Below, piece by piece: positions 1 to 64,000 of a stretch of 64,000 nt of DNA (its first letter is position 1; each line of letters begins with the position of its first letter). The DNA is from Mesorhizobium sp. (GTDB lineage Bacteria > Pseudomonadota > Alphaproteobacteria > Rhizobiales > Rhizobiaceae). Below the pieces are notes generated by a model. The model worked only from the letters and a program-made list of their open reading frames with translations, was not told where the DNA came from and ran no database searches. The stretch lies in assembly GCF_016793485.1 (NCBI RefSeq), contig NZ_JAEULZ010000006.1, positions 154,083 through 218,082 of the forward strand, written 5' to 3'. A program made the translations under genes and the position numbers.

Positions 1-1076
1 CCCTGGTTGTCGAACGCGATGTCGGTGACGGGCAGGTCCTCTTCTGCATCGACCGTCAGCTCCCACCTAGGATCGCCCGCAAAAGAGCCGTCCCGCGCGA
101 TGCCGACCGACCAGATCTCGGCTTCGTCGCCGACGGCGTAGTAGAGGCGGCCGCCGTGGACCTGAACTGCCCAGACGCGGCGCTCGTCCTGCGTGTAGCC
201 CCAGCTGTCGGGATCTTCGCTGTCGAAGGCGGCGCCCTGGATGTCCATCACCGCGCCGTCGTCCGCGACCGCCTCCAGTCCGCGCGCGGGCCGGCCGGTT
301 ACGCCGTGGTCGAACGTGTCGATCAGCGCGCCATCCGCCGAAATGCGGTGGACGAGGCCGCTGTCGAGGTCGGAGGCGAAGAACTGCCGGGTCGCCTTGT
401 CGAAGGCGACGTCGGCGACACCAGGCCCGGAATTGTCTTCTATCGTGGTGAACAGCGAGACTTCGCCGGTCAGCCCGTCGATCTTCCAGATTGCGCCGGG
501 TGAGCCGCCATTGTCCTCGGCGAACTGGCCGTCCATGAAGGTCGCGCCTGCCTTGCCGCGGCGTTCGCGCTCCGGCCGGCCATCGTCGTCGGCGTCCGGG
601 GTAACGATGCGGATGCCGTGCAGCGAGGTCGCGCCGGCATACAGGTTGGGCACGCCGGACGGTGTCCCGTCGCGCACGCCGTCATCATAGGTCAGCGCGA
701 AGACCTGGCCGATCTGCCCGGCCAGCACCTCGAAGGGCAGCGGCGTGTTGACGAGCTGGCCGGATGGCGGGCCGCCGAGCGCCGACACGTCGAAGATGCG
801 CAGCGTGGCGCGTTCGGTGTCGATGAACGTCTCGTCGACCGGGTCGACACCGGGCGGCAATCCTTCGTCGAAGCCGGGGATGATCGTTCCGGAAAAGCCG
901 GTGACGGCCATCGAGCCTGGATTGATGATCTGCGTTTGCTGCGCGGATGCTGGCCCCGAAAGGCCGGCCGCGAGTGCTAGGGCGACAAGCGCCGCACCGG
1001 TAGCAAGCCGGCCGCGTCGTCCTCCGATTTCGAGATTGCAGGCAAGCGAACGCAGGACACCATGGCTGCGCAGCAT
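1..1076 (-). CDS. Large secreted protein of unknown function, N-terminal part
   Basis: Partial: the reading frame stays open from the ATG at 1076 to the left edge, giving at least 358 residues. GGAGGAGAGG lies just upstream of the ATG. The N-terminus has an Arg-rich segment, a hydrophobic stretch (ATGAALVALALAAGLSG) and an ASA-QQ cleavage site, so it should be exported. The mature part starts QQTQIINPGSMAVTGFSG and carries Asp/Gly-rich segments such as DADDDGRPERE and repeated strands (WKIDGLTGEVSLFTT, VHRISADGALIDTFD) that look like blades of an NHL- or SMP30-like beta-propeller. I recall similar long, uncharacterised exported proteins in Mesorhizobium but cannot name a function. It is divergent from the sigma-factor cluster. 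The rest of the protein lies outside the window. Confidence 0.75.
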   Translation of the reverse strand, partial: MLRSHGVLRSLACNLEIGGRRGRLATGAALVALALAAGLSGPASAQQTQIINPGSMAVTGFSGTIIPGFDEGLPPGVDPVDETFIDTERATLRIFDVSALGGPPSGQLVNTPLPFEVLAGQIGQVFALTYDDGVRDGTPSGVPNLYAGATSLHGIRIVTPDADDDGRPERERRGKAGATFMDGQFAEDNGGSPGAIWKIDGLTGEVSLFTTIEDNSGPGVADVAFDKATRQFFASDLDSGLVHRISADGALIDTFDHGVTGRPARGLEAVADDGAVMDIQGAAFDSEDPDSWGYTQDERRVWAVQVHGGRLYYAVGDEAEIWSVGIARDGSFAGDPRWELTVDAEEDLPVTDIAFDNQ

Positions 1077-1487
1077 CGGGCCTCTCCTCCGGTTCGAGTG
1101 GGGAGAAACAGCCAAACGAGACACACGGCGGGGAGCCGAATGCGTCGTTCCGGCACGTTCTCCCCCAATAGTCTTTTCGCGGTCCCTTGTTTCGAGAATA
1201 TGTCGCGCCTTACCTTGGGTCAATCGGATCACGGCATCCGCCGCGCCCGGACCAGATTGGTCCGTTCGCCGGATGCCGGATGATCTCCCAGACCCCGACA
1301 ATCGATGTCCGGTCATGGATCGTTTCCTTTCCTTCGGGCCGCTGGATTGCGGCGCCGTGTCGTCAGTCGCGGCGGAAAGGGAAAAGGTTCATTGTGGAAT
1401 CCGAAGACGACGGTCTTGCCATAATTCTTGTCGACGCCATGTCGGGCTTGGCCTACCTCAGTCGTCATTATCCCGAGGAGAATTGGA
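1077..1487. other. Divergent intergenic region
   Basis: About 410 bases between the secreted protein (minus) and the DGPF protein (plus). No convincing gene is visible; the frames open here are overlapping shadows. It must hold the promoters of both units. GAGGAG at 1475-1480 is the ribosome binding site of the DGPF gene. I see no clear inverted repeat or terminator. Confidence 0.5.
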
Positions 1488-1874
1488 ATGCTTTACGCCG
1501 TACTGTGCTATGCCGCCGAAGACGCCGTCACCTCCTGGAGCAAGGAGCAGGACGAGGCCGTGATGGGCAAACTGGCGGTCATCCAGCAGAAATATGCCGA
1601 AGCCGGCCGGCTTGGTCCCGTGGCGCGTCTGCTGCCGACGACGGCCGCGACCACCGTGCGCAAGGTGCGCGGAGAATCCGTGATTCTTGATGGACCCTTC
1701 GCGGAGACCAAGGAACAGTTGCTCGGCTTCTATACGGTCGAGTGCAACGATCTCGAGGAAGCGGTCGGCTTCGCACGCGAGATTTCCGATGCCAATCCGG
1801 CAGGCGGCAGTTACGAGATCAGGCCAGTCGGCGTGCTCAACCCCGTCCCGGCGACGATCAAACAGGCCACATGA
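1488..1874 (+). CDS. YCII/DGPF family protein, partner of the ECF42 sigma factor
   Basis: A 128-residue protein. The ATG at 1488 follows GAGGAG at 1475-1480, and the product starts MLYAVLCYAAED as in YCII-related proteins; upstream in-frame starts lack this. The family signature DGPFAETKEQ is present near residue 67. DGPF proteins are small soluble proteins with a ferredoxin-like fold that are genetically coupled to ECF42 sigma factors, and the stop codon overlaps the sigma gene start (ATGA), so the two are translationally coupled. The biochemical role of the family is not settled; a regulatory or small-molecule-sensing role is inferred from linkage. Confidence 0.85.
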   Translation: MLYAVLCYAAEDAVTSWSKEQDEAVMGKLAVIQQKYAEAGRLGPVARLLPTTAATTVRKVRGESVILDGPFAETKEQLLGFYTVECNDLEEAVGFAREISDANPAGGSYEIRPVGVLNPVPATIKQAT

Positions 1875-3139
1875 CCGACATCGCCTGGATAGATCCCCTT
1901 CTGGCCGCCGCGCGCCCACAGGCGGTGGCGGCGCTGCTGCGCTATTTCCGCGATCTCGACATGGCCGAGGAGGCTTTCCAGGATGCCTGCCTGCGCGCGC
2001 TGACCAACTGGCCGAAGAACGGCCCGCCGCGCGACCCGACCGCATGGCTGATCTTCGTCGGCCGCAACGCCGCCATCGACGCGGTGCGAAAGCGCTCGAA
2101 GCAGCAGCCTCTGCCTGATGAGGAGCATCTGTCCGATCTCAGCGATGCTGAAGCCGCAATCGCCGAACGCCTCGATGGCGCCGACTACCGCGATGACATC
2201 CTGCGCCTGCTGTTCATCTGCTGCCATACCGACCTGCCGGCGACGCAGCAGATCGCGCTGGCGCTGCGCATCGTGTCCGGTCTCTCCGTCAGGCAGATCG
2301 CGCGCGCCTTCCTCGTGGGCGAAAGCGCCATGGAGCAGCGCATCACCCGCGCCAAGGCGAAGGTTGCCGCCGCCGCTGTCCCATTCGAGGCTCCCGGTCC
2401 CGTCGAGCGCGCCGAGCGCCTGGGTTCCGTCGCGGCGATGGTCTATCTCGTCTTCAACGAGGGCTATTCGGCAAGCGGCGGCGATGCCTCGATACGCGTT
2501 CCGCTGTGCGATGAGGCGATCAGGCTGGCGCGGCTTCTGCTCCGCCTGTTCCCGGCCGAGCCGGAGATCATGGGCCTGACCGCTCTTCTTCTGCTCCAGC
2601 ACGCGCGCTCGCAGGCGCGTTTCGAAGCGGACGGCTCGGTCATCCTCCTTGAGGACCAGGATCGCTCGAAGTGGAGCGCCAAGATGATCGCCGAGGGCCT
2701 GGCGCTTGTCGACAAGGCGATACGACATCGGCAGCCGGGCGCCTATCAGGTCCAGGCCGCCATTGCTGCGCTGCATGCACGCGCGACGCGCGCCGAGGAT
2801 ACCGACTGGAAGCAGATCGAGCTGCTCTATGGTGCGCTGGAAGCCATGCAGCCCTCGCCCGTCATCACGCTGAACCGTGCCGTTGCCGTCTCCAAGGCCG
2901 ATGGGCCGGAAGCCGCGCTCGCGATGATCGAGCCTCTTGGCGACAAGCTATCCGGCTACTTTCACTATTTCGGCGTCAGGGGATCGCTGCTGCTGCAGCT
3001 TGGCCGTAACGACGAGGCGCGCGATGCCTTCTGCAAGGCGATCTCGCTCGCCAATTCGCCCGCCGAGGCGGCTCACATACGCCTCCATCTGGACCGTCTC
3101 TCCGGTGAAGCGGCGCCCGGCAGACAATCGGCCTCCTGA
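1871..3139 (+). CDS. ECF42-type RNA polymerase sigma factor with C-terminal TPR-like extension
   Basis: A 422-residue extracytoplasmic-function sigma factor. The ATG at 1871 overlaps the DGPF stop; an in-frame start about 130 bases upstream would only add residues that overlap that gene. The N-terminal half holds region 2 (FRDLDMAEEAFQDACLRAL) and region 4 (QQIALALRIVSGLSVRQIA). The C-terminal half of roughly 250 residues is rich in helical pairs (for example YHFFGVRGSLLLQLGRNDEA-like segments near 2960-3040) typical of the TPR-like extension of ECF42. In this class no anti-sigma factor is found; the extension and the DGPF partner are thought to control activity. None is seen here either. Targets may include the DGPF gene and the genes just downstream. 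Confidence 0.88.
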   Translation: MTDIAWIDPLLAAARPQAVAALLRYFRDLDMAEEAFQDACLRALTNWPKNGPPRDPTAWLIFVGRNAAIDAVRKRSKQQPLPDEEHLSDLSDAEAAIAERLDGADYRDDILRLLFICCHTDLPATQQIALALRIVSGLSVRQIARAFLVGESAMEQRITRAKAKVAAAAVPFEAPGPVERAERLGSVAAMVYLVFNEGYSASGGDASIRVPLCDEAIRLARLLLRLFPAEPEIMGLTALLLLQHARSQARFEADGSVILLEDQDRSKWSAKMIAEGLALVDKAIRHRQPGAYQVQAAIAALHARATRAEDTDWKQIELLYGALEAMQPSPVITLNRAVAVSKADGPEAALAMIEPLGDKLSGYFHYFGVRGSLLLQLGRNDEARDAFCKAISLANSPAEAAHIRLHLDRLSGEAAPGRQSAS

Positions 3140-3238
3140 AAGCTCCCGACGGTTTTTTCGAAAATGCGCCCGTGCGATGTAGCATCCGCAGATGCTGCGC
3201 CGTCCTAGGTCCATCGACATGAACATCAGGAGGGATGA

Positions 3239-3739
3239 ATGAACGTACACGCCACAATCGACAGCAGCTTCCCGACCGAGCGCGAGCTTGTCATCGAGCG
3301 CGTTTTCGACGCCCCGCGCGAAAAGGTGTATCGCGCATGGACGGAGCCAAAGCTGGTGAAGCAGTGGTTTGTGCCGCGTCCGTGGACCATTTCGGGAGCG
3401 GCGCTCGATGTGCGGCCCGGTGGCCAGAGCCAGATCGTCATGCGTGACCCCGACGGCAATGATCATCCCAACGAGGGCATCTATCTGGAGGTCGTGCCGA
3501 ACCGTAGACTGGTTTTCACCGACGCCTTCACCGATGCATGGGCGCCATCCCAGAAACCCTTCATGCTGGCGATCGTAACCTTCGAGGATGTAGGCAAGGA
3601 TGGCAGCGGCGGCACACACTATACGGCGCGCGTTCGCCACTGGTCTGCCGAGGATCGCGAGGCGCACGAAAAGATGGGCTTTCACGAGGGCTGGGGGCAG
3701 TGCGCCGACCAGCTCGGCGAACTTCTGAAAACGATCTGA
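3239..3739 (+). CDS. SRPBCC (AHSA1-like) domain protein
   Basis: A 166-residue START/Bet v1-fold protein of the activator-of-Hsp90-ATPase C-terminal type. AGGAGGG at 3228-3234 precedes the ATG at 3239. Family features visible: ELVIERVFDAPREKVYRAWT at the start, WFVPRPWT, the strand RLVFTDAFTDAW, and the C-terminal helix GFHEGWGQCADQL. These proteins form a hydrophobic ligand pocket and are often encoded beside ECF sigma factors with DGPF and VOC proteins, exactly as here. The ligand is unknown. It sits 100 bases after the sigma gene and 15 bases before the VOC gene. Confidence 0.85.
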   Translation: MNVHATIDSSFPTERELVIERVFDAPREKVYRAWTEPKLVKQWFVPRPWTISGAALDVRPGGQSQIVMRDPDGNDHPNEGIYLEVVPNRRLVFTDAFTDAWAPSQKPFMLAIVTFEDVGKDGSGGTHYTARVRHWSAEDREAHEKMGFHEGWGQCADQLGELLKTI

Positions 3740-3754
3740 GAGGAGAACTCACAA

Positions 3755-4144
3755 ATGGCCGAGGCCACCAAGATACCTGGCGTCATCGCCTATTTCACCG
3801 TCAGCGACAGCAAGGCCGCGACCGCCTTCTACGAAAAGGCATTCGGCGCGAAGCTGATCGATCGTCGCGAAGGCGAGGACGGCCGCTCGATGCATGTGCA
3901 TGTCGAGATCAATGGTGGGGCGATGTTCTTCAACGACCCGTTTCCCGAACATGGCGTGGTCGCAGAGCCGGCAAAGAACGTAACATTGCACATCGTGGTG
4001 GACGATGCCGACGCCTTGTGGAAGCGCGCGGTAGCCGCCGGCGGAGAGGTCACGATGCCGCTGGAAGTCGCTTTCTGGGGCGACAAATACGGCCAGCTCA
4101 AGGATCCCTTCGGTGTGACATGGGGCATAGTCGGCCCGGCGTAA
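3755..4144 (+). CDS. VOC (glyoxalase/PhnB-like) family protein
   Basis: A 129-residue vicinal-oxygen-chelate fold protein. AGAGGAG before the ATG sets the start. It opens with IPGVIAYFTVSDSKAATAFY, typical of PhnB/glyoxalase-like subunits, and ends with the strand pair FWGDKYGQLKDPFGVTWGI. The classical metal ligands are only partly conserved, so enzyme activity is not assured. It ends the sigma-factor cluster and runs head-on into the LacI-type regulator 12 bases away. Confidence 0.82.
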   Translation: MAEATKIPGVIAYFTVSDSKAATAFYEKAFGAKLIDRREGEDGRSMHVHVEINGGAMFFNDPFPEHGVVAEPAKNVTLHIVVDDADALWKRAVAAGGEVTMPLEVAFWGDKYGQLKDPFGVTWGIVGPA

Positions 4145-4156
4145 GTCGCGCTTGCC

Positions 4157-5215
4157 TCACTCTCCAAGCGCCAGCACGGGTCCGGGCTGGGCGAGGCTTT
4201 GCCGGCTCGCGGCGGGCGCGCCGCCGATGAGGGCGACAAGCGAGCGTGCCAGCTCGCGCCCCGCGAGCCGGACGTTTTCGTTGACGACATAGAGCTCCGG
4301 CCGGAACAGGTGCAGCAGGCGCGCCGACTGCTTTGACACGATGTCGATGTCTCGGCCGACCTTCAGCCCGGCATCCTCGATCCCAGCCACCAGCGCAAAG
4401 GTCGCTCCGCCTGCGCCGCTGACGATGCCGTCCGGTGGGTTCGGTCTCTGCATCAGCTGCAGGGACCGGGCGCGGATCTGGTCGATCGAGTGATCGACCG
4501 TCACCGTATTGAACGGGACTTCCGCGAAACCGATCTCAGCCATCGTGTCGAGGAATCCGTTTCGCATGTGGTGATAGTAGGAGAGCGAAGAGGGTGGTGC
4601 GAGCAGGGCCAGCCGTTTGCGGCCGAGTTCTGCCAGTTTCCTGACCGCGTCGCGCGCGAAGGCGTAATTGTCGAAATCGTGGAATGCGTGTTCGACGCCG
4701 ATTTCGGTGCGGCCATGCGTCACGAAGGGAAATCCGTGCTCGAGCAGGTAGCGCACGCGCTTGTCGTCGGGCTCGGTGCGCGAAATGATAACGCCGTCGG
4801 CAGACCCCGTCTCGACCACGTAACGCACCGGCTCCAGCGGGTCATTGTTTCGCGAGTAAGGCGTGACGATGAGGTGGTAAGGTGTCTGCGCAAGCTGCTC
4901 GGAGATGCCATAGATCATGTCCGATACGAAGCCGCCGATCTGCTCCTCGGTGTTGAGGACAAGGCTTATGACGTTGGTCTTGCCGGTCCTCAGGCGCACG
5001 CCGGCGCGGTTCGGACGGTAGCCCACCTGCCGTGCGACAAGCTGCACGCGCCTGCGCGTCTCCTCGCCGATTTCCGGCGCATCCTTCAGCGCGCGCGACA
5101 CCGTCGTGACGCCAAGCCCGGTCATGAAGGCGATGGTTTTAAGCGTAGGGCGTCCAGCCGCGCCCGGCTGAGCGCTGCCTCTGTCTTCGTCGCCCGTGTC
5201 GTGCTGCTCGTCCAT
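4157..5215 (-). CDS. LacI family transcriptional regulator of the sugar ABC operon
   Basis: A 352-residue regulator. I prefer the ATG at 5215 (MDEQHD) with GGGCGGGGACC upstream; a longer frame to 5293 would run into the operator. The helix-turn-helix lies near residues 24-45 (TLKTIAFMTGLGVTTVSRAL), followed by the hinge region and a periplasmic-binding-protein-like sensor domain (ISLVLNTEEQIGGFVSDMIY, DGIVSGAGGATFALVAGIED). It is divergent from the binding-protein gene; identical half-sites lie by both start codons (5293-5309 and 5567-5586), suggesting it represses itself and the transport operon until a sugar ligand binds. Confidence 0.9.
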   Translation of the reverse strand: MDEQHDTGDEDRGSAQPGAAGRPTLKTIAFMTGLGVTTVSRALKDAPEIGEETRRRVQLVARQVGYRPNRAGVRLRTGKTNVISLVLNTEEQIGGFVSDMIYGISEQLAQTPYHLIVTPYSRNNDPLEPVRYVVETGSADGVIISRTEPDDKRVRYLLEHGFPFVTHGRTEIGVEHAFHDFDNYAFARDAVRKLAELGRKRLALLAPPSSLSYYHHMRNGFLDTMAEIGFAEVPFNTVTVDHSIDQIRARSLQLMQRPNPPDGIVSGAGGATFALVAGIEDAGLKVGRDIDIVSKQSARLLHLFRPELYVVNENVRLAGRELARSLVALIGGAPAASRQSLAQPGPVLALGE

Positions 5216-5292
5216 GGTCCCCGCCCTACAGATTGCGCGTTTCGGACGCAACGGCAACCGGAGTATTCTGGGTCGAAACCATGCAGATTTCA

Positions 5293-5309
5293 ATCTGAAA
5301 CGTTACAGA
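5293..5309. promoter_or_regulatory. LacI-type operator, copy 1 (regulator side)
   Basis: ATCTGAAACGTTACAGA is a near-palindrome centred on the C-G step typical of LacI-family sites. It is the exact reverse complement, over its core, of the second copy at 5567-5586. It lies about 78 bases upstream of the regulator ATG, suited to autoregulation. Inferred from symmetry and position. Confidence 0.7.
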
Positions 5310-5566
5310 GTGAATGCAATTCCTGACATGACCGGCGCGGCCTGACGCCCAGAGGGTGCCAGGGTCGAGCTTCCTCTTTTGCAGCGCGGGATGTTTGGAA
5401 TCAGTCGGTTAGTCCGATAAAAGAGTAAGATTGCTGCGCTGCATCAAAGACATGCACTGGGTCTGCGACATCTGGATTGGCCCTCAGAATAAATTCCGAG
5501 GTCGAAAAATTGCAGATCTCATCCCAAAGAGGCATTGCGCGATCCACTCCGCTTTCATATCCTGCC

Positions 5567-5586
5567 AATCTGTAACGTTTCAGATT
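5567..5586. promoter_or_regulatory. LacI-type operator, copy 2 (transport side)
   Basis: AATCTGTAACGTTTCAGATT is a 20-bp palindrome with one mismatched pair. It ends three bases before the GGGAGGAAC ribosome binding site of the binding-protein gene (ATG 5601), so it lies within or downstream of the promoter, where a bound repressor would block initiation or elongation. The spacing to copy 1 is about 275 bp, which would allow looping. Confidence 0.72.
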
Positions 5587-5600
5587 TCGGGAGGAACTTC

Positions 5601-6839
5601 ATGCGTTATAAGATTTTGACCGCCGCGTTCGCCGCTGCCGTCTCCTCGCCGTTCGCGGCTCCGGCCAGCGCTGCTGACCTGGAGGTCGCCCACTGGTGGA
5701 CGTCGGGCGGCGAGGCGGCCGCGGTCGCCGAGTTGGCCAAGGCTTTCGACGCCACGGGGAACAAGTGGGTCGACGCAGCCATCGCCGGAGCCGGCAACAC
5801 GGCGCGTCCGATCATGGTCAGCCGCATCACCGGCGGCGATCCCATGGCTGCCTTCCAGTTCAACACGGGGCGCCAGGCCGAGGAACTTATCGAGGCCGGC
5901 CTGCTGCGCGACCTGACCGACGTCGCCACCAAGGAGAATTGGGCCCAGGTCATCCGTCCGGCCAGCCTGCTCGAGGGCTGCACGGTCGACGGCAAGATTT
6001 ATTGCGTCGTGGTCAACATCCATTCGTGGCAGTGGCTATGGCTGTCGAACAAGGCGTTTGCGGACGCAGGCGTGCCCGTTCCCACCAACTGGGATGAGTT
6101 CGTCGCCGCCGCTCCGGCGCTTGAGGCGGCTGGAAAAATCCCGCTCGCCATTGGCGGTCAGCCCTGGCAGACAACGGGCGCCTTCAACGTGCTGATCCCG
6201 GCCATCGCCGGCAAGGATGTCTTCCTGAAAGTCTATAAGGACCATGATGCCGAGGCGGCGGCCGGCCCCGAGATCGCCAAGGTGTTCAAGGCCGCCGATG
6301 ACGCGCGCCGCATGTCGGCGAAGTCGAACGTGCAGGATTGGAACCAGGCGACCAATCTGGTCATCACCGGCCAGGCCGGCGGCCAGATCATGGGCGACTG
6401 GGCGCAGGGCGAGTTCCAGGTTGCCGGCCAGGTAGCCGGCAAGGACTACACCTGCCTGCCGGGTCTCGGCGTCAACGAGTTGATCTCCACGGGCGGCGAC
6501 TCCTTCTACTTCCCCAAGCTCGACGATCCAGAAAAGACCGCGGCTCAGGACGTCCTCGCCTCGACCATGCTCAGCCCGACCACGCAGGTTGCATTCAATC
6601 TCAAGAAGGGCTCCGTGCCGGTCCGTGGCGACGTGGATCTGGCTGCGGCCAACGACTGCATGAAGAAGGGCTTGGAAATCCTTGCTTCGGGGAATATTAT
6701 TCCCGATACCAACCAGTTGAACACCGAAGACACAAACAACCAGCTCAACGACCTGTTCGTCGAGTTCTTCAAGACGCCGACGTTGACCCCGGAAGAAGCC
6801 CAGAAGCGCTTCGCCGCGATCATCGCAGCAGCGGACTGA
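5601..6839 (+). CDS. Sugar ABC transporter substrate-binding protein (family 1)
   Basis: A 412-residue periplasmic binding protein. GGGAGGAAC precedes the ATG at 5601; residues 1-22 form a signal peptide (MRYKILTAAFAAAVSSPFAA) ending ASA-A. The mature start LEVAHWWTSGGEAAAVAELA is characteristic of glucose/mannose-type binding proteins (GtsA-like), and the GQIMGDWAQGEFQV and Asn/Gly-rich pocket segments fit. It would deliver sugar to the two permeases downstream. The operon also carries an isomerase-like and a MocA-like enzyme, so the ligand may be a sugar or a sugar derivative needing oxidation and isomerisation rather than plain glucose. A hairpin follows at 6857-6903. Confidence 0.9.
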   Translation: MRYKILTAAFAAAVSSPFAAPASAADLEVAHWWTSGGEAAAVAELAKAFDATGNKWVDAAIAGAGNTARPIMVSRITGGDPMAAFQFNTGRQAEELIEAGLLRDLTDVATKENWAQVIRPASLLEGCTVDGKIYCVVVNIHSWQWLWLSNKAFADAGVPVPTNWDEFVAAAPALEAAGKIPLAIGGQPWQTTGAFNVLIPAIAGKDVFLKVYKDHDAEAAAGPEIAKVFKAADDARRMSAKSNVQDWNQATNLVITGQAGGQIMGDWAQGEFQVAGQVAGKDYTCLPGLGVNELISTGGDSFYFPKLDDPEKTAAQDVLASTMLSPTTQVAFNLKKGSVPVRGDVDLAAANDCMKKGLEILASGNIIPDTNQLNTEDTNNQLNDLFVEFFKTPTLTPEEAQKRFAAIIAAAD

Positions 6840-6856
6840 CTTTCTGGCAAAGCGCC

Positions 6857-6903
6857 CCCAGACGTCTGGCATATCCCCAACGGCCGGCGTCTGGGTCTTT
6901 TTT
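6857..6903 (+). terminator. Hairpin with T-tract between binding protein and permease genes
   Basis: CCCAGACG (6857-6864) pairs with CGTCTGGG (6888-6895) and is followed by TCTTTTTT. This intra-operon attenuator fits the usual need for more binding protein than permease. The loop is long (23 nt), so strength is uncertain. Confidence 0.65.
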
Positions 6904-6925
6904 CCCGCGCATCTGGTAGTCGTCC

Positions 6926-7804
6926 ATGTCCCGTCCGAAACAGCTCTTCCGCAATTTGAATGCGAAGATCGCGTCGATCCCGATGATCCTGACGGCGGTC
7001 GTCATTTTTGTCGGTGGAACGGCATGGACGGTCGTCCACTCGTTCACCAACTCGCGGCTCCTGCCGCGGCTCAACTTCATCGGGTTGGCCCAGTATGAAC
7101 GGCTGTGGACGACGCCGCGCTGGCTCATCTCCATCGAGAACCTGCTGATCTACGGCAGCCTGTCGCTTATCTTCTCGCTCCTGGTAGGCTTCATTCTCGC
7201 AGCCCTCCTCGACCAGAAGATCCGCTTCGAGGACACCTTCCGCACCATATTCCTCTATCCCTTCGCGCTCTCCTTCGTCGTCACCGGCCTCGTCTGGCAA
7301 TGGCTGCTCAATCCTGATTTCGGCGTCCAGAGTGTCGTCCGCTCGATGGGTTGGGAGTCGTTCACGTTCAATCCGCTCTACGACAAGGACCTCGTCATCT
7401 ACGGCATCCTCTTTGCCGGTCTCTGGCAGGGCACGGGCCTCGTCATGTGCCTGATGCTGGCGGGTCTGCGCGGCATCGACGAGGACGTCTGGAAAGCGGC
7501 GCGCGTCGACGGCATTCCCATGTGGAAGACCTATCTGTTCATCGTCATCCCGATGATGCGCCCGGTCTTCGTCACGACGCTCGTCATCATCGCCAGCGGC
7601 GTCGTGCGCGTGTACGACCTCGTCGTGGCGCAGACCAGCGGCGGCCCGGCACTAGCCTCGGAGGTGCCGGCTAAATACGTCTACGACTACATGTTCGCCG
7701 CGCAGAATCTCGGCCAGGGCTTCGCCGCGTCGACCATGATGCTGCTCACCGTAGCGATCATCATCGTGCCTTGGGCCTATCTCGAATTCGGGCGGAGGCG
7801 CTGA
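6926..7804 (+). CDS. Sugar ABC transporter permease, MalF-like
   Basis: A 292-residue inner-membrane protein with about six transmembrane helices, the first near residues 17-38 (IPMILTAVVIFVGGTAW). The cytoplasmic EAA loop is recognisable as DVWKAARVDGIPMWKTYLFI, contacting the ATPase. It is the first of two permeases; the second starts six bases after its stop, implying heterodimer formation. Substrate follows that of the binding protein. Confidence 0.9.
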   Translation: MSRPKQLFRNLNAKIASIPMILTAVVIFVGGTAWTVVHSFTNSRLLPRLNFIGLAQYERLWTTPRWLISIENLLIYGSLSLIFSLLVGFILAALLDQKIRFEDTFRTIFLYPFALSFVVTGLVWQWLLNPDFGVQSVVRSMGWESFTFNPLYDKDLVIYGILFAGLWQGTGLVMCLMLAGLRGIDEDVWKAARVDGIPMWKTYLFIVIPMMRPVFVTTLVIIASGVVRVYDLVVAQTSGGPALASEVPAKYVYDYMFAAQNLGQGFAASTMMLLTVAIIIVPWAYLEFGRRR

Positions 7805-7809
7805 CGCCG

Positions 7810-8751
7810 ATGTCCAATCCCGCCACCATTGCAATCACGGTCGCAGGCACCAGCGCGATTGCCGACGAACTTTCGGGGCCTCGTGGGCCGAAACCGCGCG
7901 TCGCCTTCTCGCGGCGCAACATCTTCATCTACGGCACGCTGATCTTCGCCGCGATCTACTATCTCATCCCTCTCTACGTGATGATCGTCACCTCGCTTAA
8001 GGGCATGCCGGAGATCCGGCTCGGCAACATCTTCTCGCCGCCGGTCGAGATCACCTTCGAGCCATGGGTGAAGGCTTGGGCGACAGCCTGCACGGGGCTG
8101 AATTGCGACGGCCTCTCCAGAGGCTTCTGGAACTCGGTGCGCATCACAATTCCGTCCGTGGTCGTCTCGATCGCGATCGCATCGATCAACGGCTATGCCC
8201 TTGCCAACTGGCGGTTCAAAGGTGCCGAGATATTCTTCACCATCCTCATCGTTGGTGCCTTCATCCCGTATCAGGTGATGATCTATCCAATCGTCATCGT
8301 GCTGCGCGAGATGGGTCTTTACGGCTCGCTCACCGGCCTCGTCATCGTGCACTCCATCTTCGGCATGCCGATCCTGACGCTGCTGTTCCGCAACTACTTC
8401 GCGTCACTGCCGGAGGAACTGTTCAAGGCGGCGCGCGTCGACGGCGCCGGCTTCTGGGGCATCTACTTCCGCATCATGCTTCCGATGAGCCTGCCGATCT
8501 TCGTCGTCGCGATCATCCTGCAGGTGACCGGCATCTGGAACGACTTCCTGTTCGGTGTCGTCTACACCAAGCCCGACACCTATCCGATGACCGTCCAGCT
8601 CAACAACATCGTCAATTCCGTGCAGGGCGTGAAGGAATACAACGTCAACATGGCGGCGACCCTCATCACCGGCCTCGTGCCGCTGGTCATCTACTTCGTC
8701 TCCGGAAAACTGTTCGTGCGCGGCATCGCCGCCGGCGCGGTCAAGGGTTAG
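7810..8751 (+). CDS. Sugar ABC transporter permease, MalG-like
   Basis: A 313-residue permease. I chose the ATG at 7810 (MSNPATIAI); an earlier in-frame start would overlap the first permease. Its EAA loop is ELFKAARVDGAGFWGIYFRI. The first helix is near residues 38-58 (IFIYGTLIFAAIYYLIPLYV), after an unusually long polar N-terminus. It completes the membrane channel with the upstream permease. Confidence 0.9.
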   Translation: MSNPATIAITVAGTSAIADELSGPRGPKPRVAFSRRNIFIYGTLIFAAIYYLIPLYVMIVTSLKGMPEIRLGNIFSPPVEITFEPWVKAWATACTGLNCDGLSRGFWNSVRITIPSVVVSIAIASINGYALANWRFKGAEIFFTILIVGAFIPYQVMIYPIVIVLREMGLYGSLTGLVIVHSIFGMPILTLLFRNYFASLPEELFKAARVDGAGFWGIYFRIMLPMSLPIFVVAIILQVTGIWNDFLFGVVYTKPDTYPMTVQLNNIVNSVQGVKEYNVNMAATLITGLVPLVIYFVSGKLFVRGIAAGAVKG

Positions 8752-8762
8752 GGCAACGATAC

Positions 8763-9842
8763 ATGCCGAGCGTCGCGATCAAGAACCTGTCGCTGAATTT
8801 CGGCGCCGTCCCGGTGCTGAAGGATCTCGATCTCGACATCAAGGAAGGCGAGTTCCTCGTCCTGCTCGGCCCGTCCGGCTGCGGCAAGTCCACGCTGCTC
8901 AACTGCATCGCCGGCCTGCTCGACGTCTCCGACGGCCAGATCTTCATCAAGGGCAAGAACGTCACCTGGGAAGAACCCAAGGACCGCGGCATCGGCATGG
9001 TGTTCCAGTCCTATGCGCTCTATCCGCAGATGTCGGTGAAGGGAAATCTCTCCTTCGGCCTGAAGAACGCGGGCGTGCCGAAGGACGAGATCGAGCGGCG
9101 CATCGCCCGCACGGCGGAAATCCTGCAGATCGAGCCGCTGCTTGACCGCAAGCCCTCGCAGCTTTCCGGCGGCCAGCGCCAGCGCGTCGCCATCGGTCGG
9201 GCGCTCGTCCGCGACGTCGATGTCTTCCTCTTCGACGAGCCGCTGTCCAATCTCGACGCCAAACTACGCTCTGAACTGCGTGTCGAGATCAAGCGGCTGC
9301 ACCAGAAGCTCGCCAACACCATGATCTACGTTACGCACGACCAGATCGAGGCGATGACGCTCGCCGACCGCATCGCCGTGATGCGTGGTGGCCTCATCCA
9401 GCAGCTCGACCGGCCGCAGGAAATCTACAAGCGCCCGGTCAACCGTTATGTTGCCGGCTTCATAGGTTCTCCCGGCATGAATTTCCTCGACGGCGAGATC
9501 GTCACTCGGGATGGCGAGCCCCGCTTCCTCGCGAACGGTATCGACATCCCGCTCGCCCGCTACACATTCCAGAATCTTCGTCAGGGGCCTGCCGTCTTAG
9601 GCATCCGGCCAGAGCATGTGATGATCAATTCCGGCGAGGACTGGCCCTTCTCCGCCAGCCTGCCGGTCGAGATTGTCGACCCCATGGGTTCGGATACGCT
9701 TGTCTGGAGCAAGCTCGGCAGCCAGGCGCTGACGATACGTGTTTCGTCCGAACGCTCCCCGGGTGTCGGCGATACCATCGCCATCGGATTCGACCCGATG
9801 AACGCGTCCCTGTTCGACGCGGCTTCGGGTGACCGACTCTAG
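8763..9842 (+). CDS. Sugar ABC transporter ATPase, MalK/UgpC-like
   Basis: A 359-residue ATPase. Walker A is GPSGCGKST (residues 36-44), the Q-loop FQSYALYPQ, the signature LSGGQRQRVAIGRALV, Walker B VFLFDEPLSNLDA, and the switch His lies in YVTHDQIEAMT. The C-terminal third is a TOBE/OB-fold regulatory domain (VLGIRPEHVMI) as in MalK. The ATG at 8763 follows the permease stop by 11 bases and has only a weak ribosome binding site, consistent with coupling. Confidence 0.92.
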   Translation: MPSVAIKNLSLNFGAVPVLKDLDLDIKEGEFLVLLGPSGCGKSTLLNCIAGLLDVSDGQIFIKGKNVTWEEPKDRGIGMVFQSYALYPQMSVKGNLSFGLKNAGVPKDEIERRIARTAEILQIEPLLDRKPSQLSGGQRQRVAIGRALVRDVDVFLFDEPLSNLDAKLRSELRVEIKRLHQKLANTMIYVTHDQIEAMTLADRIAVMRGGLIQQLDRPQEIYKRPVNRYVAGFIGSPGMNFLDGEIVTRDGEPRFLANGIDIPLARYTFQNLRQGPAVLGIRPEHVMINSGEDWPFSASLPVEIVDPMGSDTLVWSKLGSQALTIRVSSERSPGVGDTIAIGFDPMNASLFDAASGDRL

Positions 9843-9883
9843 AATTGCCGGGTAATCCCAAGGCCCGGATGTCAGAAAGGAAA

Positions 9884-10639
9884 ATGCCCGTGAACTGGTC
9901 CATGCAACTCTACAGCGCCCGCAACTTCCAGCCCTGGAACAAGGTGCTGAAGATCCTCGGCGACGCCGGCTACAAGGAGGTCGAGGGTTATGGCGGCGTC
10001 TATGACGATCTGGCCGGCATAAAGGCTGAGCTCGACAAGAACGGCCTCACCATGCCGACCGGCCATTTCTCCATCGACATGCTGGAGACGGATTTCGACG
10101 GCGCGCGCAAGATCGCCGATGCGCTCGGCATCCGCACGATGATCTGTCCCTATCTCAATGCCGAGGCGAGGCCTGAGGCGACCGCCGCCGGCTGGCGCGG
10201 TTTCGGCGAGCGGCTGGCGAAGGTCGGCGCGCGCGCAAAGAAGGATGGCTACGGTTTCGGCTGGCACAACCACGACTTCGAGTTCAAGGCGCTCGACGAC
10301 GGTTCGGTCCCGCAGGAGCATGTCCTCGCCGCTGCGCCCGAAATCGGCTGGGAGATGGACGTGGCCTGGGTGGTGCGCGGCGGCGCGGACCCGCTGCCCT
10401 GGATTGATCGTCACGGCAGCCGCATCGTCGCCGTCCACGTCAAGGACATCGCGAAGGCAGGCCAGGGGCTTGACGAGGATGGCTGGTCGGATGTCGGCCA
10501 CGGCACCATCGACTGGGCTTCGCTCCTGAAAACGCTGCGCGCGAAAACTTCCGCGAAGCACTACGTCATGGAGCAGGACAATCCGAACGACTTCGAGCGC
10601 TTCGCCCGCCGTTCGATCGCGTCCGTCAAATCCTACTAA
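9884..10639 (+). CDS. Sugar phosphate isomerase/epimerase (TIM barrel, AP endonuclease 2-like)
   Basis: A 251-residue xylose-isomerase-like TIM barrel. I chose ATG 9884 because AGAAAGGAAA directly precedes it; ATG 9869 is an alternative. Metal-binding motifs are visible: GYGFGWHNHDFEFK, the Glu of GWEMDVAWV, and VHVKDIAKAG. Proteins of this type isomerise or epimerise sugars or inositols, often beside Gfo/Idh/MocA oxidoreductases as here, where they may process a 3-keto sugar or inositol-like substrate imported by the upstream transporter. The exact substrate cannot be read from the sequence. Confidence 0.85.
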   Translation: MPVNWSMQLYSARNFQPWNKVLKILGDAGYKEVEGYGGVYDDLAGIKAELDKNGLTMPTGHFSIDMLETDFDGARKIADALGIRTMICPYLNAEARPEATAAGWRGFGERLAKVGARAKKDGYGFGWHNHDFEFKALDDGSVPQEHVLAAAPEIGWEMDVAWVVRGGADPLPWIDRHGSRIVAVHVKDIAKAGQGLDEDGWSDVGHGTIDWASLLKTLRAKTSAKHYVMEQDNPNDFERFARRSIASVKSY

Positions 10640-10664
10640 TCGCCATTTTCAGGAGCTAACGGAT

Positions 10665-11801
10665 ATGGCACGCAAGCTTGGTGTCGGCATCGTCGGATGC
10701 GGCAACATCTCCACCACCTATTTCAAGTTCGCACCTCTTTTTAGAGGCATCGAGGTCATGGCCTGCGCCGACATCAACCCGGCGGCGGCAAAGGCGAGAG
10801 CGAAGGAATACGGCGTTCGCGCCGAAAGCGTCGATGAACTGTTCGCCGACGAAGAGGTCGACATCGTCGTCAACCTGACGATCCCGGCCGTGCACTACGA
10901 CGTGTCGCGGCAGGCGCTCGACGCTGGCAAACACGTCTATTCGGAAAAGCCCTTCGTGCTGTCGGTCGCGGAAGGCCTCGACCTGAAAAAGCGTGCAGCG
11001 AAGAAGGGCGTCCGCATCGGTTCCGCTCCGGACACCTTCCTTGGCGGCGCTCACCAGCTCGTCCGCCACCTGATCGACGAGGGCAAGCTCGGCCCGATTA
11101 CCGGCGGCACATGCCACGTCATGAGCAGGGGCATGGAGCACTGGCATCCCAACCCGGACTTTTTCTTCCAGCCCGGCGCGGGCCCGATCCTAGATCTCGG
11201 CCCGTACTACATAACCAACCTCATCCAGCTCATCGGCCCGGTGAAAAGCGTGGCCGCGCTGACTTCGATCCCGCGCAAGCAGCGCGTCATCGCCAACGGC
11301 CCGCGCAACGGCGAGAAGGTTCCGGTCGACACCCCGACAACCATCCACGCGCTTCTTCATTTCGAAAACGGGGCGATTGTAACACTCGGTACGAGTTGGG
11401 ATGTGTGGGATCATGGTCACGCGCCGATGGAGCTCTACGGCGAGGCCGGGACGGTCTACATACCCGATCCCAACTTCTTCGGCGGCGAGGTGCGTTACAC
11501 GCAAGGGGCCAAGGAGGCGAAGAAGATGCCGGCCTGGAAGCATCCCTTCGGCGTGCGCAACCAGAAGCACTCCGTTGGCATGATGGCCAACTACCGCACC
11601 GCCGGCCTGTCCGATATGGCGCTCGCCATCCAGTCGGGCGCTCCGCACCGCTGCTCGCTTGAACTTGCGCTCCACACGGTCGAGGTCATGACCGCGATCT
11701 TGAAATCCGGCGAGACCGGCAAGTTCGTCCCGATGCGCACAACCTGCGAGCGTCCCGCCGCGCTCGGCCCTAAAGAAGCGCGCGCGCTGCTCGCGAAGTA
11801 G
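10665..11801 (+). CDS. Gfo/Idh/MocA family NAD(P)-dependent oxidoreductase
   Basis: A 378-residue dehydrogenase with an N-terminal Rossmann fold (GVGIVGCGNISTTYFKF, residues 5-21) and the family EKP motif in HVYSEKPFVLSVAEG, where the Lys is catalytic. The C-terminal alpha/beta domain is GFO_IDH_MocA C type. It would oxidise a hydroxyl of a cyclic polyol or sugar. As last gene of the operon, 25 bases after the isomerase, it should act on the imported substrate. A 10-bp stem follows at 11812-11842. Confidence 0.88.
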   Translation: MARKLGVGIVGCGNISTTYFKFAPLFRGIEVMACADINPAAAKARAKEYGVRAESVDELFADEEVDIVVNLTIPAVHYDVSRQALDAGKHVYSEKPFVLSVAEGLDLKKRAAKKGVRIGSAPDTFLGGAHQLVRHLIDEGKLGPITGGTCHVMSRGMEHWHPNPDFFFQPGAGPILDLGPYYITNLIQLIGPVKSVAALTSIPRKQRVIANGPRNGEKVPVDTPTTIHALLHFENGAIVTLGTSWDVWDHGHAPMELYGEAGTVYIPDPNFFGGEVRYTQGAKEAKKMPAWKHPFGVRNQKHSVGMMANYRTAGLSDMALAIQSGAPHRCSLELALHTVEVMTAILKSGETGKFVPMRTTCERPAALGPKEARALLAK

Positions 11802-11811
11802 CGGACGATTG

Positions 11812-11842
11812 GCGGTAAGGGCGCTTCGACGTCCCTTACCGC
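11812..11842. terminator. Bidirectional hairpin between convergent genes
   Basis: GCGGTAAGGG (11812-11821) is the perfect complement of CCCTTACCGC (11833-11842), with an 11-nt loop. It lies between the oxidoreductase stop and the stop of the convergent DUF3307 gene, which it overlaps. No T-tract on either side, so termination is likely but not certain. Confidence 0.55.
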
Positions 11843-12213
11843 ACCCAGCCCGTCACATAGATGACGATGGCCAGATAGGTCAGGCCGTGCAGGAACTGGT
11901 CAAATCCGATCGCGTTCCAGAAGCGCGCACCGACGCGCCAGTCGAGGCGCTTTACCGTCTGCTCCTTGCCCCAGTCGATGTGGTAGTGGACGATGAACTC
12001 GACCACCAGCACGGTCACGATGACCGAAAGCGGCGGCCTGACCGCCAGCAGCGCGACCAGCGTACCGGCCACGTGTATCCCAGAATGAACCAGCCCGCCG
12101 CGCGCGCCGTAAATGCCCTTCTGGCCGATCTGCCAGGGAGTCTGCAGCACGAAATCGCACACGAAGTGCTTCAGCAGCAGAAGGGCGAAAAGAATTATTG
12201 CGGCAGTCGTCAT
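11836..12213 (-). CDS. DUF3307 membrane protein
   Basis: A 125-residue protein with about four transmembrane helices. The ATG at 12213 (MTTAAIILFALLLLKHFVCD) is preferred over an upstream frame start since it opens straight into the first helix. Conserved DUF3307 features are visible: HFVCDFVLQTPWQ, LVHSGIHVAGT and VEFIVHYHIDWGKEQTVKR, with several conserved His and Asp residues in or near the membrane. Function unknown. It stands alone, convergent with the sugar operon. Confidence 0.75.
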   Translation of the reverse strand: MTTAAIILFALLLLKHFVCDFVLQTPWQIGQKGIYGARGGLVHSGIHVAGTLVALLAVRPPLSVIVTVLVVEFIVHYHIDWGKEQTVKRLDWRVGARFWNAIGFDQFLHGLTYLAIVIYVTGWVR

Positions 12214-12352
12214 TCCGGTCCCGGTCGTTCCTGTGGCCGATAGTCTCCGGCCCTCCCGCGCCATTACAGCACGGCTGACGTTAATCAGCTAATACTAAGA
12301 GATGGATTGAGGCATTGCGCAGGATCAAACGAGGCACCATTTTCCGGCTGAG

Positions 12353-14242
12353 ATGAGTTCCAGTGAAAATTTTGCCGCGAGGCTGGCGTTTCGTAGCTCC
12401 ACCGCCGACCAGCCGCCGCTCGGCCAGCAGCTTGCGACGCTGCGTCACCTAAAACGCTTTTTCGCGCAGGTCTGGCGGACGAGTCCACAGCTTACGGTAG
12501 CAAGCATCGCGCTTAGGTTGCTGTCCGCCATCCAGCCGCTGCTTCTGCTTTATGTCGGCAAGCTGATCATCGACGAGGTGGTGCTGCAGACGGGCCAACC
12601 CGGGCCCGGCCCGGCCTTTTCGGATTGGATCGCCAGCGGCCGGCTCACGCTCGTGGGCGAGCTTCTGCTGCTGGAGTTCGCACTCGTCGTTGCGGGCGAC
12701 CTGCTGTCGCGCGCCGTCTCGCTGGTCGATGGCATCCTCTCCGAACTGCACTCCAACACGGTCAGCATGGAGCTGATGCGCCATGCCGCGGACCTCGACC
12801 TCAGGCATTTCGAATCCAGCGAATATCAGGACCGCCTCGAACGCGCCCGCCGCCAGGCCGCCGGCCGCAACACGCTGCTGGCGCAGATATTCGGGCAGGG
12901 GCAGTCGATGGTCACGATCGTTACGTTGGCTGCCGGCCTCTTCTTCTATGCGCCGTGGCTGATCCTGCTGCTCTTCGTCTCGCTCATCCCTGCTGTCCTC
13001 AGCGAGGTGAAGTTCAACACCCGCTCCTACCTGCTCAACCGCCTGCGCTCGCCCGAGCGGCGCGAACTGGAATATCTGCGCTATATCGGTGCGAGCGCCG
13101 AGACGGCCAAGGAGATCAAGCTTTTCGGCCTCGGCTCCTTTCTCGTCGGTCGTTTCAAGCGGCTTGCCGACACCATCATGCGCGACAACCGGCGGCTGGC
13201 GACGCAGCGCGCCATCTGGGGCGGCCTGTTCGCGGCGCTGTCCACCGTCGCCTACTACGGCGCTTACGCCTACATCGTCTGGCGCACGATCGACGGCCAG
13301 TTCACGCTCGGCGACCTGGCTTTTCTCTCGGGCTCCTTCCTGCGGCTGAACGGCCTCTTTAGCCAGCTTCTCATCGGCGTTCCCCAGATCGCCGGCCAGT
13401 CGCTCTATCTCGACGACCTGTTTTCCTTCTTCGACATAAGGCCGACGATTGCGCTGTCGCCGAACCCCAAACCTTTCCCGCTGCCGATCCGCGAGGGCAT
13501 CGTCTTCGAGAATGTCGGCTTCCGTTATCCCGATACCGAGCGTTGGGCGGTACGCGGCCTGAGCTTCGAGATGAAGGCCGGCGAGGCTGTCGCGCTGGTC
13601 GGCGAGAACGGCGCAGGCAAGACTACCATCGTCAAGCTGCTCACCCGCCTGTACGACCCGGACGAGGGACGCATCCTGATCGACGGCGTCGACCTGCGCG
13701 ACTTCGACATCGAGGATCTGCGCACCCATATTGGCGTTATCTTCCAGGATTTCATCCGCTATTCCTTTACCGCTGCCGAGAACATCGGCGTCGGCCGCAT
13801 CGAGGCAGGGCCAGACCGGCCGCGCATCGAGTCGTCCGCCGAGCAGAGCCTGGCCGCCCCCGTCATAGAGAGGCTGCCGCTCGGCTACGACCAGCCGCTC
13901 GGAAAACTCTTCGCCAACGGCCGCGATCTCTCTGGAGGTGAGTGGCAGAAGGTGGCGATCGCCCGCGCCTATATGCGCGATGCCGAACTCATCATACTCG
14001 ACGAGCCGACCGCCGCGCTCGACGCAAAGGCCGAAGCCGAAGTTTTCGAGCGCTTCAAGCGGCTGGCGAAGGGCAAGACGGCCGTGCTGATCTCGCACCG
14101 TTTCTCGACCGTGCGCATGGCCGACCGTATTCTCGTGCTCTCGGGCGGCGCGATCATAGAGGCCGGTTCGCACGAGGACCTCATCGCGCGGCGCGGCGTC
14201 TATGCGGAACTGTTCGAATTGCAGGCGGCTGGCTACCGCTGA
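12353..14242 (+). CDS. ABC exporter, fused membrane and ATPase domains
   Basis: A 629-residue half-transporter working as a dimer. Six transmembrane helices occupy roughly residues 45-330 and the nucleotide-binding domain follows: Walker A GENGAGKTT, Q-loop FQDFIRYSF, signature LSGGEWQKVAIARAYM, Walker B LIILDEPTAALDA and switch LISHRFSTVRMADR. The signature LSGGEWQK, with Trp, recurs in a subgroup of bacterial lipid or peptide exporters. Substrate unknown. There is only a weak ribosome binding site before ATG 12353. The GFA gene follows after 23 bases. Confidence 0.87.
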   Translation: MSSSENFAARLAFRSSTADQPPLGQQLATLRHLKRFFAQVWRTSPQLTVASIALRLLSAIQPLLLLYVGKLIIDEVVLQTGQPGPGPAFSDWIASGRLTLVGELLLLEFALVVAGDLLSRAVSLVDGILSELHSNTVSMELMRHAADLDLRHFESSEYQDRLERARRQAAGRNTLLAQIFGQGQSMVTIVTLAAGLFFYAPWLILLLFVSLIPAVLSEVKFNTRSYLLNRLRSPERRELEYLRYIGASAETAKEIKLFGLGSFLVGRFKRLADTIMRDNRRLATQRAIWGGLFAALSTVAYYGAYAYIVWRTIDGQFTLGDLAFLSGSFLRLNGLFSQLLIGVPQIAGQSLYLDDLFSFFDIRPTIALSPNPKPFPLPIREGIVFENVGFRYPDTERWAVRGLSFEMKAGEAVALVGENGAGKTTIVKLLTRLYDPDEGRILIDGVDLRDFDIEDLRTHIGVIFQDFIRYSFTAAENIGVGRIEAGPDRPRIESSAEQSLAAPVIERLPLGYDQPLGKLFANGRDLSGGEWQKVAIARAYMRDAELIILDEPTAALDAKAEAEVFERFKRLAKGKTAVLISHRFSTVRMADRILVLSGGAIIEAGSHEDLIARRGVYAELFELQAAGYR

Positions 14243-14265
14243 CGCCTGCGCAGGGAGGATGTGGC

Positions 14266-14658
14266 ATGGAGACATTCACTGGCGGTTGCCTGTGCGGCAA
14301 TGTCCGGATCGAAGCCTCCGGACGGCCTTGTCGGGTTGGCATCTGCCACTGCCTCGATTGCCGCAAGCATCACGGCGCGCTCTTCCACGCCTCCGCGATC
14401 TTCCCGCAGGATGCAGTGACGATCAAAGGAGAGACGGGTGCCTATAAGGGTCGACATTTCTGCCTAGGCTGCGGTTCATCCGTCTTCTCGCGCAGCGCCG
14501 AAGAGGTCGAGGTCAACCTCGGCTCGCTCGACGCTCCAAACCGGTTACAGCCGACCTATGAACTCTGGACCGTCAGGCGAGAATCCTGGTTGCCGCCGTT
14601 CCCCCTGAAGCGCCATTACGAGCGCGACCGTGACGAGACAAGCCGCTACGAGGATTAG
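14266..14658 (+). CDS. GFA family (Mss4-like zinc) protein
   Basis: A 130-residue protein; AGGGAGGA precedes the ATG at 14266. Zinc-binding Cys motifs are clear: GGCLCGNVR near the start, ICHCLDCRKHHGA and FCLGCGSSVFSRS. The family is named after glutathione-dependent formaldehyde-activating enzyme Gfa. Most members have unproven activity, but the presence here of C1-producing methylamine pathways makes formaldehyde handling conceivable. Confidence 0.85.
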   Translation: METFTGGCLCGNVRIEASGRPCRVGICHCLDCRKHHGALFHASAIFPQDAVTIKGETGAYKGRHFCLGCGSSVFSRSAEEVEVNLGSLDAPNRLQPTYELWTVRRESWLPPFPLKRHYERDRDETSRYED

Positions 14659-14673
14659 CCGCGTTCGAGTCGC

Positions 14674-14988
14674 TCAGGAGACGAGTTTAAGGCCGACGAT
14701 CCCGGCTACGATCAGGCTGATGCAGGCGAGCCGCGCAGCCGTGGCCGGCTCGCCGAGCAGATAGACTCCGAGGATCGCCGTGCCCACCGCGCCTATGCCT
14801 GTCCAGACGGCGTAGGCCGTGCCGACCGGCAGGGTCTTCAAGGCGACGCCGAGTAGGCCGATGCTGGCCAGAAAAGCGGCAGCCGTCCAGATGGTCGGGA
14901 CGAGCTTCGTGAAACCTTCGGTGTATTTCAGGCCGATTGCCCAGCCGATCTCGAACAGACCGGCGATGAAAAGATAGACCCAGCTCAT
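14674..14988 (-). CDS. sugE: Guanidinium exporter Gdx/SugE, SMR family
   Basis: A 104-residue small multidrug resistance protein with four helices. The essential membrane Glu is at residue 13 ([15 protein letters not shown]), and the Gdx-type context EIGWA.GLKY is present, unlike EmrE. SMR proteins of the Gdx subtype exchange guanidinium for protons as antiparallel dimers. AGAGGAG lies upstream of ATG 14988, and two hairpins with ACGR loops at 15010-15057 form a guanidine-II riboswitch, which supports guanidinium as the substrate. Confidence 0.92.
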
Positions 14989-15009
14989 GGAAGAAGACTC
15001 CTCTGTGCG

Positions 15010-15057
15010 GAAGGGTCGTCCCTTCGTTGATGGGCAAAACGCCCGAGGCCGTCCTCG
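15010..15057 (-). promoter_or_regulatory. Guanidine-II (mini-ykkC) riboswitch upstream of sugE
   Basis: On the minus strand two hairpins occur in tandem: CGAGG-ACGG-CCTCG (15057-15044) and GAAGGG-ACGA-CCCTTC (15025-15010), joined by an 18-nt linker. Two stems with ACGR tetraloops are the defining architecture of the guanidine-II class. The second hairpin lies a few bases before the AGAGGAG ribosome binding site of sugE, so ligand-dependent control of translation is likely. The structure is seen directly; the assignment rests on the known motif and its usual partner gene. Confidence 0.9.
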
Positions 15058-15103
15058 AACGCTTCTCTACGCTATCCGCGCACTCAGGGGAAGGACCGCC
15101 CGG

Positions 15104-15742
15104 TCAAGCCTGCCATGCCCCCGGCGCATCGATCGCCACGCCGTACTCCGCGCCGGAATCGAGCAGCGTATGCCAGAGGCTTTCGGCGAAGGTCGCGAAA
15201 ACAAGCAGATGGAAGACAGCCTCGCCATCGCGATCCGTGCTGCGCCAGAGATTGACCGAGGTGTGATCGATCGAAGTCGCCGCCGCTGCCCATTGCGGGA
15301 AGACCGCCGGATGCAGGTCGAGCGAACAGACTTTCGCAAGCAGGTCGCGGGAACGCGCGCCGGAAATACGCAGCAGTGAACGGCCGTCGGATTGCTCGGA
15401 CAAGGAAGCCATTCCGGCAAAGGCGAGACGCGCGCGCTCAAGACCATCGCCGCGCGGCGACAGCACGAGGAACTGGTCGGGGCCCGACCAGACCAGAAGC
15501 GCACCCTGCGCCACGACAGCATGCGGCTTCGCCGGCGCCGATGCTCCATACGCTTCCTTGCAGGCCTGGTCGGTCGCGCTCCACTGGCCGCGCCGCGCCA
15601 TCACCTGCACAAGTTCGAAGCCCGTCTGCTCGGCCATCGTCAGGCCGGCATCGTGCTCTTTCGCGCCTTGACGACCCGCCGCATAGATGCGCGACAGGGG
15701 CGTCGTCTCGGCCCAGGACAGTTCAACCGACAGTTCAACCAC
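15104..15742 (-). CDS. mgdD: N-methylglutamate dehydrogenase subunit D (SoxG-like)
   Basis: A 212-residue homologue of the gamma subunit of heterotetrameric sarcosine oxidase, a truncated GcvT-like fold (MARRGQWSATDQACKEAYG, GRSLLRISGARSRDLLAKVC, SVNLWRSTDRDGEAVFHLLV). It starts with GTG at 15742, overlapping the end of mgdC by eight bases, behind GGAGGGAGGACG. Since it follows mgsABC-gmaS, the complex is assigned to N-methylglutamate oxidation rather than sarcosine oxidation. It closes the operon. Confidence 0.85.
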   Translation of the reverse strand: MVELSVELSWAETTPLSRIYAAGRQGAKEHDAGLTMAEQTGFELVQVMARRGQWSATDQACKEAYGASAPAKPHAVVAQGALLVWSGPDQFLVLSPRGDGLERARLAFAGMASLSEQSDGRSLLRISGARSRDLLAKVCSLDLHPAVFPQWAAAATSIDHTSVNLWRSTDRDGEAVFHLLVFATFAESLWHTLLDSGAEYGVAIDAPGAWQA

Positions 15743-18722
15743 GCTGGCGTCCTCCCTCCGGATCGTAGAAGACTGGGTTGCAGAGTTCGACTTCGTAGTC
15801 CTCTCGGCGCACCGGATCGTGCGCCATGGCGATCTCGCCGTGCCGCTCGCGGCCGTGCTTTACGAGGCCGAGCCCAATCCACTGGTCCATGAAAGGCGAG
15901 AAGCAGACGGAGGTGACATAGCCGTCGTCGGTTTCCGGACCGGGCGTCGCACCCTTTGGAATGATGTGCGCGCCAGAACGCAGGCGGCGCGCCTTGTCGA
16001 CCGGCTTGATGCCGACGACAACCTGTCGGTCGTCGGCGACCAGCGCCTCGCGTCCTGCCATCGATCGGCCGATGAAATCCTTCTTGGTCGACATCATCTT
16101 GCCAAGCCCAAGATCGGCGGCAGTCGTCGTCCCGTTCAGTTCAGGGCCGGCGACATGGCCCTTCTCGATGCGCATGACGCCAAGAGCCTCGGTACCGTAA
16201 GGCGTTACGCCGTACTTTTCGCCTGCAATCATCAGGTTGCGCACCAGCGCATCGCCGAAGCGCGTCGGCACCGAAATCTCAAAAGCCATCTCACCCGAGA
16301 ACGAGATGCGGAACAGCCGCGCCTTTACGCCACCGCGCAACATCACCTCGCGTGCGCCCATGAAGGGGAAGCCCTCGTTCGACAGGTCTTCGGAAGGGTC
16401 GACGATGTCCCGCAGCAGGTCGCGCGTCTTCGGCCCGGCAATCGAGAACTGCGCCCACTGGTCCGACACGGACGTGAGCTGCACGTCGAGTTCCGGGAAC
16501 AGCACCTGCCGACAGAATTCGAGATGCTGCATCACCTGCCCCGCCTTGGCTGTGGTGGTGGTCAGGAAGTAGTGGTCCTCGGCCAGCCGCGACGTCGTGC
16601 CGTCGTCATAGACGATGCCGTCCTCGCGCAGCATGATGCCGTAACGCGCCTTGCCGACCGCGAGGTTGGAGAAAGTGTTGATGTAGACGCGGTCGAGGAA
16701 GGTTCCGGCGTCCGGCCCATGCACGTCGATCTTGCCGAGCGTCGACACATCGCAGAAGCCGACGCCCGAGCGCACGGCCTTCACCTCGCGGGTCACCGAT
16801 ACCAGCCAGTCCTTCTCGCGCTTGATCGGATACCACTGCGCGCGCTTCCAGAGGCCGGTGTCGACAAACACCGCCCCACGCTCGGCGGCCCAGTGATGCG
16901 AGGGTGTCAGCCGGGTCGAGTGGAAGTTCTCGTCGCGATGGTGGCCGGCCAGCGCGCCGATGGCGATCGGCACATAAGGCGGACGATAGATAGTGGTGCC
17001 CGTCTCCGGGATCGAACGGCCGGTCAGCTCCGCCATGATGGCGAGGCCCTGCACATTCGAGTTCTTGCCCTGGTCGGTCGCCATGCCGAGCGTGGTGTAG
17101 CGCTTCAGGTGCTCGACCGACTGGAAGCCCTCGCGTGCGGCAAGCGCGATGTCGGAGGCCGTCACGTCGTTCTGGAAATCGACGAAGGCCTTGTGCTTGC
17201 TGTTCACCGTCCAGACCGGCTTCAGCGAATAGGCTGCATCCTCGTCGGACACGGGCGTGTTGCCGGCGCTCTTGCTGAAACCGAGATCGCCCGCTGCCGC
17301 AGCGCCGGACGAATGCCCTTCCATCAGGCATGCCGCCAATGAAAATTCGCCATTTGCGGAGCCCGCCGCGATCATGCCGGGAGGCGCGCCATCCGGCACG
17401 AAGGCGGCGATGTCATCGCGCCATTTCGGCCGTCCGCGATGCTGCGAGGTTAGCCCGACGGACGGATTCCAGCCGCCAGAGACGGCGAGACCGTCGGCTT
17501 CCAGCGTCGCCCTTGCGCCACCGGCCAGCGCCGCGACGATCTTCGCCACGCCCGCCTTGCCTCCTTCGACATGATCGACCACGCCATTCAGCACCGCAAA
17601 GCCATGTTTGGCCGCAAGCGCGCGTTGTTCGGCGGAAACCTCAGCGCGCGCGTCGACCACGCCGGCCACAGTGACGCCAGCCGCAAGCGCTGCCTCGACC
17701 GTCTTCCAGCCATCGTCATTGTTGGTGAAGAGCGCCAGCCGCTTCGCCGGCGTCGCGGCGTAGCGGTTGATGTAGGTGCGCACCGCCGAGGAGAGCATGA
17801 CACCCGGCATGTCGTTGCCGCCGAAAACGATCGGCCGTTCCAGCGCGCCGGCCGCAACCACCGTACGTCGTGCCACGATGCGCCAGACGCGCTGGCGTGG
17901 CTGGTGCTCGGGTGGCACGGGCACGTGATCGTTGACCCGCTCCAGCGCTGCATGAACTCCGTGGTCGAACGCGCCGGTCAGCGTCGTGTGTGTCATGATG
18001 CGCACTTCGGGCATCGAGCGCAGTTCAGCCTCGGCCTTGGCGACCCAGGCCGCGGCGTCGATGCCGTCGATTGTGCCGCCGTCAGACAGAAGGCGGCCAC
18101 CAAGACGATTGTCTTCCTCGCACAGGATGACGCGTGCGCCTGCGCGGCCCGCTGCAAGCGCGGCCGCAAGGCCCGTCGGTCCGCTGCCGGCGATCAGCAC
18201 GTCGCAATGCGCCCACGCCTTCTCGTAGTGGTCGGGGTCGCTCTTGTCGGCGGCGCGTCCGAGACCCGCCGCGCGGCGGATCAGCGGCTCGTAGAACTTT
18301 TCCCACAGCGCCGAAGGCCACATGAATGTCTTGTAGTAGAAGCCGGCAACGAAGATGGGCGACGCCAGCTGGTTGATCGACAGGAAGTCGAAGCTGAGCG
18401 ACGGCCACCGGTTCTGGCTCGCCGAAACCAGCCCGTCATAAAGTTCGATCGTCGTCGCGCGCGTGTTGGGTTCGCGCCGCGCGCCGGTGCGAAGCTCCAC
18501 CAGCGCGTTCGGCTCCTCGGAACCGGCCGTCAGGATGCCGCGCGGGCGGTGATACTTGAACGAACGGCCGACCAGCTTGACGCCGTTGGCGACGAGCGCC
18601 GAAGCCAGCGTGTCGCCTGCGAAACCGTCCATCGACTTGCCGTCGAAGCTGAACGAAAGGCGGTTGTCACGATCGATGAGGCCGCCTGCCGCGAGGCGGT
18701 GCGTCTGCCCGGCCGCGCTCAT
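15735..18722 (-). CDS. mgdC: N-methylglutamate dehydrogenase subunit C (SoxA-like)
   Basis: A 995-residue protein, normal for sarcosine oxidase alpha subunits. ATG 18722 overlaps the mgdB stop (ATGA). Domain order: N-terminal 2Fe-2S-like/SoxA domain (FSFDGKSMDGFAGDTLASAL, GRSFKYHRPRGI), dinucleotide-binding module (VLIAGSGPTGLAAALAAGRA), pyridine-nucleotide oxidoreductase region (GGNDMPGVMLSSAVRTYI), and C-terminal GcvT-type folate domain (CDVSTLGKIDVHGPDAGTFL, FSGEMAFEISVP). It would pass the methyl group, released as formaldehyde or methylene-folate, and electrons from N-methylglutamate. Sarcosine oxidase alpha would look alike, so the name depends on the neighbours. Confidence 0.88.
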   Translation of the reverse strand: MSAAGQTHRLAAGGLIDRDNRLSFSFDGKSMDGFAGDTLASALVANGVKLVGRSFKYHRPRGILTAGSEEPNALVELRTGARREPNTRATTIELYDGLVSASQNRWPSLSFDFLSINQLASPIFVAGFYYKTFMWPSALWEKFYEPLIRRAAGLGRAADKSDPDHYEKAWAHCDVLIAGSGPTGLAAALAAGRAGARVILCEEDNRLGGRLLSDGGTIDGIDAAAWVAKAEAELRSMPEVRIMTHTTLTGAFDHGVHAALERVNDHVPVPPEHQPRQRVWRIVARRTVVAAGALERPIVFGGNDMPGVMLSSAVRTYINRYAATPAKRLALFTNNDDGWKTVEAALAAGVTVAGVVDARAEVSAEQRALAAKHGFAVLNGVVDHVEGGKAGVAKIVAALAGGARATLEADGLAVSGGWNPSVGLTSQHRGRPKWRDDIAAFVPDGAPPGMIAAGSANGEFSLAACLMEGHSSGAAAAGDLGFSKSAGNTPVSDEDAAYSLKPVWTVNSKHKAFVDFQNDVTASDIALAAREGFQSVEHLKRYTTLGMATDQGKNSNVQGLAIMAELTGRSIPETGTTIYRPPYVPIAIGALAGHHRDENFHSTRLTPSHHWAAERGAVFVDTGLWKRAQWYPIKREKDWLVSVTREVKAVRSGVGFCDVSTLGKIDVHGPDAGTFLDRVYINTFSNLAVGKARYGIMLREDGIVYDDGTTSRLAEDHYFLTTTTAKAGQVMQHLEFCRQVLFPELDVQLTSVSDQWAQFSIAGPKTRDLLRDIVDPSEDLSNEGFPFMGAREVMLRGGVKARLFRISFSGEMAFEISVPTRFGDALVRNLMIAGEKYGVTPYGTEALGVMRIEKGHVAGPELNGTTTAADLGLGKMMSTKKDFIGRSMAGREALVADDRQVVVGIKPVDKARRLRSGAHIIPKGATPGPETDDGYVTSVCFSPFMDQWIGLGLVKHGRERHGEIAMAHDPVRREDYEVELCNPVFYDPEGGRQRG

Positions 18723-18994
18723 GACGCCACCTTCTGGGCACCCGCGCCGGCGACCGGCTCGACGGAGAAGATCTCGTGCGTCACCGTGTTCCGCCGGACC
18801 TTGAGCCAGGAGCGGCAACCGCCACCGTGATACCAAAGCTCCTCCATCTCCCCGGCGACGTTGTCGCGAAGGTAGACGTAGTCGTAGAACGCATCCTGGC
18901 CGGCGTCCGGCGCGGGTCGCTTCGGCTTGGCGTCGCCCAGATAGGAGAACTCGCCGTTCTCGCGCGGGCCACAGAAGGGACAGGCAATACGCAT
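18719..18994 (-). CDS. mgdB: N-methylglutamate dehydrogenase subunit B (SoxD-like)
   Basis: A 91-residue zinc-binding delta subunit. The motif MRIACPFCGPRENGEF at the start and a later GGCRSW provide the metal ligands; DAFYDYVYLRDN and EELWYHGGGC are family hallmarks. It starts 16 bases after mgdA and its stop overlaps the mgdC start. It stabilises the heterotetramer and has no catalytic role of its own. Confidence 0.88.
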   Translation of the reverse strand: MRIACPFCGPRENGEFSYLGDAKPKRPAPDAGQDAFYDYVYLRDNVAGEMEELWYHGGGCRSWLKVRRNTVTHEIFSVEPVAGAGAQKVAS

Positions 18995-19010
18995 CGTTCT
19001 TTCACCGCCC

Positions 19011-20264
19011 TCAGTGCAGGTTCGGTTGGGCGCCCTGGCCCTTTTCGTCGATCATCGCGCCGCGCTGGAAGCGGTCGAGCCGGAAGCGTGCGCCCTCCCT
19101 GTGCAGTTCGTCGCGCGCGATCAAATGGGCGAAGACGAAGCCCGAGCCGGGCGTTGCCTTGAAGCCGCCATAGCACCAGCCAGCATTCAGATAGAGCCCG
19201 TCGACCGGTGTCTTGTCGATGATCGGCGAGCCGTCCATCGACATGTCCATGATGCCGCCCCACTGGCGCAGCAGGCGCACGCGGCCGATGACCGGCATCA
19301 GCGCCATGCCGCCCTCGCAGACATCTTCCACGACAGGCAGGTTGCCGCGCTGGGCATAGGAATTATAGCCGTCGATGTCGCCGCCGAATACCAGGCCGCC
19401 CTTGTCGGATTGGCTGACGTAGAAATGACCCGCGCCGAAGGTGATGACGCCCGGGATCAGCGGCTTGATGCCTTCCGACACAAAGGCCTGCAGCACATGG
19501 CTCTCGATCGGCAGGCGCAAACCGGCCATCGCAGCGACGCGCGAGGAATTGCCGGCGACGGCGATGCCCACCTTGCCCGCGCCGATCGTACCGCGGGATG
19601 TCTCCACGCCCGTAACCTTCCCGTTGGCGTCGCGGGTGAAGCCGGTGACCTCGCAGTTCTGAATGATATCGACGCCGAGCTTGTCGGCGGCATGCGCATA
19701 GCCCCACACGACCGCGTCGTGCCGTGCCGTGCCGCCGCGCGGCTGCAGGAGCCCGCCCTGGATCGGGAAGCGCGCATTGTCGAAGTTGAGGAACGGCGCA
19801 AGTTTCCTGACGCCGGCCTGGTCGAGCAGTTCGGAGTCGATGCCGTTGATGCGCATGGCGTTGCCGCGCCGCGCATAGGCGTCCCGCTGCGCGTCCGAAT
19901 GGTAGAGATTCAGCACGCCGCGCTGGCTCACCATCGCGTTGTAGTTGAGGTCGCTCTCCATCGTCTCCCACAGCTTCATCGACATCTCGTAGAAGCCGAT
20001 ATTGCCGGGAAGGAGGTAGTTGGAGCGGATGATCGTGGTGTTGCGGCCGGCATTGCCGGAGCCGATCCAGCCCTTCTCCAGCACGGCCACATTGCGAATG
20101 CCGTGCTCGTGGGCGAGGTGATAGGCGGTGGCGAGCCCGTGGCCGCCGCCGCCGACGATCACGACGTCATACTGTTTCTGCGGTTCTGGGTCGCGCCATG
20201 TGCGCGGCCAGTTCTTGTGGCCGGAAAGGGCCGCGCGGGCGAGCGAGAAGATCGAGTATTTCAT
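19011..20264 (-). CDS. mgdA: N-methylglutamate dehydrogenase subunit A (SoxB-like)
   Basis: A 417-residue FAD-dependent amine oxidoreductase of the DAO family. AGCAGGACT precedes ATG 20264. The FAD fingerprint is DVVIVGGGGHGLATAYHLA (residues 33-51). The segment WIGSGNAGRNTTIIRSNYL matches sarcosine oxidase beta subunits, in which a nearby His binds FMN covalently. It would oxidise N-methylglutamate back to glutamate. It is separated from gmaS by a 47-bp repeat element, possibly with its own promoter. Confidence 0.88.
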   Translation of the reverse strand: MKYSIFSLARAALSGHKNWPRTWRDPEPQKQYDVVIVGGGGHGLATAYHLAHEHGIRNVAVLEKGWIGSGNAGRNTTIIRSNYLLPGNIGFYEMSMKLWETMESDLNYNAMVSQRGVLNLYHSDAQRDAYARRGNAMRINGIDSELLDQAGVRKLAPFLNFDNARFPIQGGLLQPRGGTARHDAVVWGYAHAADKLGVDIIQNCEVTGFTRDANGKVTGVETSRGTIGAGKVGIAVAGNSSRVAAMAGLRLPIESHVLQAFVSEGIKPLIPGVITFGAGHFYVSQSDKGGLVFGGDIDGYNSYAQRGNLPVVEDVCEGGMALMPVIGRVRLLRQWGGIMDMSMDGSPIIDKTPVDGLYLNAGWCYGGFKATPGSGFVFAHLIARDELHREGARFRLDRFQRGAMIDEKGQGAQPNLH

Positions 20265-20293
20265 AGTCCTGCTTCAAACTCGCCCTGTTGCCT

Positions 20294-20340
20294 GGCATGG
20301 TCTGGTCCGAAAACCGGTTCCCACTTTTGGGGACCATGCC
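20294..20340. repeat. 47-bp Rhizobiales intergenic palindrome, copy 1
   Basis: Ends GGCATGGTC and GACCATGCC are perfect inverted repeats; inside are GTCCGAAAACCGGTTCCCAC and TTTTGGGG. This is the common Rhizobiales element of the form GCATG...CGAAAACCGG...ACTTTT...CATGC. It lies in the short gap between gmaS and mgdA and would form a hairpin in the transcript. A second copy of equal length is at 31353-31399. Confidence 0.8.
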
Positions 20341-20350
20341 TATTCGCCCG

Positions 20351-21658
20351 TCAGATGTCGAGCGTGTGGTCCCGCTCCCACTGGGTAAAGTGGGAAGCAT
20401 AGGAATTCCATTCCTGCTGCTTCAGCTTTAGATAAGCCGCCGAGAATTCATCGCCAAGCGCCGCCTTCAGCGACTTGTCCTTGTCGAACTCGCGCAGCGC
20501 GTCGAGCAGGTTCAGCGGCAGCTTCGGCGCACCCTTAACCGTGTGGCCGTCCTTGTACATGTCGATGTCGTAGCGCTTGCCCGGATCGGCCTTGGAACGG
20601 ATGCCGTCGAGGCCGGCCGCGATGATCACCGCCTGCATCAGATAGGGGTTCGCCGCGCCGTCGGGCAGGCGCAGTTCGAAACGGCCGGGGCCCGGCACGC
20701 GAACCATGTGCGTGCGGTTGTTGCCGGTCCATGTCACCGAGTTCGGCGCCCAGGTCGCGCCCGAGATCGTACGCGGCGCATTGATGCGCTTGTAGGAATT
20801 GACGGTCGGGTTGGTGATGGCGGCAAGCGCGGAGGCATGCTTCATGATGCCACCGAGGAAGTTCTTGCCCTTGGCCGAGAGGCCGAGTTCCATCTTGGGG
20901 TCGGCGAAGACGTTGACCTTGCCGGCCTTGTCCCACACCGAGATATGCGCATGGCAGCCATTGCCGGTCAGGCCGGGGAAGGGCTTCGGCATGAAAGTCG
21001 CGCGCAAGCCGTGCTTCTCGGCGATCGACTTCACCATGAACTTGAAGAAGGAGTGCTTGTCGGCGGTCGGGATCACGTCGTCGAAGGCCCAGTTCATCTC
21101 GAACTGGCCGTTGGCGTCCTCGTGGTCGTTCTGGTACGGGCCCCAGCCGAGCGCCAGCATGTGGTCGCAGATTTCGGCGATCACGTCATAGCGGCGCATA
21201 ACCGCCTGCTGGTCGTAGCAGGACTTGGACGCCGTGTCGGCCGGGTCGGAGATCGCGGTGCCGTCGGGCGTGATGAGGAAGAATTCTGCCTCGACACCGG
21301 TCTTGACGCGCATGCCTTCGGCGGCGGCCTCGGCCACGAGGCGGCGCAGCGTGTCGCGCGGCGCCTGGCTGACGGGCTGGTCTTCCATCACGCAATTGGC
21401 CGCCACCCAGGCGACCTCCGGCTTCCAGGGAAGCTGGATCACCGAATCCGGGTCCGGCACGGCCAGCATGTCGGGATGCGCCGGGGTCAGGTCGAGCCAG
21501 GTCGCGAAGCCGGCGAAGCCCGCGCCATCCTTCTGCATGTCTGATATCGCCTGCGCCGGCACCAGCTTGGCGCGCTGGCCGCCGAACAGGTCGGTGTAGG
21601 AGATCAGGAAATATTTGACGCCGTTCTTCTTGGCGAAGGCTGCGAGATCAGTTGCCAA
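20351..21658 (-). CDS. gmaS: Gamma-glutamylmethylamide synthetase (glutamine-synthetase-like)
   Basis: A 435-residue glutamine synthetase superfamily member, GlnT type. It begins with TTG at 21658 behind GGGGAAC; the product starts MATDLAAFAKKNGVKYFLIS, as expected for this family. ATP- and metal-site motifs are present: EAEFFL (VKTGVEAEFFLITPDG), NGCHAHISVWD and GRFELRLPDGAANPY. GmaS ligates methylamine to glutamate with ATP, giving gamma-glutamylmethylamide. Placement between mgsABC and mgdABCD separates it from an ordinary GlnT. A terminator-like hairpin precedes it, so it may also have its own promoter. Confidence 0.88.
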   Translation of the reverse strand: MATDLAAFAKKNGVKYFLISYTDLFGGQRAKLVPAQAISDMQKDGAGFAGFATWLDLTPAHPDMLAVPDPDSVIQLPWKPEVAWVAANCVMEDQPVSQAPRDTLRRLVAEAAAEGMRVKTGVEAEFFLITPDGTAISDPADTASKSCYDQQAVMRRYDVIAEICDHMLALGWGPYQNDHEDANGQFEMNWAFDDVIPTADKHSFFKFMVKSIAEKHGLRATFMPKPFPGLTGNGCHAHISVWDKAGKVNVFADPKMELGLSAKGKNFLGGIMKHASALAAITNPTVNSYKRINAPRTISGATWAPNSVTWTGNNRTHMVRVPGPGRFELRLPDGAANPYLMQAVIIAAGLDGIRSKADPGKRYDIDMYKDGHTVKGAPKLPLNLLDALREFDKDKSLKAALGDEFSAAYLKLKQQEWNSYASHFTQWERDHTLDI

Positions 21659-21710
21659 TGGAGTTCCCCATTACGTGTTTTGAAAAGCCGTTCCCGTGGC
21701 TATTCTTATG

Positions 21711-21737
21711 CAGAAAAGCGGCTCCGTTAGAAGCCGC
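21711..21737 (-). terminator. Hairpin with T-tract at the end of mgsC
   Basis: On the minus strand GCGGCT (21737-21732) pairs with AGCCGC (21723-21718) and is followed by TTTTCTG. The loop includes the TAA stop of mgsC. It would reduce read-through from mgsABC into gmaS. Confidence 0.6.
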
Positions 21738-23055
21738 CTTTTCCAGGTATCCAGCTCGTGCCGGCAAGCGGCACCTGCGCCATAGCCGCCGCCTCGACGG
21801 TCAGCGCGCACAGGTCCTCCGGTTCGAGGTTGTGCACGTCGTTCTTGCCGCAGGAACGCGCGATGGTCTGCGTCTCCAGCGTCATGACCTTGAGGTAGTT
21901 GGCAAGGCGACGACCTGCAGCGGCAGGATCGACGCGCTTCATCAGCTCCGGATCCTGCGTGGTGATGCCGGCCGGGTCCTTGCCCTCGTGCCAGTCGTCG
22001 TAGGCGCCGGCCGTGGTGCCGAGCTTGTTGTATTCCTCTTCCCAGTGCGGGTCCTGGTCGCCGAGAGCAACCAGGGCCGCAGTGCCGATCGACACGGCAT
22101 CGGCGCCGAGCGCCAGCGCCTTGGCAACGTCCGCGCCGTTGCGGATGCCGCCCGAGACGATCAACTGCACCTTGCGGTGCATGCCGAGGTCCTGCAGCGC
22201 CTGAACCGCGGGGCGGATACAGGCGAGCGTCGGCTGGCCGACATTCTCGATGAACACTTCCTGCGTCGCGGCCGTGCCGCCCTGCATGCCGTCGAGCACG
22301 ACGACATCTGCGCCCGCCTTCACGGCAAGGGCGGTGTCATAATAGGGCCGCGCGCCGCCGACCTTGATGTAGATAGGCTTTTCCCAGTTGGTGATCTCGC
22401 GAACCTCGAGGATCTTGATCTCCAGATCGTCAGGACCGGTCCAGTCGGGATGGCGGCAGGCCGAGCGCTGGTCGATGCCCTTCGGCAGGTTGCGCATGTT
22501 GGCGACGCGGTCGGAGATCTTCTGGCCGAGCAGCATGCCGCCACCGCCGGGCTTGGCGCCCTGTCCGACGACGATCTCGATCGCGTCGGCGCGGCGCAGG
22601 TCGCGCGGGTTCATGCCGTAGCGCGACGGCAGATACTGGTAGACCAGCGTCTTGGAATGGCCGCGCTCTTCCTCGGTCATGCCGCCGTCGCCGGTGGTGG
22701 TCGAGGTGCCGGCGAGAGTGGCGCCGCGCCCCAACGCTTCCTTGGCCGGGCCCGACAGCGAGCCGAAGCTCATGCCGGCGATCGTGATCGGGATCTTCAG
22801 CTCGATCGGCTTCTTGGCGAAGCGCGTGCCGAGAACGACGGATGTGTCGCAGCGTTCACGGTAGCCTTCCAGCGGATAGCGCGAGATCGACGCGCCGAGG
22901 AACAGCAGGTCGTCGAAATGCGGCAGCTTGCGCTTCGCGCCGCCGCCACGGATGTCATAGATTCCGGTCGCCGCGGCGCGGCGGATTTCCGACAGCGTGT
23001 AATCGTCGAAAGTCGCGGACTTGCGCGGCGTGGTCGGCGGGTTCTTGTACGTCAT
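21727..23055 (-). CDS. mgsC: N-methylglutamate synthase subunit C (FMN-binding glutamate-synthase-like)
   Basis: A 442-residue protein homologous to the central FMN domain of glutamate synthase. I chose ATG 23055 (MTYKNPPTT); upstream in-frame codons run into mgsB. Visible motifs: IAGMSFGSLSGPAKEALGRG, TTTGDGGMTEEER, GQGAKPGGGGMLLGQKIS and the phosphate-binding DVVVLDGMQGGTAATQEVFI, with IVSGGIRNGADVAKALALGA. It catalyses formation of N-methylglutamate with MgsA and MgsB. Confidence 0.9.
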   Translation of the reverse strand: MTYKNPPTTPRKSATFDDYTLSEIRRAAATGIYDIRGGGAKRKLPHFDDLLFLGASISRYPLEGYRERCDTSVVLGTRFAKKPIELKIPITIAGMSFGSLSGPAKEALGRGATLAGTSTTTGDGGMTEEERGHSKTLVYQYLPSRYGMNPRDLRRADAIEIVVGQGAKPGGGGMLLGQKISDRVANMRNLPKGIDQRSACRHPDWTGPDDLEIKILEVREITNWEKPIYIKVGGARPYYDTALAVKAGADVVVLDGMQGGTAATQEVFIENVGQPTLACIRPAVQALQDLGMHRKVQLIVSGGIRNGADVAKALALGADAVSIGTAALVALGDQDPHWEEEYNKLGTTAGAYDDWHEGKDPAGITTQDPELMKRVDPAAAGRRLANYLKVMTLETQTIARSCGKNDVHNLEPEDLCALTVEAAAMAQVPLAGTSWIPGKGGF

Positions 23056-23072
23056 GCTTGCCCCTCGTCCGC

Positions 23073-23759
23073 TTAGTATGCGTCGGCGTTGTCGATGTTG
23101 AAATTGTAGAGCGTCCGTGCCGAGCCGTAGCGCGTGAACTCTTCCGGCTTCACGCCCTTGACGCCTGCGGCATCGAGAAGTTTCTGCAGCCGCTCGATAT
23201 GCTTCGGGTGCATCTTCTTCTTCACGCAATCGGCGCCGAGGCTCTTCACCTTGCCGCGCACGTAAAGCTTTGCCTCATAGATGGAGTCGCCCAGCGCATC
23301 GCCGGCGTCGCCGAGCACCACGAGGTTGCCCGACTGCGCCATGAAGGCCGACATGTGGCCGATGCTGCCATGCACCACGATGTCGACGCCCTTCATCGAG
23401 ATGCCGCAGCGCGACGACGCGTTGCCCTCGATCACCAGCAGCCCGCCGCGCGCCGTCGCGCCGGCATACTGGCTGGCGTCGCCCTTCACCACGATTGAGC
23501 CGGACATCATGTTTTCGCCGACGCCGGGGCCGGCGGAGCCGTGCACCGTGATCGCGCCGCCATCGTTCATGCCGCCGCAGTAATAACCGACCGAGCCGCG
23601 CACATCGACCGCGACCGGCTTGTCGACGCCGACGGCAACCGCATGGCTGCCTTTCGGGTTGACCACTTCCCAGGAGGTTTCATTCGAACCGGGCGGGATA
23701 TCGTGAAGCGCTTGGTTCAGTTCGCGCAGCGAAGACTTGGACAGATCGACGGTTGGCAT
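23073..23759 (-). CDS. mgsB: N-methylglutamate synthase subunit B (GXGXG domain)
   Basis: A 228-residue protein equivalent to the C-terminal beta-helix (GXGXG) domain of glutamate synthase. ATG 23759 overlaps the mgsA stop (TGATG); a TTG one codon earlier is a less likely start. The repeated helical turns are visible: VRGSVGYYCGGMNDGGAITV, GSAGPGVGENMMSGSIVVKG, GATARGGLLVIEGNASSRCG. It is a structural and substrate-channel subunit and lies 17 bases before mgsC. Confidence 0.88.
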   Translation of the reverse strand: MPTVDLSKSSLRELNQALHDIPPGSNETSWEVVNPKGSHAVAVGVDKPVAVDVRGSVGYYCGGMNDGGAITVHGSAGPGVGENMMSGSIVVKGDASQYAGATARGGLLVIEGNASSRCGISMKGVDIVVHGSIGHMSAFMAQSGNLVVLGDAGDALGDSIYEAKLYVRGKVKSLGADCVKKKMHPKHIERLQKLLDAAGVKGVKPEEFTRYGSARTLYNFNIDNADAY

Positions 23760-24655
23760 CAATGCTCCCAGAAATAGACTTTTGCGGGCTCGGGTTCCCA
23801 GACCTTGGCATTCTCGATGCCGGGCAGGTTGGCGAGCGCACGATATTCGGAACCGAAAGCGACGTACTGGTCGGTCTCGGCCATGACGGCGGGTTTGCAG
23901 GCGATCGGGTCGCGCACGACGCCGAAGCCGTTCTTGGTGCCGACGACGAAGGTGAAGAAGCCGTCGAGGTCGGTCAGCGTCTTTTCCAGCGCCTCGCCGA
24001 GATTGGCGCCATGCGCCATCGTGTTGGAGATGAAGGCAGCCGCGACCTCGGTGTCGTTCTCGGTCTCGAAGCTCATGCCGTCATGCTTCAGTTCGCGGCG
24101 CATGTTGTTGTGGTTCGACAGCGAGCCGTTGTGGACGAGGCACTCGTCCGGGCCGGTCGAGAAGGGATGCGCGCCCATCGTCGTGACGGCGCTTTCGGTC
24201 GCCATGCGGGTATGGCCGATGCCGTGCGTACCGGACATCTTCGTCAGGTCGAACCGCTTCACGACATCCGCCGGCAGGCCGACTTCCTTGAAGATCTCGA
24301 TGACCTCGCCGACGCCCATGATGCGAACGGCCGGTCGCAGCTCAAGGATCGCCTCGCGGGCTTCCGTCACCTTGTCGGTCGGCACCTCGATCACGGCATG
24401 GGTCGACTTCAGAACGACTTCAGGCTTGCCGCCGATCTTCTCGGCCAGCGCCTTGCCCAGCCCGGCGAAATCCGTCTCCGGATCGGCCGACTGGATGGTG
24501 ATCTTGCTCTTCTTGGTTTCACCGGAGCCGTAGATGGCGATGCCGGCGCTGTCAGGCCCGCGATCCGTCATGGTGATGAGCATCTCGGACAGCATCGCGC
24601 CGAGCTTTGGCTCGAGAGACTTGTCCTTCAGAAACAGACCGACAATTCCGCACAT
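23759..24655 (-). CDS. mgsA: N-methylglutamate synthase subunit A (class II glutamine amidotransferase)
   Basis: A 298-residue Ntn-type amidotransferase. The nucleophile is Cys2 (MCGIVGLFLKDKS), exposed after removal of Met1, with the supporting motifs GIGHTRMATESAV and HNGSLSNHNNMRREL. In the pathway it handles the gamma-glutamyl amide product of GmaS. It is the first gene of the eight-gene N-methylglutamate operon, with an inverted repeat at 24688-24705 in its leader. Confidence 0.88.
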   Translation of the reverse strand: MCGIVGLFLKDKSLEPKLGAMLSEMLITMTDRGPDSAGIAIYGSGETKKSKITIQSADPETDFAGLGKALAEKIGGKPEVVLKSTHAVIEVPTDKVTEAREAILELRPAVRIMGVGEVIEIFKEVGLPADVVKRFDLTKMSGTHGIGHTRMATESAVTTMGAHPFSTGPDECLVHNGSLSNHNNMRRELKHDGMSFETENDTEVAAAFISNTMAHGANLGEALEKTLTDLDGFFTFVVGTKNGFGVVRDPIACKPAVMAETDQYVAFGSEYRALANLPGIENAKVWEPEPAKVYFWEH

Positions 24656-24687
24656 GGACTTGCCCTTTCTAGGTGGGAGATATCCTC

Positions 24688-24705
24688 TTCGGTTTGTCTA
24701 CCGAA
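24688..24705. promoter_or_regulatory. Candidate operator upstream of the N-methylglutamate operon
   Basis: TTCGGT-TTGTCT-ACCGAA is a perfect 6-bp inverted repeat with a 6-nt spacer, 33 bases before the mgsA ATG. The distance suits a repressor site overlapping the transcription start. The same sequence was not found before tmm or dmmD, so a separate regulator is possible. Confidence 0.45.
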
Positions 24706-24771
24706 TAGGCTGAACGATTTCAACTGGTATGAAAAAAATATTCCTGCTGTTTAATCGAGCGAGGCACGGTA

Positions 24772-25086
24772 TCAGGCGCTGGACGCTTGTGTTCCGGAAG
24801 CCGCGCGGCGAAACGCCTCCTGCCTGATCCTGGCAAGGCGATAGGCGTCGGTGATGGAAAGCGCCCATACGAACAGCCCGCCGGCATGCCGTCCGATGAA
24901 CGACTGGTCCGGCGTTGTCGTCGTGTAAGTGACGACCATCAGAAGGATGGCGAAGAGCACGAAGCAGAGCCCGCGCTGGACCTGTCCTATCGCCACATGA
25001 CCGGCACCCGGCAGCAGGATGGCCAGCAGAAGGACGAGGCGCGGGTTGAGCGGTTGCTGCGCAATCGTGGTCGACTGCTGGTTCAT
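24772..25086 (-). CDS. Small membrane protein of unknown function
   Basis: A 104-residue protein with two clear hydrophobic segments (LVLLLAILLPGAGHVAIGQ and GLCFVLFAILLMVVTYTTT) and a shorter third near residue 67-82. The GAGHVAIGQVQRG loop resembles the Gly-rich turn of TM2-like proteins. Its ATG overlaps the stop of the upstream gene (ATGA), so both are made together. The gene is the last before the N-methylglutamate operon, 116 bases away, same strand. Confidence 0.7.
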   Translation of the reverse strand: MNQQSTTIAQQPLNPRLVLLLAILLPGAGHVAIGQVQRGLCFVLFAILLMVVTYTTTTPDQSFIGRHAGGLFVWALSITDAYRLARIRQEAFRRAASGTQASSA

Positions 25087-25802
25087 GCGATGGTCCCCGA
25101 CTGTGCCGGTTCGAGAGCTTCGTCGAGCAGGCGCAGTTCCGCCAGCGCGTTGCGCACGATGTCGGACGATACCTGAGCCATCGGAAAGCGCATCTGCCTG
25201 TAAAGGATATGCGCGCCGCGATCGCCCTCTGCGATCTGCCGCACGAGACCCGTCCCGCGCGGCGTGATGACGGCCTCCTTCAGCGCAGGATCGGCAAAGA
25301 GGGTGTGGAACAGGGCGCTGGTTCGCCGCAGCGCTGCTTCGCTAACGCCCTTTCCGCGCATCAGTAGCGGAAAGTCGGCCTTGAACGATGGTGTGACGGT
25401 ATCCGGCAGGCCAAGGACGCGCGAGTAGAATTCGGTGCCGACGGGCCGCGCCAGCACGCCGATCGAAGGGCGCGACGCATCCCCGTTGGTCAGCATGGTC
25501 AGTTTGAGCCAGAGTTGCGGCAGGCGGCGGGGCACGAGACTGTCCGGCACGATCTCCAGGCTGACGCGATTGCCGTTGCTCGTGCCCTCCAGCCTTGGAT
25601 AGCCGTCGCTGCCGACCTTTATGCTTGGATTGTCAAACAGCGCGCTTGCCTCGTCGAGCAGAACGGCGCGCCGTTTGAGGTCTTCGCGCATTTCCTTGCG
25701 GGCGAGCGCCGCGATCGTCGCGACGCCCGCGATGCAGAACAACAGGAGAGCCATGCCTCCGGCGGAGAGCGGCAAACCGGCCAGTCCGAACGCCGTCTGC
25801 AT
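25083..25802 (-). CDS. Membrane-anchored protein of unknown function
   Basis: A 239-residue protein with one N-terminal transmembrane segment (GGMALLLFCIAGVATIAAL, residues 15-33) followed by a charged coiled region (RKEMREDLKRRAVLLDEA) and a soluble domain with strand-rich character (RVSLEIVPDSLVPRRLPQLW). I do not recognise the family. It follows the APC permease by 21 bases and overlaps the next gene by four, so it belongs to the same transcription unit. Confidence 0.7.
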   Translation of the reverse strand: MQTAFGLAGLPLSAGGMALLLFCIAGVATIAALARKEMREDLKRRAVLLDEASALFDNPSIKVGSDGYPRLEGTSNGNRVSLEIVPDSLVPRRLPQLWLKLTMLTNGDASRPSIGVLARPVGTEFYSRVLGLPDTVTPSFKADFPLLMRGKGVSEAALRRTSALFHTLFADPALKEAVITPRGTGLVRQIAEGDRGAHILYRQMRFPMAQVSSDIVRNALAELRLLDEALEPAQSGTIA

Positions 25803-25823
25803 GGGGGTCCCTCGCGTCCCGCC

Positions 25824-27218
25824 TCAGTAGCCCTGCGGCCGTGGCCAGGGCATGGTGAATTGGTCGCCACGCTTGACGAAGCGGTAGCGCCAGAAATGGA
25901 ACCACAGCGACGCGATGATGTAGAAGCAGAGCATCGCGATGAGCTGCGTTCCGTAGCCGAGGAACACGGCGAAGTAGGTTGCCGCGCACAGAACGAGCAG
26001 AATGAGCGCCGGCAACGGATGCCACGGGTGCACATAGCCACGCTTGATCGTGCCCAGCGGCCACTTCTTGCGGAACATCACCATGTTGAAGGTCATGAAG
26101 GTGTAGCCGAGAAGGCCGGACAGGATCGAGAAGGTGATCACCTGATCGAGCGGTGCGCCGAGCGCGAAGATCAGGGCGATCGGCACCAGGAACACGATCG
26201 AGCGGTATGGCGTCCTGAAGCGCGGATGCACCGCACCGAACCACTCCGGCAGATAGTGGTCGCGTCCCATCGAGAACCATGCGCGGGACGCATCGTTGAT
26301 GCAGCCGTTGGCCGAGGCCGTCGTGGCGAAGACCGTGCCGATGAACAGCAGCACCATCAGCCCCGAATTGCCCGTCACGCGCGCCGCGTCAAAAAGCGGC
26401 GTGCCTGCGCTGCCGAGATATTCCCACGGGATCAGGCCCGAGCAGACATACCAGGTCAACGTCGCCGCGATCACCAGCGTCATGATGCCGGCCATCGTGC
26501 CGAAAGGCAGCGAACGCGCCGGCGAACGGACCTCTTCGGCCGCCTGACAGGTGCCCTCGATGCCGAGATAGTACCAGAGGCCGAAATGCAGCGCCGCGAC
26601 GATGCCGAGCCAGCCATAGGGCAGCGGTTCGTTGGTCACTGCGGAGAAGTCGAGCGGAACCGCCGATGCGCCGAACTGCACCGAAAGGAACAGGACGATG
26701 ATCGCAGCGAAGGCAAAGGCCGTGATCACGAGGTTGAACGACAGCGATGCCAGCACGCCGCGATAGTTCAGCCAGGCGAGCGCCAGGATGGTCAGGATGA
26801 TGAACGGCTTCTGGTTCAGCCCCGAATGGCCGAGCATGCCGGCCACCGTGTCGAGCAGGAAGCCGATGGTGATGGCGTTCGCTGCCTCCAGCATCGTGTA
26901 GGCCATGACGAGGAAGAGGCCGACATTGAAGGCCATCAGCGGCCCGACGATGTGCTTGGCCTGCGCATATTGGCCGCCGGCGGCAGCCACCGTCGACGTC
27001 ACTTCGGAATCAATCATCGCGACGCAGGTGTAGAGGAGCCCCGCCACCCAGCAGGCGACGAGGCCGGCTATCATCCCGCCTTTGCCGACCGAGAAGTTCC
27101 ATCCCATATATTCGCCGACAAGCACGATACCGACGCCGAGTGCCCACACATGGGCCGGGCCGAGCACGCGCAGAAGGCCAAGCCTCTCCGGCGCCGCAGT
27201 TGCAGAAACATTGCTCAT
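25824..27218 (-). CDS. APC superfamily amine/amino acid permease
   Basis: A 464-residue transporter with about 12 helices. It resembles ethanolamine/amino acid permeases: VWALGVGIVLVGEYMGWNFS in helix 1, the TM6-like stretch WYYLGIEGTCQAAEEVRSPA and SANGCINDASRAWFSMGRDH. Its place between the methylamine and dimethylamine operons suggests it imports a methylated amine or a related compound such as ethanolamine. No biochemical evidence can be read from the sequence. A strong terminator separates it from the three small membrane-protein genes upstream. Confidence 0.85.
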   Translation of the reverse strand: MSNVSATAAPERLGLLRVLGPAHVWALGVGIVLVGEYMGWNFSVGKGGMIAGLVACWVAGLLYTCVAMIDSEVTSTVAAAGGQYAQAKHIVGPLMAFNVGLFLVMAYTMLEAANAITIGFLLDTVAGMLGHSGLNQKPFIILTILALAWLNYRGVLASLSFNLVITAFAFAAIIVLFLSVQFGASAVPLDFSAVTNEPLPYGWLGIVAALHFGLWYYLGIEGTCQAAEEVRSPARSLPFGTMAGIMTLVIAATLTWYVCSGLIPWEYLGSAGTPLFDAARVTGNSGLMVLLFIGTVFATTASANGCINDASRAWFSMGRDHYLPEWFGAVHPRFRTPYRSIVFLVPIALIFALGAPLDQVITFSILSGLLGYTFMTFNMVMFRKKWPLGTIKRGYVHPWHPLPALILLVLCAATYFAVFLGYGTQLIAMLCFYIIASLWFHFWRYRFVKRGDQFTMPWPRPQGY

Positions 27219-27285
27219 GAAAGTCCCCTCAGAGCTGAGGCAATTCCAGCAAAAGTGTGCAGCGGTTTTGCGTCCGGAATTGCGT

Positions 27286-27344
27286 AAAGAAAAAGAGCTG
27301 GACGATGTCCGGTGGACGACAGTTCACAGGACATCGTCCAGCTC
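27286..27344 (-). terminator. Perfect 16-bp terminator hairpin between small membrane genes and permease
   Basis: On the minus strand GAGCTGGACGATGTCC (27344-27329) pairs perfectly with GGACATCGTCCAGCTC (27310-27295), loop 18 nt, followed by TTTTTCTTT. The 5' arm encodes the last codons of the 59-residue protein and the stop lies in the loop, so a ribosome finishing that gene could melt the hairpin. This could work as translation-coupled attenuation of the permease. Confidence 0.85.
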
Positions 27345-27503
27345 GTGACGTTCTTGCGTCAGCTCGAGCTCACCCTCTCGAGATGAAGTGAGAAGTTCGT
27401 TGTCGTAGGTCGTGTCGATCTTGATCATGTCCATGATCATGATCGCGGCGATCACCGCTGACAGCGCCCAGGCCGCGTATTCCAGATAGTTCCAGATATC
27501 CAT
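27324..27503 (-). CDS. 59-residue membrane protein
   Basis: An ORF of 59 codons with ATG at 27503 and TGA at 27324-27326. It has one hydrophobic helix (AWALSAVIAAIMIMDMI, residues 11-27) after an aromatic start MDIWNYLEYA, then a charged tail ending ERHELDDVL. TAGGAGCGGGTC forms its ribosome binding site, nine bases after the upstream stop, which supports real expression. It is the third of three small membrane proteins in a row and may be an accessory subunit of a transporter. No family recognised. Confidence 0.7.
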   Translation of the reverse strand: MDIWNYLEYAAWALSAVIAAIMIMDMIKIDTTYDNELLTSSREGELELTQERHELDDVL

Positions 27504-27512
27504 GACCCGCTC

Positions 27513-27899
27513 CTACCGGTTGCCATCTTTGCCGAAGCGCTCGTCGATCACCTCGCGGTACTCCTTGTCGGAGAGCCTGACGACGAGGATGAAGTAGCCG
27601 ACGACGGCGACCACCATCACGATCAGTGCAGTCCAGCTGAACGTGTAGTCGAAGCGGGCGGTGATGATTTCGTTGGCGGAGGCCGCGTCGGGAAAACCGA
27701 GCGCGGCCCATTGCTGCTGTTCGGCCGCGTTCTGGCCAAGCGCTTCCCAGGTCGGGTTTTCGATCGGGGCGGGGGTCTTCGCCGCACCGGCGAGCCCCAT
27801 GTAAAGCGGCAGATAAAGCGCGCCCACTGTCAGGACGAGCAGCACGACCACGTCGATGATCTGCCCCGCGAGACTTTGTTTAGGAGGTTTGTAGGCCAT
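27513..27899 (-). CDS. Small two-helix membrane protein with extracytoplasmic loop
   Basis: A 128-residue protein. Helix 1 is near residues 12-33 (IIDVVVLLVLTVGALYLPLY), helix 2 near 88-108 (TALIVMVVAVVGYFILVVRL); between them lies a polar segment of about 50 residues rich in Ala, Glu and Gln. The C-terminus is charged (SDKEYREVIDERFG). TAGGGGG precedes ATG 27899, 13 bases after the upstream stop. Function unknown; it belongs to the three-gene small membrane cluster. Confidence 0.72.
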   Translation of the reverse strand: MAYKPPKQSLAGQIIDVVVLLVLTVGALYLPLYMGLAGAAKTPAPIENPTWEALGQNAAEQQQWAALGFPDAASANEIITARFDYTFSWTALIVMVVAVVGYFILVVRLSDKEYREVIDERFGKDGNR

Positions 27900-27912
27900 T
27901 GTCCGAATCCCC

Positions 27913-28233
27913 CTAAAGGCGCTTGCGACGACGCATCTCGTCGAGATGCATGATGTCGAGGCCGTAGATGAAAGATTTGTCGTCGCCGTAGTGGCGCAGC
28001 ATGGCCACGATGGCCGCAGTATTGAACGCCAGGACCAACAGCGCGGCGATGCCGAGCACGATCCTGATGCCGCCTTCGCTGATCAGCGGCCAGACTGTGA
28101 ACAACGTGAACAGGATGGTGACCCAGAGGCCTATCACGAAGGCCAGTGCACCCTTGCGGTCACGTCCATGCATCTGGTCGATGCGCGTTTCGAGCGAACG
28201 CGTATCGACCCCCTCTCCGAGTCTCGCTTCCAT
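27913..28233 (-). CDS. Small two-helix membrane protein
   Basis: A 106-residue protein. ATG 28233 (MEARLGEG) follows GGGGAGGG; a start 18 bases further up would overlap this site. Helices near residues 34-52 (ALAFVIGLWVTILFTLFTVW) and 62-84 (IVLGIAALLVLAFNTAAIVA) are followed by a basic tail with MRRRKRL. It is the first gene of the minus-strand unit facing dmmD across 364 bases. No family recognised; likely forms a complex with the next two proteins. Confidence 0.72.
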   Translation of the reverse strand: MEARLGEGVDTRSLETRIDQMHGRDRKGALAFVIGLWVTILFTLFTVWPLISEGGIRIVLGIAALLVLAFNTAAIVAMLRHYGDDKSFIYGLDIMHLDEMRRRKRL

Positions 28234-28597
28234 GATCCCTCCCCAGGGCATTTGATTGTTATGAAAACAACTTGCCTGCGAGGAATGTCCGCCTGTTCTA
28301 GGCCTGCGTCAAGCTGTCGCGCATGCTGCATTGCATCAATTCGATGCAATTGCACAGAATTCAAGCAGGGGCATGCTTTTCGACTCGTCAGAGCGAATTT
28401 CGCTTCCGCGACGTGGCCTGCTATCCTGTCTCCGTCTTAAGTGGAAACCGGCAAGCAAAAACATTTGCCTGTCAGGAAAACATTTTGAACGTCAGTATTG
28501 CACTGGCTCAAAAAATCGAGTCAGTATTTCGCCAAGCGACGAGAGCCATGGGAACGGCTCCGCCGCACGAATGTAATAAAGCCACTGGGAGAGCCTC
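28234..28597. promoter_or_regulatory. Divergent regulatory region between small membrane cluster and dmm operon
   Basis: This 364-base region carries no gene. It contains an 8-bp inverted repeat with 5-nt spacer at 28330-28350 (ATTGCATC...GATGCAAT), a direct repeat GTCAGTATT at 28491-28499 and 28520-28528 (offset 29, near three helical turns), and a repeat AAAACATTT at about 28458 and 28478. These are AT-richer than the flanks and suit activator and repressor binding. GGGAGAG before 28598 is the dmmD ribosome binding site. No matching regulator gene lies alongside. Confidence 0.55.
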
Positions 28598-29731
28598 ATG
28601 ACCCGTTCCTGGAGATTTTCGACGCTGATCGACCGCCATAAGGCGCTCGGCTCAAACCTCGAGGACTGGAGCGGCATGGGGACCGCTTGGAGCTATTCCG
28701 GCGACCCGAACGCGGAATACGAGGCCATCCGCACCAAGGCTGGCCTGATGGATGTGTCGGGCCTGAAGAAGGTCCACATCACGGGCGCGCACGCGCAGCA
28801 CCTGATCGACATCACCACCACGCGCGATCCAGAGAAGATTTACCCCGGCAAGTCGGCCTACGCCTGCATGCTGAACGAGGCCGGCAAGTTCACCGACGAC
28901 TGCATCATCTACCGCCTCAGCCCGAACTCGTGGATGGTTGTGCACGGCTCCGGCACCGGCCACGAGGAACTCACCCGCGCCGCGCAGGGCAAGGACGTGT
29001 CGCTGCGCTTCGACGACAATTTGCACGACCTCTCGCTGCAGGGTCCGCTCGCCGTTGACTACCTCGCCAAGCACGTGCCGGGCATCCGCGACCTGCCTTA
29101 CTTCCACCACATGCAGACGCAGCTCTTCGGCTTCCCGGTCATGATCTCGCGCACCGGCTATACCGGCGAGCGCGGCTACGAAATCTTCTGCCGCGGACAG
29201 GACGCCGTCGCCATCTGGGACCGCATCCTGGAAGAGGGCAAGCCGATGGGCATCATCCCCTGCCGCTTCACCACGCTCGACATGTTGCGCGTCGAGAGCT
29301 ACCTGCTCTTCTATCCCTACGACAATTCGCAGAAGTATCCGTTCGAGGACGAAGGCCCCGGCGACACGCTGTGGGAGCTCGGGCTCGACTTCACCGTCAG
29401 CCCCGGCAAGACCGGCTTCCGCGGCGCCGAGGAGCACTACCGCCTCAAGGGCAAGGAGCGCTTCAGGATCTACGGCGTCCTGCTTGACGGCACCGAGCCG
29501 GCGGACGAGGGCGCGCCTGTCCATGCGGGCGGCACGCAGGTCGGCGTCGTCACCTGCGCCATGTATTCGCCGCTGGTCAAGAAATCGATGGGCATCGCCC
29601 GCCTCAGCGTCGACACGGCGGTGCAGGGCACTCCCCTTGAAATCCACAACCGCAGCGGCATCATAAAGGCCACCGCCCAGCCGCTTCCCTTCGACGATCC
29701 GAAGAAGGCCAAGCGCACCGCGAAAGGCTAA
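28598..29731 (+). CDS. dmmD: Folate-dependent GcvT-like protein of the dimethylamine monooxygenase operon
   Basis: A 377-residue aminomethyltransferase-family protein. GGGAGAG precedes the ATG. GcvT-fold features: MDVSGLKKVHITGAHAQHLI, GKFTDDCIIYRLSPNSWMVV, LQGPLAVDYLAKH, RTGYTGERGYEIFC. Such proteins bind tetrahydrofolate and could capture the formaldehyde released by demethylation as methylene-folate. It is first in the operon, in the position given to dmmD in the published order dmmDABC, as I recall it. Confidence 0.78.
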   Translation: MTRSWRFSTLIDRHKALGSNLEDWSGMGTAWSYSGDPNAEYEAIRTKAGLMDVSGLKKVHITGAHAQHLIDITTTRDPEKIYPGKSAYACMLNEAGKFTDDCIIYRLSPNSWMVVHGSGTGHEELTRAAQGKDVSLRFDDNLHDLSLQGPLAVDYLAKHVPGIRDLPYFHHMQTQLFGFPVMISRTGYTGERGYEIFCRGQDAVAIWDRILEEGKPMGIIPCRFTTLDMLRVESYLLFYPYDNSQKYPFEDEGPGDTLWELGLDFTVSPGKTGFRGAEEHYRLKGKERFRIYGVLLDGTEPADEGAPVHAGGTQVGVVTCAMYSPLVKKSMGIARLSVDTAVQGTPLEIHNRSGIIKATAQPLPFDDPKKAKRTAKG

Positions 29732-29782
29732 CGCCAGTACACCGGGAGGAACAGGTTTCAGGATAATAGGGAAAGGCTGGAA

Positions 29783-30385
29783 TTGCCGATTGAACCGACG
29801 ATCAAGAGCAGGCCCATCTACGGCACGCTCTCGCCCCAGAAGGGCACCGAACACCTGCTGATCGCCGACGCCGAAGGGGCACAGGCGATCCTCGACCTCG
29901 CGAAGTCCGCGCCGGAGGGCTTCTTCGCCGCCGCCGAGATTGTCTACATCCCGCGCGCCTCCGGTGAGGGCCACGTCGCCGCGTTGAAGGCGCTGAAGCC
30001 CGCGCGTTTCTATGACGGTCCATCCATCGCCGCCGCGCTGCCGCGCCTGCGCCAGACCTTCGCCACCGCGCATATGGGCCTGCGCGTCTATCTCGCCGGC
30101 ACGGAAGGGCTGATCGGCCAGGCCATGCTCGCCGCCACCGAGGCCGGCATCGACTACTCCTCCATCCAGACCGAGCATCGCGGCTCGCTGGCGCGCCGCG
30201 TCCAGTGCGTCCACTGCAAGGGCGTCACCGAGGACGTCACCACGCAGCCCGTCACCTGCGCGCATTGTGGGCTGACGCTTTTCGTGCGCGATCACTATTC
30301 GCGCCGCCTCGCCGCCTTCCAGGGCGTCTGCATCAACGCGGAGGACCGCAGCGAGCAGGTGCCGGTCGAGGAGGTTTTCCCATGA
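29783..30385 (+). CDS. dmmA: Dimethylamine monooxygenase subunit DmmA-like
   Basis: A 200-residue protein starting with TTG at 29783 after GGGAAAGG; no nearby ATG is in frame. Residues 1-115 form an alpha/beta domain (EHLLIADAEGAQAILDLAKS, GLRVYLAGTEGLIGQAMLAA). The C-terminal part has a zinc-ribbon-like or rubredoxin-like site, CVHCKGV and CAHCGLT. DmmA-family proteins have this layout. The stop overlaps dmmB (ATGA). Assigned by domain layout and by position in dmmDABC. Confidence 0.72.
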   Translation: MPIEPTIKSRPIYGTLSPQKGTEHLLIADAEGAQAILDLAKSAPEGFFAAAEIVYIPRASGEGHVAALKALKPARFYDGPSIAAALPRLRQTFATAHMGLRVYLAGTEGLIGQAMLAATEAGIDYSSIQTEHRGSLARRVQCVHCKGVTEDVTTQPVTCAHCGLTLFVRDHYSRRLAAFQGVCINAEDRSEQVPVEEVFP

Positions 30386-31350
30386 GCGCCGGGACCACCA
30401 AGCTCGACGTCACCGTGGCCGATGTCGTCCCCGTCAACGACCTCGTCACGCGCTTCCATTTCCGCCCCACTGCCGGCGGCCTGCTGCCGACCTTTTCGGG
30501 CGGCGCGCATGTCGTGGTCGAGATGCGCGAGGCGGGCCGCCCTCCGCGCCTCAACCCCTATTCGCTGATGTCCTCGCCGCTCGACACCTCGGAATACACT
30601 ATCTCCGTGCGCCGCGACGATGTCGGCCGCGGCGGCTCGCTCTTCATGCATCGCAACGTCAGGCCGGGCGACCGCATGGTCGTGTCCTATCCGGTCAACC
30701 TCTTCTCGCTCGACCTGCGCGCCAAGAAGCACCTGATGATCGCGGGCGGCATCGGCATCACGCCCTTCGTCGCGCAGACCGCGCAGCTCGCCGCCGAGGG
30801 CGGCAATTTCGAGCTGCACTATGCCTGCCGCACCGCCTCGCTCTTCACCTATGGCGACCTGCTGCAGGAGCGCTACGGCAAGCGCATCCACCTCTATCAC
30901 GACGATCGCGGCGAGAAGATCATGCTCGACCGCCTGCTGACCTCGCAGCCGCTCGGCACGCATCTCTATGTCTGCGGCCCGGCGCCGATGATTAACTGGG
31001 TCGTCGGCCGCGCCGCCGAGCTCGGCTGGCCGTCGGAGAATGTGCATTTCGAGCATTTCTCCGCGCCGCAGCCCGGCCTGCCCTTCGACGCGACGCTCGC
31101 CGTCTCCGGCAAGACCATCCATGTCGGCGAACAGCAGAGCCTGCTGGAGGCCATCGAGGCCGCCGGCGTCGACCCGCCCTATCTCTGCCGCGGCGGCGTC
31201 TGCGGCCAGTGCGAAACCAACGTCATCTCCTATGACGGAAAATTCCTGCACAACGACCACTGGCTTTCGGAGGAAGAGCACCGCTCGGGCTGCAAGATCA
31301 TGCCCTGCGTGTCGCGCTTCGAGGGCAAGTCACTCGTACTTGAACGGTAA
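30382..31350 (+). CDS. dmmB: Dimethylamine monooxygenase reductase subunit
   Basis: A 322-residue phthalate-dioxygenase-reductase-like protein. Domain order: FMN/FAD-binding barrel (NPYSLMSSPLDTSEYTISV), NAD-binding fold (KKHLMIAGGIGITPFVAQTA, HLYVCGPAPMINWV) and a C-terminal plant-type 2Fe-2S ferredoxin with CRGGVCGQCETNVIS plus a later Cys in IMPCVSRF. It would pass electrons from NAD(P)H to the oxygenase. ATG 30382 overlaps the dmmA stop. A 47-bp palindrome follows it. Confidence 0.85.
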   Translation: MSAGTTKLDVTVADVVPVNDLVTRFHFRPTAGGLLPTFSGGAHVVVEMREAGRPPRLNPYSLMSSPLDTSEYTISVRRDDVGRGGSLFMHRNVRPGDRMVVSYPVNLFSLDLRAKKHLMIAGGIGITPFVAQTAQLAAEGGNFELHYACRTASLFTYGDLLQERYGKRIHLYHDDRGEKIMLDRLLTSQPLGTHLYVCGPAPMINWVVGRAAELGWPSENVHFEHFSAPQPGLPFDATLAVSGKTIHVGEQQSLLEAIEAAGVDPPYLCRGGVCGQCETNVISYDGKFLHNDHWLSEEEHRSGCKIMPCVSRFEGKSLVLER

Positions 31351-31352
31351 GG

Positions 31353-31399
31353 GAGCATGATCCCGAAAAGTTGCAGACTTTTCGGACAAGGTCATGCTC
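31353..31399. repeat. 47-bp Rhizobiales intergenic palindrome, copy 2
   Basis: Starts GAGCATGATCCCGAAAAG and ends CGGACAAGGTCATGCTC, an imperfect palindrome of the same family and exact length as the copy at 20294-20340. It lies between dmmB and dmmC within an operon, so the transcript carries the hairpin. Confidence 0.82.
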
Positions 31400-31421
31400 A
31401 AAAATAAGAGGAAGCTTACAG

Positions 31422-32462
31422 ATGGGCATCCAGTTCAGGAAGGAAACCTTCCGCGACGACTTCTCGTTCAAGAACTCGCCGGAGCATGTCAGGCGCTTCC
31501 CGTTCCCGTTCCACGAGGACAGCTACATGTATGCGGTCAACATCGAGCCGCATAAGCCGGGACCGAAAGGCAGCGTGCTCGAGTTCCCGTTCGACGTGGA
31601 CGAACACTACGTCTCGGAGATGGAGGACCGCGCGCTGGTGCTGGCGGAGGATCCGCTGCGCTGCCAGTCGCTGCCGCACATGACGCTCGCCGGCTGGGAC
31701 CTGCTCGAGCTGCTCATGGTCTCGATGGCGGAAAGCTACCCCGAGCATTTCACGCTGACGCGCGACGGCGACACCTGGCACTGGATCAACCGGCCGCTCG
31801 GCATCGACGACACCTTCGTCTTCGGCGACACCTCCACGCTGCCCTATGGCCCGATGGAATACATCACGCGCCAGAGCCAGGGCGACTACTGCATCCTCGA
31901 CCAGCGCGACGGCAACCTCTGGATGGACGCCGGCATCGTCACCACGCAGGCCGACTGGTCGCTCGATTTCGACATCGGCATGAATTTCTTCGAGTGGCAC
32001 GCGCCCGTGCCGCTGGCGCATGAGAAGGGCATCTTCACCCGCGCGCTGAAATTCCTGCTCAACGTGCAGCAGGGACAGCCGGCGCGCCGCCTCAACTGGA
32101 CGATGACCATCAACCCGCGCCTCGACACCAGCCCGGAGAACTATCACAAATGGGGTCCGGACCGCACTACGGTCACGCCTGAGAACGTCGGCGACAAGGT
32201 GCACCTGCGCGTCGAGCTGCAGACCTTCTGGCGGCTGCCGCGCTCCAACGCGCTGGTCTTCCCGATCCGCTGCTATCTCATCAAGATGGACGAGCTGGCC
32301 ACGTCCCCGAAATGGGCCAAGCGCCTCCACCGCGTTATCCGCGACCTGCCCGAGGAACTCGCCACCTACAAGGGCCTCACCCGCTACCGCCCGACGCTGG
32401 TCGAGTGGCTGTCGAAATACGACGACGGCGGCGTCACCTCCCCCGGCTTCGGCCCGGACTGA
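31422..32462 (+). CDS. dmmC: Heme-dependent oxidative N-demethylase subunit (DUF3445), dimethylamine monooxygenase
   Basis: A 346-residue DUF3445 protein. AGAGGAAGC lies before ATG 31422. DUF3445 proteins are the catalytic heme subunits of oxidative N-demethylases such as dimethylamine monooxygenase. Conserved segments: VRRFPFPFHEDSYMYAVNIE, LEFPFDVDEHYVSEMEDRAL, NEFFEWHAPVPLAH-type motif (FFEWHAPVPLAHEKG) and WRLPRSNALVFPIRCYL. It would oxidise dimethylamine to methylamine, feeding GmaS. The symbol dmmC follows the gene order D-A-B-C; some sources number the subunits differently. Confidence 0.82.
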   Translation: MGIQFRKETFRDDFSFKNSPEHVRRFPFPFHEDSYMYAVNIEPHKPGPKGSVLEFPFDVDEHYVSEMEDRALVLAEDPLRCQSLPHMTLAGWDLLELLMVSMAESYPEHFTLTRDGDTWHWINRPLGIDDTFVFGDTSTLPYGPMEYITRQSQGDYCILDQRDGNLWMDAGIVTTQADWSLDFDIGMNFFEWHAPVPLAHEKGIFTRALKFLLNVQQGQPARRLNWTMTINPRLDTSPENYHKWGPDRTTVTPENVGDKVHLRVELQTFWRLPRSNALVFPIRCYLIKMDELATSPKWAKRLHRVIRDLPEELATYKGLTRYRPTLVEWLSKYDDGGVTSPGFGPD

Positions 32463-32470
32463 TTCCCTTA

Positions 32471-32519
32471 ACCCTCCCCCCTGCGGGGAGGGTGGATCGG
32501 CGAAGCCGATCCGGGTGGG
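32471..32519 (+). repeat. Double hairpin after dmmC
   Basis: Two adjacent GC-rich hairpins: CCCTCCCC/GGGGAGGG and GGATCGGC-GAA-GCCGATCC. Such double stems are common intergenic repeats in Rhizobiales and may end the dmm transcript. No T-tract follows. Confidence 0.55.
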
Positions 32520-32576
32520 GGTCGTGGCGGTCTAACCGCCGTTGTTTGATGGCGAACCGCGCTTGCAGCCGCTCCC

Positions 32577-33002
32577 CTACCCACCCCGCCCCGGCCATGC
32601 CTTCTGGATGGCGGCGAAGAAGAACGCCGTCGTCAGACCGAACACGATCAGCCCGTTGACCGCCTCGATCGTGCCGAGCAGCATCCACTGCTTTTCCAGG
32701 TAGACGTCGGCGTGGCCGTAGCTGGTCATCGCGCCGAAGGAATAGAGCACGGCCGAGTTGAAATCCGGCAGCGCGCCGAGCCACACATAGAGCCACGCCC
32801 AGGCAAGCCCCTCCAGCCCGTGCAGCGTCGCGGCCGCGATCGCCAGAAGCCCGACCCCGGCGATGAAGCGGAAATGCGTGTTCCGCATCGACGCCACCTC
32901 CGGCACCAGCGCCCGCGTAATCAGCATGAACGCCGCGACATGGAACACCATCACCGCCACCGCCAGCGGCAGCCCGTATTCCCAGTCTGATGTCCACGAC
33001 AT
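32577..33002 (-). CDS. Small membrane protein with degenerate K+-channel pore
   Basis: A 141-residue membrane protein with about four helices. The segment SAVLYSFGAMTSYGHADVYL sits where two-TM potassium channels have YF..T..T.GYGD: the selectivity filter reads MTSYGHADV instead of TTVGYGDV. Downstream MLLGTIEAVNGLIVFGLTTA matches the second pore helix of channel-like proteins. It is likely a channel homologue that has lost K+ selectivity. ATG 33002 was chosen because the product then begins with a short polar stretch before helix 1. Confidence 0.65.
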   Translation of the reverse strand: MSWTSDWEYGLPLAVAVMVFHVAAFMLITRALVPEVASMRNTHFRFIAGVGLLAIAAATLHGLEGLAWAWLYVWLGALPDFNSAVLYSFGAMTSYGHADVYLEKQWMLLGTIEAVNGLIVFGLTTAFFFAAIQKAWPGRGG

Positions 33003-33207
33003 GCTTTTTCCTCCGCGCCCCGCCCGGCCGGTGCGCGCGTTGTCAGCGGAAGGCGGGGAGGTTGACCGATGGCAAAACACAAGGCGGATGGCAAGATGGG
33101 GATAGGACGGGCGAAGGATGCGCCCCCCGCCCGCTCTTCGTCATCCTTGCACACGCCGAGCATACAATGAGATAAGTAGAACAAATATAGCCTTGTGGAG
33201 AGCGAAT

Positions 33208-33471
33208 TTGGGCGGCGCGAAATTTAGCAGTGTAACAATACCCGAAATCCTGCTTTGCGCTTGGCTTATTCTATGTTTTATCTGGTATGTGAAGCATGGC
33301 GTACCTCAGATTCGTATGGCGTTAAAGCATGGAATCCAGAAAGCGCGACATAGGGTTTATCTTCAAGATATGGACCCAGTTCAGTTTTGGATTGGACTGA
33401 TATCGAACATATTGGGCTTAGTGCTTCCTCTGATCGCGTTATTTGCATTCTTTTTTTATAAACTTCGGTAA
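33208..33471 (+). CDS. Hypothetical AT-rich membrane protein
   Basis: An 87-residue protein with two helices (PEILLCAWLILCFIWYV and FWIGLISNILGLVLPLIALF, residues 12-28 and 62-81). TTG 33208 with GGAGAG upstream seems the best start. Base composition is clearly more AT-rich than the flanks, with unusual codon choice, suggesting recent acquisition. No family recognised. It overlaps no other gene and ends beside a broken GIY-YIG gene. Confidence 0.45.
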   Translation: MGGAKFSSVTIPEILLCAWLILCFIWYVKHGVPQIRMALKHGIQKARHRVYLQDMDPVQFWIGLISNILGLVLPLIALFAFFFYKLR

Positions 33472-33472
33472 C

Positions 33473-33722
33473 CGGGTTGGTCTTTTCGATAAGCTCGATC
33501 TTATTGTCGTGGCCATCGCTTCAGCGGCTTCTCGCGCTGGATGGCATCACGAATGTCGAAATGCTCCTCGTACCAGACGAGCCTCTGCACACCGTAGCGC
33601 GCGGTAAACTGCGAGCCCTTGCCTTGCTTGTGCTCGGGCATGCGCCGGCCGAGCCAGTTGGTCACGCCGATATAGATGGTGCCACGCTTCTGGCTGGCGG
33701 TCATGTAGACGTAGCCGGTCAT
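33473..33722 (-). pseudogene. Frameshifted GIY-YIG nuclease gene
   Basis: The intact frame (33501-33722) codes 73 residues: MTGYVYMTASQKRGTIYIGV, TNWLGRRMPEHKQGKGS, VWYEEHFDIRDAIQREK. Family members run about 90-100 residues and continue ...KRWRRQWKIELIEKTNPDW. Here the frame stops at CAA-TAA, but the next frame reads KIELIEKTNP (33502 down to 33473), so two bases of a Trp codon appear to be lost. The tail beyond NP is gone too. The catalytic GIY-YIG core is still encoded, so a shortened product is possible. Confidence 0.7.
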
Positions 33723-34106
33723 GCATTGACGGTATGAGGAGAGCCCAGAGGCAGCAAGGTCTGCTGTGTCGCGCGCTTCGCGAATGGCACGGCATGGATC
33801 CTATGGTCTACGCGACGGCCTTTGGCCTGCTCCGCCATAGGATGACGAATTCGTGGGTTGACGCGTCAGCGCTTCCAGCATGGACACCCCTTCCACCCAA
33901 TCCCTTGATTTCATTCACCCCACCAAAAAATCCGCCCCGTTTTATCCACGCCCCCAAAACCTCCTGCATAATCCTTCGCATCGCTCTCGCGGGAACCGGG
34001 TCCGGACCGGGGATCAGGGAGGGCGACGGCGCCGGATCGGTCGCGCCGGGCTGATAGCGGGCAGGCGGGCAACCGTTTGCCTGACATCATGCCCTTACGG
34101 CGGCGC
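33723..34106. other. Intergenic region before the structured element
   Basis: About 380 bases without a credible gene; open frames here overlap each other on both strands and have no ribosome binding sites. A pyrimidine-rich stretch lies at about 33890-33970. A possible -10-like CATAAT is at 33967-33972. Several small inverted repeats occur between 33990 and 34085. Part of this may belong to the RNA-like element that follows. Confidence 0.4.
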
Positions 34107-34434
34107 GGCTGGGTGATGAACCCCCAGATCCGGGCCTCAACGGAGACCAGCGGCAACGGCCGTGTCCTCCGCCGGGGCAAGAACGCCGGACGGGCGGCCG
34201 CAAGGTCGCATAAAAACTACAAGATGAGCGATCGAACGGCCGCCCGTCTTCCCACCTCCCGGCACCGGGAGCGCTCTTTGAATGGCCAGATGCTTCGGCA
34301 GGCGTGGCAACGACCACGCGTGCCGCAAGCCCAAACGGGCGTCGCGCCCTATGGCGCGCCCTCGCGGAGGCCAGCGAGCAAGGCGAGCGCGCGGCCGTGA
34401 GCGAAAGAAACCGACGTGGCAACGGATAGGTGCG
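34107..34434 (+). ncRNA. Candidate structured RNA element, copy A
   Basis: Positions 34107-34189 match 63973-63891 (minus) with six mismatches over 83 bases. Next come three hairpins: H1 34189-34200 with 34237-34248 (12 bp, 36-nt loop), H2 34256-34261 with 34266-34271, and H3 34291-34300, TGC-TTCG-GCA, a cUUCGg tetraloop. CGCTCTTTGA follows H2 and GGCGTGGCAACGA follows H3. In the other copy the sequences of these stems differ but pair equally well, which supports an RNA of this sense. An extra stretch of about 110 bases follows GTGGCAACG in this copy. No protein frame is conserved between copies. Family unknown to me. Confidence 0.6.
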
Positions 34435-34454
34435 TCGACTTTGGCGATTGGCGG

Positions 34455-34620
34455 TTCCTCGCCCCTGCGAAGCGGGGGAGAGGTGGATCGGTCCGCAGGA
34501 CCGAGACGGTGAGGGGGGAGCAACAGTCGCCGTTCGAGCCCGACCGGGACATGAAGGCGCTAAGACCCCCTCTCCGTCCGCTTCGCGGACACCTCTCCCC
34601 CGCTTCGCAGGGGCGAGGAA
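34455..34620. repeat. RIME-like palindromic element, copy 1
   Basis: 31-bp perfect inverted arms at 34455-34485 and 34590-34620 (beginning TTCCTCGCCCCTGCGAAGCG and ending CGCTTCGCAGGGGCGAGGAA) enclose about 104 bases. It resembles Rhizobium intergenic mosaic elements. It sits directly after structured element A and before trpF; the same pair, in the same relative order, occurs on the minus strand at 63564-63973. Confidence 0.8.
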
Positions 34621-34694
34621 ATAGCGCCAAGCGAACAAACCGCCCGTGAGCGGAAATCTCGACTTTCCCGCCGTTTCATGCCACTTCCCGCGCC

Positions 34695-35354
34695 ATGGCA
34701 TTCGACATCAAGATATGCGGCCTCAGCACGGCCGAGGCGCTGGACGCAGCGCTGGCGGGCGGCGCGACGCATGTCGGCTTCATTTTTTTCCCCAAAAGCC
34801 CGCGCAACATCGCGCCCGTCGAGGCCGGCCAGTTGCGAAAGGCGGCCGCCGGTCGCGCAAAAGCTGTGGCGGTCACGGTCGATGCGGATGATGCCTTCCT
34901 GGATGAGATCGTCGCCGCGATGGCGCCCGACATGCTGCAGCTTCACGGCCACGAGACGCCCGCGCACGTCGCCGAAGTGAAGGCGCGCTACGGCCTGCCG
35001 GTCATGAAGGCGTTTTCGGTGCGCGACGCGGCCGACCTCGCCGGGCTGGACGCATATCGCGGCATCGCCGACCGCTTCCTGTTCGACGCCAAGCCGCCCA
35101 AGGGGGCCGAGCTTCCCGGCGGCAACGGCGTGCCGTTCGACTGGACGGTGCTGGCCGCACTCGATCCCGATATCGACTACATGCTGTCGGGCGGGCTGAA
35201 CGCCGCCAATATCGGCGAGGCGCTGCGCCTCGTCAGCCCCGCCGGCATCGACATTTCGTCGGGCGTCGAGAGCGCGGCGGGCGTCAAGGACCCTGCGCTG
35301 ATCGAGGCCTTCTTCCGAGCCGTGCGCGCCGCGAGAGAGAAAAACGCCGCATAA
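34695..35354 (+). CDS. trpF: Phosphoribosylanthranilate isomerase
   Basis: A 219-residue TIM barrel for step three of tryptophan synthesis. The general base is Cys8 in FDIKICGL; phosphate-binding loops are recognisable in LQLHGHET, DAKPPKG and MLSGGLNAANI with ISSGVESAAGVKD. ATG 34695 is preceded only by a weak ribosome binding site. It leads the trpFBA-accD-folC run, with trpB starting 76 bases on. Confidence 0.95.
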   Translation: MAFDIKICGLSTAEALDAALAGGATHVGFIFFPKSPRNIAPVEAGQLRKAAAGRAKAVAVTVDADDAFLDEIVAAMAPDMLQLHGHETPAHVAEVKARYGLPVMKAFSVRDAADLAGLDAYRGIADRFLFDAKPPKGAELPGGNGVPFDWTVLAALDPDIDYMLSGGLNAANIGEALRLVSPAGIDISSGVESAAGVKDPALIEAFFRAVRAAREKNAA

Positions 35355-35430
35355 CTTGCGTCCCGGCCCCGGAAAAGGCTAAGCGAAACCGAGCGGCGGC
35401 CGGAGACGGGCCGCCCATCCGGGAAACGCC

Positions 35431-36651
<1,221 letters not shown>

Positions 36652-36653
36652 TC

Positions 36654-37484
36654 ATGGCCGACACCCGCATCGACCGCCGCATGGCGAATCTGAAAGCCGA
36701 GGGTCGCCCGGCGCTCGTCACCTATTTCATGGGCGGCGACCCCGACTACGCGACCTCGCTCAAGATCATGAAGGCGCTGCCGAAGTCAGGCAGCGATGTC
36801 ATCGAGCTTGGCATGCCCTTCTCCGACCCGATGGCCGACGGCCCGGCGATCCAGGCCGCCGGCCTGCGCGCGCTGAAGGCCGGCCAGACGCTCGCCAAGA
36901 CGCTCGCCATGGCCGCGGATTTCCGCAAGTCGGACGACGAGACCCCGATCGTCCTGATGGGCTACTACAACCCGATCTATATCTACGGCGTCGACCGCTT
37001 CCTCACCGACGCGAAAGCCGCCGGCATCGACGGGCTGATCGTGGTCGACCTGCCGCCGGAGATGGACGAGGAACTGTGCATTCCGGCACTGAAGGCCGGC
37101 ATCAACTTCATCCGCCTCGCCACGCCAACGACCGACGACAAGCGCCTGCCCAAGGTGCTGCAGAACACGTCCGGCTTCGTCTACTACGTCTCGATGACCG
37201 GCATCACCGGCTCGGCGCTTGCCGACACCGCGAAGGTTGGCGCCGCCGTCAAGCGCATCAAGGCGCATACGGTGCTTCCGATCTGCGTCGGCTTCGGCGT
37301 CAAGACCGCCGAGCAGGCGCGAGCCATCGGCGCATCCGCTGACGGCGTCGTGGTCGGTACCGCCATCGTCAACGCCGTTGCGGAGGCGGGTGCCGCCGCG
37401 ACCGATCCGGCGGAAGCCGTCACCACACTGGTCAGCAGCCTCGCGCAGGGCGTTCGCTCCGCCCGCCTTGCTGCCGCCGAATAG
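36654..37484 (+). CDS. trpA: Tryptophan synthase alpha chain
   Basis: A 276-residue TIM barrel. Catalytic Glu51 and Asp62 are in [17 protein letters not shown]; phosphate-binding loops include [11 protein letters not shown] and [12 protein letters not shown] 36654 gives [10 protein letters not shown], the normal length. It cleaves indole-3-glycerol phosphate and channels indole to TrpB. Confidence 0.96.
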
Positions 37485-37520
37485 TCTTCCCATCTTCTCC
37501 CGAAACGGGATTGTTTCACG

Positions 37521-38444
37521 ATGAACTGGATCACCAATTTTGTCCGCCCCCGCATCAACTCGATGCTCGGCCGCCGCGACATACCGGAAAACCTCTGGAT
37601 CAAGGATCCGGAGAGCGGCGAGATGGTGTTCCACAAGGACCTCGAGGAAAACCAGTACGTTATCCCCTCGTCTGGCCACCACATGAAGATTTCGGCCAAG
37701 GAGCGGCTGAAATTCTTCTTCGACAATGGCGAATACGACCTTCTCGAAAATCCGAAGGTCGTTCTCGACCCGCTGAAGTTCCGCGACGAGAAGCGCTATA
37801 CCGACCGCCTCAGGGACGCCAAGTCCAAGACGCAGCTCGAGGACGCGATCCTGAACGCGACAGGTTCCGTTGAAGGTTTGCCCGTTGTCGCCACCGTGCA
37901 GGATTTCGCCTTCATGGGCGGCTCGCTCGGCATGGCTGCCGGCGACGCGATCGTCCACGGCTTCGAGACCGCCTTTGCGATGAAGCGTCCGCTGGTGTTG
38001 TTTGCCGCGTCTGGCGGCGCGCGCATGCAGGAAGGCATCCTGTCGCTCATGCAGCTTCCGCGCACGACGGTGGGCGTCGATCGGCTGAAGGAAGCCGGGC
38101 TGCCCTACATCGTCGTGCTGACCAATCCGACGACCGGCGGCGTAACCGCCTCCTATGCAATGCTTGGCGACGTTCACATCGCCGAGCCGGGCGCCCTGAT
38201 CGGCTTTGCCGGCCCGCGCGTCATCGAGCAGACCATCCGCGAAAAGCTGCCGGAAGGGTTCCAGCGCGCCGAATATCTGATGGAGCACGGCATGGTCGAC
38301 ATGGTCGTCTCCCGCCTCGAATTGCGTTCGACGATTGCTCGGCTGCTGAAAATCCTGATGAAGACACCGATGCCGGTTGCTCCGATCGAGCCGGAAATCC
38401 TGCCGCCGGCGCTCGTTGCCGCGGAGGCGCGTCCCGGCGTCTAG
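37521..38444 (+). CDS. accD: Acetyl-CoA carboxylase carboxyltransferase subunit beta
   Basis: A 307-residue crotonase-fold subunit with the oxyanion-hole segment [13 protein letters not shown] and [15 protein letters not shown]. The N-terminal zinc ribbon found in many AccD proteins is absent: the region [19 protein letters not shown] and [12 protein letters not shown] has no Cys, although its outline is kept. Rhizobial AccD proteins commonly have a reduced ribbon. It pairs with AccA to carboxylate acetyl-CoA. Confidence 0.94.
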
Positions 38445-38477
38445 CAATCGGCCGGCATCTCGGCCCTGGAACCTTCG

Positions 38478-39809
38478 ATGACCAGCCTTCTCGCCGATCT
38501 GGAAATCGAGCGCCTCATGGCGCTGCACCCGAAAGGCTATGATCTTTCGCTGGATCGGGTATCGCGGCTGCTGGATCGTCTCGGCAATCCGCAGCACAAG
38601 CTGCCGCCGGTCATCCACATCGCCGGCACGAACGGCAAGGGCTCCGCCGCCGCGTTTTCGCGGGCGTTGCTGGAAGAGGCCGGCTACCGCGTCCACGTCC
38701 ACACCTCGCCGCATTTGGTCAACTGGCACGAGCGCTACCGGCTCGCCGCCGAGGGGGGCGGCAGGCTGGTGGACGACGAACTGCTGGCGAAAACAATAGC
38801 CCGCGTCGCCGAGGCCAATCGGGGCGAAACCATCACCGTCTTCGAAATCCTGACTGCGGTTGGCTTCCTGCTCTTTGCGGAAAATCCTGCAGACGCGGTG
38901 ATCCTCGAAGTCGGACTTGGTGGTCGCTTCGACGCGACCAATGTGATCAAGAGCCCCGCCGTATCGCTCATCATGCCGGTCTCGCTCGACCATGAGGCCT
39001 ATCTCGGTGACCGGGTAGAGCTCATCGCGGCCGAAAAGGCCGGCATCATCAAGCGCGGCTGCCCTGTTGTCATCGGCGCGCAGGAGACCGATGCGGCCAG
39101 GATCGTGCTGGAGGAGACGGCCGAGCGGCTGGACTGCCCGGTTCAGGTCTACGGTCAGGACTTCCTCGCCTACGAGGAGAACGGCCGCATGGTTTATCAG
39201 GACAGCGATGGCCTGATGGATCTGCCGTCACCGATCCTGCCTGGCCGTCACCAATATGCCAACGCCGCCGCTGCCATCGCTGCGGTCCGCGCGGCAGGCT
39301 TCGATATCGATCATGCCGCAGCCGAGCGCGCCATGCGCAGCGCTTCATGGCCGGGACGCATGCAGCGGCTCCAGTCCGGGCATCTGGTTGATCTTGCGCC
39401 GAAGGGCGCTGAACTCTGGCTCGATGGCGGACACAATCCCGGCGCGGGCATGGTCGTCGCCGAAGCGCTGGTCGAGCAGGAGGAGAAGCAACCCCGGCCG
39501 CTCTTCCTCATCGCGGGCATGATCAACACCAAGGATCAGGCCGGCTACTTCCGCGCCTTCCACGGCATGGCTCGGCATGTCTACACGGTTCCTGTCGGCA
39601 TGTCGGATGCCGGCGTTCCCAATGCGGAGCTGGCGCTGAGGGCGCAGGAAGCCGGCCTTTCGGCAGAACCGGTCGCGTCGGTCCCCAACGCGCTCATGTT
39701 GCTTCGTGACACGTGGGACGGGCGTGAGATAGCGCCGCGTATCCTGATCGGCGGGTCACTGTACCTGGCGGGCGAGGTGCTGGCAGAGAACGGAACGCCG
39801 CCTACCTAA
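38478..39809 (+). CDS. folC: Folylpolyglutamate/dihydrofolate synthase
   Basis: A 443-residue Mur-ligase-family enzyme with P-loop IAGTNGKGSAAAF and ATP/substrate motifs HTSPHLVNWHERYR, EVGLGGRFDATN and WLDGGHNPGAGM. It adds glutamate to folates and supplies the folate pool used by DmmD, MgdC and other C1 enzymes. It follows accD by 33 bases, as usual in alphaproteobacteria. Confidence 0.94.
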   Translation: MTSLLADLEIERLMALHPKGYDLSLDRVSRLLDRLGNPQHKLPPVIHIAGTNGKGSAAAFSRALLEEAGYRVHVHTSPHLVNWHERYRLAAEGGGRLVDDELLAKTIARVAEANRGETITVFEILTAVGFLLFAENPADAVILEVGLGGRFDATNVIKSPAVSLIMPVSLDHEAYLGDRVELIAAEKAGIIKRGCPVVIGAQETDAARIVLEETAERLDCPVQVYGQDFLAYEENGRMVYQDSDGLMDLPSPILPGRHQYANAAAAIAAVRAAGFDIDHAAAERAMRSASWPGRMQRLQSGHLVDLAPKGAELWLDGGHNPGAGMVVAEALVEQEEKQPRPLFLIAGMINTKDQAGYFRAFHGMARHVYTVPVGMSDAGVPNAELALRAQEAGLSAEPVASVPNALMLLRDTWDGREIAPRILIGGSLYLAGEVLAENGTPPT

Positions 39810-39828
39810 CCTGCTGAAAGGATTCTGG

Positions 39829-39865
39829 ATATCATTGATATGCCTTAGATATATCAGTGATATAT
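39829..39865. repeat. Two tandem AT-rich palindromes in a convergent gap
   Basis: ATATCATTGATAT (39829-39841) and ATATATCAGTGATATAT (39849-39865) are odd-length perfect palindromes sharing the core TATCA-N-TGATA, with centres 22 bases apart (about two helical turns) and each followed by GCC. They stand in the convergent gap between folC and erpA, where no promoter is expected. They look like protein-binding sites. Confidence 0.55.
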
Positions 39866-39935
39866 GCCTACGCGGAAAGTGACGTGCACGCGCCGGACGC
39901 GCGATTGCGTCTCGCGGAAGACATTTCAGATTGTC

Positions 39936-40283
39936 TCAGATTGAGAAGCTGGTTCCGCAGCCGCACGACGCAACTGCATTGGGATTCTTGATCTGGAAGG
40001 ACTGGCCCATCAGGTCATCGACGAAGTCGATGACGGAGCCACCCATATAGACCAACGACAGGTCGTCGATCAGGACGGTCGCGCCATGCTTCTCGATGGC
40101 GACGTCGTCTTCATTCCTGGATTCCACAAGGTCGAACTTGTAGGAGAAGCCTGAACAGCCGCCGCCCTCGACCGACACACGCAGCGCGATCTTGCCCGGT
40201 TCGCCCGCGACGATCTTGGCCACGCGCTTCGCCGCAGCGTCGGTCACATCGACTTTCATCGTGGTCTTGGCGTCTGCGCCCAT
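39936..40283 (-). CDS. erpA: Iron-sulfur cluster insertion protein, ErpA/IscA type
   Basis: A 115-residue A-type carrier. The three cluster ligands are in [11 protein letters not shown] and the C-terminal [21 protein letters not shown] precedes ATG 40283; a longer start at 40325 and a shorter one at 40259 are possible. It delivers clusters to apoproteins, of which this window encodes several (dmmB, mgdC, the cyclase). It is divergent from dgt. Confidence 0.9.
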
Positions 40284-40364
40284 GGTATCGCCCTCGGCGT
40301 CACCTTGCGTTTCTGTTTGCATCATAGCTATGAACGGAGGCGGGACAAGTCAACGGGCAGAGCC

Positions 40365-41579
40365 ATGACGACGGAGCTTGGCGACATAGGCTTTGGCTAC
40401 CGCCCCCGCGCGCCCTATGCCTGCGACCCCGCCCAGACGCGCGGACGCCTGCAGCCGGAGCCGGAAAGCCCGACCCGTACCCCTTTCCAGCGCGACCGCG
40501 ACCGCATCATCCATTCGACCGCCTTCCGGCGTCTCAAGCACAAGACGCAGGTCTTCATCGCTCACGAGGGCGACCACTATCGTACGCGCCTGACCCACAC
40601 GATCGAGGTCGCCCAGATCGCCCGCGCGCTCGCCCGGGCATTGCGCTGCGACGAGGATCTCGCCGAGGCCATCGCGCTGGTGCACGACTTCGGCCACACG
40701 CCTTTCGGCCACACGGGCGAGGATGCGCTCAACCTGAAAATGGCGCAGTGGGGCGGTTTCGACCACAACGCCCAGTCGCTGCGCATCGTGACACGGCTGG
40801 AACGCCGCTATGCCGAATTCGACGGCCTCAATCTGAGTTGGGAGACGCTGGAAGGCTTGGTCAAGCACAACGGCCCGCTGACGAATTCCTCGGGAAAAGG
40901 GCTGAAAGGACCGGTGCCGCAGGCCATCCGCGACTTTTCCGAGCTTTTCGACCTCTGCCTCGACAAACATGCGAGCCTGGAGGCCCAATGCGCGGCCATC
41001 GCCGACGACATCGCCTACAACACGCATGACATCGATGACGGCCTGCGGGCGGGATTGCTTTCACTCGATATGCTGGAGAGCGTCAGCCTGCCAGCCGGCA
41101 TCCTCAGGGCCGTGCGCGAACGCTACCCACATCTCGACCCCGTCCGTGTCGGCCACGAACTGATGCGTCGCCAGATTACGGTCATGGTCGAGGATGTCAT
41201 TGCCACAACGACCGCCCGTCTGGCGCGCCTGAGGCCGGAAAGCGCCGACGACGTGCGCAATGCCGGCAAGACGATGGTGACCTTTTCCGACGGCCTTGGC
41301 GCACAGGAGAAGGAGCTCAAGGCGTTCCTCTACAAGCACCTCTACCGGGCGCCGGATGTCATGCGTGTCCGGGCGGATGCCGAACGCGTCGTGCTCGATC
41401 TCTTCGACGCCTATTTTGCAGACCCGCGCCTCATGCCGGAAGGCTGGCGCGAGGGCCTGGACCGCGCCGGCGACCGCGTCAAGGCGCGCGATGTCGCGGA
41501 TTTCCTGGCCGGCATGACAGACACCTACGCGCTCAAGGAGCATCGCCGCTTGTTTGACCATACGCCCGATTTAAGCTAG
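40365..41579 (+). CDS. dgt: Deoxyguanosinetriphosphate triphosphohydrolase-like protein
   Basis: A 404-residue HD-domain phosphohydrolase. Metal ligands lie in [29 protein letters not shown] and [11 protein letters not shown]. Such proteins hydrolyse dNTPs to nucleoside and triphosphate. ATG 40365 gives [13 protein letters not shown], the usual start in Rhizobiales. argS follows. Confidence 0.92.
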
Positions 41580-41632
41580 GGCGCCGCAAGAATGCGGCAT
41601 TCGCGCCGCCGTGCCGATTTCCAGAGATGACA

Positions 41633-43390
41633 ATGAATATCTTCGCCGATTTCAATGAGCGGGTCGTAAAGGTCGTTCAGGGACTGGGGCTAAAGGACAA
41701 GGACGGGGCCGACCTCGACCTGTCGCGCATCGCCGTCGAGCCGCCTCGAGATGCCAGCCATGGCGACCTGGCGACCAACGCTGCAATGGTACTGGCGAAG
41801 CCCACGGGACAGAATCCCCGCGCGCTGGCCGAAACCATCGCGGCCGTCCTTCGGCAGGACAAGGATGTCGTCAAGGTGGATGTGGCCGGTCCGGGCTTCG
41901 TCAACCTCAAGCTTTCCGACGCTTTCTGGCAGGTTCACCTCGCATCGATCCTCGCGGATGGTAAGAGTTACGGCCGCTCCACCATCGGCGGCGGCAGGAA
42001 GACCAACGTCGAATACGTCTCGGCCAATCCGACTGGTCCCATGCATGTCGGCCACTGCCGCGGCGCGGTCGTCGGCGATGCGCTGGCGAACCTGCTGGCT
42101 TTTGCCGGCTACGACGTCACCAAGGAATACCTGATCAACGACGCCGGCTCGCAGATCGACGTGCTGGGCCGCTCCGCATTCCTGCGCTACCGGCAGGCGC
42201 TCGGCGATGACATCGGCGAGATCCCGGCGGGCCTTTACCCCGGCGACTACCTTGTGCTGGTCGGCGAGGACCTTGCCGCCGATTTCGGGCGCGACCTGCT
42301 GCAGATGCCGGAAGACGAGGCGCTGGCAATCGTCAAGGACCGCACCGTTGCCGCCATGATGGTCATGATCCGCGAGGATCTGGCTTTGCTCAACGTCCAC
42401 CACGAGGTGTTCTTCTCGGAGCGCACGCTACACGCGGACAATGCGAAGGCGATCCGCGAGGCGATCAGCGACCTCACCCTCAAGGGCCACATATACAAGG
42501 GCAAGCTGCCGCCCCCCAAGGGCGAAAAGCCCGACGACTGGGAAGATCGCGAGCAGACGCTGTTCCGGTCGACCGAGGTCGGCGACGACATGGACCGTCC
42601 TCTGGTCAAGTCGGACGGCTCCTACACCTATTTCGCCGCCGATGTGGCCTATCTTAAAGACAAGGTGGATCGCGGCTTCGAGAAGCTGATCTTCGTGCTG
42701 GGCGCCGATCACGGCGGCTACGTCAAGCGCATGGAGGCGCTCGCCAAGGCGGTCACCGATGGCAAGGTGGAGCTGACGGTGCTGTTGTGCCAGCTCGTAA
42801 AGCTCTTCCGCGACGGCGAGCCCGTCCGCATGTCCAAGCGTTCAGGCGATTTCATCACTTTGCGCGATGTGGTGGACGAAGTCGGGCGCGACCCGATCCG
42901 CTTCATGATGCTCTATCGCAAGAACGACGCGCCGCTTGACTTCGACTTCGCCAAGGTCACCGAGCAGTCGAAGGACAACCCGGTCTTCTACGTGCAGTAT
43001 GCCTCGGCGCGCTGCCATTCGGTGTTCCGGCAGGCAAAGGAGCAGCTTCCCGGCCAGGAATTTGCCCGCAAAACGCTTCAATCCGCGAGCGGCCTGTTGG
43101 CAGACGAAGGGGAGTTGGGGCTGATCCGCAAGCTCGCGGAGTACCCGCGCATGATCGAATCGGCGGCGCTGGCGCTCGAGCCGCACCGCATGGCTTTTTA
43201 CCTCTATGATCTCGCCAGCGCGTTCCACAGCCAGTGGAATCGTGGCACGGATAACGTGGACTTACGTTTTGTTAAGGTTAACGAACCAGAATTGACCAAT
43301 GCCAGACTCGGGCTGGTGCAGGCTGTTTCGGATGTCTTGACATCCGGTCTGGCGTTGATCGGAGCGGATGCGCCAACCGAGATGCGCTAG
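41633..43390 (+). CDS. argS: Arginyl-tRNA synthetase
   Basis: A class I synthetase of 585 residues from ATG 41633 ([13 protein letters not shown]); the ATG two codons earlier is equally placed for AGAG, so the start is uncertain by two residues. The HIGH motif is [14 protein letters not shown] and the KMSK-like loop is [10 protein letters not shown]. The C-terminal anticodon-binding domain ends [17 protein letters not shown]. Confidence 0.95.
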
Positions 43391-43495
43391 GCCGAAACCG
43401 GACAAAAACCTGTCACCATTTGCCCACATTGCGCTGGTAGGGACCAAAACCTGCGCGACGCCAAGGCGTCCGAATGTGTGCGAGTTCGGGAAGAC

Positions 43496-46400
43496 ATGGC
43501 AGATAAGAACCAGCTGAAAATCGCCGATCAGGTCGACCTAGCGGACGACGATCCTTTTGCGGAGCTGACCCGTATCATGGGCTTCGACCCGCGCCAGCCG
43601 GCAAAGCGTCCGGAGCCGGCTTCGGTCCAGCCGCTTTCGAGACTTGCACCTGTTTCCCAGCCTGCCCCGGCTGCGCAGGCGGCGGACGAGCAAGATTTCA
43701 GCCTCGACCTCGAGAAGGAATTGCTCGGCGGATTTGATCTGGAGGAGGAGCAATACGCTCAGCCCCAGGGCTTCCCGTCCGACGACGCTTCCGCACCGGC
43801 TTTTGCAGACGTTGATTTCGATTTCGGCGACGCATTCGAGCCCACGAACGCTCCCGTTTCGCACGAGCCTGTGGCTATCGCGGAACCGGACTTTTCCTTC
43901 GACGGCGACCTTGACGCGGCCTTCGCCGCGGCGCTTCCGGACAACGAGGTCAGACAGGAACGCTGGCAGGATCAGAACGGCATCGACCTCGATTTCGGTT
44001 TGACCGACGAAGATATCCGTGCGCTGGATGCCGTCGCGGTTGCCCCTGCGCCACAGCCCGCATTGCCGGTCACCCCTGAATCCGTTGCCCTCGACGACTT
44101 TGATGCCAATTTCTATGCCGCACTCGCCGACATCGACATGAGCTTCCTGGATACGCCAGCTGAGGCCCGCGCGACGGAGCAGCCGACGGAGACTGAGGCA
44201 GAGACGCATGCGGCGCCGGCAGCCGAGTCTTCGGATTTCGACATCAATCTGTTCGACGAGGCTGATTTCCGGCTTGCCGAGGAGGCAAATGCTCCCGCGG
44301 CGCAGGAATTCGTTCCGGAGAGCGAGACATTTCCCGAGATCGGCGCGGAGGCGTTCGATTTTGGCCTTGATGAATTGCGTCTGGATGATCAGGCGCCTGC
44401 GGCGGAAGCCGCGCCGCAGCCGCAAGACGAGACTTTCTTCGACGACATCGATTTCGGCGCGACACAATACGAACAGGATACCGCACCGGTCGCATCCGCC
44501 TCCACGACGGTTGAAGTCGTCCAACCGGTCACTGCCTCCAATTTCGAGCTTTCCGTGCCTGCCTATGTACCGCGCAAACTGCCGACATCGCCAATGGATG
44601 TGGCAGCCGAAGCTTTCCGCCAGCGCGAGGCTATTGCCGCGCCTGCCGAGCCTGAATTCAACCTTGAGGACGAACTCAACGCCCTGCTCGGCAACAAGAA
44701 GGCGGCGCCGGTCGAGGTTCCGGTCGTTGCGCAGCCTGCACCGGTTTTTGACGCGCCTTCGTTCGCGCCGTCCTACGCTGCGCCTTCCTACTCGCCCCCA
44801 GAGACATATCGGTCTTCGACATCCGATATATTTGGAACGTCCGGCGCGACGGCCTATCAGCCGATCGAGGCCCCTAAGCCAGAGCCGGTTGCGTTCGATG
44901 CGCCGGCGCACCCGGCAGATATCGACGACAATCTGAAGTGGGAGCTGGACGAGGCTTTTGCTTCGGAAACGCACGCGGCAGCAGTCGATCAGGATATTGT
45001 CTACGCCCCCAACTATTCTGACGACTATTCCAGGCCCTATGCTGAGAACGCCGGTCTGGCATCCGAGGCCGGTCGCGACTACGAGCCTGCCTATGACGCC
45101 CGCTATGATGATCGGAGACCAGAGCCGGTCGATCTAGATCTCATGCTTGATGAATTCGTCGATGAACCAGTTCGTCCGGAGGCGGCGATTTCCTACCGTG
45201 ACGCTGTCGCAGGCGCCGCCGTTGGGGTGGCCGCCACGCGCCTCGGCTCGCCGCAAGTCGCGCGCACCGGGGTTGAACAAGAGCGTTTCAGCCCGCATCG
45301 CGATCCCGTTGTGCGCGGCAATCCGCTGACCGAGGATCCGCTGGATATCATCACCCAGCTTGCGGAGAAATACTCACGCAAGGATACTGTCCGTGCGGCG
45401 ACTGGCGCAAGCTATGGATATTTGCCCGAGGACGAGGTCGATGGCGACATCGATATCTCCGATGTTTTCGAAGAACAGCCCGACGTCGAAACTGTCGAGG
45501 TAGTCGACCGCGCGATCGCGCTGGCCGATGATCTCGATATTCCGGAGTTGCCGGAGGAAGAAGATCTTCCGCCTGCGGCTGCCTACGACGACCTTGATGC
45601 AGAATTCTCTAGCCTGCTCAACGACATCAGCACCGAACCAGCCGCTGCGCAACAGGCGCCTGCCGGCTATCAGGATCCCCTGGCCGGCGGGTTCAGCGCC
45701 CGCGCCTATCAGGCCCGCCCCTATGAGAACGCCGGCGTCATAGCAACGGCTGCCGGAACTCGTCCGGCTCCTGCTCGCCCCATGGATGAAAACCTCGGTC
45801 AGGGTGCATTCTCCCTCGATGCCGACGACATCTATGGTCGTCCGTCTTCTGGGGCGCAGTACGCTGATGCCTATGATTACGATCCTGAATTCGAACAGGA
45901 GATCGCACCGCAGCAATTCGCTGAGAGGTCAACCCGCAAGTCGCCTTCGCGCGGTCTGCTGATCGCGGGCATCCTCGGCGGCGTTGTGCTGGTCGGCGCT
46001 ATCGGCGCGTTTGCGCTGTCCTTCGGCGGTGGCGCGAGCGGCGACGCTCCGACCATCGTCAAGGCCGATGAAGGTCCTGTGAAGGTCCGGCCGGAAAATC
46101 CAGGCGGCGCGACAGTGCCGAACCAGGAGAACAAGGTGTACGACACCGTGTCGGGCGAAACCGGCAATGGCGTTGCACCGCAAGAAAAACTCGTCACCAC
46201 GGCAGAGGAGCCGATGGACGTCACTCCTCCGCCGGTTGAGGAGGATCCGGCCACGGCATCCGGCAAGAGCGAGGACCGTATCGAGCAGATCGTGCAGGAC
46301 GCAGAGGGCCAGACGGACGCTGAACTGACGGCGGTCGCTCCGCGCAAGGTCCGCACCATGGTGGTGAAGCCGGACGGAACGCTGGTGCCGCGCGAGGACG

Positions 46401-46951
46401 ATGTCGAGATGGCCCCGTCCAACGAGCAGACGGAAGCGATCGCGGCGGTCGCCTCATCCGAGACAGCTACCGGGGCGACAGGAAGCCTTCCGGAATCGGC
46501 GCCGGCCCTTGCTCCTGTTCCAGAGCAAACTGCCACGGTTCCCGCCCCGGTGCAGACGGCCGGCATCCCCGATGCCGCAGAATCCGGCGCAACGCCTGCT
46601 ACTGCCCCGGTTGCCCCGCTTCGGCCTGCCGATCAACCGGTCGATGTGGTCGGGGAAGTCGCGCCCACCCAGGTGGCTGCCGCGACCACAGCGGCCGCGA
46701 CGGCCGGCGCAAGCTGGGCCATGCAGATTGCATCGCAGCCGAGCGAGGCCGCGGCGCAGTCATCCTACCAGGACCTTGTCCGTCGCTACGGCAGCGTACT
46801 GCAGGGTCGCGAGGTCAACATCGTCAAGGCCGAGATCGCCGGCAAGGGTACGTTCTGGCGCGTGCGCGTGCCGGCGCCAACCCGCAATGAGGCGATAAAC
46901 CTCTGCGAGACCTATAAGGCCGCCGGCGGCAACTGCTTCGTTTCGCGATAG
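43496..46951 (+). CDS. SPOR-domain cell-envelope protein with long acidic N-terminus
   Basis: An 1151-residue protein from ATG 43496 (MADKNQLKIADQ). Residues 1-815 are low-complexity and acidic, rich in Asp, Glu, Ala, Pro and Phe with recurrent short motifs such as DFDxDFGD, and should be cytoplasmic and disordered. One transmembrane helix follows at about 820-845 (LLIAGILGGVVLVGAIGAFA). The periplasmic part is Pro/Ala-rich and ends in a SPOR domain (SWAMQIASQPSEAAAQSSYQ onward), which binds denuded glycan strands at division sites. It is a likely septal protein. nagZ follows, consistent with peptidoglycan turnover. Confidence 0.88.
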   Translation: MADKNQLKIADQVDLADDDPFAELTRIMGFDPRQPAKRPEPASVQPLSRLAPVSQPAPAAQAADEQDFSLDLEKELLGGFDLEEEQYAQPQGFPSDDASAPAFADVDFDFGDAFEPTNAPVSHEPVAIAEPDFSFDGDLDAAFAAALPDNEVRQERWQDQNGIDLDFGLTDEDIRALDAVAVAPAPQPALPVTPESVALDDFDANFYAALADIDMSFLDTPAEARATEQPTETEAETHAAPAAESSDFDINLFDEADFRLAEEANAPAAQEFVPESETFPEIGAEAFDFGLDELRLDDQAPAAEAAPQPQDETFFDDIDFGATQYEQDTAPVASASTTVEVVQPVTASNFELSVPAYVPRKLPTSPMDVAAEAFRQREAIAAPAEPEFNLEDELNALLGNKKAAPVEVPVVAQPAPVFDAPSFAPSYAAPSYSPPETYRSSTSDIFGTSGATAYQPIEAPKPEPVAFDAPAHPADIDDNLKWELDEAFASETHAAAVDQDIVYAPNYSDDYSRPYAENAGLASEAGRDYEPAYDARYDDRRPEPVDLDLMLDEFVDEPVRPEAAISYRDAVAGAAVGVAATRLGSPQVARTGVEQERFSPHRDPVVRGNPLTEDPLDIITQLAEKYSRKDTVRAATGASYGYLPEDEVDGDIDISDVFEEQPDVETVEVVDRAIALADDLDIPELPEEEDLPPAAAYDDLDAEFSSLLNDISTEPAAAQQAPAGYQDPLAGGFSARAYQARPYENAGVIATAAGTRPAPARPMDENLGQGAFSLDADDIYGRPSSGAQYADAYDYDPEFEQEIAPQQFAERSTRKSPSRGLLIAGILGGVVLVGAIGAFALSFGGGASGDAPTIVKADEGPVKVRPENPGGATVPNQENKVYDTVSGETGNGVAPQEKLVTTAEEPMDVTPPPVEEDPATASGKSEDRIEQIVQDAEGQTDAELTAVAPRKVRTMVVKPDGTLVPREDDVEMAPSNEQTEAIAAVASSETATGATGSLPESAPALAPVPEQTATVPAPVQTAGIPDAAESGATPATAPVAPLRPADQPVDVVGEVAPTQVAAATTAAATAGASWAMQIASQPSEAAAQSSYQDLVRRYGSVLQGREVNIVKAEIAGKGTFWRVRVPAPTRNEAINLCETYKAAGGNCFVSR

Positions 46952-46976
46952 CGCCGGAAGAATCGGTCGAAATCCA

Positions 46977-47004
46977 AACGGCGCGGCACCAGCCGCGCCG
47001 TTTC
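46977..47004 (+). terminator. Terminator after the SPOR gene
   Basis: AACGGCGCGGC (46977-46987) pairs with GCCGCGCCGTT (46992-47002) around an ACCA loop, followed by T residues. This 11-bp stem is convincing though the T-run is short. Confidence 0.75.
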
Positions 47005-47067
47005 CACGTCTGGGTACTCTCTGATTTCGGGGGTGCGGCGGCTCTTGCTTCCGGCTAAAATCCGCAC

Positions 47068-48093
47068 ATGACCGAATCAAAAGCCATGATCCTCGGCTGC
47101 CACGGCAAGTCGCTCAGCCGCGAAGAAGTCCGTTTCTACCGAGGCGAAGTCCCATGGGGCTTCATCCTGTTCGCCCGCAATATCGGAGAACCCGAACAGA
47201 TCCGCGATCTGGTCGCCGAGATGCGCGATTGCGTGAACCGGCCGGATGCGCCGGTTTTCATCGATCAGGAAGGCGGGCGCGTCCAACGCATCAGGCCGCC
47301 GCTCGCGCCGAACTATCCCGCTGGCGCAGCGCTTGGCGCGATCTGGCAGGACGACCACGAGGCCGGCGAACGCGCCACTTGGCTGCTCGCCCGGCTCCAT
47401 GCCTTCGACCTGCTGCGTTACGGCATCACGGCGGATTGCCTGCCGGTTCTGGACGTCCCCATTGAAGGCGCCAGCGATGTCATCGGCGCGCGCGCCTATG
47501 GCAAGAAGCCGGAGGCGGTGACCGCTCTCGGTCGCGCCGCCGCCGAAGGTCTGATGTCGGGCGGCGTGCTGCCTGTCATGAAGCATATCCCCGGACACGG
47601 CCGGGCTTTCTCCGACACCCATTTCGAGCTGCCGGTAGTGGATACGAAGCTCGGTGACCTGCAGCGCCATGACTTTGTTCCGTTCCGCGAACTTGCCTAT
47701 CTGCCGATGGCCATGACAGCCCATGTGATCTTCAGCGCAATCGACCCCGACAATCCGGCGACCACCTCCGGCAAGGTCATCGAGCAAGTGGTCCGCGGCG
47801 AAATCGGCTTCGATGGCTTGCTGATGAGCGATGACACCTCGATGAAGGCGCTTTCTGGGGATTTCCCGTCGAAAGCCGCCGCGATCCTTGCGGCGGGCTG
47901 CGATATCGTCCTTCACTGCAACGGGGAAATGGAGGAAATGGCGGGCATCGCGTCCCGGACCAAGGGCCTCCAGGGACTCTCACTTGAGAGAGCGAAGCGC
48001 GCGCTGTCCTTCATCAAGGATCGCGACAACGCCGACGAAGCGGAAGTCCGTGCCGAGTTCGCGACCTATTTCCGCGAAACGGCTGTGGCGTAG
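47068..48093 (+). CDS. nagZ: Beta-N-acetylhexosaminidase NagZ
   Basis: A 341-residue GH3 enzyme. The catalytic dyad lies in MKHIPGHGRAFSDTHFELP (His general acid/base loop) and the nucleophile Asp in GLLMSDDTSMKAL. FIDQEGGRVQRI is the substrate loop. It removes N-acetylglucosamine from anhydro-muropeptides in the cytosol during wall recycling. scpA follows after 15 bases. Confidence 0.94.
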   Translation: MTESKAMILGCHGKSLSREEVRFYRGEVPWGFILFARNIGEPEQIRDLVAEMRDCVNRPDAPVFIDQEGGRVQRIRPPLAPNYPAGAALGAIWQDDHEAGERATWLLARLHAFDLLRYGITADCLPVLDVPIEGASDVIGARAYGKKPEAVTALGRAAAEGLMSGGVLPVMKHIPGHGRAFSDTHFELPVVDTKLGDLQRHDFVPFRELAYLPMAMTAHVIFSAIDPDNPATTSGKVIEQVVRGEIGFDGLLMSDDTSMKALSGDFPSKAAAILAAGCDIVLHCNGEMEEMAGIASRTKGLQGLSLERAKRALSFIKDRDNADEAEVRAEFATYFRETAVA

Positions 48094-48108
48094 CAGAAGG
48101 ATACGACC

Positions 48109-48954
48109 TTGGCGGAAGCCACGGAGATCAAGGCGGGCAAGGCCGCACCGATGGACCGCCTCTGGGCGGACAACGATGAGTCGCGGGCCACCGACGATCC
48201 GTCGCTGGTGGTGGATGTCGCCGGCTTCGAAGGCCCGCTGGACCTGTTGCTGCATTTGGCGCGCAGCCAGAAGGTCGATCTTGCCCGGATTTCCGTGCTC
48301 GCGCTCGCGGAACAATATCTCGTCTTCATCGAAACCGCCCGCAAGCTGCGGCTCGAACTCGCCGCCGACTATCTCGTCATGGCCGCCTGGCTGGCTTTCC
48401 TCAAATCCAAGCTGCTCATTCCCAAGCAACCGGGCGAGGAGGGCGAGAGCGGCGAGGAAATGGCTGCCGTCCTGCAGTTCCGTCTGAAGCGTCTGGAAGC
48501 GATGCGCGACGCTGCCGCTCGGCTCGTCAACCGCAACAGGCTTGGACGCGACGTCTTTGCGCGCGGCATGCCCGAACTCGTGATCATCGAGAAGCGCAAC
48601 GAATGGTCGGCGACGCTCTACGACCTGCTCACCGCCTACGCTTCGCAGCGTCAGCGCCAGGCGGTTGATCATGTGCGCATCGCCAAGCGCGGCGTCTGGT
48701 CGCTCAAGGACGCGCGCGACATCCTCACCCGCATGGTGGGAGAACTGAAGGACTGGACGGCGCTCGACAAGTTCCTCATCGACTATCTGGCAAGCCCGGA
48801 AGATCGCGCCACCGCGATCGCCAGTTCCTTTGCCGCAAGCCTTGAGCTCATCCGGGAAGGCATGCTTGAGGCGCGCCAGGATGAGGCCTTCGCTCCGCTC
48901 TATCTTCGCGGGCGGCAGCAAGAGGCCAGAAAAACCATCGAGGTGGTAGCATGA
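48109..48954 (+). CDS. scpA: Segregation and condensation protein A
   Basis: A 281-residue kleisin. I read a TTG start at 48109 after GAAGGA; ATG at 48151 is the alternative. The N-terminal SMC-binding segment VDVAGFEGPLDLLLHLARSQ is clear, and the C-terminal winged helix ends the protein. It bridges SMC heads together with ScpB. The stop overlaps the scpB start by four bases. Confidence 0.93.
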   Translation: MAEATEIKAGKAAPMDRLWADNDESRATDDPSLVVDVAGFEGPLDLLLHLARSQKVDLARISVLALAEQYLVFIETARKLRLELAADYLVMAAWLAFLKSKLLIPKQPGEEGESGEEMAAVLQFRLKRLEAMRDAAARLVNRNRLGRDVFARGMPELVIIEKRNEWSATLYDLLTAYASQRQRQAVDHVRIAKRGVWSLKDARDILTRMVGELKDWTALDKFLIDYLASPEDRATAIASSFAASLELIREGMLEARQDEAFAPLYLRGRQQEARKTIEVVA

Positions 48955-49703
48955 CCGAAGGCGGCTCTATCGTCCCGTTTCCGCTCTCCGACACCGCTGT
49001 CGAGGCTGATGTGGCGGATGAAACCATGGTTCGCAACCCGGCCGAGCGGCTGCACATGGCCGAGGCCGTGCGCATGGCGGAGGCCATCGTCTTTGCCAGC
49101 GCGGAACCTGTGAGCGAAAAGCAGATCGGCCAGCGCCTGCCCGACGGCATCGACGTTCCGGCTGTCATGGCCGAGCTTCAGCAGACTTATGAGCGTCGCG
49201 GCGTCAATCTTGTGCATGTCGGCGACGGCTGGGCGTTCCGCACGGCAGGCGACCTCGCCTTCCTGATGAGCCGCGACAGTGTCCAGCAGAAGAAGCTGTC
49301 GCGCGCCGCGCTCGAAGTCCTGGCCATTATCGCCTACCACCAGCCGGTCACCCGCGCCGAGATCGAGGATATCCGCGGCGTAGAGACGTCCAAGGGCACG
49401 CTCGACACTCTGATGGAAACCGGTTGGATCCGCATGCGCGGCCGCCGCCGCACCCCGGGCCGGCCGGTGACCTATGGCACCACCGACAGCTTCCTCGATC
49501 ACTTCGCGCTTGAGGAACTTCGCGACCTGCCAGGTATTGACGAGCTGAAGGGGGCCGGTCTGCTCTCGACCCGCATGCCGGCGAACTTCTCTATACCGGT
49601 GCCGCCAAGCGATCCGGACCTCCTCACCGACGACGAGGATCCGATGACTGACGTCGACCTCGAGGAACTCGGTCTGTTGACACCCAAGGTTACAGATGAT
49701 TGA
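48951..49703 (+). CDS. scpB: Segregation and condensation protein B
   Basis: A 250-residue tandem winged-helix protein. Family motifs: LSRAALEVLAIIAYHQPVTR, EIEDIRGVETSKGTLDTLME and GRPVTYGTTDSFLDHFAL. It dimerises and binds ScpA in the condensin complex. The C-terminal tail after residue 215 is acidic. Confidence 0.94.
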   Translation: MTEGGSIVPFPLSDTAVEADVADETMVRNPAERLHMAEAVRMAEAIVFASAEPVSEKQIGQRLPDGIDVPAVMAELQQTYERRGVNLVHVGDGWAFRTAGDLAFLMSRDSVQQKKLSRAALEVLAIIAYHQPVTRAEIEDIRGVETSKGTLDTLMETGWIRMRGRRRTPGRPVTYGTTDSFLDHFALEELRDLPGIDELKGAGLLSTRMPANFSIPVPPSDPDLLTDDEDPMTDVDLEELGLLTPKVTDD

Positions 49704-49751
49704 CCCACGACCGGGGCCGGCTGTGTTGCCTGAGGTCCCCCGGAGCGTGGT

Positions 49752-50873
49752 TTGAAAGTCCAGCGTAGCGATTCGGAGGCAGTGCCCGCGCCCTCACGGG
49801 TGACGGCAGGCGTTACGTTTGCCGCGCGGCTGGCATTCGAGCACATCAGCCACGCCTTCAGCGCCGGACGCGATACCCTCTCGGACGTCTCGTTCTCCGC
49901 TGAGCCAGGCGAGGTTCTCTGCCTTCTCGGACCCTCGGGCTCGGGCAAGACGACACTCCTGCGCATTGCCGCCGGCATAGAATCGCAGTCATCCGGCCGC
50001 GTGCTGCTCAATGACCGCGAGATCGCCGGCCCCTCGACTTTCCTGCCGCCGGAACAGCGTTCAATCGGCCTTGTTTTCCAGGATTATGCGCTGTTTCCGC
50101 ACCTCACCATCCTCGACAATGTTCGCTTCGGCCTGACGGCGATGGCGCGGGAGGATGCACGCCGCGAGGCGCTGATCGCGCTGGCACGGGTCGGACTGGA
50201 GCATCGCGCTGGCTCACTTCCGCATCTGCTATCCGGCGGCGAACAGCAGCGCGTGGCTCTCGCCAGGGCGCTGGCGCCTCGCCCGGCTGTTCTCTTGATG
50301 GACGAACCCTTCTCGGGCCTCGATTCACGGCTGAAGGATAGCGTAAGGGCCGAAACGCTTGCGATCCTGCGCGAAAGCCGCGCCACGGCCATCGTCGTTA
50401 CGCATGACGCAGAGGAAGCGATGCGCCTGGGCGACCGGATCGCACTTCTGAAGTCCGGCCGTCTGGTGCAGGCCGGCCGCGCCGAGGATCTGTACCTCAA
50501 TCCGGCCGATCTCTTTGTTGCAGGCTTTTTCTCTGAACTGAACCTGTTCGATGCCAGGGTTTCCGGCGGTTTTGCTGATACGCCGGTCGGCATGATCGAG
50601 GTTCCCGGCGTGGCGGATGGAACGAAAGTGACGGTGGCCGTCAGGCTTTCCGGCTTCGAAATCGGGGATGAAGGTCGGGATTTCCAGGCGCGGATACTGT
50701 CCAGGCGCTATCTGGGCGTCGTCGAACTGCTTGAATTCGTGGTTTCCGGCGCGGAAAAACCCGTCAGGGCGCGTATCCGCTGCGGCGCTTTGTCCTCGGG
50801 TGCAAGAGATATCTGGCTTTCATTGCGCAAGTCTGACGTACTTGTGTTTGAAACTGGCGACGAAAACGCATAG
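49752..50873 (+). CDS. Orphan ABC ATPase, FbpC/PotA-like
   Basis: A 373-residue ATPase with Walker [14 protein letters not shown]-loop FQDYALFPH, signature [16 protein letters not shown] and Walker [13 protein letters not shown], plus a TOBE-like C-terminal domain ([27 protein letters not shown]). It resembles Fe(III) importer ATPases. No binding protein or permease is adjacent, which is odd. A TTG start at 49752 after GGAGCG is inferred; the first conserved segment starts near residue 29, so the N-terminus could be shorter. Confidence 0.85.
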
Positions 50874-50908
50874 ATCGTAGCCAGGGAAAAAACAGGAAGA
50901 ATGTAACA

Positions 50909-51130
50909 ATGGGTTCCTTTTCAATTTGGCACTGGCTGATCGTGCTGGTCGTCGTGCTCCTCGTTTTCGGCCGCGGCAAGATTCCCGAATTGATGGGCGA
51001 CATGGCCAAGGGCATCAAGAGCTTCAAGAAAGGCATGGCCGACGACGATACGGCCGACGAGCCCAAGACGGTCGAACACCGTGTGGACGAATCGGTGACC
51101 GCGGGCAAGGAAAAGGCCACGAAGAGCTGA
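50909..51130 (+). CDS. tatA: Sec-independent translocase protein TatA
   Basis: A 73-residue protein with the signature [20 protein letters not shown]: a short N-terminal helix, then the [19 protein letters not shown] amphipathic helix and an acidic tail. It forms the pore of the twin-arginine translocase. GAAGAATG-type spacing before the ATG is normal. Confidence 0.96.
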
Positions 51131-51177
51131 TTCCGTTTGCGGAATGATCGGCCTGCCTGAAAGCCGGAACGAAAGCC

Positions 51178-51792
51178 ATGTTTGAGATCGGCTGGACCGA
51201 GATGCTGGTGATCGCGGTCGTGATGATCGTGGTCGTTGGCCCGAAGGATTTGCCGAAAATGCTGCGTACCTTTGGCCGCACCACGGCCAAGCTGCGCTCC
51301 ATGGCAGGTGATTTCCAGCGCCAGTTCAACGACGCGCTGAAGGAAGCCGAGCTCGACGACGTCAAGAAGTCGGTGGATTCGCTCAAGAGCCTCAATCCGG
51401 CCAACGAGATCAAGAAGCAGCTCAATCCGTTCGAGAAGGCTGCGGCCGATGTGCGGTCAGGCCTGGACACGCTGAAGCCCAAGCCTCCCGAACCCGCGTC
51501 GCCCGTTACCCATGCGGCAGAGCCGCTGAAGGCTGGGCCTACGACCGAGGGATCTTCGTCGGCGATTCCTGCTGCCTCCGCGTCTGTTGCAGCTGCGGTG
51601 GGCGTGCCCGATCCTTCCGCGCCGGCCCCTGCGACCGCGCCACAAGAAGCTGTCGCCAAGCCCGCACCCCGGAAAGCCAGGCCGAAGTCTGAAGCCAAAC
51701 CGAAGGCGGACAAGCCGGCTGTGACTCCCGACGAAGAGACGAAGCCGAAGGCTGCGCCACGCAAGAAAAAAACCGAAAGCAGCGCGCCGTGA
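51178..51792 (+). CDS. tatB: Sec-independent translocase protein TatB
   Basis: A 204-residue protein with the start MFEIGWTEMLVIAVVMIVVV and the hinge GPKDLPKMLRTFGRTTAKLR. A long Ala/Pro/Lys-rich C-terminal tail (from about residue 95) is typical for rhizobia. With TatC it forms the substrate receptor. It overlaps the tatC start (GTGA). Confidence 0.95.
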   Translation: MFEIGWTEMLVIAVVMIVVVGPKDLPKMLRTFGRTTAKLRSMAGDFQRQFNDALKEAELDDVKKSVDSLKSLNPANEIKKQLNPFEKAAADVRSGLDTLKPKPPEPASPVTHAAEPLKAGPTTEGSSSAIPAASASVAAAVGVPDPSAPAPATAPQEAVAKPAPRKARPKSEAKPKADKPAVTPDEETKPKAAPRKKKTESSAP

Positions 51793-52658
51793 CCAACACC
51801 GATCAGGACGAGGTCGACAAGTCGTCGGCGCCACTCATCGAGCATCTGATCGAACTGCGTCGCCGGCTGATATGGTCGATCGGCGGCTTCTTCGTCGCCT
51901 TCCTGGTCTGCTTCTTTTTTGCCAAGCAGCTTTTCAACCTGCTGGTCGTCCCCTTCCAGTGGGCGGTTTCCTGGGCTGGCCTTGATAACCAGAAGGTCGA
52001 GCTGATCTACACCGCGCCGCAGGAATTCTTCTTCACCCAGATCAAGCTCGCCATGTTCGGCGGCTTGGTGATCGCCTTCCCGCTGATCGCCACGCAGATC
52101 TACAAGTTCATCGCGCCAGGCCTCTACAAGAACGAACGCAACGCGTTCCTGCCATTCCTTATCGCCTCGCCGATCCTTTTCCTCATGGGCGCGGCGCTCG
52201 TCTATTTCTTCTTCACACCGATGGTGATGTGGTTCTTCCTCGCCATGCAGCAGAGCGGCGGCGAAGGCGAGGTTCAGATCTCGCTGCTGCCAAAAGTTTC
52301 GGAATATCTCAGCCTCATCATGACGCTGATCTTTTCGTTTGGCCTGGTGTTCCAGCTTCCCGTGGTGACGACGCTGATGGCGCGAGTCGGCATGCTTTCC
52401 TCGCAGGCGCTGGTGGACAAGCGCAAATGGGCGATCGTCATCGCCTTCATCGTCGCGGCCGTCCTCACGCCGCCTGATCCGGTCAGCCAGATCGGATTGG
52501 CGGTGCCGACGATCATTCTCTACGAGGTTTCGATCTGGGCGGCTCGCTGGGTGGAGCGCAAGCGCGAGGCCGAACGTCTCGCGCGAGAGCGCAAGGAAGC
52601 GGAAGAGGCTGCTGCCGAGAAAGCGGAGCCGGTAACCGCAGAGGCGGGCACGACCTGA
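51789..52658 (+). CDS. tatC: Sec-independent translocase protein TatC
   Basis: A 289-residue six-helix protein. It starts with GTG at 51789, overlapping the tatB stop. Conserved features: LIEHLIELRRRLIWSIGGF with the substrate-binding Glu, the SPILFLMGAALVYFFFTPMV region and TPPDPVSQIGLAVP. A charged Glu/Ala-rich tail follows residue 250. In many alphaproteobacteria serS follows tatC; here it does not. Confidence 0.95.
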   Translation: MTNTDQDEVDKSSAPLIEHLIELRRRLIWSIGGFFVAFLVCFFFAKQLFNLLVVPFQWAVSWAGLDNQKVELIYTAPQEFFFTQIKLAMFGGLVIAFPLIATQIYKFIAPGLYKNERNAFLPFLIASPILFLMGAALVYFFFTPMVMWFFLAMQQSGGEGEVQISLLPKVSEYLSLIMTLIFSFGLVFQLPVVTTLMARVGMLSSQALVDKRKWAIVIAFIVAAVLTPPDPVSQIGLAVPTIILYEVSIWAARWVERKREAERLARERKEAEEAAAEKAEPVTAEAGTT

Positions 52659-52860
52659 TCTTTTTTCGAGCGTGTCCCCCGACAGGCTCCCTGCCGGTGC
52701 ATTCACTACCGCGAGAGCCCCGGTCGCATTCGAAAATGCGAGATTGGACTCGTTAAGACTCCGTGCCGTTGCTCAAACCGGCACAATGCGTCTTCCGGCA
52801 GGCCATTGAAGCCGTGCCTCGACCCTGCCAGTTTGGGGGTATGAAAAACCGGCTGGCTGC

Positions 52861-54585
52861 ATGACCACGACTCCTACGCCAGGAAAGAGCACCAAGTCCG
52901 GCGAGCAATTTCTGCGCACGGCACGGCTCGTGTCGGGCCTTGTCCTGATGGTCTTCGTGACCATGCACATCACGAATCTGGCGCTGAACCTTTTCTCCAT
53001 CGAGACGGCCGACGCCGGGCTTCGATGGCTGATGAACCCGTGGCGCAGCGTTCCCGGGGCCATCCTGCTTTACGGCGCCGCGGCGGTGCACGTCGTGCTG
53101 GTCCTGCGCACGCTCTACCTCCGGCGCACGCTGCGCATGCCGTTCAAGGAAGCGGCACAGACCATGCTCGGGCTTCTTATCCCGCTGCTGATTGCCGAAC
53201 ACGTCATCGGAACTCGCGTCTACGGCACGATGACAGGAACCGAGATCAACTACGAGTTCGTCGTCCGCTCCTTGTGGATCGACACGCCGCTTGTCGGGCT
53301 GAAGCAGGTCGTGGCGCTGCTCGTGATCTGGGCGCATGGCTGCCTCGGCCTGCATTTCTGGCTGCGCTATCGGGACTGGTACCCCACCGCTGCGCCATAT
53401 CTGCTGATCGGCGCCGTCCTTCTGCCAGTGCTCGGGCTCCTGGGGTTCGCCGACGCAGGCAAGGCTGTTGAGCAACTTGCCCGTCCACCCTTGCCGGAGG
53501 GTCTTACGCGGGATCGTATTGTCGAAGCGCTCGCGACAAAGGATATGCTTCTGCATCTTGCCTATGTGGTTGCGGTTGCGGCCGTCCTGTCTACGCTTTT
53601 GCTGCGCGGGCTACGCCAGACATTGGCCCGCAGAAACAGGATCGAGGTTCGCTACGAAAGCGGGCAGTTCGTCAGGGTCCCCAAGGGCACCAGTGTCCTC
53701 GAGGCCAGCCGCATAGGCGGTATCCCGCATTATTCGGTCTGCGGTGGCAGGGGCCGTTGTTCCACCTGCCGGGTTCGGGTTACGGCGGGCAGTGAGGAAC
53801 TTCCCGATCCTGGGCCGGTCGAGAGCGCCACCCTCACGCGAATCCACGCCGGGCCGGACGTGCGGTTGGCCTGCCAGTTGCGACCCACCGGCAGTCTCAC
53901 CGTGCTGCCGCTCCTTGCAGCCGACCACGAGCGCGCGCTGCCATTAGGTGTCAGGACCGCGACCCCTGGGCGCGAGCGCGAAATCGCGGTCCTGTTCTGC
54001 GACATCAGGAGTTTCACCGCGCTGGCCGACAGGCGGCTGCCTTACGACATCGTGTTCCTGTTGAACCGGTATTTCGCCATCGTCGGCAAGGCGGTCGAGG
54101 AATCGGGCGGGCGGCTCGACAAGTTCATCGGCGACGGCGCGATGGCGTTGTTCGGGCTTGAGGGGTCGACGGCGGACGCCTGCCGTCAGGCTCTTGTAGC
54201 CTCGGTTTCCATCCTCAACGAGTTGGACCGGCTGAGTGAAGAACTTGCCGGCGAGATTCCCGCGCCGCTCCGGGTCGCTATCGGCATTCATGCCGGGCCT
54301 GCGATCGTCGGGGCAATGGGCTACGGGGGTGTCATGAACGTCACGGCCATCGGCGACACCGTCAATGTCGCTAGCAGGCTGGAGACGACGGCCAAGGAAT
54401 TCAACGCCGCCATCGTGGTTTCGGATACGGTCGTCAGGCTCTCCGGCCTCGATCTCTCGCAATACGAGGAACAGGAGGTCGCCATCCGCGGCAGTGCCCG
54501 ACCGCTCCACGTCCGGGTCGTGCCGCAGAGCGCGATATTGTCGGAAGGTTTCGCCACGGCGTCGGTGGCGCAGTCCGCCGCCTGA
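52861..54585 (+). CDS. Membrane/2Fe-2S/adenylate cyclase fusion, redox-sensing type
   Basis: A 574-residue three-part protein. Residues 1-250 form about six helices with His36, His77, His114, His159, His165 and His232, resembling the SDHC/cytochrome-b membrane anchor. Residues 260-355 are a plant-type ferredoxin with CGGRGRCSTC (Cys294, Cys300, Cys303) and Cys338. Residues 372-555 are a class III cyclase domain: LFCDIRSFTALAD (metal Asp381), RLDKFIGDGAMALFG (Asp425, Lys421), and AIGDTVNVASRLE. CyaC of Sinorhizobium meliloti, described as a quinone-responsive heme cyclase, has a similar idea of membrane-anchored redox control. Product is likely cAMP. Confidence 0.87.
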   Translation: MTTTPTPGKSTKSGEQFLRTARLVSGLVLMVFVTMHITNLALNLFSIETADAGLRWLMNPWRSVPGAILLYGAAAVHVVLVLRTLYLRRTLRMPFKEAAQTMLGLLIPLLIAEHVIGTRVYGTMTGTEINYEFVVRSLWIDTPLVGLKQVVALLVIWAHGCLGLHFWLRYRDWYPTAAPYLLIGAVLLPVLGLLGFADAGKAVEQLARPPLPEGLTRDRIVEALATKDMLLHLAYVVAVAAVLSTLLLRGLRQTLARRNRIEVRYESGQFVRVPKGTSVLEASRIGGIPHYSVCGGRGRCSTCRVRVTAGSEELPDPGPVESATLTRIHAGPDVRLACQLRPTGSLTVLPLLAADHERALPLGVRTATPGREREIAVLFCDIRSFTALADRRLPYDIVFLLNRYFAIVGKAVEESGGRLDKFIGDGAMALFGLEGSTADACRQALVASVSILNELDRLSEELAGEIPAPLRVAIGIHAGPAIVGAMGYGGVMNVTAIGDTVNVASRLETTAKEFNAAIVVSDTVVRLSGLDLSQYEEQEVAIRGSARPLHVRVVPQSAILSEGFATASVAQSAA

Positions 54586-54688
54586 CGTCGGGACAAGGCG
54601 GACACACGAATTTCTTCAGGTAATGGGCACTTCGGCGTCGATTTGCGTCGCGAAATGTGCAGAAGGAGGGGGGAAGAAGGAAAGCACG

Positions 54689-55324
54689 ATGACGCCAAAG
54701 GCGGTTTACTGGGACATGGACGGCACGCTGATCGACAGCGAGCCGCTGCATGACGAAGCGCTTGTGTCGGCTATGAAGAGCGTTGGCATTGCCCCGCCTG
54801 CCGACCTGCACGAGCGCGTGCTCGGCATTGCAGCATGGCCCGTCTACGAGATGATGCGCGACGAGTTCGGCCTGAAACTCCCATACGATGATTGGATCAG
54901 GCGGAAATACAGCTACTACCTCGAACATGCGCCGAGGCTGAAGCCGCGTCCCGGTGCATTGGAGATTTTCCGCGATTTGCAGCGTCTCGGCGTGGCGCAG
55001 GCGATCGTATCGAACTCCGACCGTCTGATCGTCGATGCCAACCTGCGCGCAGTCGGCATCGTGGAGCCAGGCTTCAAGACGGTGTCGCGCAACGACGTTG
55101 CCGAGGGCAAGCCGCATGCCGAGCCGTTCCTTCGTGCGGCCTGGCTTACGGGTATCGATCCGGCCGATACGTTCGTGATGGAGGACAGTTTCACCGGCTC
55201 CCAGGCCGGGCTTGCTGCCGGCATGCGCACCATCTTCTGGCCGGAACGGCCGATGAAGGGTCCCGAGGGCGCGCTTGTCGCCGCTACAGCCGAAGATGTG
55301 AGACGTCTGCTCGGGCTGCTTTAG
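54689..55324 (+). CDS. HAD superfamily phosphatase (beta-phosphoglucomutase-like)
   Basis: A 211-residue HAD hydrolase. Motif I is YWDMDGTLIDSEPLH, motif II IVSNSD, motif III the Lys of NDVAEGKPHAEPFL and motif IV MEDSFTGSQAGLAAG. The cap domain lies between motifs I and II (residues 15-85). ATG 54689 follows GAAGGAAAG. Such enzymes act on phosphosugars or related metabolites; the substrate is not evident. Confidence 0.87.
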   Translation: MTPKAVYWDMDGTLIDSEPLHDEALVSAMKSVGIAPPADLHERVLGIAAWPVYEMMRDEFGLKLPYDDWIRRKYSYYLEHAPRLKPRPGALEIFRDLQRLGVAQAIVSNSDRLIVDANLRAVGIVEPGFKTVSRNDVAEGKPHAEPFLRAAWLTGIDPADTFVMEDSFTGSQAGLAAGMRTIFWPERPMKGPEGALVAATAEDVRRLLGLL

Positions 55325-55400
55325 CCGCTTCTTTCGAGTCAGAATGTCGGAACCGCTCTGGCCCTTTCGTCCTTGAGGAGAAACCGAAAGGAGAAAGAGC

Positions 55401-56105
55401 ATGGAAAAATCCGTTCTCACGCCCGCCGGCGAACTGGCCCGCCTTCCATATCCTCACTTTCCCGGCGAGAGCGCCGCGTACCAGGAAGCACGTCGCGCGC
55501 TGCTGGCCGAAGAGATCGAGTTCCGCCGCCATATGACCCGACTCGTGGAGCAAAGACGCTCGCTTCCACCCGGCCCGGTGATCGAGAAGGACTATCGGTT
55601 CCGGGATGCCAAAGGCGATGAACTCGGTCTCATCGATCTGTTCGGCGACAAGGACACGTTGGTCGCCTATTTCTGGATGTACGGACCGCAGCGCGCGCGT
55701 CCATGCCCGATGTGCACCAACTGGCTGGGATCGGTGAACGGCAACGGCGCGGATATCGCGCAGCGTGTATCGTTGAAGATCCTGGGGCGCAGTCCTGTCG
55801 AACGCCAGCGTGCCTTCGCCGCTGAGCGCGGCTGGAAGCACCTGGATTTTATCCAGACGGTCGGCGACGACTACGCCAACGATCTCGACCTGATCAACGA
55901 TGACGGCAGCGAAAACCCGGCTCTCGTTGTTTACCGGCGTGACGGCGACAAGGTGCGGCTGTTCTGGGCGTCAGTCATGACGCGTGAAATGGCCGATCCC
56001 GGACAGGATCCGCGTAACGCGCCCGATATCGCCTCGCTGTGGTCGATTCTCGACCTGACTCCCGAAGGACGCGCCCCGGACTGGTATCCGAAGTTGAGCT
56101 ACTGA
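55401..56105 (+). CDS. DUF899 thioredoxin-like protein
   Basis: A 234-residue protein of the DUF899 family with thioredoxin fold. The segment LIDLFGDKDTLVAYFWMYGP and the motif RPCPMCTNWLG (a CPMC-like site) are characteristic, together with NPALVVYRRDGDKVRLFWAS. AAAGGAGAAAGAGC is the ribosome binding site. The CxxC supports a redox role. Function otherwise unknown. Confidence 0.85.
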   Translation: MEKSVLTPAGELARLPYPHFPGESAAYQEARRALLAEEIEFRRHMTRLVEQRRSLPPGPVIEKDYRFRDAKGDELGLIDLFGDKDTLVAYFWMYGPQRARPCPMCTNWLGSVNGNGADIAQRVSLKILGRSPVERQRAFAAERGWKHLDFIQTVGDDYANDLDLINDDGSENPALVVYRRDGDKVRLFWASVMTREMADPGQDPRNAPDIASLWSILDLTPEGRAPDWYPKLSY

Positions 56106-56208
56106 GGTCGGCGCCTATTCTGCGGCCACCTGACGGACTGGCAGGCCGCCCGTCTCGACGATGAAGTCGATGAGCTCGTCCGGCAGCCTAAGCTGCTACG
56201 CGGCAACA

Positions 56209-56847
56209 TCAGCCATGGTTGTGGCCATAGTGCGGGTCGCCCGGCAGTCGGCCATAGGCGTCGCGCTTGCCATGGCGATGGTCGTCGTCATGTCCGTGAC
56301 TATGATCATGGTGATGATCGTGTCCGGCACCGTGCCCATGATGATGGCCATGATCATGCTCATCGTGATGATCATGGCCATGGGCGTGCCCGGAATAAGT
56401 GCTGTGTGCCGGCGAGAAGGGTTCGACGATGTCCGTCACAGTTGCCCCCAGCCCCTCAAGCATGTCCTTGATGACATGGTCGCGCAGGATAAGGATGCGC
56501 TCTGCCGAGATGGCGGCTGCCAGGTGTCTGTTGCCGATATGCCAGGCAAGCTCGGACAGATGAACCGCATCGCGCGCTCGGACGTCATAGAGTTCTTCTG
56601 GCGCCGCCCCAATCTCGATCTGGCGCCCGTCCTCCAGCACCAGAAGGTCGCCATCGGCGAGGGTCGCCGGTTCCAGCAGGTCGACCAGCACCTTGCCGCC
56701 GTCGACGAGTTCGATGGCGCGGCGTCGCAGGTGCCTCTCGTCATGCGCCAGAACGGCTCGGCCTGATATCGTGCCCGATACGCCGGCGGATGCGACCGAC
56801 ACGGCGCGCGGAAATTTGGTGAAGTCGGTGTTGAGCGAGAGTTTCAT
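56209..56847 (-). CDS. ureE: UreE-like urease accessory protein with His-rich tail
   Basis: A 212-residue nickel metallochaperone homologue. ATG 56847 opens [15 protein letters not shown]. UreE features: [49 protein letters not shown] and [19 protein letters not shown]. The last 60 residues are a His/Asp/Gly tail (over 20 His) typical of nickel-storing UreE. No other urease gene is nearby, so it may serve urease elsewhere or be repurposed for metal storage. The His-rich stretch is also the likely cause of long open frames on the other strand. Confidence 0.87.
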
Positions 56848-57065
56848 GATGCGATCATTCGTTGGTTGCGGCCCCATCATGCGCCAGAATGACCACTTCG
56901 GGCAAATGCCTTTGAGGTCGCACCAACGGACCGGGCTTGGGTGCAGGAATAGCGCAGCGCCATCCGCAACACCGAGGCGTCGTGTGTTGGAACCGATTTC
57001 GCGGTAACGCCGTTGCCACATTCGACATGCACTGTGTGTGGACGAACTGGAGACCGGATGAAGTG

Positions 57066-57542
57066 ATGTTGAACGGAAGACGAGTAGTGATTGCGCCGCT
57101 CGTGGCGGTGATGATTTTGGCGGCGGGTTCGGGATATGCCCAGCAATCCCCTGCGACTCAGGAGGCGCTGGATACGATCATCGGAACCGAGGTTCAGGAA
57201 GAGGAAGTCGAGGCAGCCACCGATCCCGGCAGGGTTATCGCCGCGATCGAGAAGACTGGGGAGTCCATTTCCCTCGTCCGCAAGGCCTCCAGCCTTGACA
57301 AGGTGGATATCGTCTTCCTTGCGGATTCCGTTGAGGCCGAAGGCGGTCCGCCTGCCGAGATCGCGGAGAAGGTCAAGGAATACGAGGTCGAGATCGCTGA
57401 GTTGCGCAAGGAGGTCGAAGGCAATGCCATGCTCTTCCACGCGGTCGACTCGCGCCAGATTCTCATGCGCGACGTGCTGGCGGTGGAATTCGACGACTCC
57501 AACGGCGTCGTGATATTTGCCGCGGCGAAACCGGCCGGATAG
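57066..57542 (+). CDS. Small secreted protein of unknown function
   Basis: A 158-residue protein with signal peptide [20 protein letters not shown] ending GYA-Q. The mature part is acidic and largely helical ([20 protein letters not shown]), followed by a strand [20 protein letters not shown] chose ATG 57066 since only this start gives a signal peptide. No family recognised; likely periplasmic. Confidence 0.72.
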
Positions 57543-57791
57543 CTCAGGCGCTGTGGAAAGCGCCGAGACCTAGCGTCGACATTAACATGGATAATCCTTT
57601 GCCGGCATGGTCTGCCGCCGAGGCGGATTTGTCGAGAACTTCCCTTATTGCTTCCGGTCGCCCGGCTTTCTATAGAGTTGAACAGGCCCTTGGCTATGAG
57701 GGGTGGGCGCGGAGGGGCGCGTCGGAAGGGAAGCAGGTCGGTTCAACGCCGTCGAATATGTTGGACCGATCCGAATAACTGGAAGGACGCA

Positions 57792-58046
57792 ATGGCCGAC
57801 AAGCTAGCCGAAGACATCATCGCCAAGGTCAAGGCCCATGCCGACCCATCGGTCGGCGACATCGGACCGGACACCGAGCTTACCGCGCTTGGAATTCACT
57901 CGCTGGAGCTGACCGAGATCATCTTCGATCTCGAAGAGGAACACGACATCGAGATTCAGATGAATACCGTCGAAGCCTGGAGCAACCTGAAGACCGTGCA
58001 GGACATGGTCGAGGCTGTCCGGGCCCTGATCGACAAGAAAGCCTGA
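57792..58046 (+). CDS. NodF-like acyl carrier protein
   Basis: An 84-residue acyl carrier protein. ATG 57792 follows GGAAGGACG. The phosphopantetheine Ser is Ser37 in [17 protein letters not shown]; the usual Asp before it is His36, an unusual change in this site. The motif [20 protein letters not shown] closely matches NodF (MNTxxAWSNL), unlike AcpP or AcpXL. It is 17 bases from a NodE-like synthase, so the pair likely makes a specialised acyl chain. No other nod gene is present. Confidence 0.87.
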
Positions 58047-58063
58047 CTGCGAAAAGCCCCCCA

Positions 58064-59275
58064 ATGCGCAAGCGCATCGTCGTCACCGGAATGGGCGGGC
58101 TCTGCGGGCTCGGCAACGACGTCGCGTCGATCTGGCAAGCCATGAAAAATGGCCGCTCGGCGATCGGACTGCTGGACGGCGATACGATCCAGAACATGAA
58201 GATACAAACCGGCTGCCAGATCAAGCAGCTGCCGGAGCACGGCATTGAGCGCAGGCGAACCATTTCGATGGACCGGTTCAGTCTTCTTGCCGTGATTGCG
58301 GCGCGCGAGGCGATCGCCCAGTCCGGATTGGTCGTCGATGAGAAAAATGACACACGGGTCGGGGCCGTGGTCGGCGTGGGGGTCATGGGATCGGCGACAG
58401 CCGACGAAAACTATCGCAAGCTGCTGGTGGATCAAAAAGCCCGTGCCGAAATCTTTACGGTACCGAAGATCATGCCGGGCGCCGCGGCTGGGCAGGTCAG
58501 CATGAACCTTGGCCTGCGAGGGCCAACGTTCGGCGTCACCTCTGCCTGCTCGTCATCCAATCACGCTTTTGCCTCCGCCATGGACCAGCTTCTTCTTGGT
58601 CGAGCCGACGTGATGGTTGCTGGCGGCACTGATGCGCCGCTGGTCTGGGGTGTGCTGAAAGGCTGGGAGGCGCTTCGCATCGTCTCTCCCGATACCTGCC
58701 GGCCGTTCTCTGCTGATCGCCAAGGCGTCGTCATGGGCGAGGGGGCGGGAATGGTCGTCTTGGAGACTTACGAACACGCGAAGGCTCGGGGCGCGACAAT
58801 TCTGGCCGAGCTTGCCGGTGTCGGCATGTCGGCCGACGCTTCCGACATCGTGGCGCCGACCGTCGAAGGGCCGGCCGCCGCCATGAGCGCATGCCTTGCC
58901 GATGCCGGACTCAATCCGGAAGACGTCGATTATCTGAACGCGCATGGTACCGGCACCAAGGCCAACGACCAGATCGAGACAATGGCGATCAAGCGGGTAT
59001 TTGGCGAACACGCGCGCAAGCTCTCGGTGTCTTCGACAAAATCCATGCATGCGCATTGCCTCGGTGCATCCGGCGCGATCGAGATGATCGCTTGCGTCAT
59101 GGCGATCCGCGACGGCCTCGTCCCACCAACCGCCAACTACCGCGAGCCCGATCCGGACTGCGATCTCGACGTGACGCCAAATGTGGCCCGTGAACGCAAG
59201 GTACGCGCGGCCGTCAGCAACGGCTTCGCCTTCGGTGGCACCAATGCCGTGGTCGCGTTCAAGGCCGTGTCCTGA
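58064..59275 (+). CDS. NodE-like beta-ketoacyl-ACP synthase
   Basis: A 403-residue KAS II homologue. It begins [20 protein letters not shown], close to NodE. Catalytic Cys162 is in [19 protein letters not shown]; the two active-site His are in [14 protein letters not shown] and [13 protein letters not shown], and the Gly-rich [14 protein letters not shown] closes the fold. C-terminal [18 protein letters not shown] also matches NodE. It should elongate acyl chains on the neighbouring NodF-like protein, possibly for a lipid rather than a Nod factor, since nodABC are absent here. Confidence 0.88.
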
Positions 59276-59361
59276 TGTTGCGCGCCTGAACGCGCCTCTA
59301 TTGAACGGCCGATATACTTGCCTACTTGCAGATGGCCTACACGCTACATCCCGGAGCCAAC

Positions 59362-60066
59362 ATGACCGATCTCTCTGCATTCCCGATCGCCACGCGCTGG
59401 AAGCCCGCTAATCCGGACCGCATCCAGCTCTATTCGATACCGACGCCGAACGGCGTGAAAGTGTCGATCGCGCTGGAGGAACTCGGGCTCGACTACGAAC
59501 CCCATCTTGTCGATATCATGAAGAACGAGAGCTGGACGCCGGAGTTTCTGTCGCTCAACCCCAACGGCAAGATCCCGGCGATCATCGATCCGGACGGTCC
59601 TGGCGGCAAGCCGATAGGCCTGTTCGAATCCGGCGCTATCCTCCTTTATCTCGCGGAAAAGACTGGTCGTCTGTTACCGACCGACAAGGCAGCCCGCTAC
59701 GAAGCGATTCAGTGGGTTTTCTTCCAGATGGCGAGCATTGGTCCGATGTTCGGGCAGTTGGGCTTCTTCTACAAATTTGCCGGCAAGGACATAACGGACA
59801 AGCGCCCGCTGAACCGCTATGCCGATGAATCGAAGCGTCTGCTCGGCGTGATGGAGACCCGCCTCACCGGCCGCAAATGGTTTATGGGCGACGAGTACTC
59901 GATTGCCGACATCGCCCACGTTGGATGGGTTCGCAATCTCATCGGCTTCTACGGGGCACGCGAGATTGTCGGATACGACAGTTTTCCGAATGTCGATGCC
60001 TGGCTCAACCGTGCGGTGGAGCGGCCGGCCGTGCAGCGAGGCTTGAATATACCGGCACGACCGTGA
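59362..60066 (+). CDS. Glutathione S-transferase, YghU/YfcG-like
   Basis: A 234-residue GST. GGAGCCAAC precedes ATG 59362. The N-terminal thioredoxin domain has IQLYSIPTPNGVKVSIALEE and the Pro-containing SLNPNGKIPAIIDPD; the glutathione-binding GLFESGAILLYLAEKTGRLL follows. In YghU/YfcG the Thr-Pro-Asn motif replaces the catalytic Ser, as here. These enzymes show disulfide reductase activity. C-terminal helices end with NVDAWLNRAVERPAVQRGL. Confidence 0.9.
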   Translation: MTDLSAFPIATRWKPANPDRIQLYSIPTPNGVKVSIALEELGLDYEPHLVDIMKNESWTPEFLSLNPNGKIPAIIDPDGPGGKPIGLFESGAILLYLAEKTGRLLPTDKAARYEAIQWVFFQMASIGPMFGQLGFFYKFAGKDITDKRPLNRYADESKRLLGVMETRLTGRKWFMGDEYSIADIAHVGWVRNLIGFYGAREIVGYDSFPNVDAWLNRAVERPAVQRGLNIPARP

Positions 60067-60084
60067 CCGCCTTCGGCGATCGCC

Positions 60085-60423
60085 TTACTTGCCTTTAGCC
60101 TTCGCGGTCGAGCCTCGCTTGCCAACTACGGAGGTGGCGGCCGCGACCACGCCAGCCGCCGCGCCCGTCGCGGTGCTTGCGACCTTGCGGATAACGCGCT
60201 TCGCGATGGAAGGCTTCTCGGCCTTCGGTTTCGCAGCAGCCGACTTTGCGGCCTTCGAAGGGGCAGCGGAGGTCTTGGCTGCAGGCTTGACTGTTTTGGG
60301 CGCTGCCTTGCCAAACGTCTTGCTGTCCTTGGCCGCAGCCGGCTTGGCGGAAGCCGGCTTTGCGGTTTTCTTCGCTGCGGCGGATTTCGATGGAGCCTTT
60401 ACCGTCTTCGCTTTTGTAGCCAT
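60085..60423 (-). CDS. Histone H1-like Lys/Ala/Pro-rich protein
   Basis: A 112-residue protein dominated by Lys, Ala, Pro and Ser (MATKAKTVKAPSKSAAAKKT, then AAKxx repeats), with a hydrophobic C-terminal stretch (TATGAAAGVVAAATSVV). This resembles eukaryotic H1 C-termini and bacterial H1-like DNA-binding proteins. A nucleoid role is inferred from composition only. It is convergent with the GST gene and starts with ATG 60423. Confidence 0.75.
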   Translation of the reverse strand: MATKAKTVKAPSKSAAAKKTAKPASAKPAAAKDSKTFGKAAPKTVKPAAKTSAAPSKAAKSAAAKPKAEKPSIAKRVIRKVASTATGAAAGVVAAATSVVGKRGSTAKAKGK

Positions 60424-60555
60424 TGCCCTCTTCCTTTGGCCTGCGGCATGAGCGCCGCGTTCTACCCGGCTATGCCCACGAATGTCGGCGCGCTCCGGAT
60501 AGCAACGCCTACAACGGCAGATGCTACGCTTTTGTTCCCCGCGCGCCGCTTGCGC

Positions 60556-61170
60556 TCAGCCTCCAATGACGAGATCGGCAGGACGGCGGCGGCCGAGCAC
60601 GCGCTCTATGTTGGGCATATCGTTGGACGCGATCCATGTGCGCGCATCCTCGTCGGACTTGCCGTGTCCGCGCCAGCGTTCCATCAGGCGGCGTTCGAGT
60701 TCGGCGCGGGGCACATCCACGAAGATCGTGAAATCGAAGAGCGAGCCCAGACTGGACCATGGTTCCTCGTCGAGCAGCAGATAGTTGCCTTCGACCAGGA
60801 TGAATTTGAGTTCCGGACCGACGATGGCGGCGCCGGCGCGCGACAATTCCATTGAGCGGTCGAAGACGGGTATGGCGACGTCGGGCTCGCCGGCCCGTAT
60901 GCGTTTCAGGAGAGTCGCGAACCCGGCGTAGTCGAAGGTCTCCGGCGCGCCCTTGCGCTGCCGCATGCCGCGTTGGTTGAGCACCACATCGTCGAAATGG
61001 AATCCGTCCATGGGGACGACCGCCGAAGCATGTTCCGGCAGCACTTCAAGCAACTGCTCGGCAAGCGTGGACTTGCCCGAGCCGGGAGGCCCGGCAATCG
61101 CGACGACGAAGCGTTGCGATTTTCCGGCGCGCCTGAAGATGGCGGCGGCGATCGAGGCGATCTCGGACAT
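60556..61170 (-). CDS. P-loop nucleoside/sugar kinase-like protein
   Basis: A 204-residue uridine-kinase/phosphoribulokinase-like protein. Walker A is AIAGPPGSGKSTLAEQ; the substrate loop VVPMDGFHFDDVVLNQRG and the VEGNYLLLDEEPWSSL strand are characteristic, and RRLMERWRGHGKSDEDARTW follows. In rhizobia similar proteins accompany fructose transport (FrcK); here no transporter is adjacent. Substrate unknown. Confidence 0.82.
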   Translation of the reverse strand: MSEIASIAAAIFRRAGKSQRFVVAIAGPPGSGKSTLAEQLLEVLPEHASAVVPMDGFHFDDVVLNQRGMRQRKGAPETFDYAGFATLLKRIRAGEPDVAIPVFDRSMELSRAGAAIVGPELKFILVEGNYLLLDEEPWSSLGSLFDFTIFVDVPRAELERRLMERWRGHGKSDEDARTWIASNDMPNIERVLGRRRPADLVIGG

Positions 61171-61277
61171 GATCTACCTGGGACGTTTCCTGGCGTCTGC
61201 GACCGTTGTGCCGGTCTTTGCCTTATTCTGTCGCGACTGCATGAAAAACTCAATCGCGAGCGCGGAAGTCGTTTCGG

Positions 61278-62003
61278 CTAGTCGCCCTGGCCGCGCTGCG
61301 GATAGGAGATGATCGACAGGTATTTCATCGGCAGCTTCGTCAGTTCTTCCGGTCCGTGCGGGGCGTCGGCGTCGAAAAACAGGCTGTCGCCCGGCTGCAT
61401 GTGGAAGAGGTGCGAACCGTGACGGTAGATCACCTCGCCCTCCAGCATGTAGATGAACTCCATGCCCTCGTGCTGGAAGGTCGGGAAGATGTCGGACGTT
61501 CCCGAAAGCGTGATGAGATAGGGTTCGACAACCACGCCGCTGTTGTTGGCGTCGACATGGCCGAGCAGGCTGTACTGGTGACCGGCTCGCGTGCCGCGAC
61601 GCTCGATCTCGACGCCTTCTCCGGCCTTGACGAAGACGGCGCTGCGTTCCTCTTCAAAGCGACGGAAGAAGGCCGTCACCGGCACTCCGAGCGCCCTGCT
61701 CAGCGCCTGCAGCGTTGTGAGCGAGGGTGACGTGATGCCATTCTCGATCTTCGAAAGCATGCCGAGCGAAAGGTTCGTCGCCTGTGCGAGGTCGGCGACG
61801 GTGATGCCAAGCTTCTTGCGGAAAGCACGCACCTCGCGGCCGATGGCGACCTCCAGCACTTTTTCCTTGGGATCGCGCACAGCATGCGGATTTTGGGTCA
61901 GCGGAGGACGGATCGCATGAACTTCGGCGACGGCCTGCCTGAAGGGCTTTACCTCGTCTGTCTTGTTCTTCGCCGTCTTGATCGTGCTGCCCTTGCCCGT
62001 CAT
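61278..62003 (-). CDS. XRE-family regulator with cupin sensor domain, divergent from tmm
   Basis: A 241-residue regulator. ATG 62003 follows GAGGGGAAG; a TTG 15 bases upstream is possible. The helix-turn-helix is near residues 67-95 (ITVADLAQATNLSLGMLSKI), and a C-terminal cupin domain contains PTFQHEGMEFIYMLEGEVIY and HMQPGDSLFFDADAPHGPEE, with several His/Glu that could bind metal. Such regulators often control amine or polyamine catabolism and respond to a small ligand. Its position, 198 bases from the tmm start and in the opposite direction, makes it the likely tmm regulator. Confidence 0.85.
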   Translation of the reverse strand: MTGKGSTIKTAKNKTDEVKPFRQAVAEVHAIRPPLTQNPHAVRDPKEKVLEVAIGREVRAFRKKLGITVADLAQATNLSLGMLSKIENGITSPSLTTLQALSRALGVPVTAFFRRFEEERSAVFVKAGEGVEIERRGTRAGHQYSLLGHVDANNSGVVVEPYLITLSGTSDIFPTFQHEGMEFIYMLEGEVIYRHGSHLFHMQPGDSLFFDADAPHGPEELTKLPMKYLSIISYPQRGQGD

Positions 62004-62126
62004 CTTCCCCTCATTCAAGTCGCTGGCGCCACTTCACTCCGATGAATTTTTTCTACCCCTCATATGCACTGACAGTAATTGCCTCGCAACGGCGCGGCGA
62101 TGTCATCCGCAGTCCCGAAGCGACGA

Positions 62127-62154
62127 TTGACAGGCTTACAGGAGAATTTATTGT
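62127..62154 (+). promoter_or_regulatory. tmm: Candidate tmm promoter
   Basis: TTGACA (62127-62132), 16 bases, then TATTGT (62149-62154), giving a start near 62161 and a leader of about 40 bases. Both boxes are unusually good for this GC-rich genome. Confidence 0.55.
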
Positions 62155-62201
62155 CCTCACAGTGAAAATTCTTTCCAATAATGACAATGGGGAATTCTGG
62201 G

Positions 62202-63554
62202 ATGGGAATTGCGAAAAAGCGTGTGGCTGTCATCGGCGCGGGTCCATCCGGACTGGCGCAGCTTCGCGCCTTCAAGTCGGCGGCTGACAAGGGCGCAGAC
62301 ATTCCCGAGGTGGTCTGCTTCGAGAAGCAGTCCGATTGGGGCGGGCTCTGGAATTACACCTGGCGCACCGGCCTCGACGAGCATGGCGATCCGGTGCACG
62401 GATCGATGTATCGCTACCTCTGGTCCAACGGGCCGAAGGAGTGCCTGGAGTTCGCCGACTACACGTTCGAAGAGCATTTCGGCCGGCCGATCGGCTCCTA
62501 CCCGCCCCGCGCCGTGTTGTGGGACTACATCAAGGGCCGCGTCGAGAAGTCGGGTGTGCGGCCGTGGGTCCGCTTCAATTCCCCGGTCCGCATGGTGACC
62601 TGGTCGGACGAGACGAAGAAATTCACCGTCACCGCGCATGATCGCACCAACGACCGTACCTACTCGGAGGAGTTCGACTACGTGGTCGTGGCGAGCGGCC
62701 ACTTCTCGACGCCGAACGTTCCCTATTTCGACGGCTTCGAGACCTTCCAGGGCCGTGTGCTGCACAGCCACGATTTCCGCGACGCCACCGAGTTCAAGGG
62801 CAAGAACGTGATGGTGGTCGGGCGCTCCTACTCGGCCGAGGACATCGGCTCGCAGTGCTACAAGTACGGCGCCAGGACGGTCACCGTCTGCTACCGCTCC
62901 GCGCCGATGGGCTTCAACTTCCCGGAAGGCTGGGAACAGAAGCCGCTGATGACCAAGGTCGTCGGCAAGACCGCGCACTTCAAGGACGGTACGACCAAGG
63001 AGATCGACGCGATCATCCTGTGCACCGGCTACCTGCACCACTTCCCCTTCCTGACCGACGACCTCAGGCTGAAGACCAACAATCGCATGTGGCCGCTCGG
63101 CATCTACAAGGGCGTGGTGTGGGAGAAGAATCCGGCGCTGTTCTACATCGGCATGCAGGACCAGTTCTACACCTTCAACATGTTCGACGCACAAGCCTGG
63201 TACGCGCGCGACGTGATGCTCGGCCGCATCGAACTGCCTTCGCCCGCCGAGATGGCGGCCGACAGCCAGAAATGGCGCGACCGCGAGGAGACGCTGGCGG
63301 ACGCCGAACAGATGATCTGGTTCCAGGGCGATTACACGCAGGAGCTGGTCGACGCGACGGACTATCCGAGCTTCGACATCGAGGCAACCAACCAGACCTT
63401 CATGGAGTGGGAGCACCACAAGATGGAGAACATCATGGGCTTCCGCGACAACGCCTACAAATCGCTGATGACCGGCACCATGGCGCCCAAGCACCATACG
63501 AAATGGATGGAGGCGATGGACGACTCGCTGGAGAGCTACTTGCAGACGAAGTGA
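62202..63554 (+). CDS. tmm: Trimethylamine monooxygenase, flavin-containing
   Basis: A 450-residue class B flavin monooxygenase. I chose ATG 62202 ([17 protein letters not shown]) with GGGGAATTCTGGG upstream; two ATGs seven and five codons earlier lack a site. FAD motif [15 protein letters not shown], the FMO signature [11 protein letters not shown] and NADPH motif [14 protein letters not shown] are visible. [20 protein letters not shown] and [20 protein letters not shown] match known bacterial Tmm closely. It oxidises trimethylamine to the N-oxide with NADPH and O2. A RIME-like element begins ten bases after its stop. Confidence 0.92.
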
Positions 63555-63563
63555 GGGCGAGTT

Positions 63564-63729
63564 TTCCTCGCCCCTGCGAAGCGGGGGAGAGGTTTGGAGC
63601 GGAAGCGGACGGAGCAGGGGCTTTGGCGGGGCGGCATCGGCCGTTGCAGGCTCTCTGGACAGGTTGCTCCCCCACTCCGTCTCGGGCTTCGCCCGATCCA
63701 CCTCTCCCCCGCTTCGCAGGGGCGAGGAA
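63564..63729. repeat. RIME-like palindromic element, copy 2
   Basis: 30-bp inverted arms at 63564-63593 and 63700-63729 enclose about 106 bases. The interior is the reverse complement of the interior of copy 1 over part of its length (for example GCAAC and GAGACGG motifs). It follows tmm directly and may terminate its transcript. It adjoins structured element copy B. Confidence 0.8.
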
Positions 63730-63746
63730 CCCTAGTAGCATAGGTT

Positions 63747-63973
63747 CGCACCTCATCGTTGCCACGCCCTGCTTTCGCAGTCTGGCTTCTGTCAAAGAAC
63801 GCTCTTCGCCGCCGGGAAGAGAAGTCGGGAAGCGGGGCACGGGGCCTTGCCTCTCATATAAATTTTACGTGGCCGGTCTCCCGCGCCCCGCCGGTGTTCT
63901 TGCCCCGACGGAGGACACGGCCGTTGCCGCTGGTCTCCGCCGGGGCCCGGACCTGGGGGTTCATCACCCAGCC
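63747..63973 (-). ncRNA. Candidate structured RNA element, copy B
   Basis: Minus-strand copy of the element at 34107-34434. The 83-base block is 63973-63891. H1: 63891-63880 with 63843-63832, a 12-bp stem with one G-U pair and a 36-nt loop, the same loop length as copy A though the stem sequence differs. H2: 63821-63816 with 63807-63802. H3: 63780-63769, CTGC-GAAA-GCAG, a GNRA tetraloop in place of UUCG in A. CGTTCTTTGA and GGCGTGGCAACGA are kept. The upstream end lies near the right edge of the window, so the element may extend beyond it. Confidence 0.6.
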
Positions 63974-64000
63974 AGCGCGACCGCAGCGCTGACCGATCCG

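Follow-up and report, generated by a model that had tools for sequence, protein, structure and literature searches.

A candidate family of modular structured RNA genes in Rhizobiaceae, at some loci followed by a small cysteine-motif protein

Two copies of the element in the window

Two copies of one element lie in the window, by which we mean the whole 64,000-nucleotide stretch of Mesorhizobium sp. DNA analysed here: copy A on the plus strand (33979-34312) and copy B on the minus strand (64000-63761), the latter incomplete because the window stops at a contig end. BLAST aligned the two at 91% over about 95 bases, and a recount bore out the near-identical block (83 bases, six mismatches) that an earlier note on this DNA, made from the letters alone, had described. 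The limits given there for copy A (34107-34434) had to be moved, as its real start is ~130 nt further upstream and conservation stops near 34312.

Ahead of copy A on the same strand stands a putative promoter (33944-33972) made up of a -35-like ATCCAC (33944-33949), a 17-nt spacer and a -10-like CATAAT (33967-33972); it matches our promoter pattern exactly (contig C45:188026-188054), and its motif is also found in the 49-locus alignment described below. We infer that the RNA starts ~6 nt past the -10 hexamer, at about 33979, where domain D1 (33979-34026), a 5' hairpin with a GGGAA strand, begins; the match to our R1 model runs from 33979 to 34195 (128.2 bits). Also covered by R1 is domain D2, a core of type I (34027-34188, exact ends placed by eye), which is closed by a CGGC/GCCG helix and has an extended tip (~34047-34100), a GGGU-GAUGA-ACCC hairpin and a variable hairpin. 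Domain D3 (34187-34253; L001:1688-1754) is a long hairpin with an A-rich loop, followed by UUCCC; then come the H2 stem (CTCCCG/CGGGAG, 34256-34271), which is not kept in all relatives, and domain D4 with its UUCG loop (34284-34308). Beyond the conserved element lies a 103-nt insert (34313-34415) flanked by GTGGCAACG repeats (34304-34312 and 34416-34424, by eye), with a like arrangement at a locus of another species (L044).

The promoter and 5' part of copy B fall past the contig end. Its type I D2 (63889-64000, minus strand) gave an R1 match at 64000-63885 (model positions 57-175, 90.2 bits), and is followed on the same strand by D3 (63827-63893, from folding), H2 (CTCTTC/GAAGAG, 63802-63821, by eye) and a D4 with a GAAA loop (63761-63786), for which the like sequence of locus L003 was folded. 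The earlier note had called D3 and D4 H1 and H3. H1 does fold in both copies; its description as a 12-bp stem with a 36-nt loop did not survive, that of copy A having 13 bp plus an inner 6 bp and an 18-nt loop. H2 is present in A and B but is no general stem, since many relatives are without it, and the swap of H3 tetraloops (UUCG in A, GAAA in B) was borne out, the folded loop in 41 of 42 unique copies being GAAA in 20, UUCG in seven and another loop in the rest.

Both copies are followed by an inverted repeat of ~165 nt (CCTCGCCCC...GGGGCGAGG; 34456-34620 and 63729-63565), which is separable from the RNA because other copies have different sequence after them. Beside copy A there is also a small ORF on the minus strand (33501-33722) that we recognised by eye as GIY-YIG nuclease-like.

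Copies in this genome and across Rhizobiaceae

Searching this genome for further copies gave 29 matches, and since many contigs end inside the element the two halves of a copy are not to be counted twice; counting the profile matches by hand we arrived at ~10 type I copies (nine with the 5' part, ten with the 3' part), of which three are unbroken (copy A, one at 50.8 kb of contig C37, and one on C22). Repeat copies are the likely reason that several contigs of this assembly end inside the element. Other core types are additional to these, at L225 and, by eye, at L212. The RNA is present in named isolates as well, e.g., Mesorhizobium sp. YM1C-6-2, which carries the exact core pattern at 17 places; Pseudaminobacter arsenicus CB3 and P. 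salicylatoxidans DSM 6986 are further named isolates.

Model R1, covering the 5' part and the core, was trained on 32 sequences drawn from the genus and from close relatives. At an E-value of 0.001 it matched 67 of 394 Rhizobiaceae genomes, in 27 of 109 genera, the copy numbers across the family being lower bounds as seven places per genome were scored. In other genera there are loci, not all of them used in training, at which the model reaches 88 bits or more, which shows that the element is not a chance match. A second model (E 1e-4) matched two of 347 genomes in an order-wide sample and one of 337 in a class-wide sample, all from the window's own genus, with filters so strict, and at most seven or eight places per genome scored, that distant forms could be missed. 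Core-pattern matches in Pacificoceanicola, Xinfangfangia and a Planctomycetota MAG reached 14-16 bits in nhmmer and were dropped as chance.

Fold and covariation

In an alignment of 31 sequences from at least 14 genera, 29 of the 41 pairs showed changes on both sides, 95.6% of cells were paired (28-50% in slid versions) and 145 cells had both-sided changes, against 44 in shuffles; these counts lean towards structure because the alignment was fitted to R1 and includes some training sequences. Six of the seven pairs of helix 1, in D1, changed on both sides; helices 3-7 of the alignment belong to D2. The stretches GGGA, GAUGA and GGCAAG are invariant and unpaired. D3 could be followed even though its stem sequences differ widely: all 40 of 40 sequences (64-77 nt) form a basal stem of 8 bp or more. 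They were cut out by a pattern requiring a UUCCC-like end (the pattern missed one of 41); four rows were trimmed anew manually, and one that duplicated a locus already in the set was omitted. Our core search pattern failed to find the core in 13 of 49 loci. The earlier note had proposed a structured RNA and named further homologues with covarying stems as the sign to look for, and such homologues were found in the 27 genera. Protein coding, against which it also argued, is unlikely on the covariation of the stems, with the frames judged by inspection.

The note had recognised no RNA family, and Rfam agreed: when the window and 37 locus entries were scanned with cmscan, none of 4227 families matched the element at the gathering cut-off, the matches in the same scan being a tRNA and a guanidine-II riboswitch, both away from the element. 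The latter (mini-ykkC; 15011-15060, minus strand, 33.6 bits) is a feature of the window in its own right. A lax Rfam scan of copy A gave sub-threshold matches, none above the cut-off.

The loop of D3 is mostly unpaired and differs between copies of one genome, as might be expected if the elements were trans-acting antisense RNAs whose D3 loops pair with mRNA targets, the linked protein described below being their chaperone. We regard this as quite improbable, since within a genome the variation of the loop is limited and the loop is G-poor (by eye).

A putative promoter ahead of most copies

Most copies are preceded by the motif [A/T]TCC[C/A]C, 17 nt and CATAAT. We aligned 49 loci (a few entered twice) on the best CATAAT-like hexamer of each, in which at least five of the six letters were present in 32 loci and three or four in 17; because the hexamer was chosen by fit, its conservation is partly built in, and the upstream motif alone is independent. 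That motif, -35-like and 17 nt upstream, had T in 73%, C in 73%, C in 65% and C in 83% of loci at its main positions. TTATCCAC ahead of the -10 resembles a DnaA box, a reading we dropped as many copies have TTATCCCC.

A strict form of the promoter pattern found 32 sites in six genomes and its reversed form none. Thirty of these sites were fetched, and directly after 23 of them there was a match to model R2 (E 0.002 or better). Among the other seven, an RNA was visible by eye at L228, L230 and L225 and part of one at L235; L223 and L229 lead to an ORF instead, and L236 is a contig end. Family-wide, the promoter pattern matched in 85 of 365 genomes and 46 of 109 genera, with two control matches, and at 29 further promoter loci examined by eye we saw a D3-like hairpin at 14, an ORF starting MDW or MNW at three, an unclear arrangement at four and a chance-like site at eight; the reversed-pattern control thus understates the background because these eight look like chance.

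At four loci, L223, L253, L255 and L256 (genomes G190, G112, G311 and G352), the promoter pattern leads to related ORFs starting MDWxxAI or MNWETAI with no full RNA, and at L253 the ORF comes immediately after a D1-like hairpin.

Placement of the RNA-only copies

The gene downstream shared the strand of the copy in 47 cases and was on the opposite one in 24, as counted with a crude gene finder and with protein loci included, and most copy positions were unshared between congeners when 2.5-kb flanks were compared. Copy A, which precedes trpF, is missing there in three congeners (G001-G003). We had considered it as a trpF leader and rejected this on the trpF orthologues of these genomes, which are without the element and in which conservation starts ~58 nt before the end of the match used. 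One place is shared: the downstream flank of copy B also follows a copy in G002 (L055). The flanks of L055 are split in this genome between L030 and copy B, which suggests rearrangement or recombination between copies.

Such scatter brings up the possibility that the RNA-only copies represent a mobile or repeat element of non-autonomous kind (bacterial SINE- or MITE-like), carrying a folded RNA, that spread from a protein-linked locus and whose function is spreading. Many copies and mixed orientation are used as marks of mobile elements in passages of PMC11109978, and to the mixed strands and the few positions common to congeners may be added the copy numbers of this genome and of YM1C-6-2 and the lack of copy A before trpF in the three congeners. 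Against this, no transposase-like ORF recurred among the neighbour clusters listed, and a transposition test at two loci found one to be conserved on one side and the other to be missing from a congener along with 2.4 kb, with no target duplication established at either. One RNA query had no match in 72,556 plasmid or 50,697 phage records. The RNA-only copies also retain the promoter motif and the pairing. We therefore consider a purely mobile origin rather unlikely, while keeping it as a serious competitor.

An origin in phages or plasmids was set aside on that RNA query and on one protein query, which had no match in plasmids; the exact 43-base pattern of this genus was likewise found in none of the viral contigs.

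Exchangeable cores

The RNAs behind the promoter share D1, D3 and D4 but not the core, of which there are four or more kinds that occur side by side in a single genome. The types were set by eye: I (that of copies A and B), II, III and IV in the initial six genomes, with additional ones in other genera. In genome G130 a D3 of one class (ACGGGCGG) is found with three core types (I, II and III) and a D3 of a second class (GCGGGGCGCG) with two of them (II and III), in a comparison in which the D3 finder picked the wrong place in three of 23 rows (L224, L234 and L243). Core II has a fold of its own, with 16 of 62 pairs showing both-sided changes among ten sequences (six from G036, three from G130 and one from G250), and is closed, as is core I, by a CGGC/GCCG helix. 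Rfam had no match among 19 loci of other cores and variants. At L225 (contig 40 of this genome, core IV) the next small ORF is without cysteines in the motif that we describe next.

A small cysteine protein downstream

When the neighbours of the RNA were clustered, one ORF recurred immediately downstream, encoding a small protein with the motif C-x4-C-R-x3-C. In this family three cysteines are invariant, a fourth is usual and arginines are many. The protein was found in 60 of the 394 family genomes, 45 of these being among the 67 with the RNA, so that at the cut-offs used the protein went unmatched in 22 of 67 RNA genomes and the RNA in 15 of 60 protein genomes; the Fisher test for this co-occurrence ignores shared ancestry. 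At the 30 best-placed protein loci (the remaining matches are mostly weaker) the RNA was upstream on the same strand in all 30, of which 14 came from the search alignment and had been found via the RNA and 16 lay outside it, 13 of them new to inspection. A set of 61 near relatives gave ten protein matches in eight genomes, eight with the RNA upstream; the other two were L110, where a D3-like hairpin was seen by eye, and L111, which has stop codons. At seven of the 30 protein loci, spread over four genera, the same convergent gene lies alongside, which we take to be quinone oxidoreductase-like, and the locus is therefore old. Most carriers have one locus with RNA and protein gene, and some have two or three; the remaining copies mostly consist of the RNA alone.

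Behind cores I, II, V and VII the cysteine motif occurred at four of 59 promoter sites, where ~1.5 to 1.8 were expected from the window's rate and control frames gave none, which points weakly to an excess over chance; it also occurs behind core III (L113). Searches of 18 of the proteins against Pfam, NCBIfam, PHROGs and PADLOC identified no family, with matches of single members at E 0.0068 or worse, and a profile search of PDB sequences found no relative (best E 1.2). The structure model of the protein was poor (mean pLDDT 64.4).

With the RNA directly upstream of the gene at each of the 30 best-placed loci, it could be a cis-regulatory leader, either a riboswitch or a protein-binding site, of the cysteine protein gene, the RNA-only copies being decaying duplicates; the invariant unpaired GGGA, GAUGA and GGCAAG would suit contacts with a ligand or tertiary contacts. 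The RNA-only copies, however, are more numerous than the protein-linked ones, are not consistently upstream of the same gene, and retain their promoter motif and pairing: across 16 such copies from a single genome 98.3% of cells are paired, a weak test because just three of 41 pairs vary on both sides. A leader function alone is in our judgement unlikely.

Discussion

Taken together, these sequence comparisons support an RNA family with a defined fold, its promoter motif, its modular build and its linkage to the small protein. The explanation we favour, to which we give a probability of about 0.45, is that the element encodes a structured non-coding RNA belonging to a modular Rhizobiaceae family with a partner protein. 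The RNA would be ~250-330 nt long and transcribed from its own promoter. It begins with the 5' hairpin D1, continues through the multibranched core D2 and the long hairpin D3, and finishes with D4, a short hairpin at the 3' end; D1, D3, D4 and the promoter are kept while the core is exchanged among family members across Rhizobiaceae. From the anatomy of the loci we infer that the small protein, perhaps zinc-binding, binds the RNA, that the RNA copy in the protein's own mRNA would give feedback control, and that the RNA-only copies would act in trans as partners or sponges of the protein.

A bolder and more tentative version, which we think possible without expecting it, is that of a ribonucleoprotein platform in which one promoter and one chassis of D1, D3 and D4 would accept several unrelated cores, every core being matched to a particular variant of the C-x4-C-R-x3-C protein, the parts being mixed as cassettes and the RNA-only copies acting in trans. 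We hold back here because the cysteine motif behind other cores is just weakly above chance. If this were so, a genome would possess a modest set of RNAs that differ in specificity under a common regulatory signal. An RNA that occurs in a quarter or so of the sampled genera (27 of 109), with a promoter motif, a linked protein and exchangeable cores, and that is matched by no library searched, gives a direct route to asking if interchangeable parts on a shared RNA chassis are something that bacteria make use of.

No description of such an RNA was found in the open-access literature searched, which included passages of PMC3927594, PMC11109978, PMC8632094, PMC2864571 and PMC7143759. The nearest likeness is to the alpha-r14 (NfeR1) and SmelA075/A099 sRNAs, which, in the passages of PMC7143759 and PMC3927594 that treat them, also have several copies per Rhizobiaceae genome and are built of hairpin modules. 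According to the former, the loops of the three alpha-r14 hairpins carry an anti-Shine-Dalgarno motif, whereas CCUCC is missing from the middle part of all 35 D3 rows compared here, and neither alpha-r14/NfeR1 nor SmelA075/A099 is reflected in an Rfam match to our element. The Rhizobiales-2 motif (RF01723), given as an example in the earlier note and listed in PMC2864571, is likewise a structured RNA of Rhizobiales, but cmscan found no match to it at the gathering score in the window or the 37 locus entries. OLE RNA (PMC12265935) is also a large folded RNA, one that works with proteins; it is found in many Gram-positive species, and the present element has no Rfam match. The element differs from HEARO/IscB-type guide RNAs both in having no Rfam match and in that no nuclease ORF recurs downstream among the neighbour clusters listed. 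Type III toxin-antitoxin systems have tandem RNA repeats and a ToxN-like endoribonuclease; the copies aligned here have one RNA unit per locus (L128 has two in a row), and PADLOC had no match for any of the 18 proteins. CsrA with CsrB/C is a protein with RNA sponges in trans, and the likeness here is in the proposed logic alone, one small RNA-binding protein with several RNA partners; compared by that same logic, the partner RNA in the present family would also be the leader of the protein's own gene, and its cores would be exchangeable.
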